Assembly: GCA_002221725.1 (NCBI GenBank)
Contig: NJFT01000162.1
Location: 28,512-92,511, forward strand
Direction: 5' to 3'
Source: Scedosporium boydii
Taxonomy: Eukaryota; Ascomycota; Sordariomycetes; Microascales; Microascaceae
Length of the DNA: 64,000 nucleotides
Of the stretch, positions 1 to 64,000 are shown in pieces. The position numbers were made by a program, and so were the translations under genes. The stretch's first letter is position 1; the number at the start of each line of letters is the position of its first letter. Under the pieces are notes generated by a model. The model saw nothing but the letters and a program-made list of their open reading frames with translations, made no database searches and was not told where the DNA came from.

Positions 1-1101
1 GCCACAACCGGGCCTCCGTTCCGATCCTCTCCTTGGTGCCTTCAACCCATCGACGCCTCTTCTTAGTGATGCGGAGCAAAAGAAGCTCCTCGCGATCGCT
101 TTGAATACCTCCCGGCCGCCTCCCCCTAGTTTCACCGGCGGATATGGAAGCGGGCTCAATTTCGGATACGGCTACGACGCCCTTAATACCGGATTCCCGA
201 CTCTAGGAGCAAATACACTTATGGAAACTCTAGGCGCGAACAATATGGGAAATATGTCGAAGCCAGTGCAACGACCGAAGCCCCAGCCTCCGCCTCAACC
301 TCAGACACCGGCGCAATCGCAGGTCCAGATTCCCGCGCAACCTCAAAACGAACACTCTCGAGCGTCATCGCAGGCTCAGACTCCGAACCAGTTCAACGGT
401 CCTCATCAGAGCCCGCAAAGTCAAATAAGCCAGCACAGTCTTCAACAACCGCAGTCCCAACCTCAACGCCCTCCTGCCCCCAGCCAAACCCCCCAGTCGC
501 AATCGCAGATTCACTCCCAAAATCAAACTCCAGCCCCTCAACCTGATTTGCAATCACAATCCCAACCTCACTCGCACCCGGGCTCAATTGAGGGAGAAGA
601 TGTCAAAGAGTCCGCCAGACTCGGAATGACCGACTCAGAAAAGGGCAAGGAAAAGCTCAAGACTGGCGATAGAGCCGCTCACAACGACATCGAAAGGAAG
701 TACCGGACAAATCTCAAGGACAAGATCTCTGAGCTCCGCGATTCCGTGCCTGCTCTGCGCGCGATACGCGAAGAAGGTGCCGATGACGGTGATGAAGGGT
801 CCGCGCAACAACGGCCACCCAAAGTTAGCAAGGTGAGTAGACATAGAGCTGCTTGTTCAGTATACGTATGTCTTCTTTTCTCAGCGAGGCAAGCTAACGG
901 TCCAACTAGGGTACCGTATTGACCAAAGCCACCGAATACATCCATTTCCTCGAGCGGCGGAACAAGGCGATTGTTAGGGAACACCAGGATCTTTCAAGAA
1001 GGCTGCAGGCATTCGAGCAGCTCCTCAACGCGACTGCAAGGCAACCCTTCCCGATGCCGAATTACAGTAGAGCACTCTTCGATCCCCGAGGCTTTTGCTA
1101 A
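1..1101 (+). CDS. SREBP-type bHLH transcription factor, 5' partial
   Basis: Exons <2..832 and 910..1101; the frame is open from base 2, so the start lies outside the window. The visible part begins with a long low-complexity Gln/Pro/Ser region (Q-S-Q and P-Q-P runs), likely a disordered activation segment. A basic helix-loop-helix follows, with basic region HNDIERKYRTNLKDKI, loop, and second helix (LTKATEYIHFLERRN) continuing into a short coiled coil after the intron. The Tyr in E-R-K-Y-R is the known hallmark of SREBP-class bHLH proteins, which bind sterol regulatory elements as well as E-boxes. The protein ends about 60 residues after the intron with no membrane segment. It is therefore not a membrane-tethered SREBP, but resembles soluble relatives such as SrbB-like factors in domain layout. 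The class is secure; the exact orthologue is not. Confidence 0.85.
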
Positions 1102-2751
1102 CTTCCCAAAATCTTCTCGTTTTTCGACCGTATATAATGATTCTGTTTTCCATGATTCGACAAATTTCCTTGGGGGTTGGCGGTTGGGATTTTTTCCTTT
1201 TTTTTGGTGGCATCGTGTGCCTGTTTTCTCATGTATCCAATACACCTTGACATCCTCTTTTGGCCTCACTCTAATCCTCAACGTGTGCCATCAGAGTTGG
1301 GGCAACCTCACTCCCCTCTCCCTCCTCTGTCTCTACGTCGTTCTATCTTCCTCCTTATTACTGCCGCTACGAGAACATATGAGTTTCTTTCATCAAGAGA
1401 GTTCGTTGTTGTTGTCCTAACCCGCGCTATGGAGGAAAGGGCCGTGATATTCCCCTTCCTTGACGATGATATGAACCGTTCTGTCTGTTGTGTTGGGATT
1501 CTGTTTTATCTTCTTCCTGGCTTATGGGAGCCCACCTTCCCCATGTGTGCGAGGTTAAGGAGCGTGAAGACTCTATCCATCTCTCTCCTCTCCCCTTCCC
1601 TCTGCTCCTCCATCCCTCTGTCCTCCTCTCGGACTCACTCTAGGTTTTGAAGAAGGAACGAATTGTTTGAGATTCTTTTAACAGTTATACCCAACCGTCG
1701 CAATACTGTTTTGTTTCATTAACTGCGGAGTCGTCTTCCCTCGTCTTATCCCATGTTGCCATTTTTCACGTTGGGTTCATCTTAGTCTCTTTTCGGCCGT
1801 CTTTTTGCTCTTGAAAGGGATCTCTGCTGCGGGTTTTATGTAGAGATGGGGGATATAAATAAAACACATTATAGACTGGGGGAATCTTTTTTTGACATGT
1901 TTAATATTTTCTCTCTCTTTGGACTACCTCGAATAACCAGTTCCACGGTTCCAGGTTCTCTCGGCCTAATCATCTCTACAACAGACATATCTGATACTCT
2001 GAGACGTCCATCTCCAAGGAGAATATGAACATGGTTGCTTCCACTTACCTCGTCTCCCATCCCTCGGCTTAGCCTTTGGGCATCCACTTGAAAACAAAAC
2101 GTAAGTAGAAGATAAAAAGAACTCTCTAAACAAGTATCCGCGCTGCCCAGGACCGAATCGATGCCACCACAAAAGCATCATTTATAAGCCCTCTGGGCCC
2201 TTCTGTGCAGCTACTGGGCTAACTTTTAACTAGGGATATTGATGCTTGAGCTGTCTCTTCGGGAGAGTCTAGTCTTACAGGCTTCCCGGGGGCTTCATGC
2301 GTAAGGATTCGGAATGGAATTTGTGCTTCAGGATCGTGACCATCTAGGCAGACGGTAGTGTATCCTTATCGGGGTAGAGAATGCTGGTTGTGTGTGTGTG
2401 TGTGTATTTAACGCCATGTGAGGGTCACCGGCGCAGCCGGTCCCTGATCCCTATTGGGACATCAGGCGGTGGGCAGTACGCATGCCACGGCAGGCGATGT
2501 GGATGACACCAGGTAAACGATATATTCATACGCCTATCTGCTGCGTATGCTCTACACACGGCCGTGTCTGCCGGAGTTGATCCGATCTTGCTTGATACCT
2601 CGGCCACGAAGCATTGTGCACTGAGCTCAACAGATTCTTTCGATTTATCGAGGAGCCGAAAATGATAAAGTACAAGGGAACCCGATCCAAAGGGAAAAAA
2701 AAAGAAAGAAAGAAAGAGAATACAGATGCTCACTTCTGTTTATTCTTCATC
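1102..2751. other. Intergenic, shared 3' flank of bHLH and ICP55 genes
   Basis: No convincing gene is visible. The first 700 bases are pyrimidine-rich and probably include the bHLH 3' UTR. A short (TG)8 run lies at 2389-2404, and an A/G-rich AAAGAAAG stretch at 2695-2720 lies in the ICP55 3' flank. Confidence 0.6.
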
Positions 2752-4364
2752 CTACACACGGAGAGCCTCGATATCCGGAATCTCCTTGACAGCCTCCACA
2801 GTAAGGTTGATAGGCGAATCCTTATCAACGGCAATAGAGTCCTCGATACGCATGCCCATGTTGTGGAAATGCGCGGGATACCGGCTATCTTCCGGGATGT
2901 AGATGCCCGGCTCGATGGTGACGCAGTGGCCGGCCTTCAGCGGGATGCTCCTCGAGATGGTAGCGCAGTCATGCACGTCCAGCCCAACATAGTGACCGAC
3001 GTGATGGTTAAACAGCTTGTCGATGTATCCAAACGCAGAAGAGAAGCCAAGCTTCTCCAGCTCGGTGGCGAGGCCGGTACGGGCTTCGCGATGGATGTCG
3101 TTGAGCGAATTATTCGCCGACTCCCGGCAGAGCGTGACGCAGCGCCTCTGGACATTGAGGAGCGCTTCGTAGAGGTCCCGCTGCGGGGCGGAGAACTTGC
3201 CGTTCTGCGGCCACACGCGCGTGATGTCGCTGACGTAGTTTCCATACTCGCCGCCAGCGTCGACGAGGATGAGCGAGTCGGCGGGGATGGCGGCGTTGTT
3301 GAGGACGTAGTGCACGCAGAGGGTGTTTTTCCCTCCCGCGACGACGGGGATGAAGGAGAGACCCGTGCAGCCAGACCTCTTGACGTCGTATTCGAGAGCT
3401 ACCTCTATGTCTCGCTCGAAGGCCCACTCGCGCCGCATGAGGTCGGTGATGGCGCGGCCGGCGAGGCGGCCCGCCTGACGCATGTTGGCGATTTCGGCTT
3501 CGCTTTTGACGAGGCGGAGGGTGTCCATCAAGGGAGATAGACGCTCGATCTTTCCGCTCGCTTGCGTCGAGGCCTCAGTGCCGGCGCCGGCCTGGAGAAG
3601 ATCCCAGAGCTTGCTTCCCTCCTGTCCGGGCTTGGGTTTCTCAACGTCGGCGTAGATCCTGGTAGCGTGCTTCAGTATCTCAGGGAGGCGAAGAGACAGC
3701 TCGGCGATGTCGTGCGCAGAGTCGGCGTTCCAGACGTCGCGGGCGGCCACGACGCCGGATCGGGGCCCCGCCCACTGCTCCATGGCGGGGTTCTTGGGGT
3801 GGACGAAGAGGTGGAAGTAGATGTCGTCCGGGTTGTCGGAGACCTTGTGGATGGCGGCGACGGCGCTGTCTTCCTGGAAGCCGGTGAGGTAGAGGAAGTT
3901 GCAGTCTTGGCGGAAGGGGTAGAAGACGGAGCCGGAGGCCCATTTGAGGGTGGCGGCTTCGACGAGGATGACGGAGCCTGCGGGGAGGTGTTGGCATAGC
4001 CTGAGGCGGCGGTCATAGTACTCTTGGGCAGTGATTCCCGGGGTGACTGTTTGAGGGGGCTTGTCAGCAAGATGTGCAGAGCTCGAGGGCCGGCTTTGTT
4101 CTGTTACTCACGTTCGCCGGCTTTTAGCAGGTGAGGGTGTGTTTCATGAAGAGGTTGGCCAAACTGGAGCTGGGAAGCATCCACGTGGTTGGCGGCGGAA
4201 AAGCTCCGCGTCTGGCATTTGACGGTGTTTGTGAGATGGGGAGATAACCTCGCAAGGCTGCGAGGTGAGGCAACTCTAGACGGTAGGCTGATTCGAGGAG
4301 CGACGCTGAGACGTGAACTAGTGAGAGAGCTGAGGCAGCGGGATGTGGTCTTGGGGAGACTCAT
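2752..4364 (-). CDS. icp55: Mitochondrial Xaa-Pro aminopeptidase, intermediate cleaving peptidase ICP55
   Basis: Complement of exons 4112..4364 and 2752..4046, giving 515 aa. The N-terminal 60 or so residues are Arg/Ser-rich and nearly free of acidic residues, as in a mitochondrial presequence. Next come the aminopeptidase P N-terminal domain (LTPGITAQEYYDRR and onward, with the intron inside this Leu codon) and the M24 'pita-bread' catalytic domain. Metal ligands are visible in order: the two Asp in LVDAGGEYGNYVSDITR, His in HHVGHYVGLDVHD, Glu in VTIEPGIYI and Glu in MRIEDS. Yeast Icp55 removes one residue from matrix proteins after the processing peptidase, stabilising them under the N-end rule, and the same role is inferred here. 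The start was chosen at the Met preceding the presequence; an upstream in-frame Met at 4532 would add 56 non-conserved residues. Branch and acceptor signals fit. Confidence 0.93.
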
Positions 4365-6756
4365 GATGGAGGATGTGGTGTTGGATTGAGAGAGTTTGGT
4401 TCGATATAGTAAGTGGATTAAGAGAGTTGAGAAGCTAGCTCCTCTAATGCCGCATTTATATCTGGCGGATATGAGAGGGATATCCCGAGAATGATGGTGA
4501 GCAGTAGATTCCCACCCCTTTCTTCCGGGCAAGGCTTCGGGATATATCGAAGTCGCCGAGAGCTAGGCTATGGAAACGGTGAATTGGAGCTGATAGCACA
4601 AAAATGATAGGATCTGGCAAAGCACACGAGTCTATAAAAGTAATCACCAAACTGTTCCTATCTCAACAGTTTTAAAGGTTGGATTCAAAGGGGACTCGGT
4701 GTCCCATTCACACCAATTTGCCAGCCAGTACCGCTGACAGTCTGATTGAAATGCCTGAACTTATAGATCATAGAATAGCTATGATATCTGTAAAAGGCTG
4801 AAGCATGTACAATGAGAAAGATGCAGAAAGAGACGGATTCATGTAAGTGAAGAATTTCGATGCTTGAGCCGAACATGTCCGGTTCTTCGGAAAAGCGAAG
4901 TTGTTGGACGACGAAGGTTTGGACAGCAGTTACCAGCTGGCAAGGCTCAATCGGAGAGCCGCCACCTGCTCAGCTTCTCAAGACATGTTCAATGCTCGAT
5001 GTAGAGTCTCTCATTTTCTCTCCACTCACGGTCTCACACATAAAATCGTATTACTAGTACGAAGTACTCCGTAGTTAGTTAGCAAGAGGGCATCTGTGAC
5101 CATAACTCTTCAAATCCACCCTTAGAGACGCTCTTCAATTGAAAAAGAGGGCGAGCCGTTGGAAACCCGCACTTGGGATGCGCCCGGCTGTTTCGTGCTT
5201 CGTAATGCAAGTATTCCTCCGTATTCTTGATTGCGAAGCTGTGGGAAGCTAATGACATTTGACGGATTCGGCATGCCAAGACTCGAAAGAAGCATAACAA
5301 GACGCTGTTGCTTCGTCGACGAGATCACCTAGAGATCCCCCACTTTCCACCACCAGAGTAGCAGTGGCTTGGTGTTTGAGCTAAAGGTCAGTGCAACGTG
5401 ATGAGATCGTCAAAACATTGGATATGATACTCAATTCGACACTCACGAAGTATTAATGTGTTTTTTTTTTTTTGTATCATCCACACATTTGATCCCAGTG
5501 AAGCGCGAAGTATGGCTATTCACAAGGTGCTTTCCCTCGCACTCTGTCGAGTTAATGCCGGGCTGGTATGCTTCCGCAGAGCTTACTTCGTCTGTGACAA
5601 AAGCTGTAATGCTACTCTGTATAACTCAAATGAACGAGCTGGAAAAACGTGTGGCAGGAAACCGGGGAGGGGCAGGGGAAAAACGGGTCACGATCGTGTG
5701 CCTCGAATAGCGCGGCTCGGTTGCCAGGCAAGAAGTGGTGTTTTGAAGGTGTTATTGGATGATATATGATGAAGCATTGCAGCTAGTTTGAATGAAGCGG
5801 AATGGCGGGACGGAGTGAGGCAGCCTCAGTGCAGCCATTGACTTTGTGTACACATGGATGGACGGACCATTGATCAATTTTGCTGCTCAATTGCATTGCA
5901 CCTGCAGGCATAATTGGAGCGGTCAGTGAAGCGTGGTTGGTGGGGTTGGGGAATAATAGTGGATGTACAATTGTACATACAGGACGAAGTACACTACAGC
6001 TTGAGAACAATTACGAAGTACTTCGAACCTGTAATGACAGTATTTCGCAGCGCAGCACCACAGAAAGCAGAAATTATAGGCGTGGCTGGTCCGAGCGTGT
6101 TTATTAACCTCCGAACCGGGAAAAGCGTGTGTGTTGACAGCAACAGCAAAATCGTAACCAGGCCACAAGCGCGCCTTCCCAGGTTTCCCAAGCCCTGATG
6201 AGACAAACTCGAGAACCTCCTCCTTCCCTCTTTCCCTGACTCCAACTTGTACTTGTCGACTGAACCCCAAAATTAGAAAAAATAAGAGAAAGAATAAGAG
6301 AAAAAAGAAGGTCGAGAGTGTTTTCAATCTTTTGAGTTCTCATCGAGTGCATTCTATTATTTGTCTGTTTTATCCTCATGATTTTATAACACTCAATACC
6401 TTCGTGTCCCTCGCCTTTTTCCAACCGTGACCTGCACGAGCAGTCGAGACGTGTCGAACAGTCACGTCGCGTGCTGGTCACTGCGGATTTGGCATCCACC
6501 ACCACACTACGCCCACTACTGCCACTCCTACCACTACCACGCTGCACCACACCACCGCACTACTTCGTACTTTCTTTCCACCCGCCACTCTCCTTCGTCC
6601 AGCTCCACCCAACGACAACAACAAGAGGCAGCCCCTCAGCTCGACACCCACAACGTCAAAGGGCCAAAAAAATAGTATCACGCATTAAGGCCTCAAACCA
6701 CGTTCTTTCCGCCAGAATTTAGATGTTGGTGGGGAATTCCAGCTCGATATCGGTTT
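4365..6756. other. Intergenic, 2.4 kb divergent promoter region ICP55/DBF4
   Basis: No gene is supported; open frames here are short and lack recognisable motifs. The stretch holds several copies of the CGAAGTA motif (5058-5066, 5447-5453, 5506-5512, 5985-5991, 6014-6020) and a poly-T run at 5461-5473. The segment before 6757 is rich in CCAC/CTAC trinucleotides and probably contains the DBF4 5' leader. Confidence 0.55.
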
Positions 6757-9025
6757 ATGGCAGCGTTATCTCTATCCCCAGCAGCTACGCGAAGGCCGCC
6801 CACTACGCTGCTCCCTCCCACGATTGACTTCTCAGTCATGCCGAGCCTGCCAATCGTGAACATGTCGAATACTCGGCGGCCACCCCTCTCGAGCAATCCC
6901 AATGCCGCCAATTCTCCCTTGAGGGGCTCGGCTGCAGCCGCCGCCGCCGCCAGGACGAAGCGGTCGATTGCGAGCATTCAACGCGAGGAAGCCTACGGCC
7001 AGCCTCCTCCGTTGAAGAAGCAGATGCTTGACGGTGGCTCACACCGAGCCGTTCGGCCCCCGGCGGCATCTTTAGCCTCGAGGCCTCGACCCGTGGTTCA
7101 CGTCCAGCGTTCCAGAATCGCCAAACCTGTCGTCACCACTACCACTACCACTGCCACGACAGAGGCCGCGCAGTATCAGAGAATCCAGGAAAGGGACTTC
7201 CTTAGCTGGCAAAAACAGTACAGGGCGAGGTTCCCCCGTATGGTCTTCTTCTTTGATAGTGTGCCCGATGACGTTAGGGGCAAGCTCGTCAAGTTCATCG
7301 TGTATCTTGGAGCTGTAAGTTAACAACCCCTCCCAGTTAAAAGCCACTGACATGATCCATGGACGATCTGCCAATGGAGTTCGACTCTGGGGGTGAAGGG
7401 GGGGAAAAGAAACGAAGTTACTAAATCACTTTCTTTTTTTCTATAGCGCGAGGAGAAGTTCTTTTCCATTGATGTTACTCATGTCGTCACCACTCGATCC
7501 TTACCGCAACCTAATCCTTCTACCGAACACGACGCCGCCGAAACCGCCCGTTCGAAACGCGACAGCCATGCCGAAGAACAGCCCCAGACCATTAACCCGT
7601 CTCTTCTCGACTGTTCTTCAGAATCCCGCCGAAGAATGCTTATTGAGATGGGCAACCGTCGAGCAGCTCAGCAACAAGACGACCTTGCACGGTTAAAAGC
7701 AGCAAGGAACAACGATATCCTGTATAAGGCGAGGGACTTGGGAAAGCGTATATACACGGTCGAGAAGCTCCAGCGCATCCTGGACAGTCTTCTGGAGGGC
7801 GACCCGTATGTCTCCAGGTCCGTCAGCTCACGCGAGCAGTCTCGCGGAGATGATCTTGCTAAGCTTCTGCGACGAGAACGTCTGAACGGTCCTTCGGATC
7901 GCGACCCCAAGGCCGTGACCAAGGAGCTCAACTACTTCCGCGGGCCTTACATCTATGTCTACGATATGGATGAGAAGACGAAACCCGTCATGGTTAGGGA
8001 ATACCCCAAGGTCGCGGATAAGACGGACGGTGAATGGCCCCAGTTCAAGACCGTGAGCCAGGGACGCTGCCCGTTTGTCGACGAGAGCTTGGCCGATGCT
8101 AAGCTGATGAGGCGTGCCATGGAACGGAAGGCTGCGAAAGAAGCCGCTGCTAAAGCAGCTTCTGCTGCCCCCACCGCGGCTTCAATTGCTCCAACCGAGC
8201 ATGAACAGCGGCCTGCGGAGCCTCAAGCTCCCCGTGTTACGGGCAAGCGCGTCCGTGATGAATATGGCGACCCACTAACCGAGACAAAAGATGCCCAAAA
8301 CAGGAACGTCTACAGTGTGCGGCCGACCGATATCTTCAACCCTCCCAAAGACATCACTACCATGACGCATATCGACTTCACCTCGCAAAAGTTCTTCACT
8401 GGACGAGCTGGCACTGGACGTGTATTCGCTGGCGAGCCTGTGGCTTCTGGTGTCCAGCCTTCAAATGTCACATCTGCCATCCGCTCCCAAGTGATTTCGT
8501 CGAATGCTGGCGTGCCAGGTACCAAGGCCGGCACGAGCAAGGAGTTGCACAACCTACAGAAGAAGGTTTTGCAAAAGGCCACTCCCGTCACGCACCACAC
8601 CGAAGCGGATCACCGCTGCGTCACTGCCACCCATAGCGTAGAAGCTGCGGCTGTGAGCAGGACGAATGGCAAGGCTCCGGATGCTATTGAGGGAAGTGAA
8701 GGAAGGGCGAGAAGGGCAACCTCTCAGGCACCAGCAGCGGCCCCTCAAAAGGCTAAGAAGGATATGAAGCCGGGTTACTGTGAGAACTGCCTCGAAAAAT
8801 TTGACGATTTCGATGATGTAAGTTGTGGCAACCCCATGATTTGTTTTGGAGACTTGGGCAACCCAATCTAACAAATATTCCCCTTAGCACGTCGTTTCTC
8901 GAAAGCATCGCAAATTCGCCGAATCCCTCGATAACTGGGCGGAGCTTGATGAGCTTCTAAGGGCCCTGGACCGGCCGCTAAAGTACTCCCACCTGAGCGG
9001 AGACGTGGATACCCACGGGTGGTAA
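6757..9025 (+). CDS. dbf4: Dbf4-type regulatory subunit of Cdc7 kinase
   Basis: Exons 6757..7314, 7447..8817 and 8888..9025, giving 688 aa. It activates the Cdc7 (DDK) kinase that phosphorylates MCM at replication origins; the Aspergillus homologue is nimO. Three Dbf4 motifs are seen. Motif N is a BRCT-like segment (PRMVFFFDSVPDD through IDVTHVVTT) that spans intron 1. Motif M is a Pro/Tyr-rich core (ELNYFRGPYIYVYDMDEKTKP). Motif C is the terminal zinc finger: C-x2-C in GYCENCLEKFDDFDD, then H-x5-H in HVVSRKH across intron 2. The N-terminus is disordered, with Ala and Thr runs. The start is uncertain: Met at 6838 or 6862 (MSNTRRPPLSS) also fits, and 6862 looks most like a conserved fungal start. 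All splice junctions are phase 0. Confidence 0.93.
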
Positions 9026-10153
9026 GCAGGTTGCTTCCGCCCAATCTGTCTTTGTGCTCTGACGAGCCAATGCCTCGCGTTGTTGAACGCCAGCCTCATC
9101 TGTCATTCTTTTACCTACTACTCCTCACTTCCCCCTCACTCTCCTTTCACCATCCGATCGCGATGCCCGCGTTTCCCCTGTGCAATGCTGCGTATTGCTG
9201 TCCAAGACTCAGCTCGTGTTATACATTTGCATTCTCGGCGCCTCAGCATTTTTTTTTTCTTCTCTTCTTCTTCATCACTGTGTTTTCACTCCCCATCCAT
9301 CCAGGCATGGGATGGATGGATTTCCATGACTCTTGCGATACGATACCTGCCATATATCGGAGCTGGTAATGTTGGCCTGCATTGCAATGAACGAAGCACG
9401 TGTTTTTACTTCTATTCACTCGTTTGTACACTTGTTTTTATTTCTGTTTTCGCTTTAGTATACCTTGGGAGCTCTCTCGCATCGTTCGGGACTTTGCATG
9501 CTTGGTGGCGTATTATAGGCATGGGGAAGAGAGGCGTAGTAGCATTGCACAGCCTTTTGTTTGTCTTTGAAACTCACCCACAATCTAATTGAAGGGAATG
9601 GGAAAGGATCAGGAGGGAGGGGAGAAGGGGCTGGGGATGGTTGACATGGCGGTTGAGTGGGTTAATCCATCAAGCAACGGCGGGTTCGGGGGATGGATGG
9701 GGCCCAGGCGGAAGACGGGGGAGCTGTGAACGTATATAACGGGTTCAATGTGTGTACGGCGCTGTATTTTAGGAGAAGTGAATAATTACAATCAATGTAT
9801 TGATGGATCTTCGTTACCCGGTTGTGCTCCCTTCTTGCGGTCGCTTGGAAGCTCCTGGAAGCAGTCTTCGGCACACCAATCACGGCATTCGCAGCAAGGG
9901 ACAATGTGAGTTGAAAAAAATACTTGAGTTTTATATTATTTGTATACGAGATGGCTAATGATGTTTCAATGCCGTCTGGGGCACATCTCCGCCCTTGGAA
10001 ACAGTTAGCAAATTGTCGCGAATGGCTCGATTGGCCAGCATCCGCCTTCCATGAAGATGAAACTAAGATACAAAGAAAGAACCACCATGAGTGTCAAAAA
10101 GAAACCAATTCCAGATGGAAAGCATCTGCATAATATCTACTGCATCATCATCA
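9026..10153. other. Intergenic, convergent DBF4 and DUF7730-like 3' flanks
   Basis: No gene is supported. The first half is pyrimidine-rich, with a T/C tract near 9240-9290, and is probably the DBF4 3' UTR. The rest has only short ORFs without motifs. Confidence 0.55.
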
Positions 10154-13100
10154 TCATTCTTCGATTCGAAGCCTCTTGCCCGCGGGACTCTCAGTGGCAT
10201 CCTCGAGACTTTCTTCCCTTTCCCTCTTTACACCGCCAAGGTCATCCAGATGGTCGGAATCATCGCCGCCATCATCTTCTCCGTCGAGTCCTTCTTCTTC
10301 GTCTTCCTCATCTGGGATCGTTATTACAACGGGAGTCTTCCTTGGACATTTTCCGCCCTTTTGAACGTGGACTCTCGGGGCGTCTTGACCTACGCTTTGG
10401 GATGCCGAGGAGGAGGAGCTGCTGGTCCCGACTTCGTCGGGCTTTGAGGCGTCATTCTCTCCCTCTTCGGGGTTTGAATCCGCGTCGCCGCCTTCGTTCT
10501 CGTTCATTTCGGTGTCCTCGCGATGCGTGTTTGCCACCGGTTTGTCGGAACTCTCACGGTCTGACTCTACTGCCTCCTCACTCGAGGACTCCGAGGATTC
10601 ATCTTCTTCCTCGTCAATAACGGGAATGTTCGATTTCATGGGAGCTTTTCTAGCCGTCCCGGCATACGTCATCGATGAAGTATGGGTTGCTTGCTCAGTC
10701 GCTACAATGGGGACTTCGACCTGCTCGTCGACGGGAGGCTGAACATTGGCATCATCTATAATCTCGACCTGCGACGTACCCACAGGACCTTGCGTGGAAA
10801 CGTCCAGCCCCTGGTCCGCGGCGGGAGACTCCCGCTTCTCGTCAACGGCCATAGCGTCGCCGCTCTCGGCAGATTTCTTCTCCTCCACTGTCTCCTGGAC
10901 CGCCTCTTCGATACCTTTTCCCCCAACCTCCTCAGCCTGTACCTCAGCGGCTACTTCTGGGTGGGGTTCTCTCAATGACTGGTTAAGAATGAAGGGGCCG
11001 GGTAGGCTTGAGCAGTCTGAGGTATCCGGAGTCGTGGGCGTGGGGCTAGCAGCGCCTCGGATGCTGGGTGCTACGGACCCGCCTACGAAAAGACCGGACT
11101 TGCTACTGGCTCTTGAACCGTTACTGCTACTCTTGCGTGGAGCCAGCGGGGAAGGATGACGGCTAGCACCCGTGCCTACTTGTCTACTAAGGAAATTACG
11201 GAGGGGACTCGAGCTACGATGGATAGACTTTGCGGGTTCGGGGCGCAACCTACTAGGACCAGCCAGTGGTGTCTGCTCACGACTCGGGGCATCGACATTC
11301 CGACGCGTCTCCAGATCCACCGGCGCGTTGCCCTTTCCTTGGCCCGCCCGGGATTGGTGGGGCTCTACACGTGGATCAATGAATTCAGGCGGCCTCATCG
11401 GGACCTGGGCCCGATCTGGTTGGCGGTCCTGCTCCTGCTCGAAACCCCAAGAGCGAACGGAGGGAACCCAGGAAGGAGATGTTACGCTCTCGTCGGGGTC
11501 CACGGCGTTCTGGAGGAAATCATATTCTTCGTTTTCAAAACGCTGTACGCACGGAGTCCACTCAGTATCGTAGAAGCAGTTTACAACGTCCTGGTCGGAC
11601 TTGGAAGGGCGGAAGCGGCGGACCACGGGGGTGAGGTTTGCGAGACGCGAGTTTTCATGTTGGAGGCGTGACTTTTCACGCTTGCAAGTGCTACGAGTGG
11701 ACTTTGTTAGCTTCAAATCCCCCTGGATTTACCGACTTCCATTCCTTCTCGTCCTCTCCTCTCCTCCGACACTTACGTCTGCAGATCTAGGGCGAAGCTC
11801 CAATCACGAACTACCTCCATCGTAGTGAGGTCAATGAAGCTGAGAACTCGGAGCCCGCGGAGTTGCCTGACATAGTCAAGGCCTTGAAGACCTCGGAGGT
11901 TGCGAGTCAACCGATGGTTCGGTTGGCCCGCCGTCTTCTTGGCCAGGAAAGCAATGTGGGGGATGGTCTCGTGCTGACGTCGGACGACGCCCGAAGAAGA
12001 CTCGTCGACGTAGACGGTCAAGCTGCGCAACCTCACCATGTCGCAGAAGGAAGCCAGGGCCCAGATTCGGCGGGAGTGTCCTTCCATGGTGAGTTCTTGG
12101 CTGCCGATCCATAGCAGCTCGACGTGTTGGATCCGCTGTCTTCGGGCGCGGCCGATGCCAAGGGTGAACCTGCCGAACTCCCCGAGCTATATTGTTTCTC
12201 TGTGTTAGTTAGGGAGAAAAACGAGACAGACAGGGGTAGGTGTTAGCTTACAGAGCTAAAGGCGAATGTGTTGCTGCCGTAAAATATATGGGTGCCGAGA
12301 AACAGGAACTGCCTAGAGACTAGCAACGGAGCCAGAAGGTCGTTTCCTTTCGCGGCAAAGACAAGACTACACGATTGGCCGCCCCTAGGAGTGCGACTTG
12401 TAAAGTGGAAACGGTTCAGAAGCCCCGACCTCTTTCCTTTGGTAGGGGGGATCTCCTGTAGCGCGGTATGGGGGTCTAGACGAGAAATAGCATGGATCAA
12501 AGAATTAGGGTACGTGAAGACGTATCTAAAGATGGAAGCCTTGATATGCAGGGGCAAGTCGTCAAGTTTGAAGCGCGAGGGCGGGCGGGGACTAAACTTA
12601 TACTCGAGGAACGGCCTCTTCTTCCACGGGTTGAGCACGAGATCCATGAGACGAAGCCGAACAAGTTGCTTTCGTTCATCCTGTTCCTGGCGCTCTCTGC
12701 ACACGCGAGTGATTCTGCCCAGGCTCGCCTCTACGAAGCAGAGCGTGGGGTGGACGATCGTGTGGTGCGCGTTCTCCTCCTTGCAGCTGAGCTTGTATAG
12801 CTCTTCATGCGAGAGCGCTTCCGCCCGAGCAAGATCGGGCCAAGTCTAAAATAGCGCAGGTCGTTAGCCTGGAGGTCCTAGAGGACAATGGCACCTGGGA
12901 CGGGGAGCAACCTACCCTTTCTGTCTTCTTGGGAGGGTGGAGCAGATTCTCAAGCCTCTTGATTTCCTCCCGCAGCCTGTCGGCCTTTTCCTTGAAGCCT
13001 TTTACTTGCCTCTCGTGCTCTGCGATGATGTCTTTGACACGATTACGGCAGCGGCGATCACAGCTCGCGCCTGCCGCTTCATAGCGAGCGTGGAAGGGGG

Positions 13101-13209
13101 CAGCGGGCTTGTCTACGCCGGTTTCTCCGATATCTGAGTTGGCGCCGTCCTCGAGGTCTGCATTCCACTCGAGGGGAAGGTACGCAGTTGAGCCGCTTGG
13201 TGCGGCCAT
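10154..13209 (-). CDS. Large protein with F-box/DUF7730-like region and acidic tail
   Basis: Complement of exons 12916..13209, 12252..12845, 11777..12186 and 10154..11690, giving 944 aa. A short charged coiled coil (about residues 55-95, VKDIIAEHERQVKGFKEK) comes first. A region typical of expanded fungal F-box/DUF7730 families follows (LPLHIKASIFRYVFTYP, then SRQFLFLGTHIFYGSNTFAF), with a leucine-rich continuation in exon 3 (IQHVELLWIGS, LRSLTVYVDESSSG). The last 510 residues look disordered: Ser/Pro-rich, then strongly acidic with Asp/Glu runs near the end. The last acceptor (after CGTAG at 11691) was chosen because it alone keeps the frame and has CTAAC about 15 bases upstream. Function is unknown; an adaptor role in ubiquitin ligation would be a guess. 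A fusion of two neighbouring genes cannot be excluded but no start or stop signal separates them. Confidence 0.75.
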
Positions 13210-14294
13210 GGTTAGTATAGTGAGTAATTTGAGCTCAAGTTAGAAATCAAGATGTGATGGAGCAGTGATAGAGGTGGATTTACGGCTTCTAGCTTGAGGG
13301 AGTTGGTATAAGGTGTTTATAGGTTTACGCTACGCACGATGGAGGGGGAGGGAATGGTGTTTGAGGAAGAGTTTGTTTGAGTTATCTAGAGAGGGATGGG
13401 AGAATTTATATGGGTTCGGACTGGCTTTTGTCATGGATATCCCAGGGAAGGTGATGTAAAGGGCCAGGAATAGGGCCAGGAAGCTGGGCAGAAAGAAGGC
13501 CACAAGAAGTCCCAGAAGAGATACTGGGAAAAGGCCCGGAAGAAGGCCAGGAAAGGAAGGTTGGAGGGCTTCCAGTGGACAGATACAGACGTAGGAGGTG
13601 GCCAGGAAGAAGGCCTGGAAGATGGTTGGAAAGGAAAGATGGAAGACTTCCAATAGACAGATAGGGAAGTAAAAGGTGAGCCGAGAAAAGTCATCAATCA
13701 TCAGAGTCCACCTCGAAAGCTCGTCACGATGTGAGTCGGGTAAGTGCTCTTATAAGTTTCAACTTCTCTTTCAAAGAGATCGAGTTACATGTGAGCCACT
13801 TCGTCCGCTGCCTTGTGCTTCTTCTCATGATGAAGCAATCGGCTGGGCGCTCTTGCTACATTTACCATACCAACATGGGCTTTGGGGGTCCGCTTCTCAC
13901 ATGGGACGCCTCAAATCTAATGTTATACCGCTCAATTTGAAAAAAGAGTAGAATCGTTAATTAGGTGTAATGAATCATTTTTAAGGTAGGAGCGTACTAG
14001 CACCTAGAAATGAGGCTTTGGCGATGTGTTGTGTTGATCGAATCGATTTGGCGTTGACGGTTGCGGACAATTGGAGCGAGTCATGTGTAACTGACCGAGC
14101 GCTGCCTACGAAGGTATGAAGTACACCAAAGCGCAAGTGGGGGAAGTACAAACGAAGTAATCTAGAACCCGCCTCATCCATCACTTTCATCATCATGTCC
14201 TACTTTCCATCACATTTCCCACGCCTCTAACTACCAGTTCTAACTTTCGATCAACATTCTACTTTAGGGGAAAATATCTGAGACAAAGGACAAC
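13210..14294. other. Intergenic, divergent promoter with a degenerate repeat
   Basis: Separates the DUF7730-like gene and ATG12, which diverge. The distinctive content is the purine-rich repeat described separately at about 13440-13680. The minus-strand ORF over it reads as a hydrophobic Phe/Leu/Pro repeat and is probably a by-product of the repeat. Confidence 0.55.
13440..13680. repeat. Degenerate purine-rich direct repeat (GGCCAGGAAGAAGGCC units)
   Basis: Short GCCAGGAAG-like units recur through the interval. A longer pair of about 52 bases is seen at 13549-13600 and 13627-13678, sharing GGAAAGGAA, CTTCCA and GACAGATA blocks. Most differences are G in the first copy and A in the second. 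Confidence 0.65.
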
Positions 14295-14815
14295 ATGGAA
14301 GGCTCACCATCTCCCCCTCTAGCCGACCTCCAAGGCGACATGCTCTCCCCCGCCGCCTCCCCCATCCCAGACCGAAGCTCGCCCTCCCCCGAGCTCCCTC
14401 TCACCATGACAGCCTCCGCCGTCCTGTCAAGCCTGCCCCGCGACGCCACATCCGCCCTCGCAACCGCGGGTCAGTTCGCCCAGGAAAAAGTCCTCGTGCG
14501 CTTCAAGCCCGTCGGCTCGGCGCCGGGTCTGAGCCGCGAGGTTTGCAAAATCAGCTCATCGCAGAAATTCGAGGCTATTGTTGCCTATTTGCGCCGGGTG
14601 CTGAGGGTGAAGAATACGGATAGCGTGTTTCTCTACGTTAACAGCGCTTTTGCCCCATCTCTTGATGAGATCGTGGGCAACTTGCACAGGGTAGGTCGCA
14701 CTATTCTTGAACTTGTGCTTAGGCTTCTCGGGCTCATACATTCTCGTCACAGTGTTTCAAAAATGCAAACGATCAGCTCGTCGTAACTTATTCAATGACG
14801 CCAGCTTTTGGCTGA
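14295..14815 (+). CDS. atg12: Ubiquitin-like autophagy protein ATG12
   Basis: Exons 14295..14690 and 14753..14815, giving 152 aa. Atg12 is conjugated through its C-terminal Gly to Atg5; the Atg12-Atg5-Atg16 complex then promotes lipidation of Atg8 on the growing autophagosome. A Ser/Pro-rich disordered N-terminus (about 60 residues) precedes the ubiquitin-like fold: [15 protein letters not shown], then [12 protein letters not shown], then [20 protein letters not shown]. The 21-codon second exon encodes [20 protein letters not shown] and stops directly after the terminal Gly, as the family does, so no processing protease is needed. The intron is phase 0. The gene converges on panB, with the stop codons about 220 bases apart. 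Confidence 0.96.
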
Positions 14816-14921
14816 AGCTACATGAGAAACTATCAGGTATCCCTCTCTTGGTGAACAAAAAAAGGAAAAAAAAAAAATAAGGAAAACAAAGAAACACGAC
14901 TGAATCCACCAAACGCCCGCA

Positions 14922-14936
14922 ATGATGATGATGATG
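14922..14936 (+). repeat. (ATG)5 microsatellite
   Basis: Five perfect ATG units lie in the short region between the atg12 and panB stops. They follow an A-rich tract at 14859-14880. Confidence 0.8.
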
Positions 14937-15033
14937 ATATGCTCGCTCATTTCAAATGACATCTTCCGCCCAACCTTCCATGTCTATCCACGACGGTATC
15001 CACAACGGTAAGATTCCAGCTACGTCCAGAAAG

Positions 15034-16134
15034 CTACTCTTTAGAGTCAACAGCCTTCTCAAAGGCCGCCAACTCTTCCTGGGAAATCGGATAGGTATGT
15101 TCAGGGGCCGGATATTGCCGGCTCTTGACCTCGTCGCGGTACGTTTCGATGGCTCGGAAGCTTTCGCTCCAAACGTCGCCGTACTTCTTGACGAACTTGG
15201 GTAGGAACCTCCCCGGCGGGAAGTTGCCTGTCATATCAACTTGGACGAGAACTTGGCCAGAGCAACCGCTGCCGGCCCCGATGCCAATGGTGGGAATATT
15301 GAGCTTGTTTGTTATAAGCTCAGCCACGGGAGCCGGGACGGCTTCAATGACGGCGGCGAAGGCACCGGCCTCCTGGACCGCGAGGGCGTCCTTAAGGACG
15401 CTGAGAGCACCGTCTGCCGTCTTTCCCTGCACTCTGAACCCGCCGAGAGCATTTTGACGTTGGGGAGTAAGGCCAACGTGAGCCAGGACGGGAATGCCAG
15501 CCGAGGTTATCCTCTTGATGGTTGGGGCCATTTCAGCTCCCCCCTCAAGCTTGACTCCATGCACACGACCCTGCTTAACGAACCGGATGGCGCTTTCCAA
15601 AGCTTGATCAGGCCCAATTTCATACGAACCCATCGGGAGATCCCCAATCTATACCATGTTAGTGACGGCTTAATCTGGAGGGGGTAGTTTGAAGGGTCGG
15701 GTCTAGCGTACAATCAAGGCAGCCTTGGTTGCCCTTGCAACGGACCGGCAGTGAAGAAGCATCTCTTCCATGACGACCTCACTGGTATCTTCCATTCCCA
15801 GGGCCACCATGGCCAGACTGTCACCGACAAGAATTATATCCATGCCGGCGGCATCGGCGACGTGAGCGCTTGGGAAATCATGGGCAGTTATGACGGTGAT
15901 GGGCTCCTTCTTCTTGTACAAGGATCGGATTGTTCCCACTGTAACTTTCTTCCTATCTGATGGAAGGGGGTTCCCCATGGGAGAGTGGGAGCTATAGCGA
16001 ACCTGCCATGGTTGCGACAGCACTGGCAAGCACTTGGGGATAGTATAGTTGACGGTGGTGAAAGGGGTGGATGGTCGCGTGCTCCGTCCGAGGACGGAGG
16101 CACATGACCTCACGAGGACCCTTGAAGGCTGCAT
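15034..16134 (-). CDS. panB: 3-methyl-2-oxobutanoate hydroxymethyltransferase (PanB)
   Basis: Complement of exons 15712..16134 and 15034..15648, giving 345 aa. It transfers a hydroxymethyl group from 5,10-methylene-tetrahydrofolate to 2-oxoisovalerate to form ketopantoate, the first committed step of pantothenate/CoA synthesis. About 45 N-terminal residues are Arg/Ser-rich (MQPSRVLVRSCASVLGRSTR), consistent with mitochondrial import. Family motifs follow: ITVITAHDFPSAHVADAAG, MDIILVGDSLAMVALG, DLPMGSYE just after the intron, GVKLEGG, PVLAHVGLTPQ and PTIGIGAGSGCSGQVLV. The Asp of VGDS and of the later DLP motif and the Glu of KLEGG correspond to the family's metal and substrate residues. The intron is phase 0. 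Confidence 0.96.
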
Positions 16135-18371
16135 CTGTGTGTGAAGGAAGGATTATGTGAGGTGGGTGGAAGGGAATGACGTCAACCGCCAAAAGTAAAT
16201 TCAGGAACAGGGTCCAGAAAGAAAAAGAAAGAGAAAAAAAAAAAAAATGAACAATTTACAAAAAGAGTCGAAGCTACGACTGGCAAATCTAGAATGAATT
16301 GCAAACTGGAAAGGAGAACAAGAGTCCATGAGTGAAATTTTTGGTCGCGCGACGAGGTTTTATTGTGTAAGTCATGATGGTTTCTACCGTGTATAATGGA
16401 GTATGTTGCTGTATTTTCCAAAATTTCCCCTGGAATTTCGATTTTGGTGTTGAGCCAAAGCCGTTTTCCGTGTGGGTGGGAGCAATCAATACTTTTACAA
16501 CTCCACTTGCCTCGGTATATATCAGAGCCGACAAGAGCGCCATTGCTAGTAAATCGGCCACTAGGGTACTTGATTTGACAAGTACATCTGTCTAGTCTTC
16601 CACTCCAGAACTCCACCGACGATCCGGGCAATCGGAGTTTAGGCTCGTGGAGACTGGGGCGAGTCCAATCCCCGGCCTCGTCGGCCGAGGCATTGCTGGA
16701 CTGACTAACTCACTTTTTTACGTACTGAACTTGTTTTCCCACTAGGACGCGTGGGGTACAATGGGAGTTAGTTTTGGAGTTTGGAGACGACAAGATGACG
16801 AGAAGGCCGCTTCGAGACGATGACGTCGATGACTAATGTTGCAGAGTCTGCTGCCATCTGTGGCGATTCATTGAAGAAAGCCCGCCGCCGATTTCGGTTG
16901 GCGAACGATTACGGATGAGATCCGGCAACTTCGGTGTCTTGCTTGTCCTTCCAGGAAAGTGTGGACAGCTAGGCATCCATATAAACTTAGCACTCCTTAC
17001 CAGAGACGTCACGAGCGCACTACTTCTCGGAAAACCTGGACCTCTCGGCATTCCTCCTCGGGACCCCTGCAACTAACGGGTAAAGAAGAAGGAAGACAGG
17101 CAAATGTCCCTATTCGCCAATGATATAGATGGAAGAGATTGATGAATGGAACATCTTCCTCTGTGAAAAAAAGTTAGCGATATGTTGACGAATGGATGAA
17201 GTGACCCCGCGGCGAGTTAATGATGAGAGGCTCTTCATCACGGAAGATAGAAGTAGCGAGTATTAGTGATATATCTCTGACTGGCCAGGTGCCATTCCAG
17301 TAGAGTAAACGTGAATCATCCTTGCAGAATCGAGCATGTGCCACCGCAGAAAGTGGAATGGTGAGAAAGATTGACTTGCACCACTGTACTCCGTAGTGTA
17401 AGTGATGTGTGTTGTGCAGAGCATGAGCCGTGCGGAGTCGAATCACTGGAAGCCACGGCGTCCAGACCATCCCAATAAGACGTCACGTCAACATCGAAAA
17501 TTGAATCAAATTAACCAAGTAATCTTGGTAAAACTACTTGTACATTGTCTTCACCGCCCGCCAGTGACAATGAAGTACGGAAATATGCCAGGCCTTTACA
17601 ACTATAATGTTTCAATGTCGTGTCTCTGTGGTCTTGGGACCTTAAGGTGGGGGAGTTGCAGACCGCCACCAGTGGGTGATGGGTGATGGTCCAGGGCCTT
17701 CACAGGTCATCAGCAGATTTGAGTTGAGCTGACCGACGCCATTATTGTTGCTCGCCGCCCGCCGTTGCTCACGTACTCAGCGAGTCTTGGGTCTTTTAGC
17801 CTTAGGCCGCCAGCTCACAACTGCAGCTACACTGCAGGTACTTCCCAATGGTGCCAGGATGGCCAGGCCTGGCCAGTTCAATTGTTTGCCCCTCCACCCC
17901 GACTCCACTGTCAAGGTCCAGTGTTCCACTGTCAGGTTCTTATCCTCTTATCGCTCGCCTTGTCCCGCATTTCCTCCTCCTCCCCTCTCCACCTCCTTCA
18001 GCTCGCCATCAACACTAATACGTCCTCCACCACTCTCCTGCCAGGACAAATAACCATTACCGTTTCTTCTTCTGTCGGTGCCCAATCTTGAAATAATATA
18101 GGACCCAGCGCCTCTGCCCATATTAATCGACGGCTGCTCCCAACCCCCCCGTTTCTGTGCGCGCCTACTCTCGAGAATCCACGACCCTTCACCCAGCAGC
18201 TTCCACCAGTCTCTTTCAAACGGAATCGTATAAACCTTCTCGAACATAAGGATACGCCTGCCTGTCGTGCTCTAAACCGAAAAGCGCACGTAATAACCAC
18301 TGCTGCACTTTTTTCCTTCTTCTTTTCTCTTCTTGGTTTCCCTGCAGCTGCGAGCGCGCGAAGCCGCCAAA
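16135..18371. other. Intergenic, 2.2 kb divergent region panB/ubc8
   Basis: No gene is supported. A/T tracts occur at 16236-16246, and near 17850-17880 short GGCCAG / CCTGGCCAG repeats. The last 400 bases before the ubc8 start are pyrimidine-rich and are probably promoter and 5' leader. Confidence 0.55.
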
Positions 18372-19484
18372 ATGAGTAGCCCTCGGAGGAGGATCGAGAC
18401 TGATGTAAGGGACCACGATGCTGCGCATTCATTCAAGCTCTCCCCGAAAGCTCTATAGGCTAACGCACTTTCCCTAGGTTATGAAGTATGGTCCATCATG
18501 ACTCTAAGTTTTGGAAGCGACTACTAACCGTTTATAGGATGTAAATTCTTAACTCTTGGCAAGCTGGCGCTAGAAGTCCTTACTGACCTCTTTAGGATGA
18601 TGAGCGATTACGAGGTAACGCTGGTGAATGATAACAGTAAGTAATCGACTCCAGACTTCCAGTGATACATTTCTTTTCACCTCCCTGTTTCCGAGCCGAA
18701 GGGTCTGCTAACCGTGGCTGCAGTGTAAGAAGATCCGTCCGGTGGCCAATTGACACTTCCTAACACGCGATCGACAGGCAAGAGTTCTACGTTCGATTCA
18801 ACGGCCCGGCCGAGAGTGAGTTATATACCAGAATCGCCCGCGGTCTTTGCATGGCGTCTTGCAGCAAACCAAGAAGCATTGGCTAACCGGCATAACACAC
18901 ATATAGCCCCGTTTGAGGGTGGGATCTGGAAAGTTAGTGTCGAGCTGCCCGATGCGTACCCATACAAGTCCCCGAGTATCCGATTCGCGAACCGAATATT
19001 CCACCCAAACATCGACGAACTGTGCGTATCCCATATACTCGTGCAGGGTTCTGGTTAATATCGTATGGAATCTAATCGGAGTTCTGTTCCGCTTCTAGGT
19101 CCGGATCAGTATGCCTCGACGTCATTAACCAAACGTGGTCCCCCATGTTCGACATGATCAACATCTTCGAGGTGTTCCTTCCTCAATTATTGCGGTACCC
19201 AAACCCAACCGATCCTCTGAATGGCGAAGCTGCAGCCCTCCTGATTCGGGAGCCTAAGAGCTACGACGCGAAGGTCAAAGGTGAGGAAATACTAGGGACA
19301 CGTGTGTTAGCTTTCGGCCGTACCTTGGCATACTAACCATCTACCAGAATACGTCCAGAAATACGCGTCTAAGGAAGCTGTAGACGAGGTAGGCGCGGAA
19401 AGCGAGGACGACGATGACCTGTCCTCGGTAGCCAGTTTCGGAGACGACGACGAGGAGCCCGCGGGGCAAATGGATGACGTATGA
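18372..19484 (+). CDS. ubc8: E2 ubiquitin-conjugating enzyme, Ubc8/UBE2H type, with micro-exons
   Basis: Proposed exons: 18372..18404, 18478..18485, 18538..18540, 18596..18636, 18724, 18778..18815, 18907..19021, 19099..19280 and 19348..19484; total 558 nt, 185 aa. Yeast Ubc8 takes part in glucose-induced degradation of gluconeogenic enzymes; UBE2H works with the CTLH/GID ligase. The UBC fold is complete: [11 protein letters not shown], then [29 protein letters not shown] and [15 protein letters not shown], with the active-site Cys at residue 85. From memory this is the same position as in yeast Ubc8. The tail is acidic ([10 protein letters not shown]), like UBE2H. The 3-nt and 1-nt exons are inferred from strong splice signals, the reading frame and family length, not from transcripts. 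Without them the model loses one residue (3-nt exon) or the frame (1-nt exon). An alternative using donor GTAATC at 18641 avoids the 1-nt exon but replaces a conserved Met by Ser-Lys. Confidence 0.92.
18478..18485 (+). other. ubc8: 8-nt micro-exon of ubc8
   Basis: GTTATGAA lies between acceptor CCCTAG and donor GTATGG. It encodes Val-Met and the first two bases of Lys14. The upstream intron has CTAAC at 18460-18464. Confidence 0.8.
18538..18540 (+). other. ubc8: Putative 3-nt micro-exon of ubc8
   Basis: GAT sits between acceptor TTTATAG (preceded by TACTAAC at 18522-18528) and donor GTAAAT. Inclusion gives V-M-K-M-M-M-S-D, the same length as V-M-K-L-L-M-S-D in yeast Ubc8. Skipping would delete one Met without a frameshift. 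Confidence 0.65.
18724..18724 (+). other. ubc8: Putative 1-nt micro-exon of ubc8
   Basis: A single T is flanked by acceptor GCTGCAG and donor GTAAGA. It joins A from exon 4 and G from exon 6 to make the ATG codon of Met29 in N-D-N-M-Q-E-F. Both flanking introns carry CTAAC branch-like sites (18708-18712 and 18760-18764). Confidence 0.6.
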
Positions 19485-20099
19485 GCTGGTTTTCTTTAAA
19501 AGACCGTGAGCAGAGGAGGAGTATGAAGCATGATGAGATTGCATGAATTTTAGATGGCTTTTTTTTAACTAAAGGATCAGAGGCGTACATGGTGCCCCCG
19601 ACATCAGTTGCTGAATTCTTCACACTTGGAGGGGCTAGGCTCATTGTCTTGGTTGTCTTTATTTCCTTGTTCTGCGTTGTCCCCTTCGCTTTCTTGTTTT
19701 CTTATTCACGGTCATGGGCTGGTGTTGCATCTGGCAGCTTTCCCCCCTCTTCTCTACGTCATTCCTGTTTCCCCCATTAGAACAAATTCCGAGGTTGTTA
19801 AGCCTGTTTCACATGAACTTTCTTCTTTAGTTAGCGGAGATGAATACACTATCTGGTATCTATCGATTCATCTCTCTCTTGCAGGCCACCTTCCTCTTCC
19901 TATCGGTGTTACCCCAATGCTATACTCCACCTACCTTGACCGCAAACCCACAAACCCACTTATTACTCGTTCCTTCCCAACCTCGAAACCGTGCCAAACT
20001 TGAAGTTGCCCACGGGCTATTAGTCTAGTGCCACCAGGATAAGTTGAATACATCTCCCCCCAGCCTGGATCAGGCCTTTTACTAACTTTCCGCAGCCCT
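19485..20099. other. Intergenic, ubc8 3' flank
   Basis: No gene is seen. The sequence is pyrimidine-rich for the first 500 bases and is probably ubc8 3' UTR and terminator region. Confidence 0.5.
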
Positions 20100-21837
20100 G
20101 CATCATGGATCCAGCGAGCTCCGGATTTCCCAGGCTGCTGCACGCCGAGCTGAAGGTATGTCTTTTCCTGAAGCTTCGCCTGTCCCCTACAAGAGACACT
20201 AAAGTCTTCTCGTCCGTGCCTCATCCGAGACAGCCACGCATGTATCGTCACTGGAACGGCCAATCCGGAAGTTTGCCACATAGTTCCTTTCGCATTCAAT
20301 AGCACGAGAGACAATTTGAAGACCACTTGGCATCTTCTTAACAAAGGCAGGCAATTCTTCGGGGACAACATCGTCGAGGGAATGAAGAAGCACGTTGCTT
20401 CCAAACCTGGGTGCTCTGACAAAGCATAGAACATGCTCTGCCTCAGTCATCAAGTTCGCATCCTTCTACAGCAGCACACCTCTCAACCGAGCCGTGGTCA
20501 TGAGCCAATCTTGGGCCGAAGACCCAAGAAGTTCGTGGGCTTTCGCCCGAAGATGACTTCCCCAGGGAGTTCAATCCGAAGACCAAACATCCTTTTATTG
20601 ACTGTCCTGCTCAAGTGCCGGACCCTGAGGTTTGGCGAGCTGATCTGGTGGGGAAAGGGAATGCTCGCCTTCAAGTGCCTAGGGATCACCCCACGGGCTG
20701 GGTCTACCTATAGGGTCCGCCTCCAATTTCGATGGATGCCGCGGACCCTGCTCTTGGGCAATCGGCGAGAGCCCAGTCGGCAGATAAACCTAGTCGAATA
20801 CGGTGGTCGGGAGATGGCCGATGCCCCCACGGCGCATGATGGAGACCCGGAGATCCAGCCAGAGACGCATGGTGTTGTCTCGGTTATTAGGGGAGCCTCG
20901 AACCGACATGTCCTGTCCGGAGAGATGTTCGAGGTTGAGCTTAAGGGGAAAGAAGAGGCTGAGAAGATGAAGATGATTCTGGATTTCCAATGGGCCATGA
21001 TTTTCGTGATGGCGGCCATCGCAGGGGGCACAGGAGGCACAGGGCGTGCAGGGGGTGCATGGTCGCCCGAGCTTCTAGCGCCGTCTCACCCAGGAGGGCG
21101 ATGTGGTGCCAGAACCAGTCAAACTGAAAGCGTCACGACCAGATTCCCCGCCCAACGTTTGAGGGAGAAGGATCCGAAGACGTCGACACCAGGAGGTCTC
21201 CAAGATATGATCAATCAACCCCGGATCCAGGGCTTTGAGTGTATGCCGTCGCTCATGCCGCCACCTAGAGGAAGGAAGCGCCGGGCATTGTCAGAGAATC
21301 TGACCTCGGTGTTGGGTTTGGGAGAGTTGCAGGCCCAGGGAACGAGGAAGAGAAAGGGAGAGAGAAAGAGGAGGAGGCCCAGGCAGAAATCGAGGATTCC
21401 CAGGTCCGCCTTGCGATCGCCGAGCAAAGAGAATGCGAGCTTCCTGCAATGTCCTGTTCTCCGGGTTCACGCGGGTGGGTTTTACACTCGGGTTCATTGC
21501 GGATGAAGAGGAGAATTTCGATACCAGCAAGAACCACTGGGCAACCATCGTCGAATGTTCTGAGGGGTAGGTTCGCCTCAGCATGGAAAGCCGGAAGAAC
21601 AATAAGACGAGGACTCGTGGGGATTCTTCGTGCTCAAGCGTCAACAATATTATCCGGGCCCATCCCCTAGCGTCCTCTACCGCGAAACCTACACGTGGAA
21701 AGACCCTACAGTCGCGGCCAAGGCGGGTTGTGGAATTCATCCAGGCCCGCGGCTGGCATAAATTCAAGATGTTCACAACTGCGGACTGCCAGCTAGTATT
21801 ATAACAACCGACTGCCAGCTGATGGAACCAAAATGGT
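20100..21837. pseudogene. Degenerate coding-like region, possible relic of a retroelement or orphan gene
   Basis: One plus-strand frame is open for 357 codons (20433-21506), but its product is Arg-rich and frame-mixed in character. More protein-like stretches lie in other frames and end in stops. One example is the frame around 20520-20710 (GLSPEDDFPREFNPKTKHP, then VWRADLVGKGNARLQVP); another is a segment near 21495-21570 (GFIADEEENFDTSKN, then HWATIVECSEG). On the minus strand, 20199-20453 reads LPAFVKKMPSGLQIVSRAIE and NYVANFRIGRSSDDTCVAV, also protein-like. I recognise none of these. The mixture of broken frames next to an LTR-like sequence suggests a decayed element, but an undocumented spliced gene is possible. 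Confidence 0.3.
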
Positions 21838-21950
21838 TGTCAGTTCCGGCATGGACAGATCCCAAGGTATATAAGAGGTGGCAGAACCACCTCCCCTACT
21901 TGTAGATAGAGAGAGAATCTAACCTTCATCTATCTCAACAACTGATTACA
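21838..21950 (+). mobile_element. Solo-LTR-like sequence (TGTCAG...TTACA)
   Basis: A 113-base segment starts TGT and ends ACA. It contains a TATA-like TATATAAG at 21869-21876 followed at once by a perfect hairpin, GAGGTGG-CAGAA-CCACCTC (21875-21893). This is the order of promoter and R-region hairpin seen in some LTRs. No second LTR, target-site duplication or primer-binding site was recognised. Confidence 0.35.
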
Positions 21951-22301
21951 ATGCCTCGTGGCCTTATGGCTTCTGACGACTGTTAGTTGGGCACTCCCGA
22001 CGGACTTCTGTCGTACAGACACTACAGATGGCGGAAAACAGAAACACACATACAACGGGGCGCGCGCACACCCCAATACAAATACATAATATCAATTCCG
22101 TCCGTCTGCTCTCCCACCCTCGGGCCACGCTACCCAATGTGTGGCTCTAAAAGCCGTCATCCGTACTGAAACTGTATTCCGCGCGAGGGGTATCTCGAAA
22201 ACTCCCATTTTGACCCATCCCAAACGCCAAACCATCTATACGTAACTGTTGTACACATATATATCCTAAACTTTCTCATAATAACGTAACGGCCCACCCT
22301 A
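21951..22301. other. Intergenic, 3' flank of saf4
   Basis: No gene is seen. It holds an alternating purine/pyrimidine ACACACATAC...CGCGCGCACAC stretch around 22040-22075. Confidence 0.5.
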
Positions 22302-23399
22302 TCATTCAGAATCGTAACTCACTAGTCCCGACGTACCCGCGGCGGCAGCAGAGGTAGGGGCAGAGCTAGAGCCAAAGCCAGGAGAAGCACCAGACTGCTT
22401 CTGCGACGGCTGTGGGGAGTGGCAGTCCTCCAAGCCACTTTTCTTCCGCTTCACGCCAGCAAATTTCGTAGCAGATATAGAGTCGAGTGCCTTTCTTCCA
22501 TCTAGGAAGGGATCCCTAGCTATCCTCGTGTTCCCGATGATCTCGGAAACAAGACTCTCTTTCCGCTTAGAAGCGAGAATCTCGGATTTGAGTTTCCTGG
22601 CCTTGTCCTTCGAACGCTGGGACTCGCCGCCAAGAGCGTTTTGCTTTCGGCTCGGTTTGGCGGGGAAGAGAGGTTTCGCCAGGGCTCTGTTCGACGGCTC
22701 GGAGTCCTCTGAGGCACCAAAGTCCACGAGGGAGGCGCGCATGGAGTCCATTTCCGTCGCCGGGAGCAAGTCTATGGACAGACTCATCTTGTCTTTAAGA
22801 TCCTGGGCAGCAGCGGATTCCTTCTCAAGCTTCTTTCTCTCCTCGCGAAAAGTCTTGCGTAATATTTGGTTCTTCGTATAAGGGTCATCCCAAAACTTCG
22901 AACTCGCCCCTTCGAGCTCATCCAGCCGCCCCGCAGCAGCGCGCAACTGCTCCCTATCCTCGATGGTCTTCTCCAACCCCGCAAAAGCATTCTGCCGCAA
23001 CCTCTCGCGCTCCTCGGCGCTCATGACGAGCACATCCCCATCCTTGGCCTCATCCTCGCCGGTCTCCCTCTTCCTGGCGCCCCGCTCGACAACATACGCC
23101 GTGTTCTTCGGATCCGTCCGTATCTCGATCTCGCCGCCGCACTCGGCATGTCGGAAGGTGAAGCTCCATATCGGCGTGGAGTAGTAGTTGCCCACGCGGC
23201 GCTTTTCGGCGTTGAAGCGCACGCCCTGGCCGATGATGGTGGGGCGGGGGCACGTGGCGCACCAGATGGCGAAGGGCATCTCGAACCGGACGGTTTGGCC
23301 GCCGCCGGGTTTCCGGCGGGATTTGTTGTGCAGCGCATTTCCGGTTGTGAGACCTTCGAGGTCTGGGGGCACGTAGCGCCCCATGTTGAAGCCCTGCAT
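22302..23399 (-). CDS. saf4: Pre-mRNA splicing factor of the Cwf16/CCDC130 (Saf4) family
   Basis: Single exon, 365 aa. Members act with the spliceosome around the first catalytic step; fission yeast Saf4 and human CCDC130 are the closest in layout. The conserved N-terminal half reads MGRYVPPDLEG, then TVRFEMPFAIWCATCPRP and GVRFNAEKRRVGNYYSTPIW. Paired cysteines (C-x2-C in WCATC; C in HAECGGEIE) form the family's zinc site, though the second pair is reduced to a single visible Cys here, and then IEIRTDPKNTAYVVERGARK follows. A charged coiled coil lies in the middle (about 130-225). The C-terminus is disordered and Lys/Ser-rich, ending in SYDSE as in CCDC130-type proteins (YSDSE). MQGFNMG is taken as the start; MGRYVPP six codons later is equally possible. 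Confidence 0.92.
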   Translation of the reverse strand: MQGFNMGRYVPPDLEGLTTGNALHNKSRRKPGGGQTVRFEMPFAIWCATCPRPTIIGQGVRFNAEKRRVGNYYSTPIWSFTFRHAECGGEIEIRTDPKNTAYVVERGARKRETGEDEAKDGDVLVMSAEERERLRQNAFAGLEKTIEDREQLRAAAGRLDELEGASSKFWDDPYTKNQILRKTFREERKKLEKESAAAQDLKDKMSLSIDLLPATEMDSMRASLVDFGASEDSEPSNRALAKPLFPAKPSRKQNALGGESQRSKDKARKLKSEILASKRKESLVSEIIGNTRIARDPFLDGRKALDSISATKFAGVKRKKSGLEDCHSPQPSQKQSGASPGFGSSSAPTSAAAAGTSGLVSYDSE

Positions 23400-24918
23400 T
23401 TTGGGCGTGTGGGTGTGTAGAAGGTGGGTTGGATGGAGGCTTGGGCTTGGGCAGTGTGGGCCGGCTTTGGGTCCTGTTGGTTATGCGGAGCGGCGTTCGG
23501 GCGCGGGATGTGGGGAGATGGGGATGTGTTGGCGCATTCGAGGGATTCGAGGCTTTGTCGGCTTTACGTGAAGGTGGCTGTGATGGTCGAGGTGTTGGAC
23601 ATCATGGTTATGGATTTTCATGTGATAGTCTGGAAACTCGAGGACAGAATGCTTCGTGCCTGTGTACGAAGTAGACTGAGGATAAATTCTGTGAGAAGCT
23701 TCGCTTCGTACCTTCGTACTGCTTGCCTCTTTCAGTGGCGGGAAGATGACAAAGGCAAATAGATACGTACTTCTCAAACTCTGAAGTACCAATGACTTCG
23801 TCCACTCTTTACGAGGGAGGTAATACCCAGGTCCGAAGGTACGTTTGTGCAAATAGAAAATCAACAGAACCAACATCAAACAGATTGATTGATCCGTTGA
23901 TGCCTACTTTACACCCACCTCTCGAAATGGAGCATCAGTTGGTGAAGATGGCATGTTTTTTTTCTCTCCCCCTCCCAGCTTTACGAGGACGACGCGGCGC
24001 AGCCCTCCTTCATCCACCAAGAAAACTGCCTTGAGTCTCCTTTTCGTCTCGGTGCATCGAGGACGATGCTGGCAGCAGTGGGGACGAGGAACCAGAAATA
24101 GCACAGGCATTGGTCCAGCAGGGGTTGCACAGGGCGCCTCTCTGAGACTTAGTACAATTTGTACATGCAGGGTACGACACTACACTACACCATTACGCGC
24201 CCGGCAACGACGCAGGGTGGTCTTTGTCGGGTACTTGCATCATTGCGAGCCCCGCGATCACCCAACCGGAAGAGGCCGGGAGAAGAATAATGCCAATTAT
24301 ACCATCGATGGCTAGCCTTGCAGATGCTGATCTGCTGGGAGGATACGGGGGCGAGAGCGGCGGCGCGTCGCTTTCAGCAGCGAGCAAGCGCCGTCCGTCC
24401 TATCGTTCTGACGCGATTAGGAAATCTCGTACAAAACCCCTCCTGCTCCTTAAGCGACTTTCCCAGAGACCTTAGCTCGCTGTGGGCTCGAAATAACAGT
24501 TGTTTCCCGGGTCGTCTTGTTGGTTGTGGCCAGACCAGGCCAGACCAGGTCCTTTGGAGAGAATCAGCTGCAGGTGTTGGTTGGGGACCAGCCAAATAGT
24601 CCGCCCTCCCCTCCTCCCTCCCAAGGCGGAAGAGTATATATCTTCATCCCTCGTCCACATTCGATTCCGTCTTGTCAAAAGTGTATTATTGCTGCTTTAA
24701 TTTTCTTTAATTTTATTTTTCCAATTCATGCGGGGGCCGACGACTTGTTGGCCTTCTATATCTACTTCCCTTGATATCACTACATAGTTAAGCCCTTCTT
24801 TTTTTTTTTTGCTTTATTCCTAACATCCTTGACCTCCACCATTTTTGGACCTTCACGCCATCTTCACACACATTGGCTTCGGTCGCCTGACCCGTCCGAG
24901 CCCACCTGGGCGAGAAAG
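23400..24918. other. Intergenic, 1.5 kb divergent region saf4/CorA-like gene
   Basis: No gene is supported. Motif copies occur at 23665-23673 (TACGAAGTA) and near 23698-23720 (clustered CTTCGTA). A tandem CCAGACCAGG pair lies at 24530-24550. A poly-T tract near 24801-24812 belongs to the leader of the CorA-like gene. Confidence 0.55.
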
Positions 24919-26556
24919 ATGGCGAACACGGCGATAGATGGTCTTCGCCTGCTCTCTCACCATCTGTCCAAGCACTGGGCCGATCCGATCGCCGCCAAAA
25001 GTAATTGGACGTCGAATAAAGCCAAGGCCACAATACTCCGCAGCCTCCCCAAAGTAATTACCATTCGCGGCGGAGAATATTCTTCCCGCCTCCTCGACGA
25101 GACCAGGCCACCCTCCTCGGGGCCCGGGGACAAGGATGAGTTCCAAAACGGAGATCTGCCGGTGAATGGGCCGAGCTTGGAATTGGTTGTCGTGCCGAGA
25201 GATGAGAACGACCGCGTCGATCTTTCTTCCAAGGGTCACAATTTCGCCAAGATTATCGCAGCGTCAAACATCGACCCCGTCATCCACCAGCACATTTACC
25301 TTTGCAGCTATGGCTTTTACCACTACGATAGCGACGGTCTGGTCGAAGCGACGGGTCAGCCGCGGAGTTTCTATTTCGGATGCTTTCTCTATTCGATAGC
25401 TTGGTCTTTTAACCCGGCGACTATGAAGACCACTGGAATTATCATCCTCCGCACCGTCAAGAGGCATAACTATGGTGCACTTCCCTTGGAGATGTTAGAG
25501 GGGGTTCTGAAAGTCTACTCCAAATTCCTCACCTCACCTCTCTTCTTAGCGTTTGCTTCTTTCATAATGCTCGCCCACGTTCTCGACGATAATGTCTATC
25601 GAAACGTGGACCTTCTCAGGCATGTTGAGAGAGATACCGAACATGGGCCTGGTCGGGAAGGGCCGCGCATGTTCTACAAGCAGCCCGATAATTTGAGCGA
25701 TGTTTCCATCGGCGACGGCGATGAAATGCCCGGCATGGAGAGGCAGGATACCGTGATTCTGGAGGATAAAACCGACAACATTAACAAGTTGACCGAGGTC
25801 TCGCAGCAGCTTGCCGATATCAACGTCCACTTGGCAAATCTGCAACGACATGTGAAGTTTCTCATGGCTATGGCGGAAACTCTTGAAGACGTGTCATTCC
25901 GAGAATACCAGTTCGACGGCATCCCGAGCGGCCTGCTTGATTCGGCCGGTGCATCGACTGAAGAGCTGCTGCGGCCCCTCCCATCCCTCAAGAGGCGCAT
26001 CTTGGCCGTCGAGCCCTCGATTGAATATCTTCAAGACAGAGCAAAGAGTTTATCACAAGTGGTAGGTTTCTTTTTTCTCAAGTTCATTAGCAACCTGTCC
26101 CATACCTAGAAACGCTAATAAAAAAACCAAACATAGGTTTCTGGTCTCCTGACGCACGAAGATGCAGAAGTCAACATCAACGTCGCCGAGCGCGCGAGGA
26201 AGGATAGTTCGGCGATGAAGACGATTGCGCTCATGACCATGCTCTTCCTCCCCGGCACCTTTTACGCGGCGGTCTTCGCCATTCCAACGTTGAAGTGGAG
26301 TGACGACGCGCCTGGCGTCATACAGAAGGAGTTCTGGATGTTTTGGGCGTTTACGATTCCATCGACGGTTCTGGTGATGATCGCATCGGTGATGCTGCAT
26401 AAACGGAAGAAGCTTGTCTCAAAAGGGAAACGCTGGGCGAAAGAGTGGAAGATGCGACGCGCGCAACCGAGGGGGCGTCAGAGGAAGAGGGATATGCCGC
26501 AACTTCCAGCACACGACCTGGAGAAGGCTTATACCATGACTCCCAAAGCCAATTAG
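24919..26556 (+). CDS. CorA-like membrane protein (fungal Mg2+ transporter-like)
   Basis: Exons 24919..26061 and 26137..26556, giving 520 aa (550 aa if the upstream in-frame Met at 24829 is used). The large N-terminal soluble part is followed by long helices (TEVSQQLADINVHLANLQRH; FLMAMAETLEDVSF) of the CorA stalk type. Two C-terminal membrane segments close the protein: MKTIALMTMLFLPGTFYAAV and FWAFTIPSTVLVMIASVML. The M-T-x-x-F-L-P-G-T/A motif is typical of fungal CorA-like proteins. The canonical G-M-N pore motif of true Mg2+ channels is absent, so transport of Mg2+ is not assured. The basic C-terminal tail (KRKKLVSKGKRWAKEWKMRR) is probably cytosolic. The intron is phase 0 and lies in the stalk. 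Confidence 0.88.
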
Positions 26557-27467
26557 TGAAATCCTACTGAGAGCCTTTTAGACCTTACACGTTCTTATAT
26601 GACGGCTCGTGTCATTGCAGAGGAGCCCTCCTCCCTTCTACAGTATTTGACGCAGGACATGCCGACTGAGGCAGCCCAATATATGCTTCGTTATTCCTAC
26701 GGCGGAGGAACCGGTCAACTTCCCTCCTTGGCCGCAGCTGCTGCAGGCGTCCCTTGTGATTGTAAAGTGCGGTTTCCTAGCTCGGCGTACGCTCTGGGAA
26801 ATATAGGTGGCATATTGCATCCCACACACGCCACAATCACCGAGGCTTCGATGGCAGTCACTGGTCCATCATGGTTAGACATGCGTGATATTGCTCATGC
26901 AAGCATCGGGCTCCCAGAGATGAAGGGGGAAATAGTGAGGCTGCCCCTAATCAGGTCCAGCTTTTCTTACTCCCCCCCCCGAAGAGTCCTGCTTGGGAGT
27001 CGTGGAGGACGTAGAAACTTCACAGTTTTCAGACATTATGAACGGAGAAATAGATGATATTACTAGAGGAGCAGTTTTTTAAGTTGCGATGGCGGCGTGT
27101 CGGTTTTGATGATAGTTGTGTTGTGTTGAAAGAGTTGGATACTGGTAGTGAGATTCGTTGGGAAATACAAGGAGACGAAGAAGTCGTGAATCTAGAGAGA
27201 ATAGCCGAAGCTCTGCCACTTACCTTGATGGCTTCGGCTTCCTTCAAGATATTGAGATACAGCAGGTTATAATTCCAGGCATGCGAAGCATTAATCAATG
27301 GAAACAACTCCTTGTTATTTCTTGTGATAGAAGACAGATTTCATCCTCGTCCCGGGCTTATCTAATCATACGGGACGGCGACGACGACTTCTGTCCTTGT
27401 TTTGTGTTTTAGCCGACACGCTCTACTTTTGAAAGATGAGAAAAACAAATAGAATAAAGAGAAAAGG
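26557..27467. other. Intergenic between CorA-like and MFSD5-like genes
   Basis: Tandem genes flank this stretch. The only long frame (26599-27057) has no motif and weak composition, so I did not call it. A poly-C run lies at 26973-26982. Confidence 0.5.
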
Positions 27468-28859
27468 ATGAAGATGTTGGATCTGGACATATATCAGAAG
27501 AATCTCGCCGGGCTCCTGCTGGTCTGCGGGACTCTGCTAGCCACAGGGAGCCCCAGCCAACAGGGGAAGCAGAAAGCCGGCCATGAAAGCCCCCATCAGG
27601 GATCTCAGCGAGCCTTTTACATCGTCTATGCCCTCGTCATGGCTTCGGACTGGCTCCAAGGACCTTATCTCTATTCTCTCTACCGCGACGAACACAAGGT
27701 CTCTCCCGGGCTGATCCCCACGCTCTTCACCACCGGATTTCTTTCCGGGGCTGTGAGCGCCTACTTTATCGGCTCCGTCGCCGATCGATCGGGCCGACGC
27801 CTAGCCTGCCTCTCCTTCTGCGTCATTTACTCCCTCTCTTGCCTCCTTACAGTGGTACCTAGTGTACCTCTACTCTTTGCCGGTCGTGTTCTCGGTGGGA
27901 TTGGCACGAGCCTGCTTTTTAGTGTTTTTGATACGTGGATGGTGACGGATTTTCACCAGCGAAAGCTGGCCAGCAAGGGACTTGACCTGTCGAGGACATT
28001 TGGCACGATGAGCACTGTGAATAGCATCGTCGCTATTGCTAGCGGTGTCTCTAGCGAGTGGCTGGTTGAGTGGGCTGGAACGAGGAAGGCACCTTTTGGA
28101 CTAAGTGTTGGGTTGCTTGGATTGGCGGCGGTCTTCATTTACATCCAATGGGTAGGTCATTGCCATTCAACGGAACAGGCATCGCCTTGGGGATCTCAAG
28201 GAACTTAGCTGAAATGACTCTGTTCTCAGGATGAAAACTATGGCGACGCCACAACTCCCGACTCCGGGTCCAAACCAGCTGAAAACAGACTCCTCAAAGC
28301 CCTCACCAACAAACGCGTCCTCTCCCTCGGCCTCGCCTCCACCATGTTCGAAGGCTCAATGTACCTCTTCGTCTTCTTTTGGGCGCCAGCCCTAGAAGCT
28401 GCCCACGCCAACTCTCCCACCCCGCTCCCCTACGGCACCATCTTCGCAAGTTTCATGGCCTCCATGATGGCCGCGTCCGTCCTCTTCACCAAACTCTCAT
28501 CTTACACGACCCTCAGCCACGGCACCCTCCTCTCCGCCCTCCTCGCCGCCTCCACGGTGATCTTTTACACCCTCTCCTCGGTGCCGAGAACGGAGCAGAC
28601 GGCGTTCTGGCTCTTCTGTGCCTTCGAAGCTTGTGTGGGAGTCTATTGGCCCGTTGTTGGGCTGTTGAAGGGAAAGGTGGTCGATGACGCCGTGCGTGCG
28701 CAGGTGTACGGTGTGCTGAGAGTGCCGTTGAACGTGTTCGTTGTTGCGTCTTTGGCGCTGACTAGGGGAGGAGGGGATTATGCGAAAGTGTTTGGCGCAT
28801 GTGCGGCGTTTCTTCTGGCTGGAGCCGGCGCAGTAGCGCTGACAATTGCCGGTTCTTGA
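27468..28859 (+). CDS. MFS transporter, MFSD5/molybdate-anion transporter type
   Basis: Exons 27468..28151 and 28230..28859, giving 437 aa. MFSD5-family proteins are twelve-helix major facilitators linked to molybdate uptake in algae and animals. The family signature near the N-terminus is clear (YALVMASDWLQGPYLYSLY), followed by the MFS loop motif VADRSGRRLACL and GRVLGGIGTSLLFSVFDTW. After the intron come FEGSMYLFVFFWAPAL and CAFEACVGVYWPVVGLLKGK, then VYGVLRVPLNVFVV, also characteristic of the family. The intron is phase 0 and lies between the two six-helix halves, just after helix 6 (IYIQW). Molybdate as substrate is inferred from the family only. Confidence 0.9.
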
Positions 28860-29067
28860 GGTTGAAGCCTAAGGTCCTTTAGTATTTAGATGGGGAGTGT
28901 AGGTTGATGGGCTTGGATGGACTGAGATGTTGTAGAGAAACTTCTTGGTTTATAGTCATGACTGCAATATGAATGAACAGATACGCCTTTGGATATCTGG
29001 ATGACAGTCACCACATGGTGAACGCCGACTTCTCAGAGTATAAATCAAACCCTACCTACCACGGGCC

Positions 29068-30116
29068 TCAGATCTCCCCAATGATGGGACCAAAAAGCTT
29101 CGGAAGCAACTCCGATGCATCACCACCAAACGCGAAGTCCTCCTCGTCAAGATAGCGCAATCTGCCCTCCTCCTCAGCATCAAGATTCACATTAACATAT
29201 ACGGCGCCCCGCTCCCTCGCGTCATACAGAAACCCAACCGCCGTGCTAACCGCCTCCGAAGTCCCAATCGACAGCACAACGTCCACGCCCTCATCAATCC
29301 AGTTCTGGATATCGTCCACATTCCGGTCATCCATAGGCTCGCCGAACCACACGATGTCGGGGCGCTGCAGGGCCCTTTCGTTCTGACACTGCGGACATTT
29401 GGGGATGTCCTTGGCCGGGATATGTGGCGCGGGGTGGTCCGGGTCCAGAAGCGGCAGGGTCTTGGTCGGGTCAACGTCCTCGGAGGCGGGGGCGAGGATG
29501 GGCCACAGGGGATCGTCGGTGTAGTTGGTGGACCGCCAAGTGCATGTGTCGTCGGAGCATTTGAGGCCGAAGAGGCAACCGTGGATCTTTCTTAGCTTTT
29601 CTCTCGGGTAGTTGGCTTTCTCGAGAAGGTCTAGTAGAATGTGTTAAGAAAGAAACAGTGGGTAAAGATATGTGTTTCTAAACCTGTTTACACATCCGAC
29701 GAAATCGTGATTGATTCGGGACGGAAAAGAAGAAAAAAATTAAAGGAGGAAAAAAAATGACTCCATGGGAAGAAAGAGAGATGAGAAACAAACTCACTGT
29801 CCACATTCTGAGAAACACAAAACACATTCGAATACTTCTCCGCCAACGCCGCCAAAGCCAAATGTCCCCGGTTCGGAACAGCATTCATGCACATGTGCCT
29901 GCGGTATGCGTAGAACAACCACACGAGGCCCGGGTCCTGCTGAAAGGCCATCGGCGTGGCTAGCGCCGTGGCCGAGTGGTTCCGCCAGAGGCCGCCGGCG
30001 CCGCGGAAGGTGGGGAGGCCCGAGGACGCGGACAAGCCGGCGCCGCATATGAGGAGGATGCGGGGGTTTTCGGTTAGGAGTCTGTGGAAGCGGGAGAGGT
30101 CGTTGTAGGGAGGCAT
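29068..30116 (-). CDS. Sirtuin, SIRT5-class NAD-dependent protein deacylase
   Basis: Complement of exons 29798..30116 and 29068..29630, giving 293 aa. The NAD-binding motif is GAGLSASSGLPTFRGAGGLW; VSQNVDNLLE spans the intron, and the catalytic His is in RKIHGCLFGLKC. The zinc site is C-x4-C (KCSDDTC) and C-x2-C (KCPQCQN). RPDIVWFGEPMDD and LSIGTSEAVSTAVGF follow. The substrate pocket carries Tyr-x-x-Arg (FYAYRRHM). In SIRT5 this motif reads acidic acyl groups, so desuccinylase/demalonylase activity is inferred rather than plain deacetylation. There is no obvious long presequence, so location is open. The intron (29631-29797) is phase 1, with acceptor TCTACTAG. The gene converges with the MFSD5-like gene, about 210 bases between stops. 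Confidence 0.93.
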
Positions 30117-31071
30117 GGTTGGGATTGGATGAAAAGTGAGTGATGATAATGTTTATGTCGATGTTGATGAGAGGGGACTGGATGAGAGCTGAAGGTGAGG
30201 TTTAAAGTGGGGTAGAGTTTAGGGAACAACAAGTGAATAAGGAGAAGAAAGTTGGGGCTGCCTCAATCAGTCTATTTATTTATGTACAAGGAGAGTTTTT
30301 CTCCTGTCCCTTTTTCCTACTCTAAACATGTCGATAAATCTCTGAAGGACAGTCGCTCTTTCCTTGTGAGAGTTTAGGGCGGGCTTGCTGTATCACGGCC
30401 CGCAATTTTGTCATCATCCACGAAGTAGATCACATGCCTGAACTTATCCCGCCTCTCCGCCATTCATGGGGAAGGCGCACGTCTAAGAATCTCGAAGGTG
30501 ACCAGTCCGCGGCTAATACATCGGGCGCTGGCAGGGAGCCCGATGGAGCGTTTCACGGAGTCTGTAAACAGAGGAATGGATCTGCAGCTAAACGACGACA
30601 CGGACACGGAGTCGGAGGCGGGCGGGTTACTCATACTTCGACGAATCATAGATATCGGGCGACGACCCGTCGGGTTTCAAGTCGGCCTATGACTCCGGGG
30701 ACTACGAAGGGAGCCGAGAGCTCATGTCGAATAAGAATCGAAACAGGTCTGAGTGGGCTTCGGCACGGCAGGCACGTGGGAACCTCACCAAGACACACAC
30801 ACATAGATACATTTGGAAGTTTTAAAGGTGATGCCATTTTTTGCCCCAGAAAATGTACAGTGAAATAACTGGGGACATCTTATCTCGCTCTCTAAAGGGG
30901 GAATAAAACAAAGAAACCGCTCAATCATAAAAAAAAATCCCGTGATGGCCCCAATGCTACTTCATTCCAGAAAACCATGATAACAACATGGTATTGCGTC
31001 GGAGGGGCCGTGTAATATGACTGATCAGAGATTCCGAGTCTCTCTTTTCGCAATTTCAATATTCAAACCGT
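30117..31071. other. Intergenic, sirtuin promoter and CRH 3' flank
   Basis: No gene is supported. One motif copy, CACGAAGTAG, lies at 30420-30429 and a short (AC)n run at 30796-30802. Confidence 0.5.
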
Positions 31072-32333
31072 TTAGAAGAGGTTGGCGAAGATGGCAAGAC
31101 CAGAGAGGACGGCACCGGCGACGGTGACGCTCTGGACGAGGGAAGCACCAGAGTCCTTGGAGTCAGTCTCCTGAGCACCCGCGGAGCTGCCAGTGCCGGA
31201 AGACGAAGAAGAACCGCCGGTAGAAGAAGCGGTGGGCTTGGCGGAAGCGGTGCTGTTGTCGGAGCCGGAGGCAGAGGCAGAGGCAGAGGCGGAAGCGGAG
31301 GTAGAATTGGACTTGTCATCGACCTGCTTGCCCTGGAGACCCTCACCATCAGTGTCGACGACGATGCTCTCCCAGGTGCCGGAGCGGTCGCTGTAGACGT
31401 AGGACTTGGCAGCCTTGTTGCCACCCATGTAGTCGGCAACTTCAATACGCTTGTAGTAGGCGTGCGAGGGGCCGTTCTTGAAGTTGGCGAGACCACCAGC
31501 CCACTGGACGGTGCCCTCGGGGGCGTCGGACCTTCCAGCGACCCAGGAGCCGAGCTTAACCTGCATGGGGGTCTGGGGATAGGTCTTTCCACCCTTGGCG
31601 TCGGCGTAGGTGAGGACACGAACGGGAGCGCCATCGATGGACCAGGTCAGGGACTCCTGGGTCCACTCAATCGTGTAGGTGTGGAAGTTCGAGGTCGAGG
31701 CGGCAACGGAGTGCTTGCCACCACGGTCATAGGTGGAAGTATCACCCTTGGAGAAGTAGTTGGTCTGGACCTCGTCGGGGGAGCCACCGAGCCATTCCTA
31801 TAGCAGAATTTCCTGTTAGAATCATAGCCCAACCACCGCGCTCAATGGGGAGGGTTGCTTGACGAGCAACCATCTTCTACGTACCCAGTCGATCTCATCA
31901 AGGGTGTCGGACTGGAGGACAATGCTGGTGATGATACCGGCACCAGGAGCGGCAATCAGATCGACCTCGAGCTTGCCGAAGAAGATGTAGCCGGGGCTGC
32001 TGATGGTCGGGGCCTGCTTCTCGTTGGCGATGCTGAAGACGGCACCCTTCTCCTTGTCGTAGGTGAGCGTGGTGCCCTCGGCGAGGTGGAAGAAGCTGCT
32101 CTTGCCCTTGGTGAAATCAACGGTGAAGTCTCCACCGATGGCAGGGTCGGCAGGGCAGTCTGTTGGAACGCAACATCATGTCAGTCATATACCATCCATG
32201 CCTTGCTTGCCTCCACGGATCAACACGGATACCTACCCTTCTTGGTCGGGTCGCACAGGGTGAAGGTTTGGGCGGAGACCATAGAAGCGCCGAGGAGGGC
32301 GAGGAGAGCGCCGGAAATAGCAGAGGACCGCAT
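31072..32333 (-). CDS. GPI-anchored cell-wall glucan-chitin transglycosidase, GH16 CRH family
   Basis: Complement of exons 32237..32333, 31885..32159 and 31072..31797, giving 365 aa. CRH enzymes cut chitin and re-attach it to beta-glucan, cross-linking the wall. Seen in order: signal peptide MRSSAISGALLALLGASMVSA; a short Cys-containing segment (TFTLCDP, then DCPAD); the GH16 domain; and a Ser/Ala/Thr-rich linker (SASASASASASGSDNST, then SSTGGSSSSSGTG). A hydrophobic C-terminus (VAGAVLSGLAIFANLF) preceded by small residues indicates a GPI signal. The catalytic motif D-E-I-D-W-E (about residues 120-125) is interrupted by intron 2: the nucleophile Glu ends up in exon 2 and the acid/base Glu is the first codon of exon 3. 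No chitin-binding CBM18 module is evident, unlike Crh2/Utr2. Confidence 0.94.
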
Positions 32334-35300
32334 TTTTGTTGATATGCAAGAAAGCGTTCTTTAGGAGGGTCGGGTAAAGATTTCTGAAAGACAAGAAGAG
32401 TCCTCTTTCGTTTCTATTTGAATTCTGTTTTTAAAAAGGATCGTGGTCGTCAGGGAGCAATATCCAAGACAGCTTGTGGCGAGGCAAGACAGCCGAAGCT
32501 AGCAAATATGAAAAACAAAAGGGGGGATATTAACGAGAGACTGAAAATAATGCTGGAATAAACAAGTTGAATCCACAAGAGGACTTGAGCGTCTCCTAAG
32601 GTCTATTAAACGAATGTCTGGAGGTGGGATAAAAGAGAGAGGAGAAGGGGGGAGGAAGCAAGGGCTCCAAAGGCTCCATCAAGGGGGTGAAGGGCTCCAT
32701 TATGAGGCGAGGGTTCCCCGTTTTCCCTCTTGGCGTCGAACGGACGCATTTGCTTGTTCGGTAACACTCATACGCCGCCTCACAAGAAGAGTGGATATTC
32801 CCGAGTCTTGGAGAGCAAGGGGGGCTGGCGCGTAACGGCTTGAAGGAAGAAGTATCTCTCACCATCCTGGGCTGGTGTTTCCTGGTCCCCAGATCGCACG
32901 AAGTTGCTTGCAATTTACCACTTCGTATGGTGCAGACTGCGAGATGAAGGATCCGAAAAAGAACGAAAGGGAACGCCGCCAAGCCTAACACGCCTCTAGA
33001 CTAGCCAATGGGCTCCTCAGTAAAGACCCGGTCCCTGGCGTTGCCTCCAGAGTCATCTCGCATGGTTGGTCGCATGGGGTTGGACCAGAGACCTTGGTCG
33101 GTCACAGAAGTTCTATTGGCCCGATGCCAGGCACATGCCAGGGGCGCAGGTAGGCGTCCTAACCCAAGTTGGATATTGGTGGGGCTGGGAGATGGGCGAA
33201 ACGGGTTAGGTCAGGGGTTGGTGGTCATGACAAAGTACGAAGTACCGTGCCTCGAGTACTCGAGGTCCTTTGTCTGTTGATGCAGTGATGCAGTGATGCA
33301 GCATTATTATTATTCTTAGCATGAAGGAGGCCTGCCGTGAAATGAGAAATGACCCTTCTATGCAGGAAGCAGGCGCAGCACAATACACAGGTCCTCAGAC
33401 TTCGTTTGTTTCGCGAGGCATTGGACGCCAAGTCTTGGATTCTGGGCGGTAATATCACTCCAATTGGAACATCCTCGCGTAATAATAAACCCGTACGAGG
33501 TGCTGGGGTACGGTACTGAGTACTGATTTACTCATTCTTTTGTCCGAAATCAATCAATCGATCATTGATGCGAGAACTAGGTCCGACTAAAAACCGGGAA
33601 TTGGAGGAAGGTCTTGAGACGGATTGGGAATGAAGGAATCATCTGACAATACATACACGGGTACGAAAAGAAGCATTAGTCACGAAGTACAGAAGTAAGA
33701 CGACGCACAAGGCTCATCGGCATCGAAACTAGTGATGCGTATTGATGGGTCTAATATTTCGCAGAAGAAAATACGAAGCATGAAGGTGAATGAAGTAAAA
33801 GCAAGCCGAGAAAGCAGGAAGCAGAAAAAAAAAATTGAAAATAAAATCAACAGAAAAAGAAAGGGCTCCTCTCCAAAGGGGAAAAAATCTTCTTAAGCTA
33901 CATGCCCCCCTGTCCTACCTTCTCTCTGATCTCATCCGATCTGTATCCTTGACCTTGTCCTTCGTATTGTTCTGGCAGGGCTGGGTTCTGCGGAACGAAA
34001 TATTGGATTATCCGGCAAGCTGCGCCGATGCGGTCATGCAATTTCAGACACAAAGTGCGAAGCAATGAGCCCAGAGGAACCTGCCGCTTTGGGACACTCT
34101 CCCCGTCACCCCGGACACACCATCACAACCGACCTGTTTCCAGTTAGAGCGAGTCTCCTCACGAACTGAGGCAGGTGCCGTGTTTCCCGCCCGTGCCTGG
34201 ATTCCGAAAAAGCCTGCCCTAAAGCCTTGCTTCGTACACTAAGGGTAGTTTAAGATGAGCGGCTAAGGAGGATAGTTTACTCCATCCATAGTGTAGCCAT
34301 TGTGGTGTACAAATTCGAGTTTTTTCAGTAAGACTTTTCTCTCCCATCTTGGCGAGCCCAACTTTCCCCCCTTTTTCGGTCACAATTTCACCCCTGGTTT
34401 CGAAGGTCAAGCAACAATGCGCGGGAAACAAGAGAAGACACGTGCATCGGGAGATTGGGTTGACTGATAGAAACATTACAATTGTAACGGCACGCTTCAA
34501 TGAGATTTGTCTGACCGTGCCTTTGCGTGCCATTGCCATTGTTGTACTTTGTACATGTAGCACAGAGGGTACGGAAAGTGCCTTTGCGGCTTTGTCCAAC
34601 CCAACTTCAATTTGATGGGCAGTCCACAATCGACAGATTTGTCCCTTGCCGCACCTCCTCCTTACTGGTACGAATTACACGGCATTGACCGCTAAACTTG
34701 AACACGACCGCGGGGCCGCCAAGTATGAAATAAGTACATTGTACTTCATACTTGGCCTCGAGGACAGTTATTACTGTCATTTCAACAAGTGCAATTGATG
34801 TGTCATGTGCATATGGAGACTTTCAGTGGCGCAGGAGTAGGAGTAGAGAATAGTGATTGAAGAACAGTCTGGTTTCCTCCCGCAGCTAATCTCCGGTGCA
34901 GCATCGGGATACAGAAGAAGCCAGCATACCAAGTAAACCTCAACGTTCTCAGACATGCATCAATAGTCGCTTGGTCACTGTTCAACGAGAACCACCTCGG
35001 TAGAGCCACCGGAGAAACAGACACTCTCTCCCTCCATATTCAAAGCTTTGAATCATCGAGAACAGTCCCCTGTCTGCGAAGGACGCGAGGTGGAGAAGCG
35101 AGAGTGGGCCAAGTTAGAATGATATTAGAGAAAAATGGAAGACCCTGTTAGCTTCGTCCACTTCGCTGCCACCTCTCATTCGCACTGACGTGTTTGGAAA
35201 TTGGACCAGGCACCAAGGCCTGTGTTACCATCGCACAAACAAATCTCCACGGATCTTAATATTAGCATTTGGCAGGTACCACAAACTCATGGACGTGCAG

Positions 35301-35930
35301 AATACAGTTAAGCCCACCTCATTAACTTCACAAAGAACCGTTGAAGGGACTTCGGGGCCTGGACTTGCTTGCTGCCTGACCTGGGATGTTCCTTTCCTCG
35401 CCAAGGAACCATTTCTCAATCAACCCAGAATACCGAGGCAGACTATCCTCAAAGAACTTACACGCCAAGCAAAAGAATAGGAGCAGATCTTGCACTTGTC
35501 CCACTCTCGTGCCTCCAGACTAATACCAAGAGTACCAAGACCTAAGGAGAACAGAGAGAGAAAAAAAAGGACAAGGAAAAGATATCCAGCCTCCAGTACT
35601 TCGTACGAAGTAATATCGCGAGTCTCACGCGATGTAACTCTTAGTTTTGGTCACCGCTACGAAGTACGAACCCTGAAGCACGAAGTAAGAATACGAAGTC
35701 GCTCGCGAGTCACCACAGACTCGCTCCACGCTTCCTACCTGGTTGGCTCTTGGCATCTTGGCAGCTGCGTTTTTCAGGCCTTTCGCACCTCGCGACACTC
35801 ACTCACAATCTTACTTCGCGGCATTGGACTTTATTAGGGTTGTATGAAACACTTGCAGAATCTAAGCAATGCCGAGTCTTCAAACACAATCAGTGTCTTA
35901 AATCCGTCGTTCTGATTACAAGGGCTCTAC
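32334..35930. other. Long intergenic region, 3.6 kb, rich in the TACGAAGTA motif
   Basis: No gene is supported on either strand. It carries a GATGCAGT-type triplication (33278-33301) beside a perfect CTCGAGTACTCGAG palindrome (33251-33264). Motif copies occur at 33236-33244, near 33681 and in a cluster at 35590-35700. Confidence 0.55.
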
Positions 35931-37429
35931 CTAAATCTTCTCGCCTTCGAGAATGACCTTCGCTTCCTCTGTCTTCCACCAGCTCACTCCGTCAGTACCA
36001 GGGTACTCGAAACGGTCCATGCTATCCGCCTTCATCTCGACGCTGTATCCGGGCTCCGTCGGGGTCTGATAGTAGCCATCTTTGATGACGGCCGGATGCA
36101 AGAAGTGCTCATGCAAATGGTCGACGAATTCGAGAACCGAGAGCTTGCCGCTGACCACGACATAGTCGATGGTGCTCAGATGCTGCGTGTATTCTGGGAG
36201 CCCGACGCCTCCTGAGTGAGGCACCACGGGCACTCTATATTTCCTCGCCATCAACAGGACGGCAAGAACCTCGTTGACTCCTCCAAGCCGACAGGCGTCG
36301 ATCTGGCAAACATCGATGGCGCCCTTCACGATGAGCTGCTTGAAGATGACCCTGTTCTGGCACATTTCGCCCGTGGCGACGCCGATGCCGTAGGGACGGA
36401 GCGCTTCTCTCACGGCCTTATGGCCGGCAATGTCATCTGGCGAGGTGGGTTCCTCGATAAACCACGGCTTGAAGTCAGCCAACTGCTTCATGTACTCGAT
36501 GGCCTCTGGTACAGACCAGACCTGGTTAGCGTCGACCATCAACACATTTCCCTTGTCAAAGCCCAGTATCTCTCGCGTAATGGCCAGTCGCCTTCGGTCC
36601 TCCTCCACGCTGCCACCAACCTTCACTTTGAAGTACTTGTAGCCGTTGTCTAACGTCTCACGGAGCAAGGCCTTCATCTTCTCCTCGCCGTAGCCAAGCC
36701 AGCCGGCGCTCGTGGTGTAGGCCGGTACGGCTCTATTATTAAGAGCATCCTCCAACCTCTGCGCCTTGCCGGCCTCGGACTCCCGTAGGAGGCTGATGGC
36801 CTCCTCAGGGGTGATTGCATCGGTAATGTACCGAAAATCGATGCAGTGTACGAATTCCTCGGGGGTCATGTCCGCCACGATGCGCCATACAGGCTTCCCC
36901 AGCACCTTTGCCCAGAGGTCCCAGACGGCGTTGACGACGGCACCAAGGGCGAGATGGATAACGCCCTTTTCTGGACCAATCCATCGAAGCTGGCTGTCGT
37001 TGACGAGATGGCGCCAAGTCTTGCCCCAGTCGGCAACTAGGGAGGACAGTGTTTTCCCCTTGATCCTGTCTGCAACATGGTCGATGGCGCGACAAACAAT
37101 ATCATTGCCACGACCAATGGTGAAAGTCTAGGAGACGAAGGAAAAGAAGTTAGTCAGATACACGGATACCGATTCTCTCTCATGATAGCATTTTATGAAC
37201 TACCGTGGAAAGACTCATGGCGTCGGAAGGAGAGAGATATTAGGGATTATGACAACTGTACCATTCCATGACCGCGATATTCAGAATCCGTTTCCAAAAT
37301 GCAGTATGCAGCTGAATAATCTCCAGCTGCGTTCATAGCATCCGATCCGGTCTTGTCCAGCGAGGTTGGGAATCGGATATCCCGAGTTGTCCATCCCGTC
37401 AATGTAATCTCGCTCGCCGGGGCTGCCAT
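35931..37429 (-). CDS. L-fuconate dehydratase, enolase superfamily (ENOSF1-like)
   Basis: Complement of exons 37262..37429 and 35931..37127, giving 454 aa. It dehydrates sugar acids such as L-fuconate to 2-keto-3-deoxy acids. The N-terminal capping domain (DIRFPTSLDKTGSDAMNAAG, DYSAAYCILETDSEY) is followed by the mandelate-racemase-type barrel. FKVKVG carries the Lys-x-Lys general base. Metal ligands are the Asp of LMVDANQVW, the Glu of WFIEEPTSPDD and the Glu of GVATGEMCQNR. PHSGGVGLPE supplies the catalytic His, and VDHLHEHFLHP is a family signature. Length and layout match human ENOSF1. Other acid-sugar specificities (rhamnonate, galactonate) are possible because the family is promiscuous. 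The intron (37128-37261) is phase 0. Confidence 0.93.
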
Positions 37430-39631
37430 TGCGTTGTATTATGTTTCGTCGGGTTAATCGAAACGAAGGATGGCAGCAGGTTGTTGCGCACTGCAGATCT
37501 CCGCGGCCCAGGAAAATCAAATCCTTATTCGGTTGGAGATCGCCAGAGTCCTTCTCTCGTTCTCTGGCTGCGTCGCAGGTTAGCCATTTGCACGGAAGGC
37601 AGAACCAAGGGGATCGGTTGATGGCGGGGAGCGGCTCTTCGAACCAGGCACAGCGGCATGCACCTACCCCTCTCCCCTCTCTTGTCTCCGAGCCGTGTTA
37701 ATGGATTCGTGATTCATCAAAAGTGGCCATTGGCCTTTGGATGCCCATTGGATCCGCCCCCGCCAATGCCTTTAGTGAATGCAGGAGATGGCATTCGCTC
37801 CCCGATGCAGGAGATGGTGGAAGGGTGGACCCTTTGCCAGAACGAGGAACGAATAATTCGAAGTCAATCGTCCATCAAGATGAAGGTAGGTACGAAGTAA
37901 TTGATGATTGCTTACATATCTTGCAAAGTTTACCTCAGGTACAAACACAAACGCACTGATTGATCCAATATCATCGAGCCTGGTTCAGTGACTCTCATTT
38001 CATCGATGAATTTACAACGTACGTTAGTTCCATGTTTTGTTCTTTTCGGCGCACTTCGAGTCCTCCGCTGCCTCATAGAGGTTCATCAAGCGCTTCCGAA
38101 TCTGGTGAACCAAACCCCGCAAAACCCAAAACATTGTTCCACCCAAACCACAAAGCCAGTTTGAGGCAGACGATGATCCTCGCCTCAGTACCGCAACAGA
38201 CAGGCGGATGAGCATGGCCATGCCTCAAACGAGGAATTGCGGCGCTCTTGTGGCTAGACGGATTTGAATTGGGTGAGAGCAGGAGAGCAGGAGATAAATT
38301 AGTATTTATTCAACCTCCCGAGTCTCGTGCGCGTGTGTGGCACTCTTCTTTCATCTGCTTGGTCGCATGGCATCAACCAACCCCTCTCGACCTCAACCAC
38401 AGCGCAGAATATTCTTCCCCGCACCCAGACATCACTAACTTCTGGATGGCTACACATGCCCACGCATGCCCTCCATCCTCCCTCTAGACCTTCTTAATGC
38501 CAAGACCCATTTCTTAACAGCGCTCGGACACTGAGGATCTTTTTTCTTTTTGCAATTGAGCCAGCTCCAGCTCCTCAGGTTACTCGTTGACCTGAGACTC
38601 GGCCCCAAGTTTTGCTGTGCCCTCTCCCGCTCCCGCTTCCGCTTCGTCGTGCCCGGCGAGAGAGTTGAGAGCACCCCTCAATGCCTCGCTGCGGGTCACT
38701 GTCCCGACCAAGAGATGCACCTCTAAGCATGAGTCAATGTAATGGGTGCTTGGCTACAATCCCGAAGCATAACCTCCGAAAACTGAAATTGATCCTCCAA
38801 CTTCGTGCACCGCAAGTCGATTTCGGGGAATACGGTAGATGGCAAATCCTGGATCATATAATCTATGTCTAACCTCAAGTACGGTCGCTGCAATGTTGTC
38901 TCTATGCCGACAAGCGTCCACTGTCTGCCGATGCAGTCACCCACCCAACTCTGGCTTTTGTTAGTGTGTGCCGCAAACCAAACTTTGGCTGGCTTCTGCA
39001 TCCCAGCTGGCCCTTTACCACGAGTGCACTGTTCCTCGCTCAAGAGTTGCTTACCTGCAACACGGCGCTCCTCGCCATTCCTGCAACATCGATGTACGGG
39101 TTGTGCGGGCTGCGCTGTCACTGGGCGGATTCTGCCACCGGTGTGTCCTGAACATGGACAAGGGTCGATTAGAGCCGTGCAACCTCTTCCCCAGATCTTC
39201 ATGGCCGCATACGTGCTTCTGCCCTCCTTCGGTTTTCTTCCTTTTTTTTTTTTTTTTGGCTCCTCCTTTTTTTGGCGTGCCTGGGTGAAGCAGTCTAGTC
39301 CTCTTTAAATCGAGCCATGCATCCCAATCCAGAAGTCTTGAGAAGTCCCCCGTCTCCATCATCCTTAAGCAATCCTGTCCCCGCCTTTGCGTCTCTCCCT
39401 CTCTCAAGCTCTCCCCGCCATCTGGCGATCTTTGGATTCCTAATATCTTGTTTTTCTTTTCTTTTGCCACAAAACCCTAATCAATTTTGAGATTGGGGCG
39501 TATATTATCGTTGATCCTGTCTTGGGAACTGTCCGCTGTATCACCCTGCTCTAAGTGGTCACTCGTTCCTCTTAAAACAGCCAACGACACACCTCTTCCA
39601 CCTCGCCTAAATCCGCTTTACAACATAAACA
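37430..39631. other. Intergenic, 2.2 kb divergent region
   Basis: No gene is supported. It contains one motif copy at 37892-37900 (TACGAAGTA) and a T13-15 tract near 39243-39258. The last 250 bases are probably the leader of the downstream gene. Confidence 0.5.
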
Positions 39632-40822
39632 ATGAGCCGGTCAAGCACAACGCCATTGGCCCTCCCTCCATATAGTGCCAACAAGGCCCAGCAAGGCAGC
39701 CCTCGACCGAGAAAGAAGCTCCAGAAGACGGTTGGCCTTCCTGCCGTTTTCCCCCAGTCCCAAAGCAGACGTCCCACTTCAGTGTCAGTCACGCTTGTTA
39801 CAAATGGCAAAAAAGGCGCCGCCGCTGGCCCTCGGGTCAAATCGACTTCCCGCCAGGTTCCTGGCGACAGGAAACCCGTGGTGCGAGCCCTGCCAGATTT
39901 GAGCGACGCCAAGTGGCTTGAATACGTTCGGTCTCACCACTCTAAGGAATCTCTCAAGCTCCCTCGCTCCATGGTTAGGGACCTCTCGTATCTTGCCATC
40001 CCGAAATCTCCCCACCGTCCAGTTGTTCGGCCTAGCTCCAAAATGTCGTCGATCAGGCGACGTGCAAAGACACCTGTCTTTTCCATCGGGCAGCTGGAGG
40101 GCATGCCTTTGAGACGATACGGGTCGCCCACCCATGTGCCTGCCACGACTGAACTCATCGCTCAGCAGTACATGGACCTCATTGATTACGACGCCGAGTC
40201 CATCTACAGCGATTCTCACTCGGAACCTCCGCCTTCGCGTCAGGGATACATAGATGAGGAGTACGAACCAAGGCGGCAACGCAGTTCGGATGAACTCTCC
40301 TCTGCTAAGCTCTTCTCTCCTACCTCTTCTTCGGCAAACCACAATGCCCAGCTCACAACATCGCCCACATCCGACGACGGTACCCTGGTGTCTTTCGAGG
40401 AAGAAACGGTATACTTCAAGCCTGTTTCGTTCTCGCCCGAGCCGTCATCCCCGGCCCACATGCACAGCTCAAGCTTCAGCTCGAGCTGCGGCAATCCGTT
40501 TGCGAGCCCCGACAACCTTAGCCTTCAGATATGCCTCGATCTGTTGACCCGAGAACTCTCGTCCGCCATGTCGGAGAGACGTCAGCGGCCGAGTAACGAA
40601 AGCTCTGCTCTCCAGATATGGGTTATGATCGAGGCCTTTGAGAGGCTACGAGATCAGGTCGCCGAGATGAGGCTAGGTATCGGCCAGGTCAGCGGTGTCG
40701 AGACCATGTTTGAGACCTGGCTTCGAGCTCTCTATGCTATTCACGACTCGCTTACTGCTGAGGTCGCCCGTCACGAAGTGGATGAAAATGATTACGAAGG
40801 CTTGCAAGAAGCACTTGATTAA
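39632..40822 (+). CDS. Uncharacterised Ser/Pro-rich protein with C-terminal helical region
   Basis: Single exon, 396 aa, which I do not recognise. The N-terminal 70 residues are basic and disordered. A small ordered-looking patch follows (DLSDAKWLEYVRSHHSKESL, about residues 90-110), then an acidic Ser/Pro-rich middle. The C-terminal 110 residues are predicted helical by eye (LQICLDLLTRELSSAMSERR, ALQIWVMIEAFERLRDQVAE, METMFETWLRALYAIHDSL-like) and are the likeliest conserved part. The ORF is long, ATG-initiated and preceded by a pyrimidine-rich leader, which supports a real gene. Function cannot be assigned. Confidence 0.75.
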   Translation: MSRSSTTPLALPPYSANKAQQGSPRPRKKLQKTVGLPAVFPQSQSRRPTSVSVTLVTNGKKGAAAGPRVKSTSRQVPGDRKPVVRALPDLSDAKWLEYVRSHHSKESLKLPRSMVRDLSYLAIPKSPHRPVVRPSSKMSSIRRRAKTPVFSIGQLEGMPLRRYGSPTHVPATTELIAQQYMDLIDYDAESIYSDSHSEPPPSRQGYIDEEYEPRRQRSSDELSSAKLFSPTSSSANHNAQLTTSPTSDDGTLVSFEEETVYFKPVSFSPEPSSPAHMHSSSFSSSCGNPFASPDNLSLQICLDLLTRELSSAMSERRQRPSNESSALQIWVMIEAFERLRDQVAEMRLGIGQVSGVETMFETWLRALYAIHDSLTAEVARHEVDENDYEGLQEALD

Positions 40823-41836
40823 ACGTCTCTCTCTCTCTCGGTATGGAACAGGAATGATAAAAAGAAGCAAAGATGATGAATGATTTTCTTATGTGTGATC
40901 GAAGTTAGCTGCATGATTCTAGGTTTGCATTTGGTCTTTTGAGAGGATCATGGATGGTTTACGAAAATGTATTCTCTGGTAAAGTTAACGGGCCCTTCTT
41001 GGGTAGGGTTTTTGGTTTTCGGCCGGTCACGATCGTCATTGATGTATTTAATAGTTTCTTGCATGTTTTTTTTTTTTTTTGGTTAGAGACCATGAATTGA
41101 TACCCGCAACACCTCTGCTCTCCTTCGTGTACCCGCATGTCGTAAGAGTATTCGACTTGTTTCTTTTTTTTCCCCGGGTCCCAGTGAGACTTAAAGCCAG
41201 GACTTCGACCTCGGCGAAACGTAAAGTGGGTGGGTGAGAACAGGACAGACAAGTAGATGAATGTTCACGCGGGTGACTGCCAAAGGGTTGGCAACCTTAT
41301 GCTTTCTCGATACGTAAAATCTCCCATCTTGAGGGCTGTTGCCCCGGGATCAGAGGGCACCCAGATGGATGCAGGTCGCCCAAAAGGCGAGGTGCGCACG
41401 GAGGAATCTGGGCAGCATCACAACGAAGCTTCGTGATTGATGCCGATTTCTGGGGTAACCCTGGGGTCGGGCGGGCCTAGATACAACCCTAGTGGTTGGT
41501 CTCGGGCCACAGGTGCCCCCTTCTAGGCTCTGGCGGGCGGCATATAGCCCCAGCAAGCCGCGTCCTAGCGTGCAGGATGACCACTAAAATCCGACGCTGC
41601 TCCCTAAATAGCACCCGCAAGTGCACCGTACGTGGTGGTGTACGTGCACGACCAGCAAGTTCACGGAAGACCAATTGACATTGGGTTCTCGAGATTCTGA
41701 CTAAGGCATTTGATTTCAGAGCAACAGGTCCGGTGAAGGGAGCTCTGATTCTACTGTGAATCGCTGTGTCCGCGTCTAACCCCCGAAACGCTTTGAATTG
41801 TATTAGCGCCTAAGCCGAACCCGACAATAGGGAAAC
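40823..41836. other. Intergenic upstream of RAD10
   Basis: No gene is supported. Poly-T tracts lie at 41067-41080 and near 41163. A possible stem-loop at 41621-41649 is listed separately. Confidence 0.5.
41621..41649. repeat. Inverted repeat able to form a stem-loop
   Basis: Left arm GTGCACCGTAC and right arm GTACGTGCAC pair over ten bases with one bulged C around an 8-base loop. It lies about 190 bases before the RAD10 start. Its role is unknown. Confidence 0.5.
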
Positions 41837-43054
41837 ATGGACGACGACTTTGACGACGCCGAGCTGTGGGCTGCCGCGGATCGTGCTGTCTCTGCGACCG
41901 GTCTAGCTCAGTCGGCGCAACCGCAACGACAGGTGCAGCAGCCTGCACCCCAGAAGATCCAGCAGCCCAAGCCTCAGGTGCTCGACAAGCGACCGCCGCC
42001 AGCCCCCGGAACCGCGCCCTCGGCAGGACCCAAGATTGTGCAGCCCACACCGCAGGTCCTTCCGCAGAGGGGTTCGGGGTCTACCATTCTCGTTTCGCCC
42101 AGGCAGAAGGGCAATCCCGTTCTCTCCTGCATCAAGTCGACGGCTTGGGAGTATTCTGATATACCGGCCGACTACGGGCTCGGTTTGACGGCTTGCGCTC
42201 TATTTCTCAGGTATACACAGATCCGTGGATATATTCCAGTATACGGACGGCGGTGAAGTTAACTCGTCTAACCTAGTTTGAAATACCACCGTCTCTATCC
42301 CGAGTACGTCTACACACGAATCCGAAACCTCCAAGGCAAATATAACCTACGCATTCTCCTTACCATGGTCGACATTGCAAACCACGAAGACCCCCTCCGT
42401 GAACTAGCCAAGACATCGCTAGTCAATAACGTCACCCTCATCCTCTGCTGGTCCGCCGCTGAAGCGGCGCGCTATCTAGAACTGTACAAGTCGTACGAGC
42501 ACGCAGGTTTCAAGGCGATCCAGGGTCATCAAGGATCAAGTTATGTCGAAAGGCTGGTCGATTTCGTCACGGTACCGAGAGGCATAAACAAAGCGGATGC
42601 CGTATCCCTGGTCAGCAACTTTGGCAGTTTGAAGAATGCCATCAACGCGGATCCTGAGCAGATTGGCATCATTGGAGGTTGGGGTGAGGTCAAAGTAAAG
42701 CGGTGGTGTGAGGCCATCGATGAGCCGTTCCGCGTGAAGAAGGCGGCTAGGAGGACGATTGAGGATAGTGCCCCTTCTTCAGCTTCTATCGACCCAAGGT
42801 TTGCTATAAAAGCAAGCCAGCAAGGCGCCCCGACAGCCGCCGCTAGGTCGAGCCAGACTGGGTCTGTGAGAAATGGACGGCCGCGGCCGGCTGATTATGT
42901 CGATGAAGAAGACGCCATGCTTGCCCAGGCTATTGAGGAGTCGAAGCGGACTTCGCAGCCAACGCAGTCCGAACCCTCTCGGAACAATCGAGAGCCGGAG
43001 ACCTTGAGCGAAGGCGTCGCAGCTGCCTTGGCTAGGCTCAGGGAGCAGGGTTGA
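41837..43054 (+). CDS. rad10: DNA excision repair protein RAD10/ERCC1
   Basis: Exons 41837..42210 and 42277..43054, giving 383 aa. It is the non-catalytic partner of the XPF/Rad1 endonuclease, cutting 5' of bulky lesions and at crosslinks and 3' flaps. An acidic start (MDDDFDDAELWAAADRA) and a Gln/Pro-rich disordered region come first. The nuclease-like central domain has lost its catalytic residues (STILVSPRQKGNPVLSCIKS; YPEYVYTRIRNL; YNLRILLTMVDIANHEDPL; LILCWSAAEAARYLE). The tandem helix-hairpin-helix region follows (INKADAVSLVSNFGSLKNAI; GIIGGWGEVKVKRWCEAI). The C-terminal extension of about 110 residues is unusual and contains a ubiquitin-interacting-motif-like stretch (DEEDAMLAQAIEESKR). 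The intron is phase 2, splitting Ser. Confidence 0.95.
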
Positions 43055-44670
43055 GATTATACCTTCAAATGCTGTGCTGTGCTAACTGAAGACGAGGCGA
43101 ACAAACACAACTATTCCGCGGAGCACGTTCGATGTTGATTACACGTTCTTGCTCGGCTTAGGGGTGGAGATATTCCTCGTGTCAGAGGCACTACCGCCCA
43201 CTCATGTCGATATCGGATAGGGGTTGGCCTTATGCCAATAAGTTATACTATTTCGACTATCGGATAGAAAAACGATTTCTCGGGATGGCGATCGGATGGC
43301 CAGATTTGGGAACTGGCCAATCGCTCATGGAATGATGGCATCCGTTATCCCGAATCTAGGGCTCTAATGCCTACCGCTGGGTGCGGGGATTAACCTTTCC
43401 TCGTGAACATGCGTCTACCATATATCACAGCATGCCATCGATGCCGATTGGGGGACCAAGACGTCTCTTCGACTTGAGGAGAGCCTCGGAGTAGAACCTA
43501 TATCCCTACGCTTGCCGAGGACTTAGCCTCAAGTCTTCTATGCGTATTGATCTCGAATACTCGAGGCACACCGCCCATGATATCGGCAAGATTGCCGGCC
43601 TTTGATATGCAATCTACGAAGACGTGGGATTCAAATGAGTGTGTGGGTGGGGTTCGAAACGTTCCCGGCGCATCTGGGTGGCTCTCCGCGCAAACCGGTT
43701 GATATGGCATCAAATAATTCAAATGAATACCAAAAAAAAAAAAAAAAAAAAAAAAAAAACTACGTCCCGCACAGGAGGTGTTGGCTCGCCGCCTTTACAT
43801 CTCTTTCGATTTCCCATCTACTGTAACACTGCTTCACGCATGAACGAACCTATAAATACTCTGTCGCGGCACACTCACAAAATGGGGTTAGCCCGAGCCC
43901 GCTTCGAGGCAATTCACCCTTCGGCCCTTCTCCCGCCGATCGAGCAATTAAGCCAGTAATTAAATAGCATGAGATCCCTAACTCACCTCTAAAACTAACG
44001 GCCGCTGCTTGGCTTCCATTTCGAGGACGGAACATGTTCTGCACGCATTCTCGATAAATGCAGGGAAGAGGCTGCTTGGCTGGTTGTCTGTGGTTGCTTG
44101 CTTTCGCTCCGCCGTTCCCTGTTACCCGGGTCTACCTGGCTATGATACTCTCGCTTCCGGATTATTACAGCCCGCCCTTGAAATGCGCGTACTTCGTAGG
44201 ATAGGGGATAGATGAGATCGGTCTTGGGATGCATGTGGACCAGGCTGTTTGTTTATTTTGGTGCGTGCGGAGAGCGAAAGCCACGTTCCCCCCCACCCGG
44301 GTTGCTCAAAGTTGCTTGAAACCTGTTGGCCGGCGTGTTAGCGGGCTGTCACCTGCGCACCAATATATTCGGAGCGAGCTCTGCTCCACGGATCAGTGAG
44401 GGCTTTTCCGGGTATTCCAACTGCTCCTTCGGAAATGAGGGTGTGAAGGGAATTATAGCCTGCATATGCCCTCCCAACACGTCCTTGACCTGAAGTCTCC
44501 TCAAGCGATGCTTCACGTGGGCACACCTTCGATCTTTATCAACTTTGCGGGGCGGTCCATTGTATATAGGCGGGCCCTTACTTTCGTTTGCCCCCGGGCC
44601 TCAATACCCCTTCCCTTGCCAGGCCCAAGGGCACCGGTCATCCTTCTCCACGCGTCGGGCGGCTGATGCC
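43055..44670. other. Intergenic between RAD10 and GH47 genes
   Basis: No gene is supported. A pure 28-base A tract lies at 43732-43759. One inverted motif copy, TACTTCGTA, is at 44190-44198, and CTCGAATACTCGAG lies near 43551. Confidence 0.5.
43732..43759 (+). repeat. Poly-A tract, 28 bases
   Basis: An uninterrupted A28 run in intergenic DNA. Its length may be imprecise because homopolymers are prone to sequencing error. Confidence 0.85.
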
Positions 44671-46439
44671 ATGCGGCTTCAGGCAACATGGCTGCCTCTG
44701 GCTGCCCTTATCGCTAACACAGCCGCAAACGATAAGATTGAGGCTGTTCGGGAGGTATTCAAGAGGACTTGGGACGGGTATCGTGAGTATGCCTGGGGCC
44801 ACGATAGCTTGAGGCCGGCCACGAACGGCTCCTTTGATGATAGGTAAGGTCCTTCCTCGGAACAAGAGACCAGAGAGTAGAAATACCGGTTTGGCCATGT
44901 CTTCAGGTAACTTATTGAGTTATAGGAATGGCTGGGGAGCCAGCGCAGTGGATGCTCTGAGCACAGCTATCATTATGGGTGAGACGGAAGCCGTGAGAGA
45001 TATTCTCAAGTTTATACCGACCATCGACTTCGGAACGACGAGTACAGAGGTCTCGTTATTCGAAACCACCATCCGCTATATTGGTGGTCTACTCTCAGGT
45101 TTGCGTCCCCGACACTATTTGGGTACAAAGGCCGAAAACGACTCCTAATCTGGGCTCTAGGGTATGACCTGCTGCGTGGCCCGTATAAGGACATGGCGCC
45201 AAGCAAAGAAGCTGTCGATAACTTACTCGAACAAGCCATCAGAGTTGCAGACCTCGTCAAAGTTGCTTTTGATACACCCAGCGGCGTGCCGGACAACGAC
45301 TTGATCTTTGACCCGGAGCCTCGGAGGAAAGGAACTCCGGACAACTGGGTCGCGACGGTCGGCTCGCTGGTCCTAGAATGGGAACGCCTCAGTGACCTCA
45401 CAGGGAACAGGGAGTATGGAGAGTTAGCCAAGAGGGCCCAGGCATATCTCCTTGACCCGCAACCGCCTGAACTTGAACCATTCCCCGGCTTAGTGGGTAG
45501 TCGAGTATGGGTGGACAATGGAACGTTCGTGGACGCCATGGGCGGGTGGAATGGCGGGACCGACAGCTTTTATGAGTATCTCATCAAAACGTACATCTAC
45601 GATCCGGTTCGGTTTGAATCATATAAAGATCGGTGGGTCCTCGCAGTGGAATCAAGCATGAAGCATCTAGCATCCCACCCGACGACCAGGCCGGACCTGA
45701 CATTTCTATCCATGTATTTGGGGGAAACCCTTTTCTTTTACAGTGGCCACTGTAAGAATCGCCCGTTGTTATACGAGTTAGACATTGACGACGAGGGTAC
45801 GTCGACTGGCTCTCATCTAGCTAACTCGGGTGATTAGTGGCGTGCTTCCAGGGAGGCAACTTTATCCTCGGGGGTCTCGTGCTCGACGAACCACGATACG
45901 TCAATTTTGGGCTCGAATTGACGGCAGGCTGTCGCGAGAGTTACATCCAGACGACGACGGGGATCGGGCCGGAGCTTTTCACGTGGCAGGACAACGCCAC
46001 GGCGCCCGATGCACCGAACAACTCTCCACCGCCCGAGGAGTACGCCGACTTTTATGAAAAGGCGGGGTTCTGGATTGTTAGTCCGCAGTACTCGTTGCGG
46101 CCGGAGGTGATTGAGAGCTACTACTACGCATATAGAGCTACGGGGGACGAAATGTACAGGAAATGGGCGTGGGATGCATTTGTGAAGATTAACAATACGT
46201 GCTCGGTCGGCAGCGGGGTCTCGTCGATAGCCGATGTGCAGCTAACGGTCGGAGCTCCGGTGTTTTACGATTTCCAGGAAAGCTTTTGGTTTTCCGAGGT
46301 TTTGAAGTACATCTATCTTATATTAGAAGATGATTCTGACGTCCAGGTCAAGAGGGACGGCAGCGATCTTTTTGTGTATAATACTGAGGCCCATCCAATA
46401 AGGGTGTTCGAAGGATGGGTAAACGAAAGGAGGAGATGA
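44671..46439 (+). CDS. Class I alpha-1,2-mannosidase, GH47
   Basis: Exons 44671..44843, 44926..45098, 45161..45796 and 45838..46439, giving 527 aa. GH47 enzymes trim alpha-1,2-mannose from N-glycans in the ER/Golgi or, in fungi, outside the cell. It starts with a signal peptide ([19 protein letters not shown]) without retention of a long cytosolic tail, so the enzyme is secreted or luminal. Family motifs: [86 protein letters not shown] and [26 protein letters not shown] at the end contributes the calcium-binding Thr. Intron 3 (45797-45837) is only 41 bases, near the lower limit. An in-frame Met at 44545 would precede the signal peptide and was not used. Confidence 0.95.
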
Positions 46440-46822
46440 AGCAGAGGGCTAAACGGGGGATGCGGACGAAGCTAACAAGGACGGGGCGGCGTCAAATCGA
46501 CGAGGGGTGGCGGAAGCTTGCCGGGGATTTCGGTGATTTCGGGGATACTGCTTTTTTTGAAGCAGTCCCGTCGAGGACGTTTGTACAAGCAGGAAAGTCT
46601 AATGCTAAGGAATGTGTCGAGTGGAGATTGTTCATTTTTTATAATAATAAGTTTTGCGGCAGTACTAGCGCCCATGAGTCTCGTTTGTAAGAAGACTCTA
46701 CTCTCCAGATAAACTGATCTACTCAAAGAGAGCCATCACGGTACTTTGGCGCAGGAACACACACACACACCCTCTCTACCCTCTCTCCCCCCTCTCAGGA
46801 ATGTGGTGTCATCCTAATCCTC
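46440..46822. other. Short convergent intergenic region
   Basis: No gene is seen. A short (AC)n run lies at 46757-46770, followed by a CCCTCTC-rich tract. Confidence 0.5.
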
Positions 46823-47053
46823 TTACGCACCACCCTCCCGCTTGGCATATTCCTCCTCTATCGCCTCCTCATAGAGACGATCAGCCTCCTTCTCGGCCTC
46901 GGTCTTGGGCCGCGTCGACCCAGCACCAGTGTCAACGCCGGCACCAGTGGGGCGAGAGGTGGAGGTAGAGTCACTGATGTTCGCCTGTTGCTGGTGGCTC
47001 TCGTCGCCTCCGGAGTTCTGCTTGGACACGGACTCGCTATGAGGCTCGGCCAT
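46823..47053 (-). CDS. Small conserved-looking acidic protein of unknown function
   Basis: Single exon, 76 aa, start MAEPHSESVSKQNSG. The N-terminal two thirds are polar and disordered with Ser/Thr/Gln (ISDSTSTSRPTGAGVDTGAG). The C-terminus is a highly charged helix (TEAEKEADRLYEEAIEEEY) ending AKREGGA. I believe similar short proteins with this C-terminal helix occur in other filamentous ascomycetes, but I cannot name one. Upstream A/T tracts and a 2.1 kb divergent spacer shared with ccc1 are compatible with a promoter. The function is not assigned. Confidence 0.65.
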   Translation of the reverse strand: MAEPHSESVSKQNSGGDESHQQQANISDSTSTSRPTGAGVDTGAGSTRPKTEAEKEADRLYEEAIEEEYAKREGGA

Positions 47054-47838
47054 TGTTGCGGTTTTTTTTTCTTTGTGTGTCTTTTTTTGAGGAGAGAAGG
47101 GTGCTAGTGGATGGGTTTCGGATAAGAGTGGGATGGGGAGCGGGAACGACGATGAATAGCTTTCCAAGTGTCTTAGCCCCGCAAGTTCGGAGATGACGGC
47201 AAATGGTTGTGTCGGACTCGGGAATTTGGATCAGGACTTGATGAGGAGGATACAAGCGCAGAAGTGTATGGAAGGTGTGAGGAGGGGGTAGAGGCTGTAC
47301 GGAGTAGAGGCGATCGCGGGGAATTAGAATTGGAGCCGTTCTTATAGGTCCCCTGCAAATGTGTGTGTCTATGACCGACCTGCGATGATTACGTCAATCG
47401 TCGACGACCTGCATCACAACAATTGAGCAATCAATTTGCTCGACCTGCGAAGTACGACATCCTTTTGCCACTTGGTGACGACGAGGGACAGCACAAGTCG
47501 AGTCACGCCTCGAGTCCGATTGAGTGGCGGCTCTGCTGCCTGGAAAATACTCAATACTCAGTATTGGTGGGCGGGCTCCCTCTTGCCGCCTGGCTAGCCA
47601 GGCCACCTCAGTTCCTCAACTGTGCTCAGGCCCGATGGATGGATCAATTGATGGGTAGCCGAGCGTCTCGCTAGAATACCTCTCATTACCAAAGGCGTAA
47701 CTTCCATCGACACAATGTCGTAGATTAGATGCATTTGATCAGTTCGCACTTCATAGTCAATTGTTAATGTAGTTTGATGTTACGCAGTCTTCTCATCTTC
47801 TCTCTCCCCTCGTTCTCAAAGAGAATGTACTTATCAAT

Positions 47839-47856
47839 TACGAAGTATACTTCGTA
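47839..47856. repeat. Perfect 18-bp palindrome TACGAAGTATACTTCGTA
   Basis: Two inverted copies of the dispersed TACGAAGTA motif are directly abutted, forming a perfect palindrome in intergenic DNA. Confidence 0.85.
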
Positions 47857-48836
47857 CTACAGTTCTAATTCCAAGTCTTTCCTCAACCAGATCTATGGGT
47901 TTCAATGAAACACAGTAACCCATCAAATGATCAAATGCGAAGAGCCTTTGCTAGTAGAGACTCGAGGACATACGAACTACAAATCGCATCGGCCTAAATG
48001 AGACAAACAAAGGTGAAAATAGAACAAGCTCAAGTATACAGGACATAGTTGAGGATATTAGATACTCCAGTTACCATTGAATTTTACAGTGTCAAGGTAC
48101 TGAGGACATCTCCTTCCTATGACAAAGTACATTGATGTATCAACTTCAAGTGTTCACAAAGCACTCCATCTTGGTACATAGTACTCAAGGAGAAACAAAG
48201 AAAGCACAGGCAAGCTCAAGCAGTGCTTACAATTGTATACATACTGCACATGTGCTCTAGACATTTCCGGAATACCCCAAAATTTAGCAGAGTCTGATTG
48301 AGCTAAGCAGCACTCAGTAGTGTTCAATCCACAGCAGAGGACGGACCCGTGCATGCCGGCGAGGCAGCTCCGTTCCTGGATCTAAGCCAATAGAGTTCTC
48401 GCTAATCTTGCTGACCCATTCGGTCTTCTTCCTATTTGCGGACTTCACAACAACTGCTCAGATGCCCATCTTGGATGCAAGCTTTGATGCAGGCTTTGGA
48501 ATGTGGACAAGGGTCAAGGTGCATGCAGCAGGGGGTAATCATCCTGTACTTTGTAGTTTTTCTAATCCACTAACATGAGCATGTTGAGCAAGATTGGTCA
48601 CTAACATGGAACTCACTAACATGGCGGAGACGATGGATACTAGATCTACCTACCTCCCTTCCTTCTCTCTTCTCGTGTCCCTGCTGACCAAACATCAGCA
48701 TCAAATCTGGTTCATTATCCTTCCTGCATCTTTGCATCTTGCCTTGCCTGTCTTTATAGTGACATACCATCCCACGAGGAACTTCTGTGCATCTGCCTCT
48801 TCCACTCGCTTCTCTTCTTGTGTTATTCTCACATTC

Positions 48837-48884
48837 TCACATACTCATATACCCATATACTCATATACTCATATACTCATATAC
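48837..48884 (+). repeat. Tandem octamer repeat (TCATATAC)6
   Basis: Six contiguous 8-base units; the first is TCACATAC, the third CCATATAC and the rest exact. It lies about 260 bases upstream of the ccc1 ATG, in the promoter or 5' leader. Confidence 0.9.
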
Positions 48885-49143
48885 AGAGTGCACCTGCCTC
48901 TAGATTCAATTTCTTCTCCGTTGCTATACTCAGAAGCTCTCTCTTCTTCTCATCTACACCTCTCAAACATTCTCTTCTCATCTCTTCTTGTCCATCACAT
49001 ATCCAGCATCCCTTGCAAACTCCATCCTTTGTCCCACAGCATTTGCCATCGAGGACCGGAGACGTACTCATCTCTCCCACTTGACGGATCCGCCGCTTGT
49101 TCTCTCATTCCAAAACACCCATCAGTTACGCCTGACCCAAATT

Positions 49144-50215
49144 ATGTCGGTGGCCTTGTTGAAGAAGGCTATCTTTGGCGCCCCGACCGGCACTCCCATT
49201 CCTCCTGAGGATGGCGAGCGACCGGATAACAACCGCCGCTCCTCAGCTGCTGACACAATAATCGAATCCGATATTGAATCACTGAACCCCAAGGGTGGTG
49301 GCGGTGGTAAAAGCAAGAGCAAGATCGACCCTCGCATTATCTCGGATGCTACTATCGGACTCTCGGATGGCCTCACCGTCCCTTTTGCCTTGACCGCCGG
49401 CTTGTCTGCTCTCGGAGACACCAAGGTTGTTATCTATGGAGGCTTCGCTGAGCTCATTGCCGGAGCGTTGTCTATGGGTCTTGGAGGATACCTCGGTGCC
49501 AAAAGCGAGGCGTAAGTAATTTTCGTCTCCCTGTCCTCCCTTTCACCCACTCCCACTCCCACCAACCTCTAGCATCCAGCTGTGCCTCAAGCCGGCTCCT
49601 CTGTTAAGCAGATCGTAAGCTTTACTAACACGTGACGGCCATAGTGCTTCCTACCGCGAGACACTGGCTGACACAGAAGCCATGGTCAAAAACGACCCGG
49701 TTTCCGTCCATTCTGACATCCGTGACGTATTCAAGCCTTTCGAGCTTGATCGATCCGACCTTGAAAGCCTCGTGGACCACTTGGCCGCGTCCCCCAAGGT
49801 CGTTGATTTCCTCATGCAGTTCCACCACTGCTCTCTCGAGCCCCCCACGAACCGCGCCTTCACCTCCGCCTTCACCATCGCCATGGGCTACTTCCTCGGA
49901 GGCTTCATCCCCCTCCTCCCTTACTTCTTCGTCGACCAGGTCTTCCACGGTCTCTACATCTCCGTCGGCGTCATGGCCCTGGCTCTCTTTGTCTTCGGTT
50001 ACGTCAAGACCTGCGTTGTCTGCGGTTGGCGCGGAGCCCATCGTGTCTTGCAAGGCATCTATGGCGGCCTGCAGATGGTCGTCATTGGCGGCGTTGCTGC
50101 GGGCTCTGCCATGGGTCTTGTGATGGCCTTTAACCACATCTCGGATTCGGGCGATGGCGCCATCTTTGGCGGTCGAGCGACACAGTTCGTGTCCGTGGGT
50201 GACAATCAGTTGTAG
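49144..50215 (+). CDS. ccc1: Vacuolar iron/manganese transporter, CCC1/VIT1 family
   Basis: Exons 49144..49511 and 49645..50215, giving 312 aa. CCC1 moves Fe2+ and Mn2+ from cytosol into the vacuole, protecting against iron excess. A soluble N-terminus of about 65 residues with a Gly/Lys stretch precedes five membrane segments. Helix 1 carries the family signature DATIGLSDGLTVPFALTAGL, and the next is GGFAELIAGALSMGLGGYLG with its conserved Glu and Met. A cytosolic metal-binding helical region (ASYRETLADTEAMVKNDP...HSDIRDVFKPF) follows the intron. Then come AIAMGYFLGG-like TIAMGYFLGGFIPLLPYFFV, GVMALALFVFGYVKT and GGLQMVVIGGVAAGSAMGLV. The intron is phase 2 and holds an unused downstream AG. 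HapX/CCAAT or GATA control is usual for the family, but I could not identify such sites with confidence. Confidence 0.95.
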
Positions 50216-50874
50216 TCACGTCGCAACCTCGCCCGGCCACGTCTCCCACCTAGCGGTTTTTTTTTTTTTTTTGGTTTGTTTCTTTTTCCATGTGGTTTCT
50301 CGGCGCATTTACGGCATGGTGCTTCCTCCCTCCTCAGCTCTGCCCCCCTCTCTTGTTTTTTCCTCTTTCCTTTCTCTCTTTATGATACGACGCATAGATT
50401 CAGCGTGATACCACCGCGAGGCGAGCATAGGCGTGGTTTTAGGCAGGAAAAAAAAAGGCGTTGGTTGATTGACATGTTTCAAGTTCAAGCATGGATGGTG
50501 GTTATTCTTGCATCCCCTCAAAAAGAAGAGCAAGTCGGCGAGAGATTCGGAAAATCTTCATGTATTCTCCGAGTCCTTCAGTGTAGTTATCATCATTATA
50601 GGGGCAATGGTCTGTACATCCTCTCGAGGAACAGACCATCGATACTCTTCTTTAATTATCACATCATTGATGTATAAAATCAAGTACGTAGGTGCGTGTG
50701 TGCTGGTGTGTCCTCGAAGGGAGCGAAATATCAATGGATCCGAAAGTTAAAAATGAAGCCAAAAAAAAAAAAAAAAAAGATTAATGAAAGGACCTGCGCT
50801 CTGATCTACCCCATTATCTTACACAATACACCACCGCTAATCGCTAGGCAACATGTAATAGACCTTCTCGAGTC
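50216..50874. other. Convergent intergenic region ccc1 / NAPE-PLD-like
   Basis: No gene is seen. T-rich tracts at 50260-50272 and A-rich tracts at 50447-50456 and 50761-50778 are consistent with 3' UTRs of the two converging genes. Confidence 0.5.
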
Positions 50875-52240
50875 TTAAAACTCGCGGCTCTCGCCGATGT
50901 CGCAAATGTCAAACACGCCAGTCTCGGGAATGCCCTTTTTCTTGAGCGCCTCCCGCAACTGTTTGGGAGGGTCATGAACCTCCTCCGACGTAAGTACCCA
51001 AGTACCCCAGTGGATACTCATGGCATTGGCACACTTGGTTTCTTGGAAGATCTCGACTGCATCGTAGGGGTTAATGTGCATGGGCGAAAAGGCGGCACGC
51101 GGATAGTAGGCGCCGATGGGAATAAGACCGAGGTCGAAGGGCCCACGATGGTCACCAATCTGCTTGAACTGGGGACAGCGCGGCAGATCCGCGTAGTCCG
51201 GGCCGTAGTCGTCAATGGCCCTGGGCAGATAGGGCACAGCGCGATATCCGGTATCCCCGGCGAACCAGAGAGACTTGCCGCCGGACTTGACGGCCCATGA
51301 GCACCAAAGCGTCCTGTCCCTGTCGAACAAGCCCCTCGCCGACGAATGCTGAGCCGGCGTACATGATATCCTGGCCGAGATAGCCCTAGGCTCGCCAGAA
51401 TCGTCGCCTTCTTTACCGTCCACGGCCAAGGAAAATTCAACGTCCTCCCACCAATCGAGTTCCGTAACGGAGTTGATACCGACCTTCTTGAACCATTTTT
51501 CAAGTCCCTTCGGGACGAAGAAGTGTACATTGGGATGTCGCTTCTTCACCTCGAGGACCGACGGGTGGGAGAGATGGTCGTAGTGGCTATGACTGATGAG
51601 CACTGCGTCGACGGTGGGGATGTCGGCGAGCTCGCAGGGCTGTTCCGTATACCGCTTCGGGCCAAGAAAGCTAAATGGCGAGCATCTATCCTCAAAGACA
51701 GGGTCGCAGAGGACTCGAAGACCAGAGGGGAACTCGATGTAGTAGCATGAATGGCCAAGCCAGGTCGCACGAAGCTGGTCCGATGCGGTGCGGTCGGGTA
51801 GGAATGTAGGCTTGAGGACGGGGACGGTTGGGGGGGTAGTGACGACGGGTTGGAGTTCTCCGGCGAAGCGCGCCCTGGGCACCACCCACGGATCAGTTGT
51901 CTCGGACGCTGAACTGTTGGGCATACAAGGCCCAGTCGGGGACTTACTTGAGCATGACTCGCAGGATATGCAGCAGGCCAATACCCGAACCCCACGATGG
52001 GTAGGGATTGCGGAATTTGATTAGATGTCCGCCGTTGAGGACATGATGGGGCTTCGAGACGGCTTCCTCGGGCACGGAAGCTGAATCGGCTACCTTGGTG
52101 ATCGTTTGGGCGTACGTCGCCATTCTCGGTAGGCTCGCGCTGGACAAGGAAGGGACGAATAATTGCTTGATGCTTTGCGCCGAGATTGGGGGGATTCTGG
52201 ATGGGAGAAGGAGTCGAAGATACGACAGAGCTTGATGCAT
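50875..52240 (-). CDS. NAPE-PLD-like metallo-beta-lactamase-fold hydrolase (Fmp30-like)
   Basis: Complement of exons 51948..52240 and 50875..51913, giving 443 aa. Relatives hydrolyse N-acyl-phosphatidylethanolamine; yeast Fmp30 is a mitochondrial inner-membrane member. The N-terminus (MHQALSYLRLLLPSRIPPIS) is basic and hydrophobic, fitting mitochondrial targeting. A second Met at residue 40 (MATYAQTIT) is an alternative cytosolic start. Fold motifs: ATWLGHSCYYIEFPSG, GLRVLCDPVFEDRCSPFSF, the zinc motif H-x-H-x-D-H in LISHSHYDHLS, PAQHSSARG, LWFAGDTGYR, LGLIPIGAYYPR, and MHINPYDAV...MSIHWGTW with a late His ligand. The intron is only 34 bases (51914-51947), unusually short, with donor GTAAGT and acceptor CAACAG. 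It keeps the frame, and the alternative without it also needs checking. Confidence 0.88.
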
Positions 52241-53262
52241 GATAGCGCCCAGAATCTCGTCCGGGCTACCTATGTAATATATATAGTAATACTACATATA
52301 AAGTCCCTATCGAATCGCTACCACGGCTAGGACCAGTGGCCCTCCAAGACGATGAATGAGGAAAATGGTGTGCTTGCAGAGAGATGGGTAACACAGAAGG
52401 GGGGGAAGATTGAGTGTAAGCTCCCAAAGACTTAACTGGCTAGGAATTAAGACTGTTCCCTAGCTCGGAGTTTAAGCTCTTCCTGCTGCCCATTCAAGAT
52501 CGATTCAATCAATCAAAATGCAACGAGCGCACAAGTACGAAGTACAAGTCCGCTACAACTTAGACTAAAAGTGTACCTGAACACCACGCGTCATTCGCAT
52601 GGGTATCAAAGATCGCGCTGACTGTCTCCAAGTTTCGCAGGTAGAAAGCTATATTATTAATAATATCGCATTGGGAATTAAGAATCGGGGATCGGAGTTA
52701 AGTCGATGGGCCACCCCGGCATATAAATTAGGCCGGCGGCCCGGTAATATACGCGCGGATACGAGAGAAAGCGTTGAGCGTTGTTGCCTGTGATGCATCC
52801 TTCTTCAAGTTCTTGACTGTCGAAAAAATCCTGTTCACGAAATGACGTGGCACTCGAGCCGGCAAGTCCGCGGCTGTCAAACAACCATCCAATGCGTCAC
52901 CCAGTGCTGCCTCGTAGCAAGCGGTCATCACTCTGACGGACAATGAGTAACTGTCCTCGGCCTCAGCGTCTCATTCACAACTACAGCATATTAGAGGCCC
53001 AAACGCGCGAAGTTGAGTCTATCGCCGTAGCGATTAGAGCCTTCGACCAAGGCTGCTGTTCAAGAAGAATAAATGGAAAAGAATTCAACATTGTCCAAGT
53101 TCGTTACACATCTCCAGATTTAGAAGTCCGCCATTACACAAACTCCGTCCGTAGAAGAGCAACGCTACCGCCGACTAACCGTTACTCCGGGGTCATTAAT
53201 CCATCATGCATCCGTCTCACGGCCGGTTCTACGTCACCGGGCACTGCCCTTGACACAGCCTC
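52241..53262. other. Intergenic between NAPE-PLD-like and NDC80 genes
   Basis: Tandem minus-strand genes flank it. One motif copy lies at 52536-52544. A plus-strand ORF at 52943-53347 overlaps the NDC80 3' end and lacks any family motif, so it was not called. Confidence 0.5.
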
Positions 53263-55689
53263 TCACAAATCCAAAGCGCGGGTATCTTCCCCCATCTCGT
53301 CACTGCCCAACTCCTTTTCCAGCTCATCGGCAACAAAGCCTTCGTAGTCATCCAAGTTCTTTTGGATATGAATCTTGAATTTGATGACGTCATTTAGAAT
53401 TCGGTCGATCTCGGTGTGAAGCTCTTCCCTCAGGGCGTTTGCCCGGACGGTAAGTTGCTCGTATCTAAGATTCGTTCCTGTTAGCCATGATTGGGTTTGC
53501 GATGGTTGTAATTAGGCAACTGCTCAGGGCAAAAACATACTCGATATTTGTGTTCATCTCCCTCTGTTCCATCAGCTGGACGGACTCCGTCAGACCCGCA
53601 CGCATTTTGGCGAGCTCCTTCTCCATCTTCTCGATCTGAGCGTCGGAGTTGAGCTTCTGGGCAGTGGTAACCTAATGTTGACAAGTTAGCTAAGGGGGTC
53701 CCAAACCTCGGGCGCAGAAAGACGGAGTAGGAACCAAGCTCTTACCTCCTTGGTTTTTTCGTATTCTTCCTCAGCAGCCCGTACGCGATGGCCTAGTGCT
53801 TCAACCTCGTTGCGTTTGTCCTCGATAGCCTCCTTAATGCCGTCGAGGAGATCATGATCTTTCATCATGACGTCCATCGCAACGCTGCGTCTCTCAGAAA
53901 TCTCCTTCTTAAGGGAAACTAGGCTGTTCCTGACCTGACCGCGGAGGTCGAGGTTCAGAATATGAGCAGGCTGATAACCGGAAGTTGGGTCGGCTAATAA
54001 TCTGTCGCTCGAGTTCGACCCGTTTAGCTGCGAAGAAGTGAAATCCGGCCCATCGTTGACTGTGAGGTGGAGCTCGTAGTCATTACCGTTCGCGTTAGCG
54101 GCGGCGGCGGGAATAAGCGCAATTTGGTACGCAAGTGTGTTGTACTTGTCCACCATGCGTTCAAGCTCGTCGAGTCTTTTGCTGGCTTCCGATTCTTTCT
54201 CGGCCACTTTCTTCTTGATATCATCAAGGCGCTGTGATGCCGACTCGATGCCCTTCTGGAGCCGCTCTCTCTCGGCAGTCATGCGGTCGATATCCTGCAT
54301 GCTGATTCCGAGATCGTCGACCGCTTTTTGTAGATTTCTCCTCTCCTCCTCGACTTCTCCGAGCTCTTCCGACAACTTATCGAGCTCTTCCTGGAGGATC
54401 TGGATGCGGTTCTCGTACTTCTCCGATCGTTGTTGGGCCAGAGCGTTATATTCCTCAAACTTGACTTTGTCCTCCTCCATGATCTTGAAATGGTTATCGA
54501 GGACGGCCGGGTCCGGAGTGGACTTCTCCAGATCTTCAATCTCTTTTTGCAACCTCGCATTCTCCGCCTCTAGCATTTCAAGCTCGGAGAGGTACTTGGA
54601 ATTTGATTCTTCGAACGCCAGAGCCATCGCTTGAACGTGAGGAGCCAGAACCCTCTCCGCATCTTCGTCACCGGCATCCTCATCCATGGCCAACCAATCC
54701 CTATAGGCTTTGCTGAGAAAGTCGAAAATAATACGGTCCCCGCTCACGTCAATTCCAGACTCGAGGCAAGCATCGTCATACCGACCGCAGGAGTAGCCAT
54801 CGAGCATTTGGGCGAGCTGCATCATCCAGTGAAGCAGGCCGAGAAAAGTACTCCAATTTTGACCGCCCACCGCCGCAATTTGGCTCTTGGTTATGCTCTT
54901 CTCATAGGGATACCTGAGCTGCTTGAGGATCGGCGGCACTTCCTGGTCAATGTTCTTCTGAAATTTATGACTCGGATCGATTCTGTGGTATAGCCATTGG
55001 AACATGTAATTGAAATCCTTTTGGGTCGGCGATTTAACAATGTTCTGGGTGAGGACGTGCTTCATTTCCATCTCGAAGTTGTGCTGGACGAGATAATCTA
55101 AGAGTTCTTGCCCGATTCGAGCCTGGTAAGATCGATCCTTCAGAGGCCGTGGGTCTCGAGGAACGCCGGCGGGCTGGGGAGCTTGCTGGAAGAAACTCTG
55201 GTGCGACACATGGCCGGCGGTAGAAGCGCGCGATCGGTACACACTACTCCTCCTGTCTGCATCGGCAGAGGCGCGGCCGGACATTGCGCCAGTCGCGAAT
55301 GCTGGCTTGGACGTCTGGAAGGATGTCCTCTTCACCGATGAGAGGCCTATGTCCGCTAGGTTGGTCCCCGAAGACGATCGTTGAAATAATGGCTGGCTTG
55401 GGCGAGACATCGCGAGGGACTGCCTGTGTCCCGACATGCTTCTCCCATGGCTGCTGGAGAACTGCGCGCTCGCTACGGGATTTGATCGCTTCATCGCCGA
55501 AGATGGTTGTGGTATGCTCGTATTATTGAAGTTTATGCCGCCAAGCGTCTACCAGGAAGGTGAAATCCCCTCATCATCAGTCTAACACTTCTATAAAGTC
55601 TGCATCGCGAGGGGCTAGAAGGAGGTTATTGGAAGTTGACTTACCTCGCGAGGTCTGCGCACGCTCCACAGACCAGTGTCTTGCGACAT
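53263..55689 (-). CDS. ndc80: Kinetochore protein NDC80
   Basis: Complement of exons 55645..55689, 53746..55548, 53541..53671 and 53263..53464, giving 726 aa. Ndc80 is the microtubule-binding subunit of the Ndc80-Nuf2-Spc24-Spc25 outer kinetochore complex. Seen in order: a basic disordered tail (about residues 1-110, with many Ser/Arg, an Aurora B-type target in general); a calponin-homology domain ([76 protein letters not shown]); and a very long coiled coil from about 290 to the end, with a Gly/Asn/Asp break near 500 ([13 protein letters not shown]). Exon 1 encodes just 15 residues ([15 protein letters not shown]). Exon coordinates between 53541 and 53746 are good to about one base. The gene is divergent from pex14. 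Confidence 0.95.
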
Positions 55690-56202
55690 CTTGGTGTAGT
55701 CCTTTAGTGGAGATGATCTGTTTTCTCTTTCTTTCTTTATCCTCTTCGGGGGGAAATAGCCGAAACCGAGGAGCGACTTGATATCAAGATTGCAAAAGGC
55801 TGGTCAAGATGGACAAGATCTCTCTGCCCAAGGCTTGTGTGCGATTGTCGATGATTGGACTGTTGCTACGGCGAATGTAAACAAAGCAATAATGCAGACT
55901 GATTGGGTAATTGTGCTTCACCCTGCTTCAGCGGGCATGGGCCATGTCCTAGGTACCTTGTACACTACTTCGTAGATCCTAGGCAGATCTGGTATTCTCC
56001 CAGGCCATCACGTGCTGCACCAGAGCCCAATGAGTACGTGCCGATAATTTTCCACTGTCTGAGCTCGGGGCTGTCATGCCTCGGCTGGCATACGGGGTAG
56101 TGTACGGAAGTTGTCCTGCTCTGGCTATGAATACTTTTAACCACGACCACGAGACAAGGCGATGAACTGAATCTTCGTCCTTCCATCTCGTCGAACTCAA
56201 CC
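55690..56202. promoter_or_regulatory. Divergent promoter region NDC80 / PEX14
   Basis: About 510 bases separate the two start codons. The region contains one TACTTCGTA copy at 55966-55974. No TATA box or named operator was recognised. Confidence 0.5.
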
Positions 56203-57450
56203 ATGGCGATAAGGGACGATCTCGTCGCCTCTGCGGTAGGTTTTTCCCTTCCTTTAACAACATTGCATGTTTCTATTACCCGTGGATATTGGTTTAGCTG
56301 ACAACTTTGTGGATAGGCGCAATGTGAGTGACAGCATCGATTCCGGCTCCCCGCCTGCGCCTTTGCGGGACGATGGACAACGAAGTCGCTAACAAGTTAT
56401 GATAGTTCTCCAAGACCCAAGCGTGGCGTCATCGCCGATCGAGAATCGAATCTCATTCCTGCGCAACAAGAACCTCACTCAGGAGGAGATAGACGCCGCC
56501 CTCGCTCGGGCTGGGGCCTACCAGGGTTCAGCCGACCCGGCGCCCTCAACTCACACAGTCCCATCACAACCGTCGCAACCGCAGTACTACCAGCCGCCGT
56601 ACGCCCAGTATCCATGGCAGCAGCCGCCGCCGCCGGTCCCTAGGAGGGACTGGAGGGACTGGTTCATTATGGCGACAATGATGGGAGGTCTAGGCTATGG
56701 TCTTTACACCGTAACCAAGGTTCGTGAGGCGCCGCTAATTCCTCTGCGAACATGACTAACAGATGTGCGACTGCACAGCGATACGTGTATCCCATGATTG
56801 CGCCACCCACTCCCGAGAGGTTAGAGCAAGATAAGAAAGACATCTCCGAGCAGTTTGACAAGACGTTTGCCTTGGTCGAGCAACTCGCAAGGGACACGGA
56901 AGCTTTGAAGGCCGCAGAGAAAGACAGGACGGAGAGACTGGATACTGCTCTATCGGAACTAGAGTCAGTCATAAACGAGTTGAAATCTGCAAACCGACGA
57001 CGCGAGGACGATGCCCAGCGTATTCGAGACGAGGTTCAAAGTCTAAAAGAATCCATCCCGGCTGCCCTCGAGGCGCAAAAGACTCTCGCCGACAGCAGGC
57101 TAAAAGAAGTCAATACGGAACTTCTTAGCCTTAAGACCCTGATCTCGCGAATGAATACCCAGACGATCACGACAACGGGTTCAGGCGGGCAATCCCGACA
57201 AACAAATGGCATCGTTAACGGCAGCAATGTCGAGCAACCAAAGACTAGCACCGGCGGACAAAAGAATGCGGAGCCTGATGATGTCGCATCGGCACCGAGT
57301 GCACCAGTCGCAAAGCCCAGCGGTCGCTCGTCGCCACTATCCAGCGGAAACGCGGCCGGCAAGGTATCGATTCCAGCCTGGCAACTCGCCATGGCCAACA
57401 AGAGCGATGCAGATGCAGGGGCTAGCTCCCAAGCCAATGCGAGCAGTTGA
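56203..57450 (+). CDS. pex14: Peroxisomal membrane docking protein PEX14
   Basis: Exons 56203..56235, 56317..56323, 56406..56719 and 56779..57450, giving 341 aa. Pex14 docks the cargo receptor Pex5 and forms the import pore with it. The N-terminal domain binds WxxxF motifs of Pex5 and Pex19 (MAIRDDLVASAAQFLQDPSV, then IENRISFLRNKNLTQEEID). A Pro/Gln/Tyr-rich linker follows, then a membrane segment (WFIMATMMGGLGYGLYTV, about residues 98-115) and a long coiled coil (ERLEQDKKDISEQFDKTFAL onward). A disordered tail ends with a Ser/Pro/Ala-rich stretch. Exon 2 is only 7 nt (GCGCAAT). It is required: exon 1 ends phase 0 and the conserved FLQDPSV frame needs one extra base, and the residues A-Q-F fit the family. 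Confidence 0.94.
56317..56323 (+). other. pex14: 7-nt micro-exon of pex14
   Basis: GCGCAAT lies between acceptor GTGGATAG and donor GTGAGT and encodes Ala-Gln plus the first base of Phe14. Without it the downstream frame is lost. Confidence 0.8.
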
Positions 57451-58238
57451 ATGACGTCGAACTCCTACCCATCTGCCTGCTCGAATACCGCCCTCGAGTG
57501 AGGCACTGCTTTCTCGACCTTCTTTTGTTTCGGTTACAGGGGTCAGCTTTTTTGTATGTATGTATGATTAGCACAGAAGGACTAGTTCATGAGTGACTGG
57601 AGAACGCCACCGGTCGCAACCAAGACGGGTCGCCTACGCAACAATAATTGATATGCATCGATCTCTGTACTACCATTTCCTCGTATTGGTTCATTATCTT
57701 TCCAAACTTTGGCCAAAGTGAACTTGTCGGCGCCAGTGTAGTGCGGAATGGGACACCAATTTTCACAGGACATTGCTTCGGTCAGTGTGCCTCGGCTTAT
57801 TTTGACAACCCGACCCCGTCAGAATTTAATGCCCCTATTAGACTTTGCTCGCACACCACGAGAACACCGGACACCGACGACCCCTCAGCTCCCGCGCAAG
57901 GATTACCCAGATTCGAGGTTGGGGTAGTGTCTGGGGCACAGGACACGCTATTAATCTAGTTTACTACCGCAGCGTGGGATCTGCGAATAAATGGATTGGT
58001 AGTGTACGTGCACCTTCATTTAGTGTCCTAAGAAGGATCAAATTCCTGTTGCTTTTGATTCATTTCACCGGGTCCAAACCTCCCTTGCATAAGCCCGCAT
58101 GCGGTCGTTGAGTGAGAGGTCTTCATGTCCCGAGTGATTTTTACAATATCACCAACTTACCCTCCAGAGACCAGGACCCGTCTCTCGCAAAACAAAAGTT
58201 TACCACTCTCCCAAAGAAAAATAAAAAGGGGGAGGAAG
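57451..58238. other. Intergenic between PEX14 and hydrolase genes
   Basis: No gene is supported. A short TGTATGTATGTATGA repeat lies at 57554-57567 in the pex14 3' flank. Confidence 0.5.
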
Positions 58239-59742
58239 ATGGAGAACGAGAACATGCAGCTTCTTTTCATGCTACTTCCGAAGCTTCCTCTCATACTTCG
58301 GGTGGCCATCTTGCATATCCTCCGGCTCTCAGAGCCAGCTCGATATTTGGATCTTCAAAGCGCAATCATCGTGTCCGTCCTCCGATCATTTCTAGCCCCG
58401 GACCGTCCAGTTAGCATATCGAAAACACAACGGCTTACCTTGAAAGATCCCGGTATTAAGGGAAGGATATGGGTTAGCAAGTATACCGCTCCGCCACCGC
58501 CGGAGACAGCGGTCCGAGATGCACTGGTCTCTGCCATTGATCGTTTAAGCGACGTGGCAGGCTCCCGCGCACCCACCAGAAGACCGGATATTCTGCCGGT
58601 CGAGGCTGAGTGGACCGGCTACCGAGCTGAAGCAAAGCCGAACTCTACTCTCCCCGACATAACAGAGAAGGAGAAGTACGACGAGCTTATGAAAGAATGC
58701 TCCAGCGCAACTACGATTTTGTATTTGCATGGGGGTGCATACTACCTCCTAGACCCATCATCTCATCGTCCGACGACCAAAAAGCTGGCAAAACTTACCC
58801 AGAGCCGATGTTATTCAGTCCGATATCGCCTTGCTCCACAGAACCCCTTCCCTTCGGCGCTCCTGGATGCGCTCGTCTCGTACTTGACCCTTCTATACCC
58901 CCCACCCAACTCCTTCCATGGACCGGTGCAGCCGGAACATATAGTCTTCGCTGGCGACAGGTACGTAGCTACGTGGCCTCTACCATTATTTCTTTGGCAC
59001 TGTGTGATACGCCCGGATCTCTAACACATTTTGGGATAGTGCCGGAGGAAACCTTGCACTCGCGTTGTTGCAAACCACCTTGGAGATCCGGCGACAGGGT
59101 CGAACGATTGCATGGTTCGGGCAAGAACGTGAGCTCCCTCTCCCGGCCGGTGCAGCGCTGAGCTCCCCCTGGGTGGACCTTACCCTCAGTTCTCAGTCCT
59201 GGGAGAGGAATGCAGAGTTTGATTATTTGCCCAGCATGACTGCGAAAGTGGCAGACGAATTTCGGCCTTGCGAAGCATGGCCCGCAGACCCACCTCGAGC
59301 GAGTCTTTACGCAGACGACCATCTTCTTGACCATCCTCTTGTCACGCTCGTCATGGCGCAGGACTGGACCGGTGCACCGCCGATTTTCATGAGCACGGGC
59401 TGGGAGCTGCTGGCCGACGAAAACAAGTTCATCGCCCTGAAGTTGAAGAAGAATGGCGTCAAGGTTATCTTTGAGGAATACGAGGCTATGCCGCACTGCT
59501 TTGCTATGGTGCTCACGAAGCTGCCTGCCGCGAGGCGATGCTTTGATGGCTGGGCTGGATTCATCCGAACGGTAGTAGAAAACCAGGAAAGCATTACACC
59601 CAAGGCAATCACGGTGAAGGCTAAGACATTGGAGGAGGTTGAGCTCGATCTGGAATCGGAGGACCTCGTGGAGGAACAGGTGCAAGAACGTGTCCGGGCA
59701 CAGATCAAAGCTCGCCTGGCATCTCCCCCATCCAAATTATGA
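58239..59742 (+). CDS. Alpha/beta-hydrolase, HSL-type esterase/lipase
   Basis: Exons 58239..58960 and 59040..59742, giving 474 aa. The hormone-sensitive-lipase family signature is seen: oxyanion-hole H-G-G in ILYLHGGAYYLLDPSSHR, then SVRYRLAPQNPFPSALLDAL, and the nucleophile elbow G-D-S-A-G-G-N. The catalytic Ser241 codon (AG|T) is split by the intron. The His is probably that of EEYEAMPHCFAMV near residue 405, and the Asp may be in WELLADENKF. The N-terminus holds a hydrophobic segment (MQLLFMLLPKLPLILRVAI), which may anchor the protein to a membrane or lipid droplet. A C-terminal acidic/helical tail of about 60 residues is extra to the fold. The substrate is unknown. The start at 58239 was preferred to 58125 because the intervening residues are basic and unlike the family. 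Confidence 0.88.
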
Positions 59743-60615
59743 CCCGCGGCTTCATGTATAAAGAATCGTCGACTCCGTAGAGCCCGACTCGGACGCATGG
59801 AGGATACAGAATCACGAACCGTGTGAGGGCTGAGTCCGACTTGTTTCCGGCTGCGTAGTGTATGAACATATGAACACAGGGTTTGATGGAGTCCAGATTG
59901 CCCAATTCCCTTGAAGAATTGATTTGGTCGAATATCATGTTTCATTTGCACCTCCGTACACAGCTCTGCTATCAAGAGCATATATCATCATGATCTTCAA
60001 TATGCAGACGGTAATTGTCGAATAAGATGCTGACGCTCCGTTACACTCGAGATCAAATTCTTGATATTAAAATCACCAATATATCAAGTAATGCAATATC
60101 ACAATTACCAAAGGTACCATTTATACGTCGAGGGAATTCTGTCTGGATTGCCAATTGTGAACCGCGGGTGGTTTGAGGACTGAGGAAGAGAGTAATAAGC
60201 CGAACCCTCTGTTCCCCTTCTGTTCATCTTCTTTCTTTCCCGTTCTTCTCTGCCGTTCCTTTCTGCCGTCTCTCTTTTCTTCTTTTTTTTTCTATTTCTC
60301 GATTTTCATTATTTTCATGTTTATTTTTTTTTTTTTTTTTGAAAAAATCTTCTTTTCTTATTTTTTAGGAGGGTCCTCGGTCGGAACTAAATTTTTGCGG
60401 TTGGAGCTCAGCTGGAAGTACTATTGTAATCTCCGAGATGGACCCCGAAAAACTGGAACACACTGACGCTCACTCTCACCTCTCTAGCCTCACCCATCTC
60501 ACTCGGCTCCCTCAGCTCACACCACATCCGTCCATAAAACTAGACGCTTGATACTCAATGGCGGTCATCAAGGGGTAAGAGGCATAGTCGCAGTGAAGGG
60601 AACAACAACACGACC
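59743..60615. other. Intergenic upstream of DHCR24-like gene
   Basis: No gene is seen. The region at 60230-60365 is strongly T-rich with a T16 run near 60325-60341. The segment after it is CT-rich and probably includes the leader of the next gene. Confidence 0.5.
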
Positions 60616-62121
60616 ATGGAGCGCCATTCCAAGGTTGTGGCGCAAATATCCACAGTCATCAAGCAATTTTTCGAAAAGAAAGTCCCATATCGAATCAACC
60701 ATGGCTCCACCAACAGCACGCGGCCTCTTCGCCGTGACCGCGTCGCGAGTGTCGACATCGGCTCGCTCAACAATGTCCTCGAGGTAAATCGATCAAATCT
60801 GACCGCTCTAGTCGAGCCGAATGTTCCAATGGACCGCCTGGTGGAGGCCACTCTTGCCAAAGGGCTTATCCCACCCATCATCATGGAATTCCCGGGAATT
60901 ACGGCTGGCGGTGGATTTGCAGGAACCGCAGGGGAGAGCAGCTCTTTCAAGTACGGGTTCTTTGATGACACCGTCAACGAGGTCGAAATGGTTCTTGCCA
61001 ATGGTGAGGTGGTCAAGGCGAATAGAGCCGACAAGGCCGATCTCTTTCACGGTGCCGCTGGTGCTCTCGGGACCTTGGGCGTTACAACCCTGTTGGAACT
61101 CAAGCTGAAAGAGGCGAAAAAGTACGTCAAGGCAACTTACCGGCGCGCTCGAAGCGTTGACGAGGCTGTGGAAATGGTGCGAGAGGAGACCCGGAATCCG
61201 GAGAACGACTACGTTGATGGCATTCTCTACTCCAAAGATCACGGAGTCGTCGTCACAGGCACTCTGACAGACGAGAAGCCCGACGCTAAACCCGTGCAGA
61301 CCTTTAGCAGCGCCCGGGATCCTTGGTACTATCTTCATGTTGCCGACAAGACTCGCAATGCTACAGAACCGGCCGTGGACTACATCCCCCTGGCAGAGTA
61401 TCTGTTCCGTTATGACCGCGGCGGTTTCTGGGTTGGCCGAGCCGCATTCGACTACTTCAAGTTTGTGCCATTCAACCGTTACACTCGTTGGTTCCTGGAC
61501 GACTTTTTGCACACCCGCATGCTCTATCGCGCTCTCCACGGAAGTGGAGAATCCGCGCGGTTCGTCGTGCAAGATCTTGCCCTTCCTTACTCGACCGCCT
61601 CCCAGTTTGTGAACTTTACGGCGGACAGCCTCAACATCTGGCCGCTGTGGCTCTGCCCGCTTAAACGCCCGCAAGCACCGACTTTCCATCCCCTCACGTC
61701 AACCCCGCAAACCGTGGGGCTAGCAGAAGAGGACACCGATGCCATCAACATCGGCGTCTGGGGCTGGGGCCCCTCGGAGCCGGAACAGTTCGCCGCCAAG
61801 AACCGCGAGTTGGAAGTCCGCCTTCGGGAACTAGGTGGAAGAAAATGGCTCTACGCCCACGCTTACTACCCCGAGGACGAATTCTGGCAGATGTATGGCC
61901 GTCAATGGTATGACGAATTACGGACCAAATACCTCGCAACCACTTTGCCAACCGTTTACGACAAGGTCAACGTCGACATAAAAGCAAAAGCGCAAGGTGG
62001 AAAACATTGGAGCCACGCCATGAAGGCCTATTGGCCAATTGGTGGGTTCTGGGGCATCCGACAGAGCATTAAGAGCAGGGATTATTACCTTCACAGAAAT
62101 GCAAAGTGGAAGGAGGCGTGA
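60616..62121 (+). CDS. FAD-linked oxidoreductase, DHCR24-like delta(24)-sterol reductase
   Basis: Single exon, 501 aa. DHCR24-family enzymes reduce the C24 double bond of sterol side chains using FAD and NADPH. FAD-binding motifs are visible: PYRINHGSTNSTRP near the N-terminus, LVEPNVPMDRLVEATLAKGL, and PGITAGGGFAGTAGESSSFK, then FFDDTVNEVEMVLANGEVV and GAAGALGTLGVTTLLELKL. The C-terminal sterol/cap domain has INIGVWGWGP, WLYAHAYYPEDEFWQMYGR and YDKVNVDIKAKAQGGKH. The N-terminal membrane anchor of animal DHCR24 is missing, so the protein may be soluble or peripheral. Ergosterol keeps its side chain differently, so the natural substrate in this fungus is unclear. It lies tail to tail with HMG-CoA synthase. 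Confidence 0.9.
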   Translation: MERHSKVVAQISTVIKQFFEKKVPYRINHGSTNSTRPLRRDRVASVDIGSLNNVLEVNRSNLTALVEPNVPMDRLVEATLAKGLIPPIIMEFPGITAGGGFAGTAGESSSFKYGFFDDTVNEVEMVLANGEVVKANRADKADLFHGAAGALGTLGVTTLLELKLKEAKKYVKATYRRARSVDEAVEMVREETRNPENDYVDGILYSKDHGVVVTGTLTDEKPDAKPVQTFSSARDPWYYLHVADKTRNATEPAVDYIPLAEYLFRYDRGGFWVGRAAFDYFKFVPFNRYTRWFLDDFLHTRMLYRALHGSGESARFVVQDLALPYSTASQFVNFTADSLNIWPLWLCPLKRPQAPTFHPLTSTPQTVGLAEEDTDAINIGVWGWGPSEPEQFAAKNRELEVRLRELGGRKWLYAHAYYPEDEFWQMYGRQWYDELRTKYLATTLPTVYDKVNVDIKAKAQGGKHWSHAMKAYWPIGGFWGIRQSIKSRDYYLHRNAKWKEA

Positions 62122-62577
62122 GGGAGAAGTGAGGCTCACTGCCCTGTGGACAGGGCAACCCCTCGACAGCTGCTCCGCCATCGGAGGTAGTGCGGAGCCC
62201 CGGCTCGCTGAGCTCCTGCCATGGTCCAAGTTCATTTGACTTTCATCCAGAAAAGATGGGAACGACATGAAATTCCCATTACACTAATCTCATCCCATCG
62301 TCACACTTGCCCTGTATTATTATGCCAATAAAACTTTGTATTATTAACTGTCGGCCCAATATACGGGCGACTCTAAGAGGAGGGCGGAACGCTATCTATG
62401 ATCAAAACTACTACCATAGCTGAAATGGATCGGCAGTGCCATTGAACAGAAAATGACGGCGATGCCATTGGTGTAAATGCTATGCAAAAAACAGCTCGCC
62501 TGTTTCTTGAAGCTATATTATGCGTCGCGGGAAATAGACTTGATTCCTAGAAATTCAATACCGGGGTTGTTTTTTCC
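62122..62577. other. Convergent intergenic region
   Basis: No gene is seen between the DHCR24-like and HMG-CoA synthase stops. Nothing notable was found. Confidence 0.5.
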
Positions 62578-63909
62578 CTAAGCCTGGATGGCGTAGGTTC
62601 TCTGGAACATGTCATCGACATTTTCCAGGTAGTATGTCCCACTCGAGATGGTCGACACTTCGCCCTCGGGCTTGTAGTTCTTCTGGAGATGGGCCTTCTT
62701 GCGCAAGTCACACATCTAAAACTCATGCGGTTAGCTCAGACATGCGGATTGGTACAGCCCCGGCGAGTCAAAATCGAACGAGGCTCTGTTTATTTTGGGT
62801 TAGGGAAGAGAGAGAACTTACGGCGTCGTAGGCTTCCGGTGGAACAGCGCGCCTGGCGCCTAGCCTCGTGGGGATGTCCAGGACCTTCGCGATCCCGGAA
62901 ACGCTGCCGTTAACCCTGAAGGACATAAAGCTTGCAGCAAGACCCGATCCATAGCTGAAGAGGCCTATGCGCTTTCCCTCCAAGGTGGCGCTATCCACAT
63001 AGGAGACTAGACTGGCGAGCCCACCCCAGACACTGGCGCAGTACATGTTGCCGCAGAGTGTGGCGACCTGAATAGCTGGCGATACTCGCTCTTGGAATCT
63101 CTTCTTGGAGAGACCCATAAATGTTTTCTCGACGACCTTGTCAGTCAAGGATTTCTCGTAGTCGAGTCCACGGAGTTCCTGGGGCACATCGGCGAAGGCA
63201 GCGTTGTCAGGATCAGCAAGGTAGTCGTGGTATAGAAGACGACCGTAGGATTTCTGAACCAGCTTGCAGGTAGGCGCATGGAAAGTCAGGTAGTCGAATC
63301 GGTCGAGCGCAGTCTTGGAATCGGAGGCGCCGTTCGCATTCCCGTTGGAGCCGTTGGAGCCGTTGGAGCCGTTGAGTTTCGAGGCCTCGCGCCTGGCGTA
63401 GTCGCGGTAGGCAGCATCGAGAGCTCGGGTATAGCAGGTAATCGAATAGTGGCCGTCCACATAAGGGTACTCGGAAGTTAGATCCGGCTTGTAGAAATCA
63501 TAGGCATGCTGCATGTAGGTTCCGCGCAAGCCAGGCTCGGCGACGATAGGCGCATTGGGGCCGACCAGGAGGGCAACGGCGCCAGCACCGCCGGTGGGGC
63601 GGGCATTTCCCTTGGCGTACAAGGCAATGTCAGCAGCGACGACGATGGCGTCACGGCCGTCCCAAGCGGAGGATTCGATCCAATTGATGGTGTTAAAGAA
63701 GGCATTGGTGCCTCCGTAGCATGCATTCACAGTATCCACACCCTCAATGTTGGTGTTATCTCCAAAGAGCTGCATCAGCACCGTCTTGACAGACTTGGAC
63801 TTGTCTAGGAGTGTCTCAGTGCCAACTTCGAGTCGGCCGATGGAGGCAGGATCGATATTGTACTTCTTGAGTAGGTTGGAAACAACCGTCAATGAAAACG
63901 AGTAGATGT
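62578..63909 (-). CDS. Hydroxymethylglutaryl-CoA synthase, 5' partial
   Basis: Complement of exons >63909..62822 and 62715..62578; the first exon or exons lie beyond the right edge, after an intron that fills 63910-64000. It condenses acetyl-CoA with acetoacetyl-CoA to HMG-CoA in the mevalonate pathway. Seen are the region before the active site ([20 protein letters not shown]), the nucleophile in [36 protein letters not shown], and the His region [20 protein letters not shown]. After these come [17 protein letters not shown] and the C-terminal [11 protein letters not shown]. The general-base Glu of the family lies upstream, off the window. A low-complexity insert made of Asn-Gly-Ser repeats ([15 protein letters not shown]) sits at the exposed loop before the His motif. 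It is encoded by a 9-base tandem repeat around 63348-63374. 413 residues are visible. Confidence 0.95.
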
Positions 63910-63983
63910 CTGAGATTGGACAGTTAACACGTTGGCGGAATAGAGGGGCAGCCCAAACCTTGGGCCGGAGAAAAGGGAAAAAA

Positions 63984-63998
63984 GGGGGGGGGGGGGGG
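63984..63998 (+). repeat. Poly-G run at the window edge
   Basis: About fifteen consecutive G follow an AAAAGGGAAAAAA tract, inside an intron of the HMG-CoA synthase gene. This could be a sequencing or assembly artefact at a contig end. Confidence 0.7.
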
Positions 63999-64000
63999 AA

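What the first reader, a model, noticed from the sequence alone, without database searches (positions are those of the whole stretch)
18636..18778. Single-nucleotide exon in the UBC8/UBE2H gene
Between exon 4 (ends 18636, donor GTAAGT) and exon 6 (starts 18778, acceptor CGACAG) the frame is off by one if joined directly. A lone T at 18724 is flanked by a full acceptor (CTAAC then GCTGCAG) and a full donor (GTAAGA). Using it restores N-D-N-M-Q-E-F, which matches N-D-S-M-Q-E-F of yeast Ubc8 as I recall it. One-base exons are known from very few genes (Arabidopsis APC11 is the published example I know). The weaker alternative, donor GTAATC at 18641, would give N-D-N-S-K-Q-E-F.
Basis: partly seen in the sequence, partly recalled or inferred. 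Interest (0 to 1): 0.88.

Follow-up and report, generated by a model that had tools for sequence, protein, structure and literature searches.

The report
One-letter exon in a ubiquitin gene
A fungal gene for a protein-tagging enzyme appears to contain an exon of a single DNA letter, next to others of 3 and 8 letters, and protein records from other mould-type fungi suggest that the one-letter exon is old, widely shared and missed by many genome annotations.

Summary
Confirmed, and larger than first described. The gene at 18372-19484 is a fungal UBC8/UBE2H. Between its 41-nt and 38-nt exons the frame closes with the family sequence NDNMQEF only if the lone T at 18724 is an exon; that ATG codon then takes one base from each of three exons. 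The gene also has a 3-nt exon (GAT, 18538-18540) and an 8-nt exon (18478-18485).

Of 54 stop-free in-frame splicings enumerated, one gives NDNMQEF. The strict core signal was found 14 times in 42.9 Mb; none of the other 13 sites showed a convincing gene context.

No relative's DNA could be reached, but relatives' proteins are informative. RNA-like contigs keep the normal spacing (70 of 72 by script, the other 2 by eye), as do models outside Pezizomycotina (39 of 41, the other 2 by eye). Pezizomycotina genome models rarely do (21 of 146), and many errors look like translated introns: 15 read NDN-MY-(V/A/G), i.e. A|T|GTAYG, and 7 of 8 long inserts hold exactly one YAG|T|GTRNG-compatible spot.

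So the exon seems conserved across Sordario- and Eurotiomycetes and in at least one Dothideomycete. One-nucleotide exons are known (plant APC11, VPS55; Fusarium CYP621A). RNA of this species was not examined.

The parts
18372..18404 (+). UBC8 exon 1 (33 nt, [11 protein letters not shown])
18478..18485 (+). UBC8 exon 2, micro-exon of 8 nt (GTTATGAA)
   Evidence: Preceded by CTAAC..CCTAG, followed by GTATGG; read-through TDVMKY followed by a residue of a G-starting codon in 7 of 146 relatives' genome models
18538..18540 (+). UBC8 exon 3, micro-exon of 3 nt (GAT)
   Evidence: Preceded by CTAAC..TATAG, followed by GTAAAT; only one of 25 stop-free in-frame splicings gives VMKxxMSDYEV and it uses this exon; read-through TDVMKMY followed by a residue of a G-starting codon in 9 of 146 relatives' genome models
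18596..18636 (+). UBC8 exon 4 (41 nt), ends with the A of the split ATG
18637..18723 (+). intron 4 (87 nt): GTAAGT, branch-like CTAAC 18708-18712, CTGCAG
18724..18724 (+). UBC8 exon 5: single-nucleotide exon T, middle base of the ATG codon (Met29)
18725..18777 (+). intron 5 (53 nt): GTAAGA, branch-like CTAAC 18760-18764, GACAG
18778..18815 (+). UBC8 exon 6 (38 nt), begins with the G of the split ATG
18907..19021 (+). UBC8 exon 7 (115 nt)
19099..19280 (+). UBC8 exon 8 (182 nt), holds GSVCLDV with the presumed catalytic Cys
   Evidence: catalytic role recalled
19348..19484 (+). UBC8 exon 9 (137 nt) with stop codon
   Evidence: 558-nt coding sequence, 185 aa; Pfam PF00179 134.6 bits

Best explanation
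The T at 18724 is a constitutive single-nucleotide coding exon of the UBC8/UBE2H gene. Introns 4 and 5 are ordinary short introns, each recognised across the intron by its own donor, CTAAC branch site and acceptor. They must be removed one after the other, because one base cannot hold the machinery of both neighbours at once. Either order gives A-T-G, and so Met29 in NDNMQEF. I think intron 4 is more often removed first: joining A to T changes the context of the intron-5 donor from AGT|GTAAGA to CAT|GTAAGA, a better match to the recalled CAG|GTAAGT consensus. Leaving T out shifts the frame and ends the protein before the presumed catalytic cysteine. Shown: anatomy, reading frame, uniqueness of the solution within the enumeration, imprint in relatives' proteins. 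Inferred: inclusion in this species' mRNA, the order of removal, constitutive use, and descent from at least the common ancestor of Sordariomycetes, Eurotiomycetes and Dothideomycetes.
For: One of 54 stop-free in-frame splicings gives NDNMQEF. Signals on both introns are comparable to those of the gene's other six. Best of six variants by profile score. Of 261 distinct proteins listed by three searches (120 listed of 5710, 5598 and 5676 matches), the nine-residue spacing is kept in 21 of 146 Pezizomycotina genome models, 39 of 41 other fungal genome models and 70 of 72 RNA-like short contigs; of the unanchored ones, the 2 and 2 in the last groups read normally by eye and the 16 in the first are disrupted by eye. 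Errors are specific: of 104 wrong-length Pezizomycotina models readable after ND(N/S), 19 read NDN-S-x-QEF, all with x encodable as NNG, as expected of a donor 4 nt downstream, and 18 read NDN-K-F, as expected of an acceptor 5 nt downstream; at this locus these are two of the four stop-free choices without an internal exon. 15 of 17 models with NDN-M followed by anything but Q read MY then V, A or G, i.e. A|T|GTAYG. 7 of 8 long inserts have exactly one YAG|T|GTRNG-compatible spot with both introns at least 40 nt (49/56, 47/52, 56/67 nt), 0 of 2000 shuffles reaching 7. Seven genome models that do not read NDNMQEF share an identical 137-residue tail with an RNA-like contig that does.
Against: No RNA of this species and no DNA of any relative was available. 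16 of 146 Pezizomycotina genome models read M at normal length and 5 read R: some lineages may have lost one or both introns, and R is unexplained. Two of 17 NDN-M inserts do not continue with Y, and one of 8 long inserts lacks the site. 45 of the 104 readable wrong-length models fall outside the donor+4, acceptor+5, MY and long-insert classes counted as specific, except that 25 of them begin with S and so fit reading into the intron-4 donor. Neurospora tetraspora (P0028, NDNKAMQEF) fits none of my classes. RNA-like status is inferred from short contigs with an uninterrupted frame, and groups were assigned by hand. Related sequences are not independent observations.
Confidence: 0.93

Rival explanations
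1. No internal exon: the donor at 18641 (GTAATC) joins to 18778, giving NDNSKQEF.
For: In frame and stop-free; 8 relatives' genome models read exactly NDNSKQEF, and 19 in all read NDN-S-x-QEF.
Against: Weaker donor; the profile scores it 8.7 bits lower; none of the 72 RNA-like contigs has a longer spacing (70 by script; 2 by eye), nor any of the 41 non-Pezizomycotina genome models (39 by script, 2 by eye).
Confidence: 0.03
2. No internal exon: the donor at 18637 joins to a downstream acceptor at 18782, giving NDNKFYV with two residues fewer.
For: In frame and stop-free; 18 relatives' models show the equivalent sequence NDN-K-F.
Against: GGCAAG acceptor inside conserved coding sequence; lowest score of the in-frame variants tested (346.3 against 361.9); not seen in the 72 RNA-like contigs.
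Confidence: 0.01
3. Assembly or sequencing error: a base was lost from an exon and the signals around T are coincidence.
For: A single missing base would also restore the frame.
Against: The spacing at the same codon is abnormal in 125 of 146 Pezizomycotina genome models (109 wrong length; 16 unanchored, disrupted by eye), and the signals would be coincidental at about 1e-5 to 1e-3.
Confidence: 0.01
4. A different single-base exon: G at 18702 (AAG|G|GTCTGC), giving NDNRQEF.
For: In frame; 5 of 146 Pezizomycotina models read R; its profile score is only 3.9 bits lower.
Against: The acceptor precedes the CTAAC of intron 4 and the donor GTCTGC is poor; none of the 31 RNA-like contigs of the first search reads R.
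Confidence: 0.01
5. Nested twin intron (stwintron) with the T as part of an intron.
For: Two adjacent introns with a one-base spacer resemble stwintrons, described in several fungi (listing).
Against: Removing the whole interval joins A to GCAAG and shifts the frame; T must stay in the mRNA.
Confidence: 0.01

Closest known systems
CYP621A single-nucleotide exon of Fusarium (Nelson and Syed 2026, PMC12940212; abstract, first of three parts of the text, and the discussion read)
   Same: Fungal nuclear gene; one-base exon supplies the middle base of a codon split over three exons; the authors report supporting SRA reads.
   Different: P450 gene reported in 20-24 Fusarium genes, exon G; here a ubiquitin-conjugating enzyme, exon T, imprint in at least three classes, with 3-nt and 8-nt exons beside it.
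APC11 single-nucleotide exon of Arabidopsis (Guo and Liu 2015, PMC4674806; abstract with introduction, and discussion read)
   Same: Constitutive one-base exon in a ubiquitin-pathway gene; sequential removal by intron definition proposed there.
   Different: Plant gene, unrelated protein (APC/C subunit); presumably an independent origin.
VPS55 one-nucleotide micro-exon of land plants (PMC8831610; passages read)
   Same: Conserved one-base exon missing from reference annotations.
   Different: Plant; in some plants alternatively spliced; protein unrelated.
Stwintrons of fungi (listing; passages of two papers)
   Same: Two adjoining introns that need consecutive splicing.
   Different: In stwintrons the internal intron splits a splice element of the outer one and the whole is removed; here T must stay in the mRNA.

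Membership tests
UBC8/UBE2H ubiquitin-conjugating enzymes | UBC fold and closest similarity to yeast Ubc8 and human UBE2H | tested here: met
   Pfam PF00179 134.6 bits; best PDB matches are 8pmq_E (labelled Ubiquitin-conjugating enzyme E2-24 kDa; yeast Ubc8 by recall) and the chains labelled Ubiquitin-conjugating enzyme E2 H, 8pjn and 2z5d (human by recall)
UBC8/UBE2H ubiquitin-conjugating enzymes | Catalytic Cys in GxVCLDVI | tested here: met
   [10 protein letters not shown] in exon 8; motif role recalled; activity not tested
Single-nucleotide exons | One base bounded by AG and GT with complete intron signals on both sides | tested here: met
Single-nucleotide exons | Base required to keep the reading frame and family sequence | tested here: met
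Single-nucleotide exons | Base present in mature mRNA of this organism | not testable with these tools
   No RNA of this species; RNA-like contigs of relatives read M
Single-nucleotide exons | Same split in relatives' genomes | tested here: inconclusive
   No relatives' DNA; strong indirect imprint in their protein models
Stwintron | Whole interval leaves the mRNA with no base retained | tested here: not met
   Joining 18636 to 18778 shifts the frame

The most novel reading that the evidence does not exclude
The one-base exon, together with the 3-nt and 8-nt exons, dates from the Pezizomycotina ancestor (Tuber, a Pezizomycete, shows the same donor+4 form) and has been kept because its inclusion works as an all-or-none switch for the enzyme that (by recall) serves the glucose-responsive GID/CTLH ligase: skipping T destroys the catalytic half of the protein.
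Probability: 0.12. Interest if true: 0.88.

Novelty: new member of a known kind. Interest (0 to 1): 0.74.

Why it matters
One-nucleotide exons test the limit of what the spliceosome can recognise, and few are documented. This one sits in a conserved enzyme gene, leaves its imprint in protein models of laboratory genera such as Aspergillus, and lies beside exons of 3 and 8 nt, so the order and fidelity of splicing around a single base could be studied with existing RNA data and simple genetics. It would also explain a recurrent annotation error: 125 of the 146 Pezizomycotina genome models examined here lack the normal spacing at this codon (109 wrong length; 16 not anchored and disrupted by eye).

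Tried and rejected
DNA of relatives: genome contigs (17 stretches matched a pattern, none a relative) and viral contigs (22 stretches, none a relative); a DNA pattern in viral contigs gave 15 stretches, none of which encodes a UBC8 by tblastn.

Other copies in the genome: one search listed 17 matches; 3 are exons of this gene, the other 14 (25-46% identity) look like other E2 enzymes. No second UBC8 seen.

Other one-base exons in this genome by the strict signal: the 13 other sites were fetched. Only one (L025) had both a possible upstream donor and a branched downstream acceptor at intron distance. It has an AT-rich repeat upstream and open frames on both strands, one reverse-strand frame running through the site; I think it chance but did not resolve it. 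Looser signals were not tried genome-wide.

RNA structure: the 220-nt stretch folds less stably than its shuffles (z +2.68, 200 of 200 shuffles at least as stable), so no structure argument is made.

Stwintron reading: rejected because T must remain in the mRNA. Passages of two stwintron papers searched for UBC8, micro-exons or one-base spacers held nothing on this gene. A third, on a single-nucleotide intron shift, is not held.

My first exon table ended exon 3 one base early; one search corrected it.

Literature searches for earlier reports of this exon. No listed title or abstract start names a UBC8/UBE2H single-base exon. One search showed 25 of 29 papers and one search showed 30 of 83; most papers were seen as listings only, and most subscription papers are not held. 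The fungal micro-exon paper PMC11121469 was seen as outline and abstract only.

Full report
The observation. The window lies in a 42.9-Mb genome of 442 contigs. At 18372-19484 on the + strand is a nine-exon gene whose 558-nt coding sequence (with stop) gives a 185-residue ubiquitin-conjugating enzyme (Pfam PF00179, 134.6 bits). Its best solved relatives are 8pmq chain E (labelled E2-24 kDa; yeast Ubc8 by my recall) and two chains labelled Ubiquitin-conjugating enzyme E2 H. Exon lengths are 33, 8, 3, 41, 1, 38, 115, 182 and 137 nt. The eight introns are 52-91 nt long, start with GT, end with TAG or CAG, and each has a CTAAC, CTGAC or CTAAT branch-like site.

Why the T is needed. The DNA reads AACA|GTAAGT ... 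GCTGCAG|T|GTAAGA ... GACAG|GCAAGAG. Joining exon 4 directly to exon 6 shifts the frame and leaves a 98-residue product. I enumerated GT donors and AG acceptors around the interval with at most one internal exon of up to 40 nt: 93 in-frame combinations, 54 without a stop, exactly one giving NDNMQEF, the one with T at 18724. Four of the 54 have no internal exon. No contiguous ATGCAAGAG exists at this junction, so if the mRNA encodes Met there, its T must come from a separate piece. Only two AG-N-GT strings lie in the interval, G at 18702 and T at 18724. Against a profile of 39 non-Pezizomycotina homologues the T model scores highest (361.9 bits), then the G exon (358.0), no 3-nt exon (354.8), donor 18641 (353.2), acceptor 18782 (346.3) and skipping of T (47.4). 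The first five differ little, so the profile supports but does not decide.

Chance. In the window the strict core signal (YTRAC, 3-25 nt, YAG, N, GTRAG) occurs twice over both strands; 0.00026 are expected in the 61 positions counted as admissible by a first-order Markov model and 0.00095 from the window density. In the whole genome CTAAC..YAG|N|GTAAG was found 14 times, UBC8 being one; its reversed control gave 51, so such strings do arise by chance, at about 1e-5 to 4e-5 per 61 positions. I examined the other 13: only one, L025, had both an upstream donor and a branched downstream acceptor at intron distance, and its surroundings do not look like such a gene, though I did not resolve it.

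The 3-nt and 8-nt exons. Between exon 1 and exon 4, 25 stop-free in-frame splicings were found with at most two internal exons; one gives the family's VMK-x-x-MSDYEV, and it uses the 8-nt exon GTTATGAA and the 3-nt exon GAT. Skipping the 3-nt exon keeps the frame but loses one residue (VMKMMSDY). Of 146 Pezizomycotina genome models 42 show the shortened form and 45 the two-residue form.

Relatives' proteins as intron fossils. No DNA of relatives was reachable, so I used proteins. Three searches listed 120 hits each out of 5710, 5598 and 5676, 261 distinct proteins. I grouped them by hand from the source and species columns (placement of most species is recalled; Hortaea, Lomentospora, Aspergillus niger, Tuber and Fusarium pseudograminearum were looked up): 146 Pezizomycotina genome models, 41 other fungal genome models, 72 RNA-like entries (short contigs or unnamed sources with an uninterrupted frame, RNA nature inferred) and 2 labelled as plants. 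The nine-residue spacing of TLVNDNMQE is kept in 21 of 146 (16 M, 5 R; 109 wrong length, 16 not anchored), 39 of 41 (38 M, 1 I; 2 not anchored) and 70 of 72 (67 M, 3 L; 2 not anchored) respectively. By eye, the 2 and 2 unanchored ones of the last two groups are normal with M, and the 16 of the first are disrupted at the site. The failure is thus tied to Pezizomycotina gene models, not to the protein. In the first search 31 of 31 RNA-like entries read M followed by QEF, against 12 of 89 NCBI-sourced entries by that script's stricter pattern.

The errors are what a one-base exon would produce. Of the 109 wrong-length models, 104 could be read after ND(N/S). 19 read NDN-S-x-QEF with x among K, M, E, T, Q, L, G, R, all encodable as NNG: this is AGT NN|G, the donor 4 nt downstream, as at 18641 here. 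18 read NDN-K-F, the acceptor 5 nt downstream, as at 18782 here. 25 more begin with S (AGY), as when the intron-4 donor is read through, and 20 begin otherwise without a class (I, R, T, K, N or M). Over all 146 models, 17 have NDN-M followed by something other than Q, and 15 of these read MY then V, A or G: ATG TAY GNN, i.e. intron 4 spliced to T and a GTAYG donor read through. They come from Fusarium and Beauveria; Aspergillus, Penicillium and Paecilomyces; and Hortaea: Sordario-, Eurotio- and one Dothideomycete. Eight inserts are long enough to retain both introns; in seven exactly one position is compatible with YAG|T|GTRNG with both introns at least 40 nt, with intron lengths 49/56, 47/52 and 56/67 (three distinct groups: two of Fusarium, one Aspergillus niger). 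A or G as the exon base fits none, C fits three through serine ambiguity, and 0 of 2000 shuffles reached seven (mean 0.2). The same read-through appears after exon 3 (9 models, TDVMKMY) and exon 2 (7 models, TDVMKY); all 31 read-throughs continue with a residue of a G-starting codon, against 19% of residues in the inserts, and none of the 113 RNA-like or non-Pezizomycotina entries shows these strings (related sequences, so nominal probabilities are not taken at face value). Seven genome models that do not read NDNMQEF have a 137-residue tail identical to an RNA-like contig that does.

What does not fit. Five models read NDNRQEF (Monilinia, Dothistroma, Ascochyta, Baudoinia, Terfezia); a one-base G exon or another splice could give R, and I cannot tell. 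Two NDN-M inserts (P0045, P0173) and one long insert (P0094) do not match, and Neurospora tetraspora (P0028) fits no class. Sixteen Pezizomycotina models are normal with M; lineage-specific intron loss or good annotation are both possible. Tuber (Pezizomycetes) shows the donor+4 form NDNSEQEF, which hints at a deeper origin but does not prove it.

Species. The C-terminal 137 residues match Lomentospora prolificans at 134 of 137, so the genome is probably from a Microascaceae fungus (inference). The L. prolificans model P0019 is disrupted at both micro-exon sites.

Mechanism. Short introns with their own branch sites favour recognition across each intron; two spliceosomes cannot share one base, so removal must be sequential, as Guo and Liu argue for APC11 (PMC4674806, discussion). 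After intron 4 leaves, the intron-5 donor has CAT|GTAAGA in place of AGT|GTAAGA, closer to the recalled CAG|GTAAGT consensus, so I favour intron 4 first; this is inference, and in the potato case that Guo and Liu cite the second intron was removed first. Skipping T removes the part with the presumed catalytic Cys (exon 8), so errors are all-or-none.

Known ground. One-base exons are documented in plant APC11 and VPS55 (PMC8831610, passages) and in Fusarium CYP621A (PMC12940212), whose authors call theirs the first in a fungal gene; a placozoan mitochondrial cox1 case was seen in a listing. My literature searches listed no report for UBC8/UBE2H; two of the lists were cut and the library lacks most subscription papers. 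The finding is a new member of a known kind, notable for its breadth and for the 8-, 3- and 1-nt exons in one gene.

Noticed in passing
   Followed up: yes
18478-18485: An 8-nt exon in the same gene, whose donor seems to be read through in 7 relatives' gene models.
   Followed up: partly
relatives P0061, P0069, P0161, P0165, P0187: Five Pezizomycotina models from distant groups read NDNRQEF, normal length with R in place of M; origin unclear.
   Followed up: no
protein P0001 (named Quercus suber): A record labelled oak holds two tandem copies of the enzyme sequence and tops all three searches; possibly a mis-assembled model.
   Followed up: no
L025:2064 (+ strand): The only other strict AG|N|GT site of 13 fetched with possible introns on both sides; probably chance, not resolved.
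   Followed up: partly
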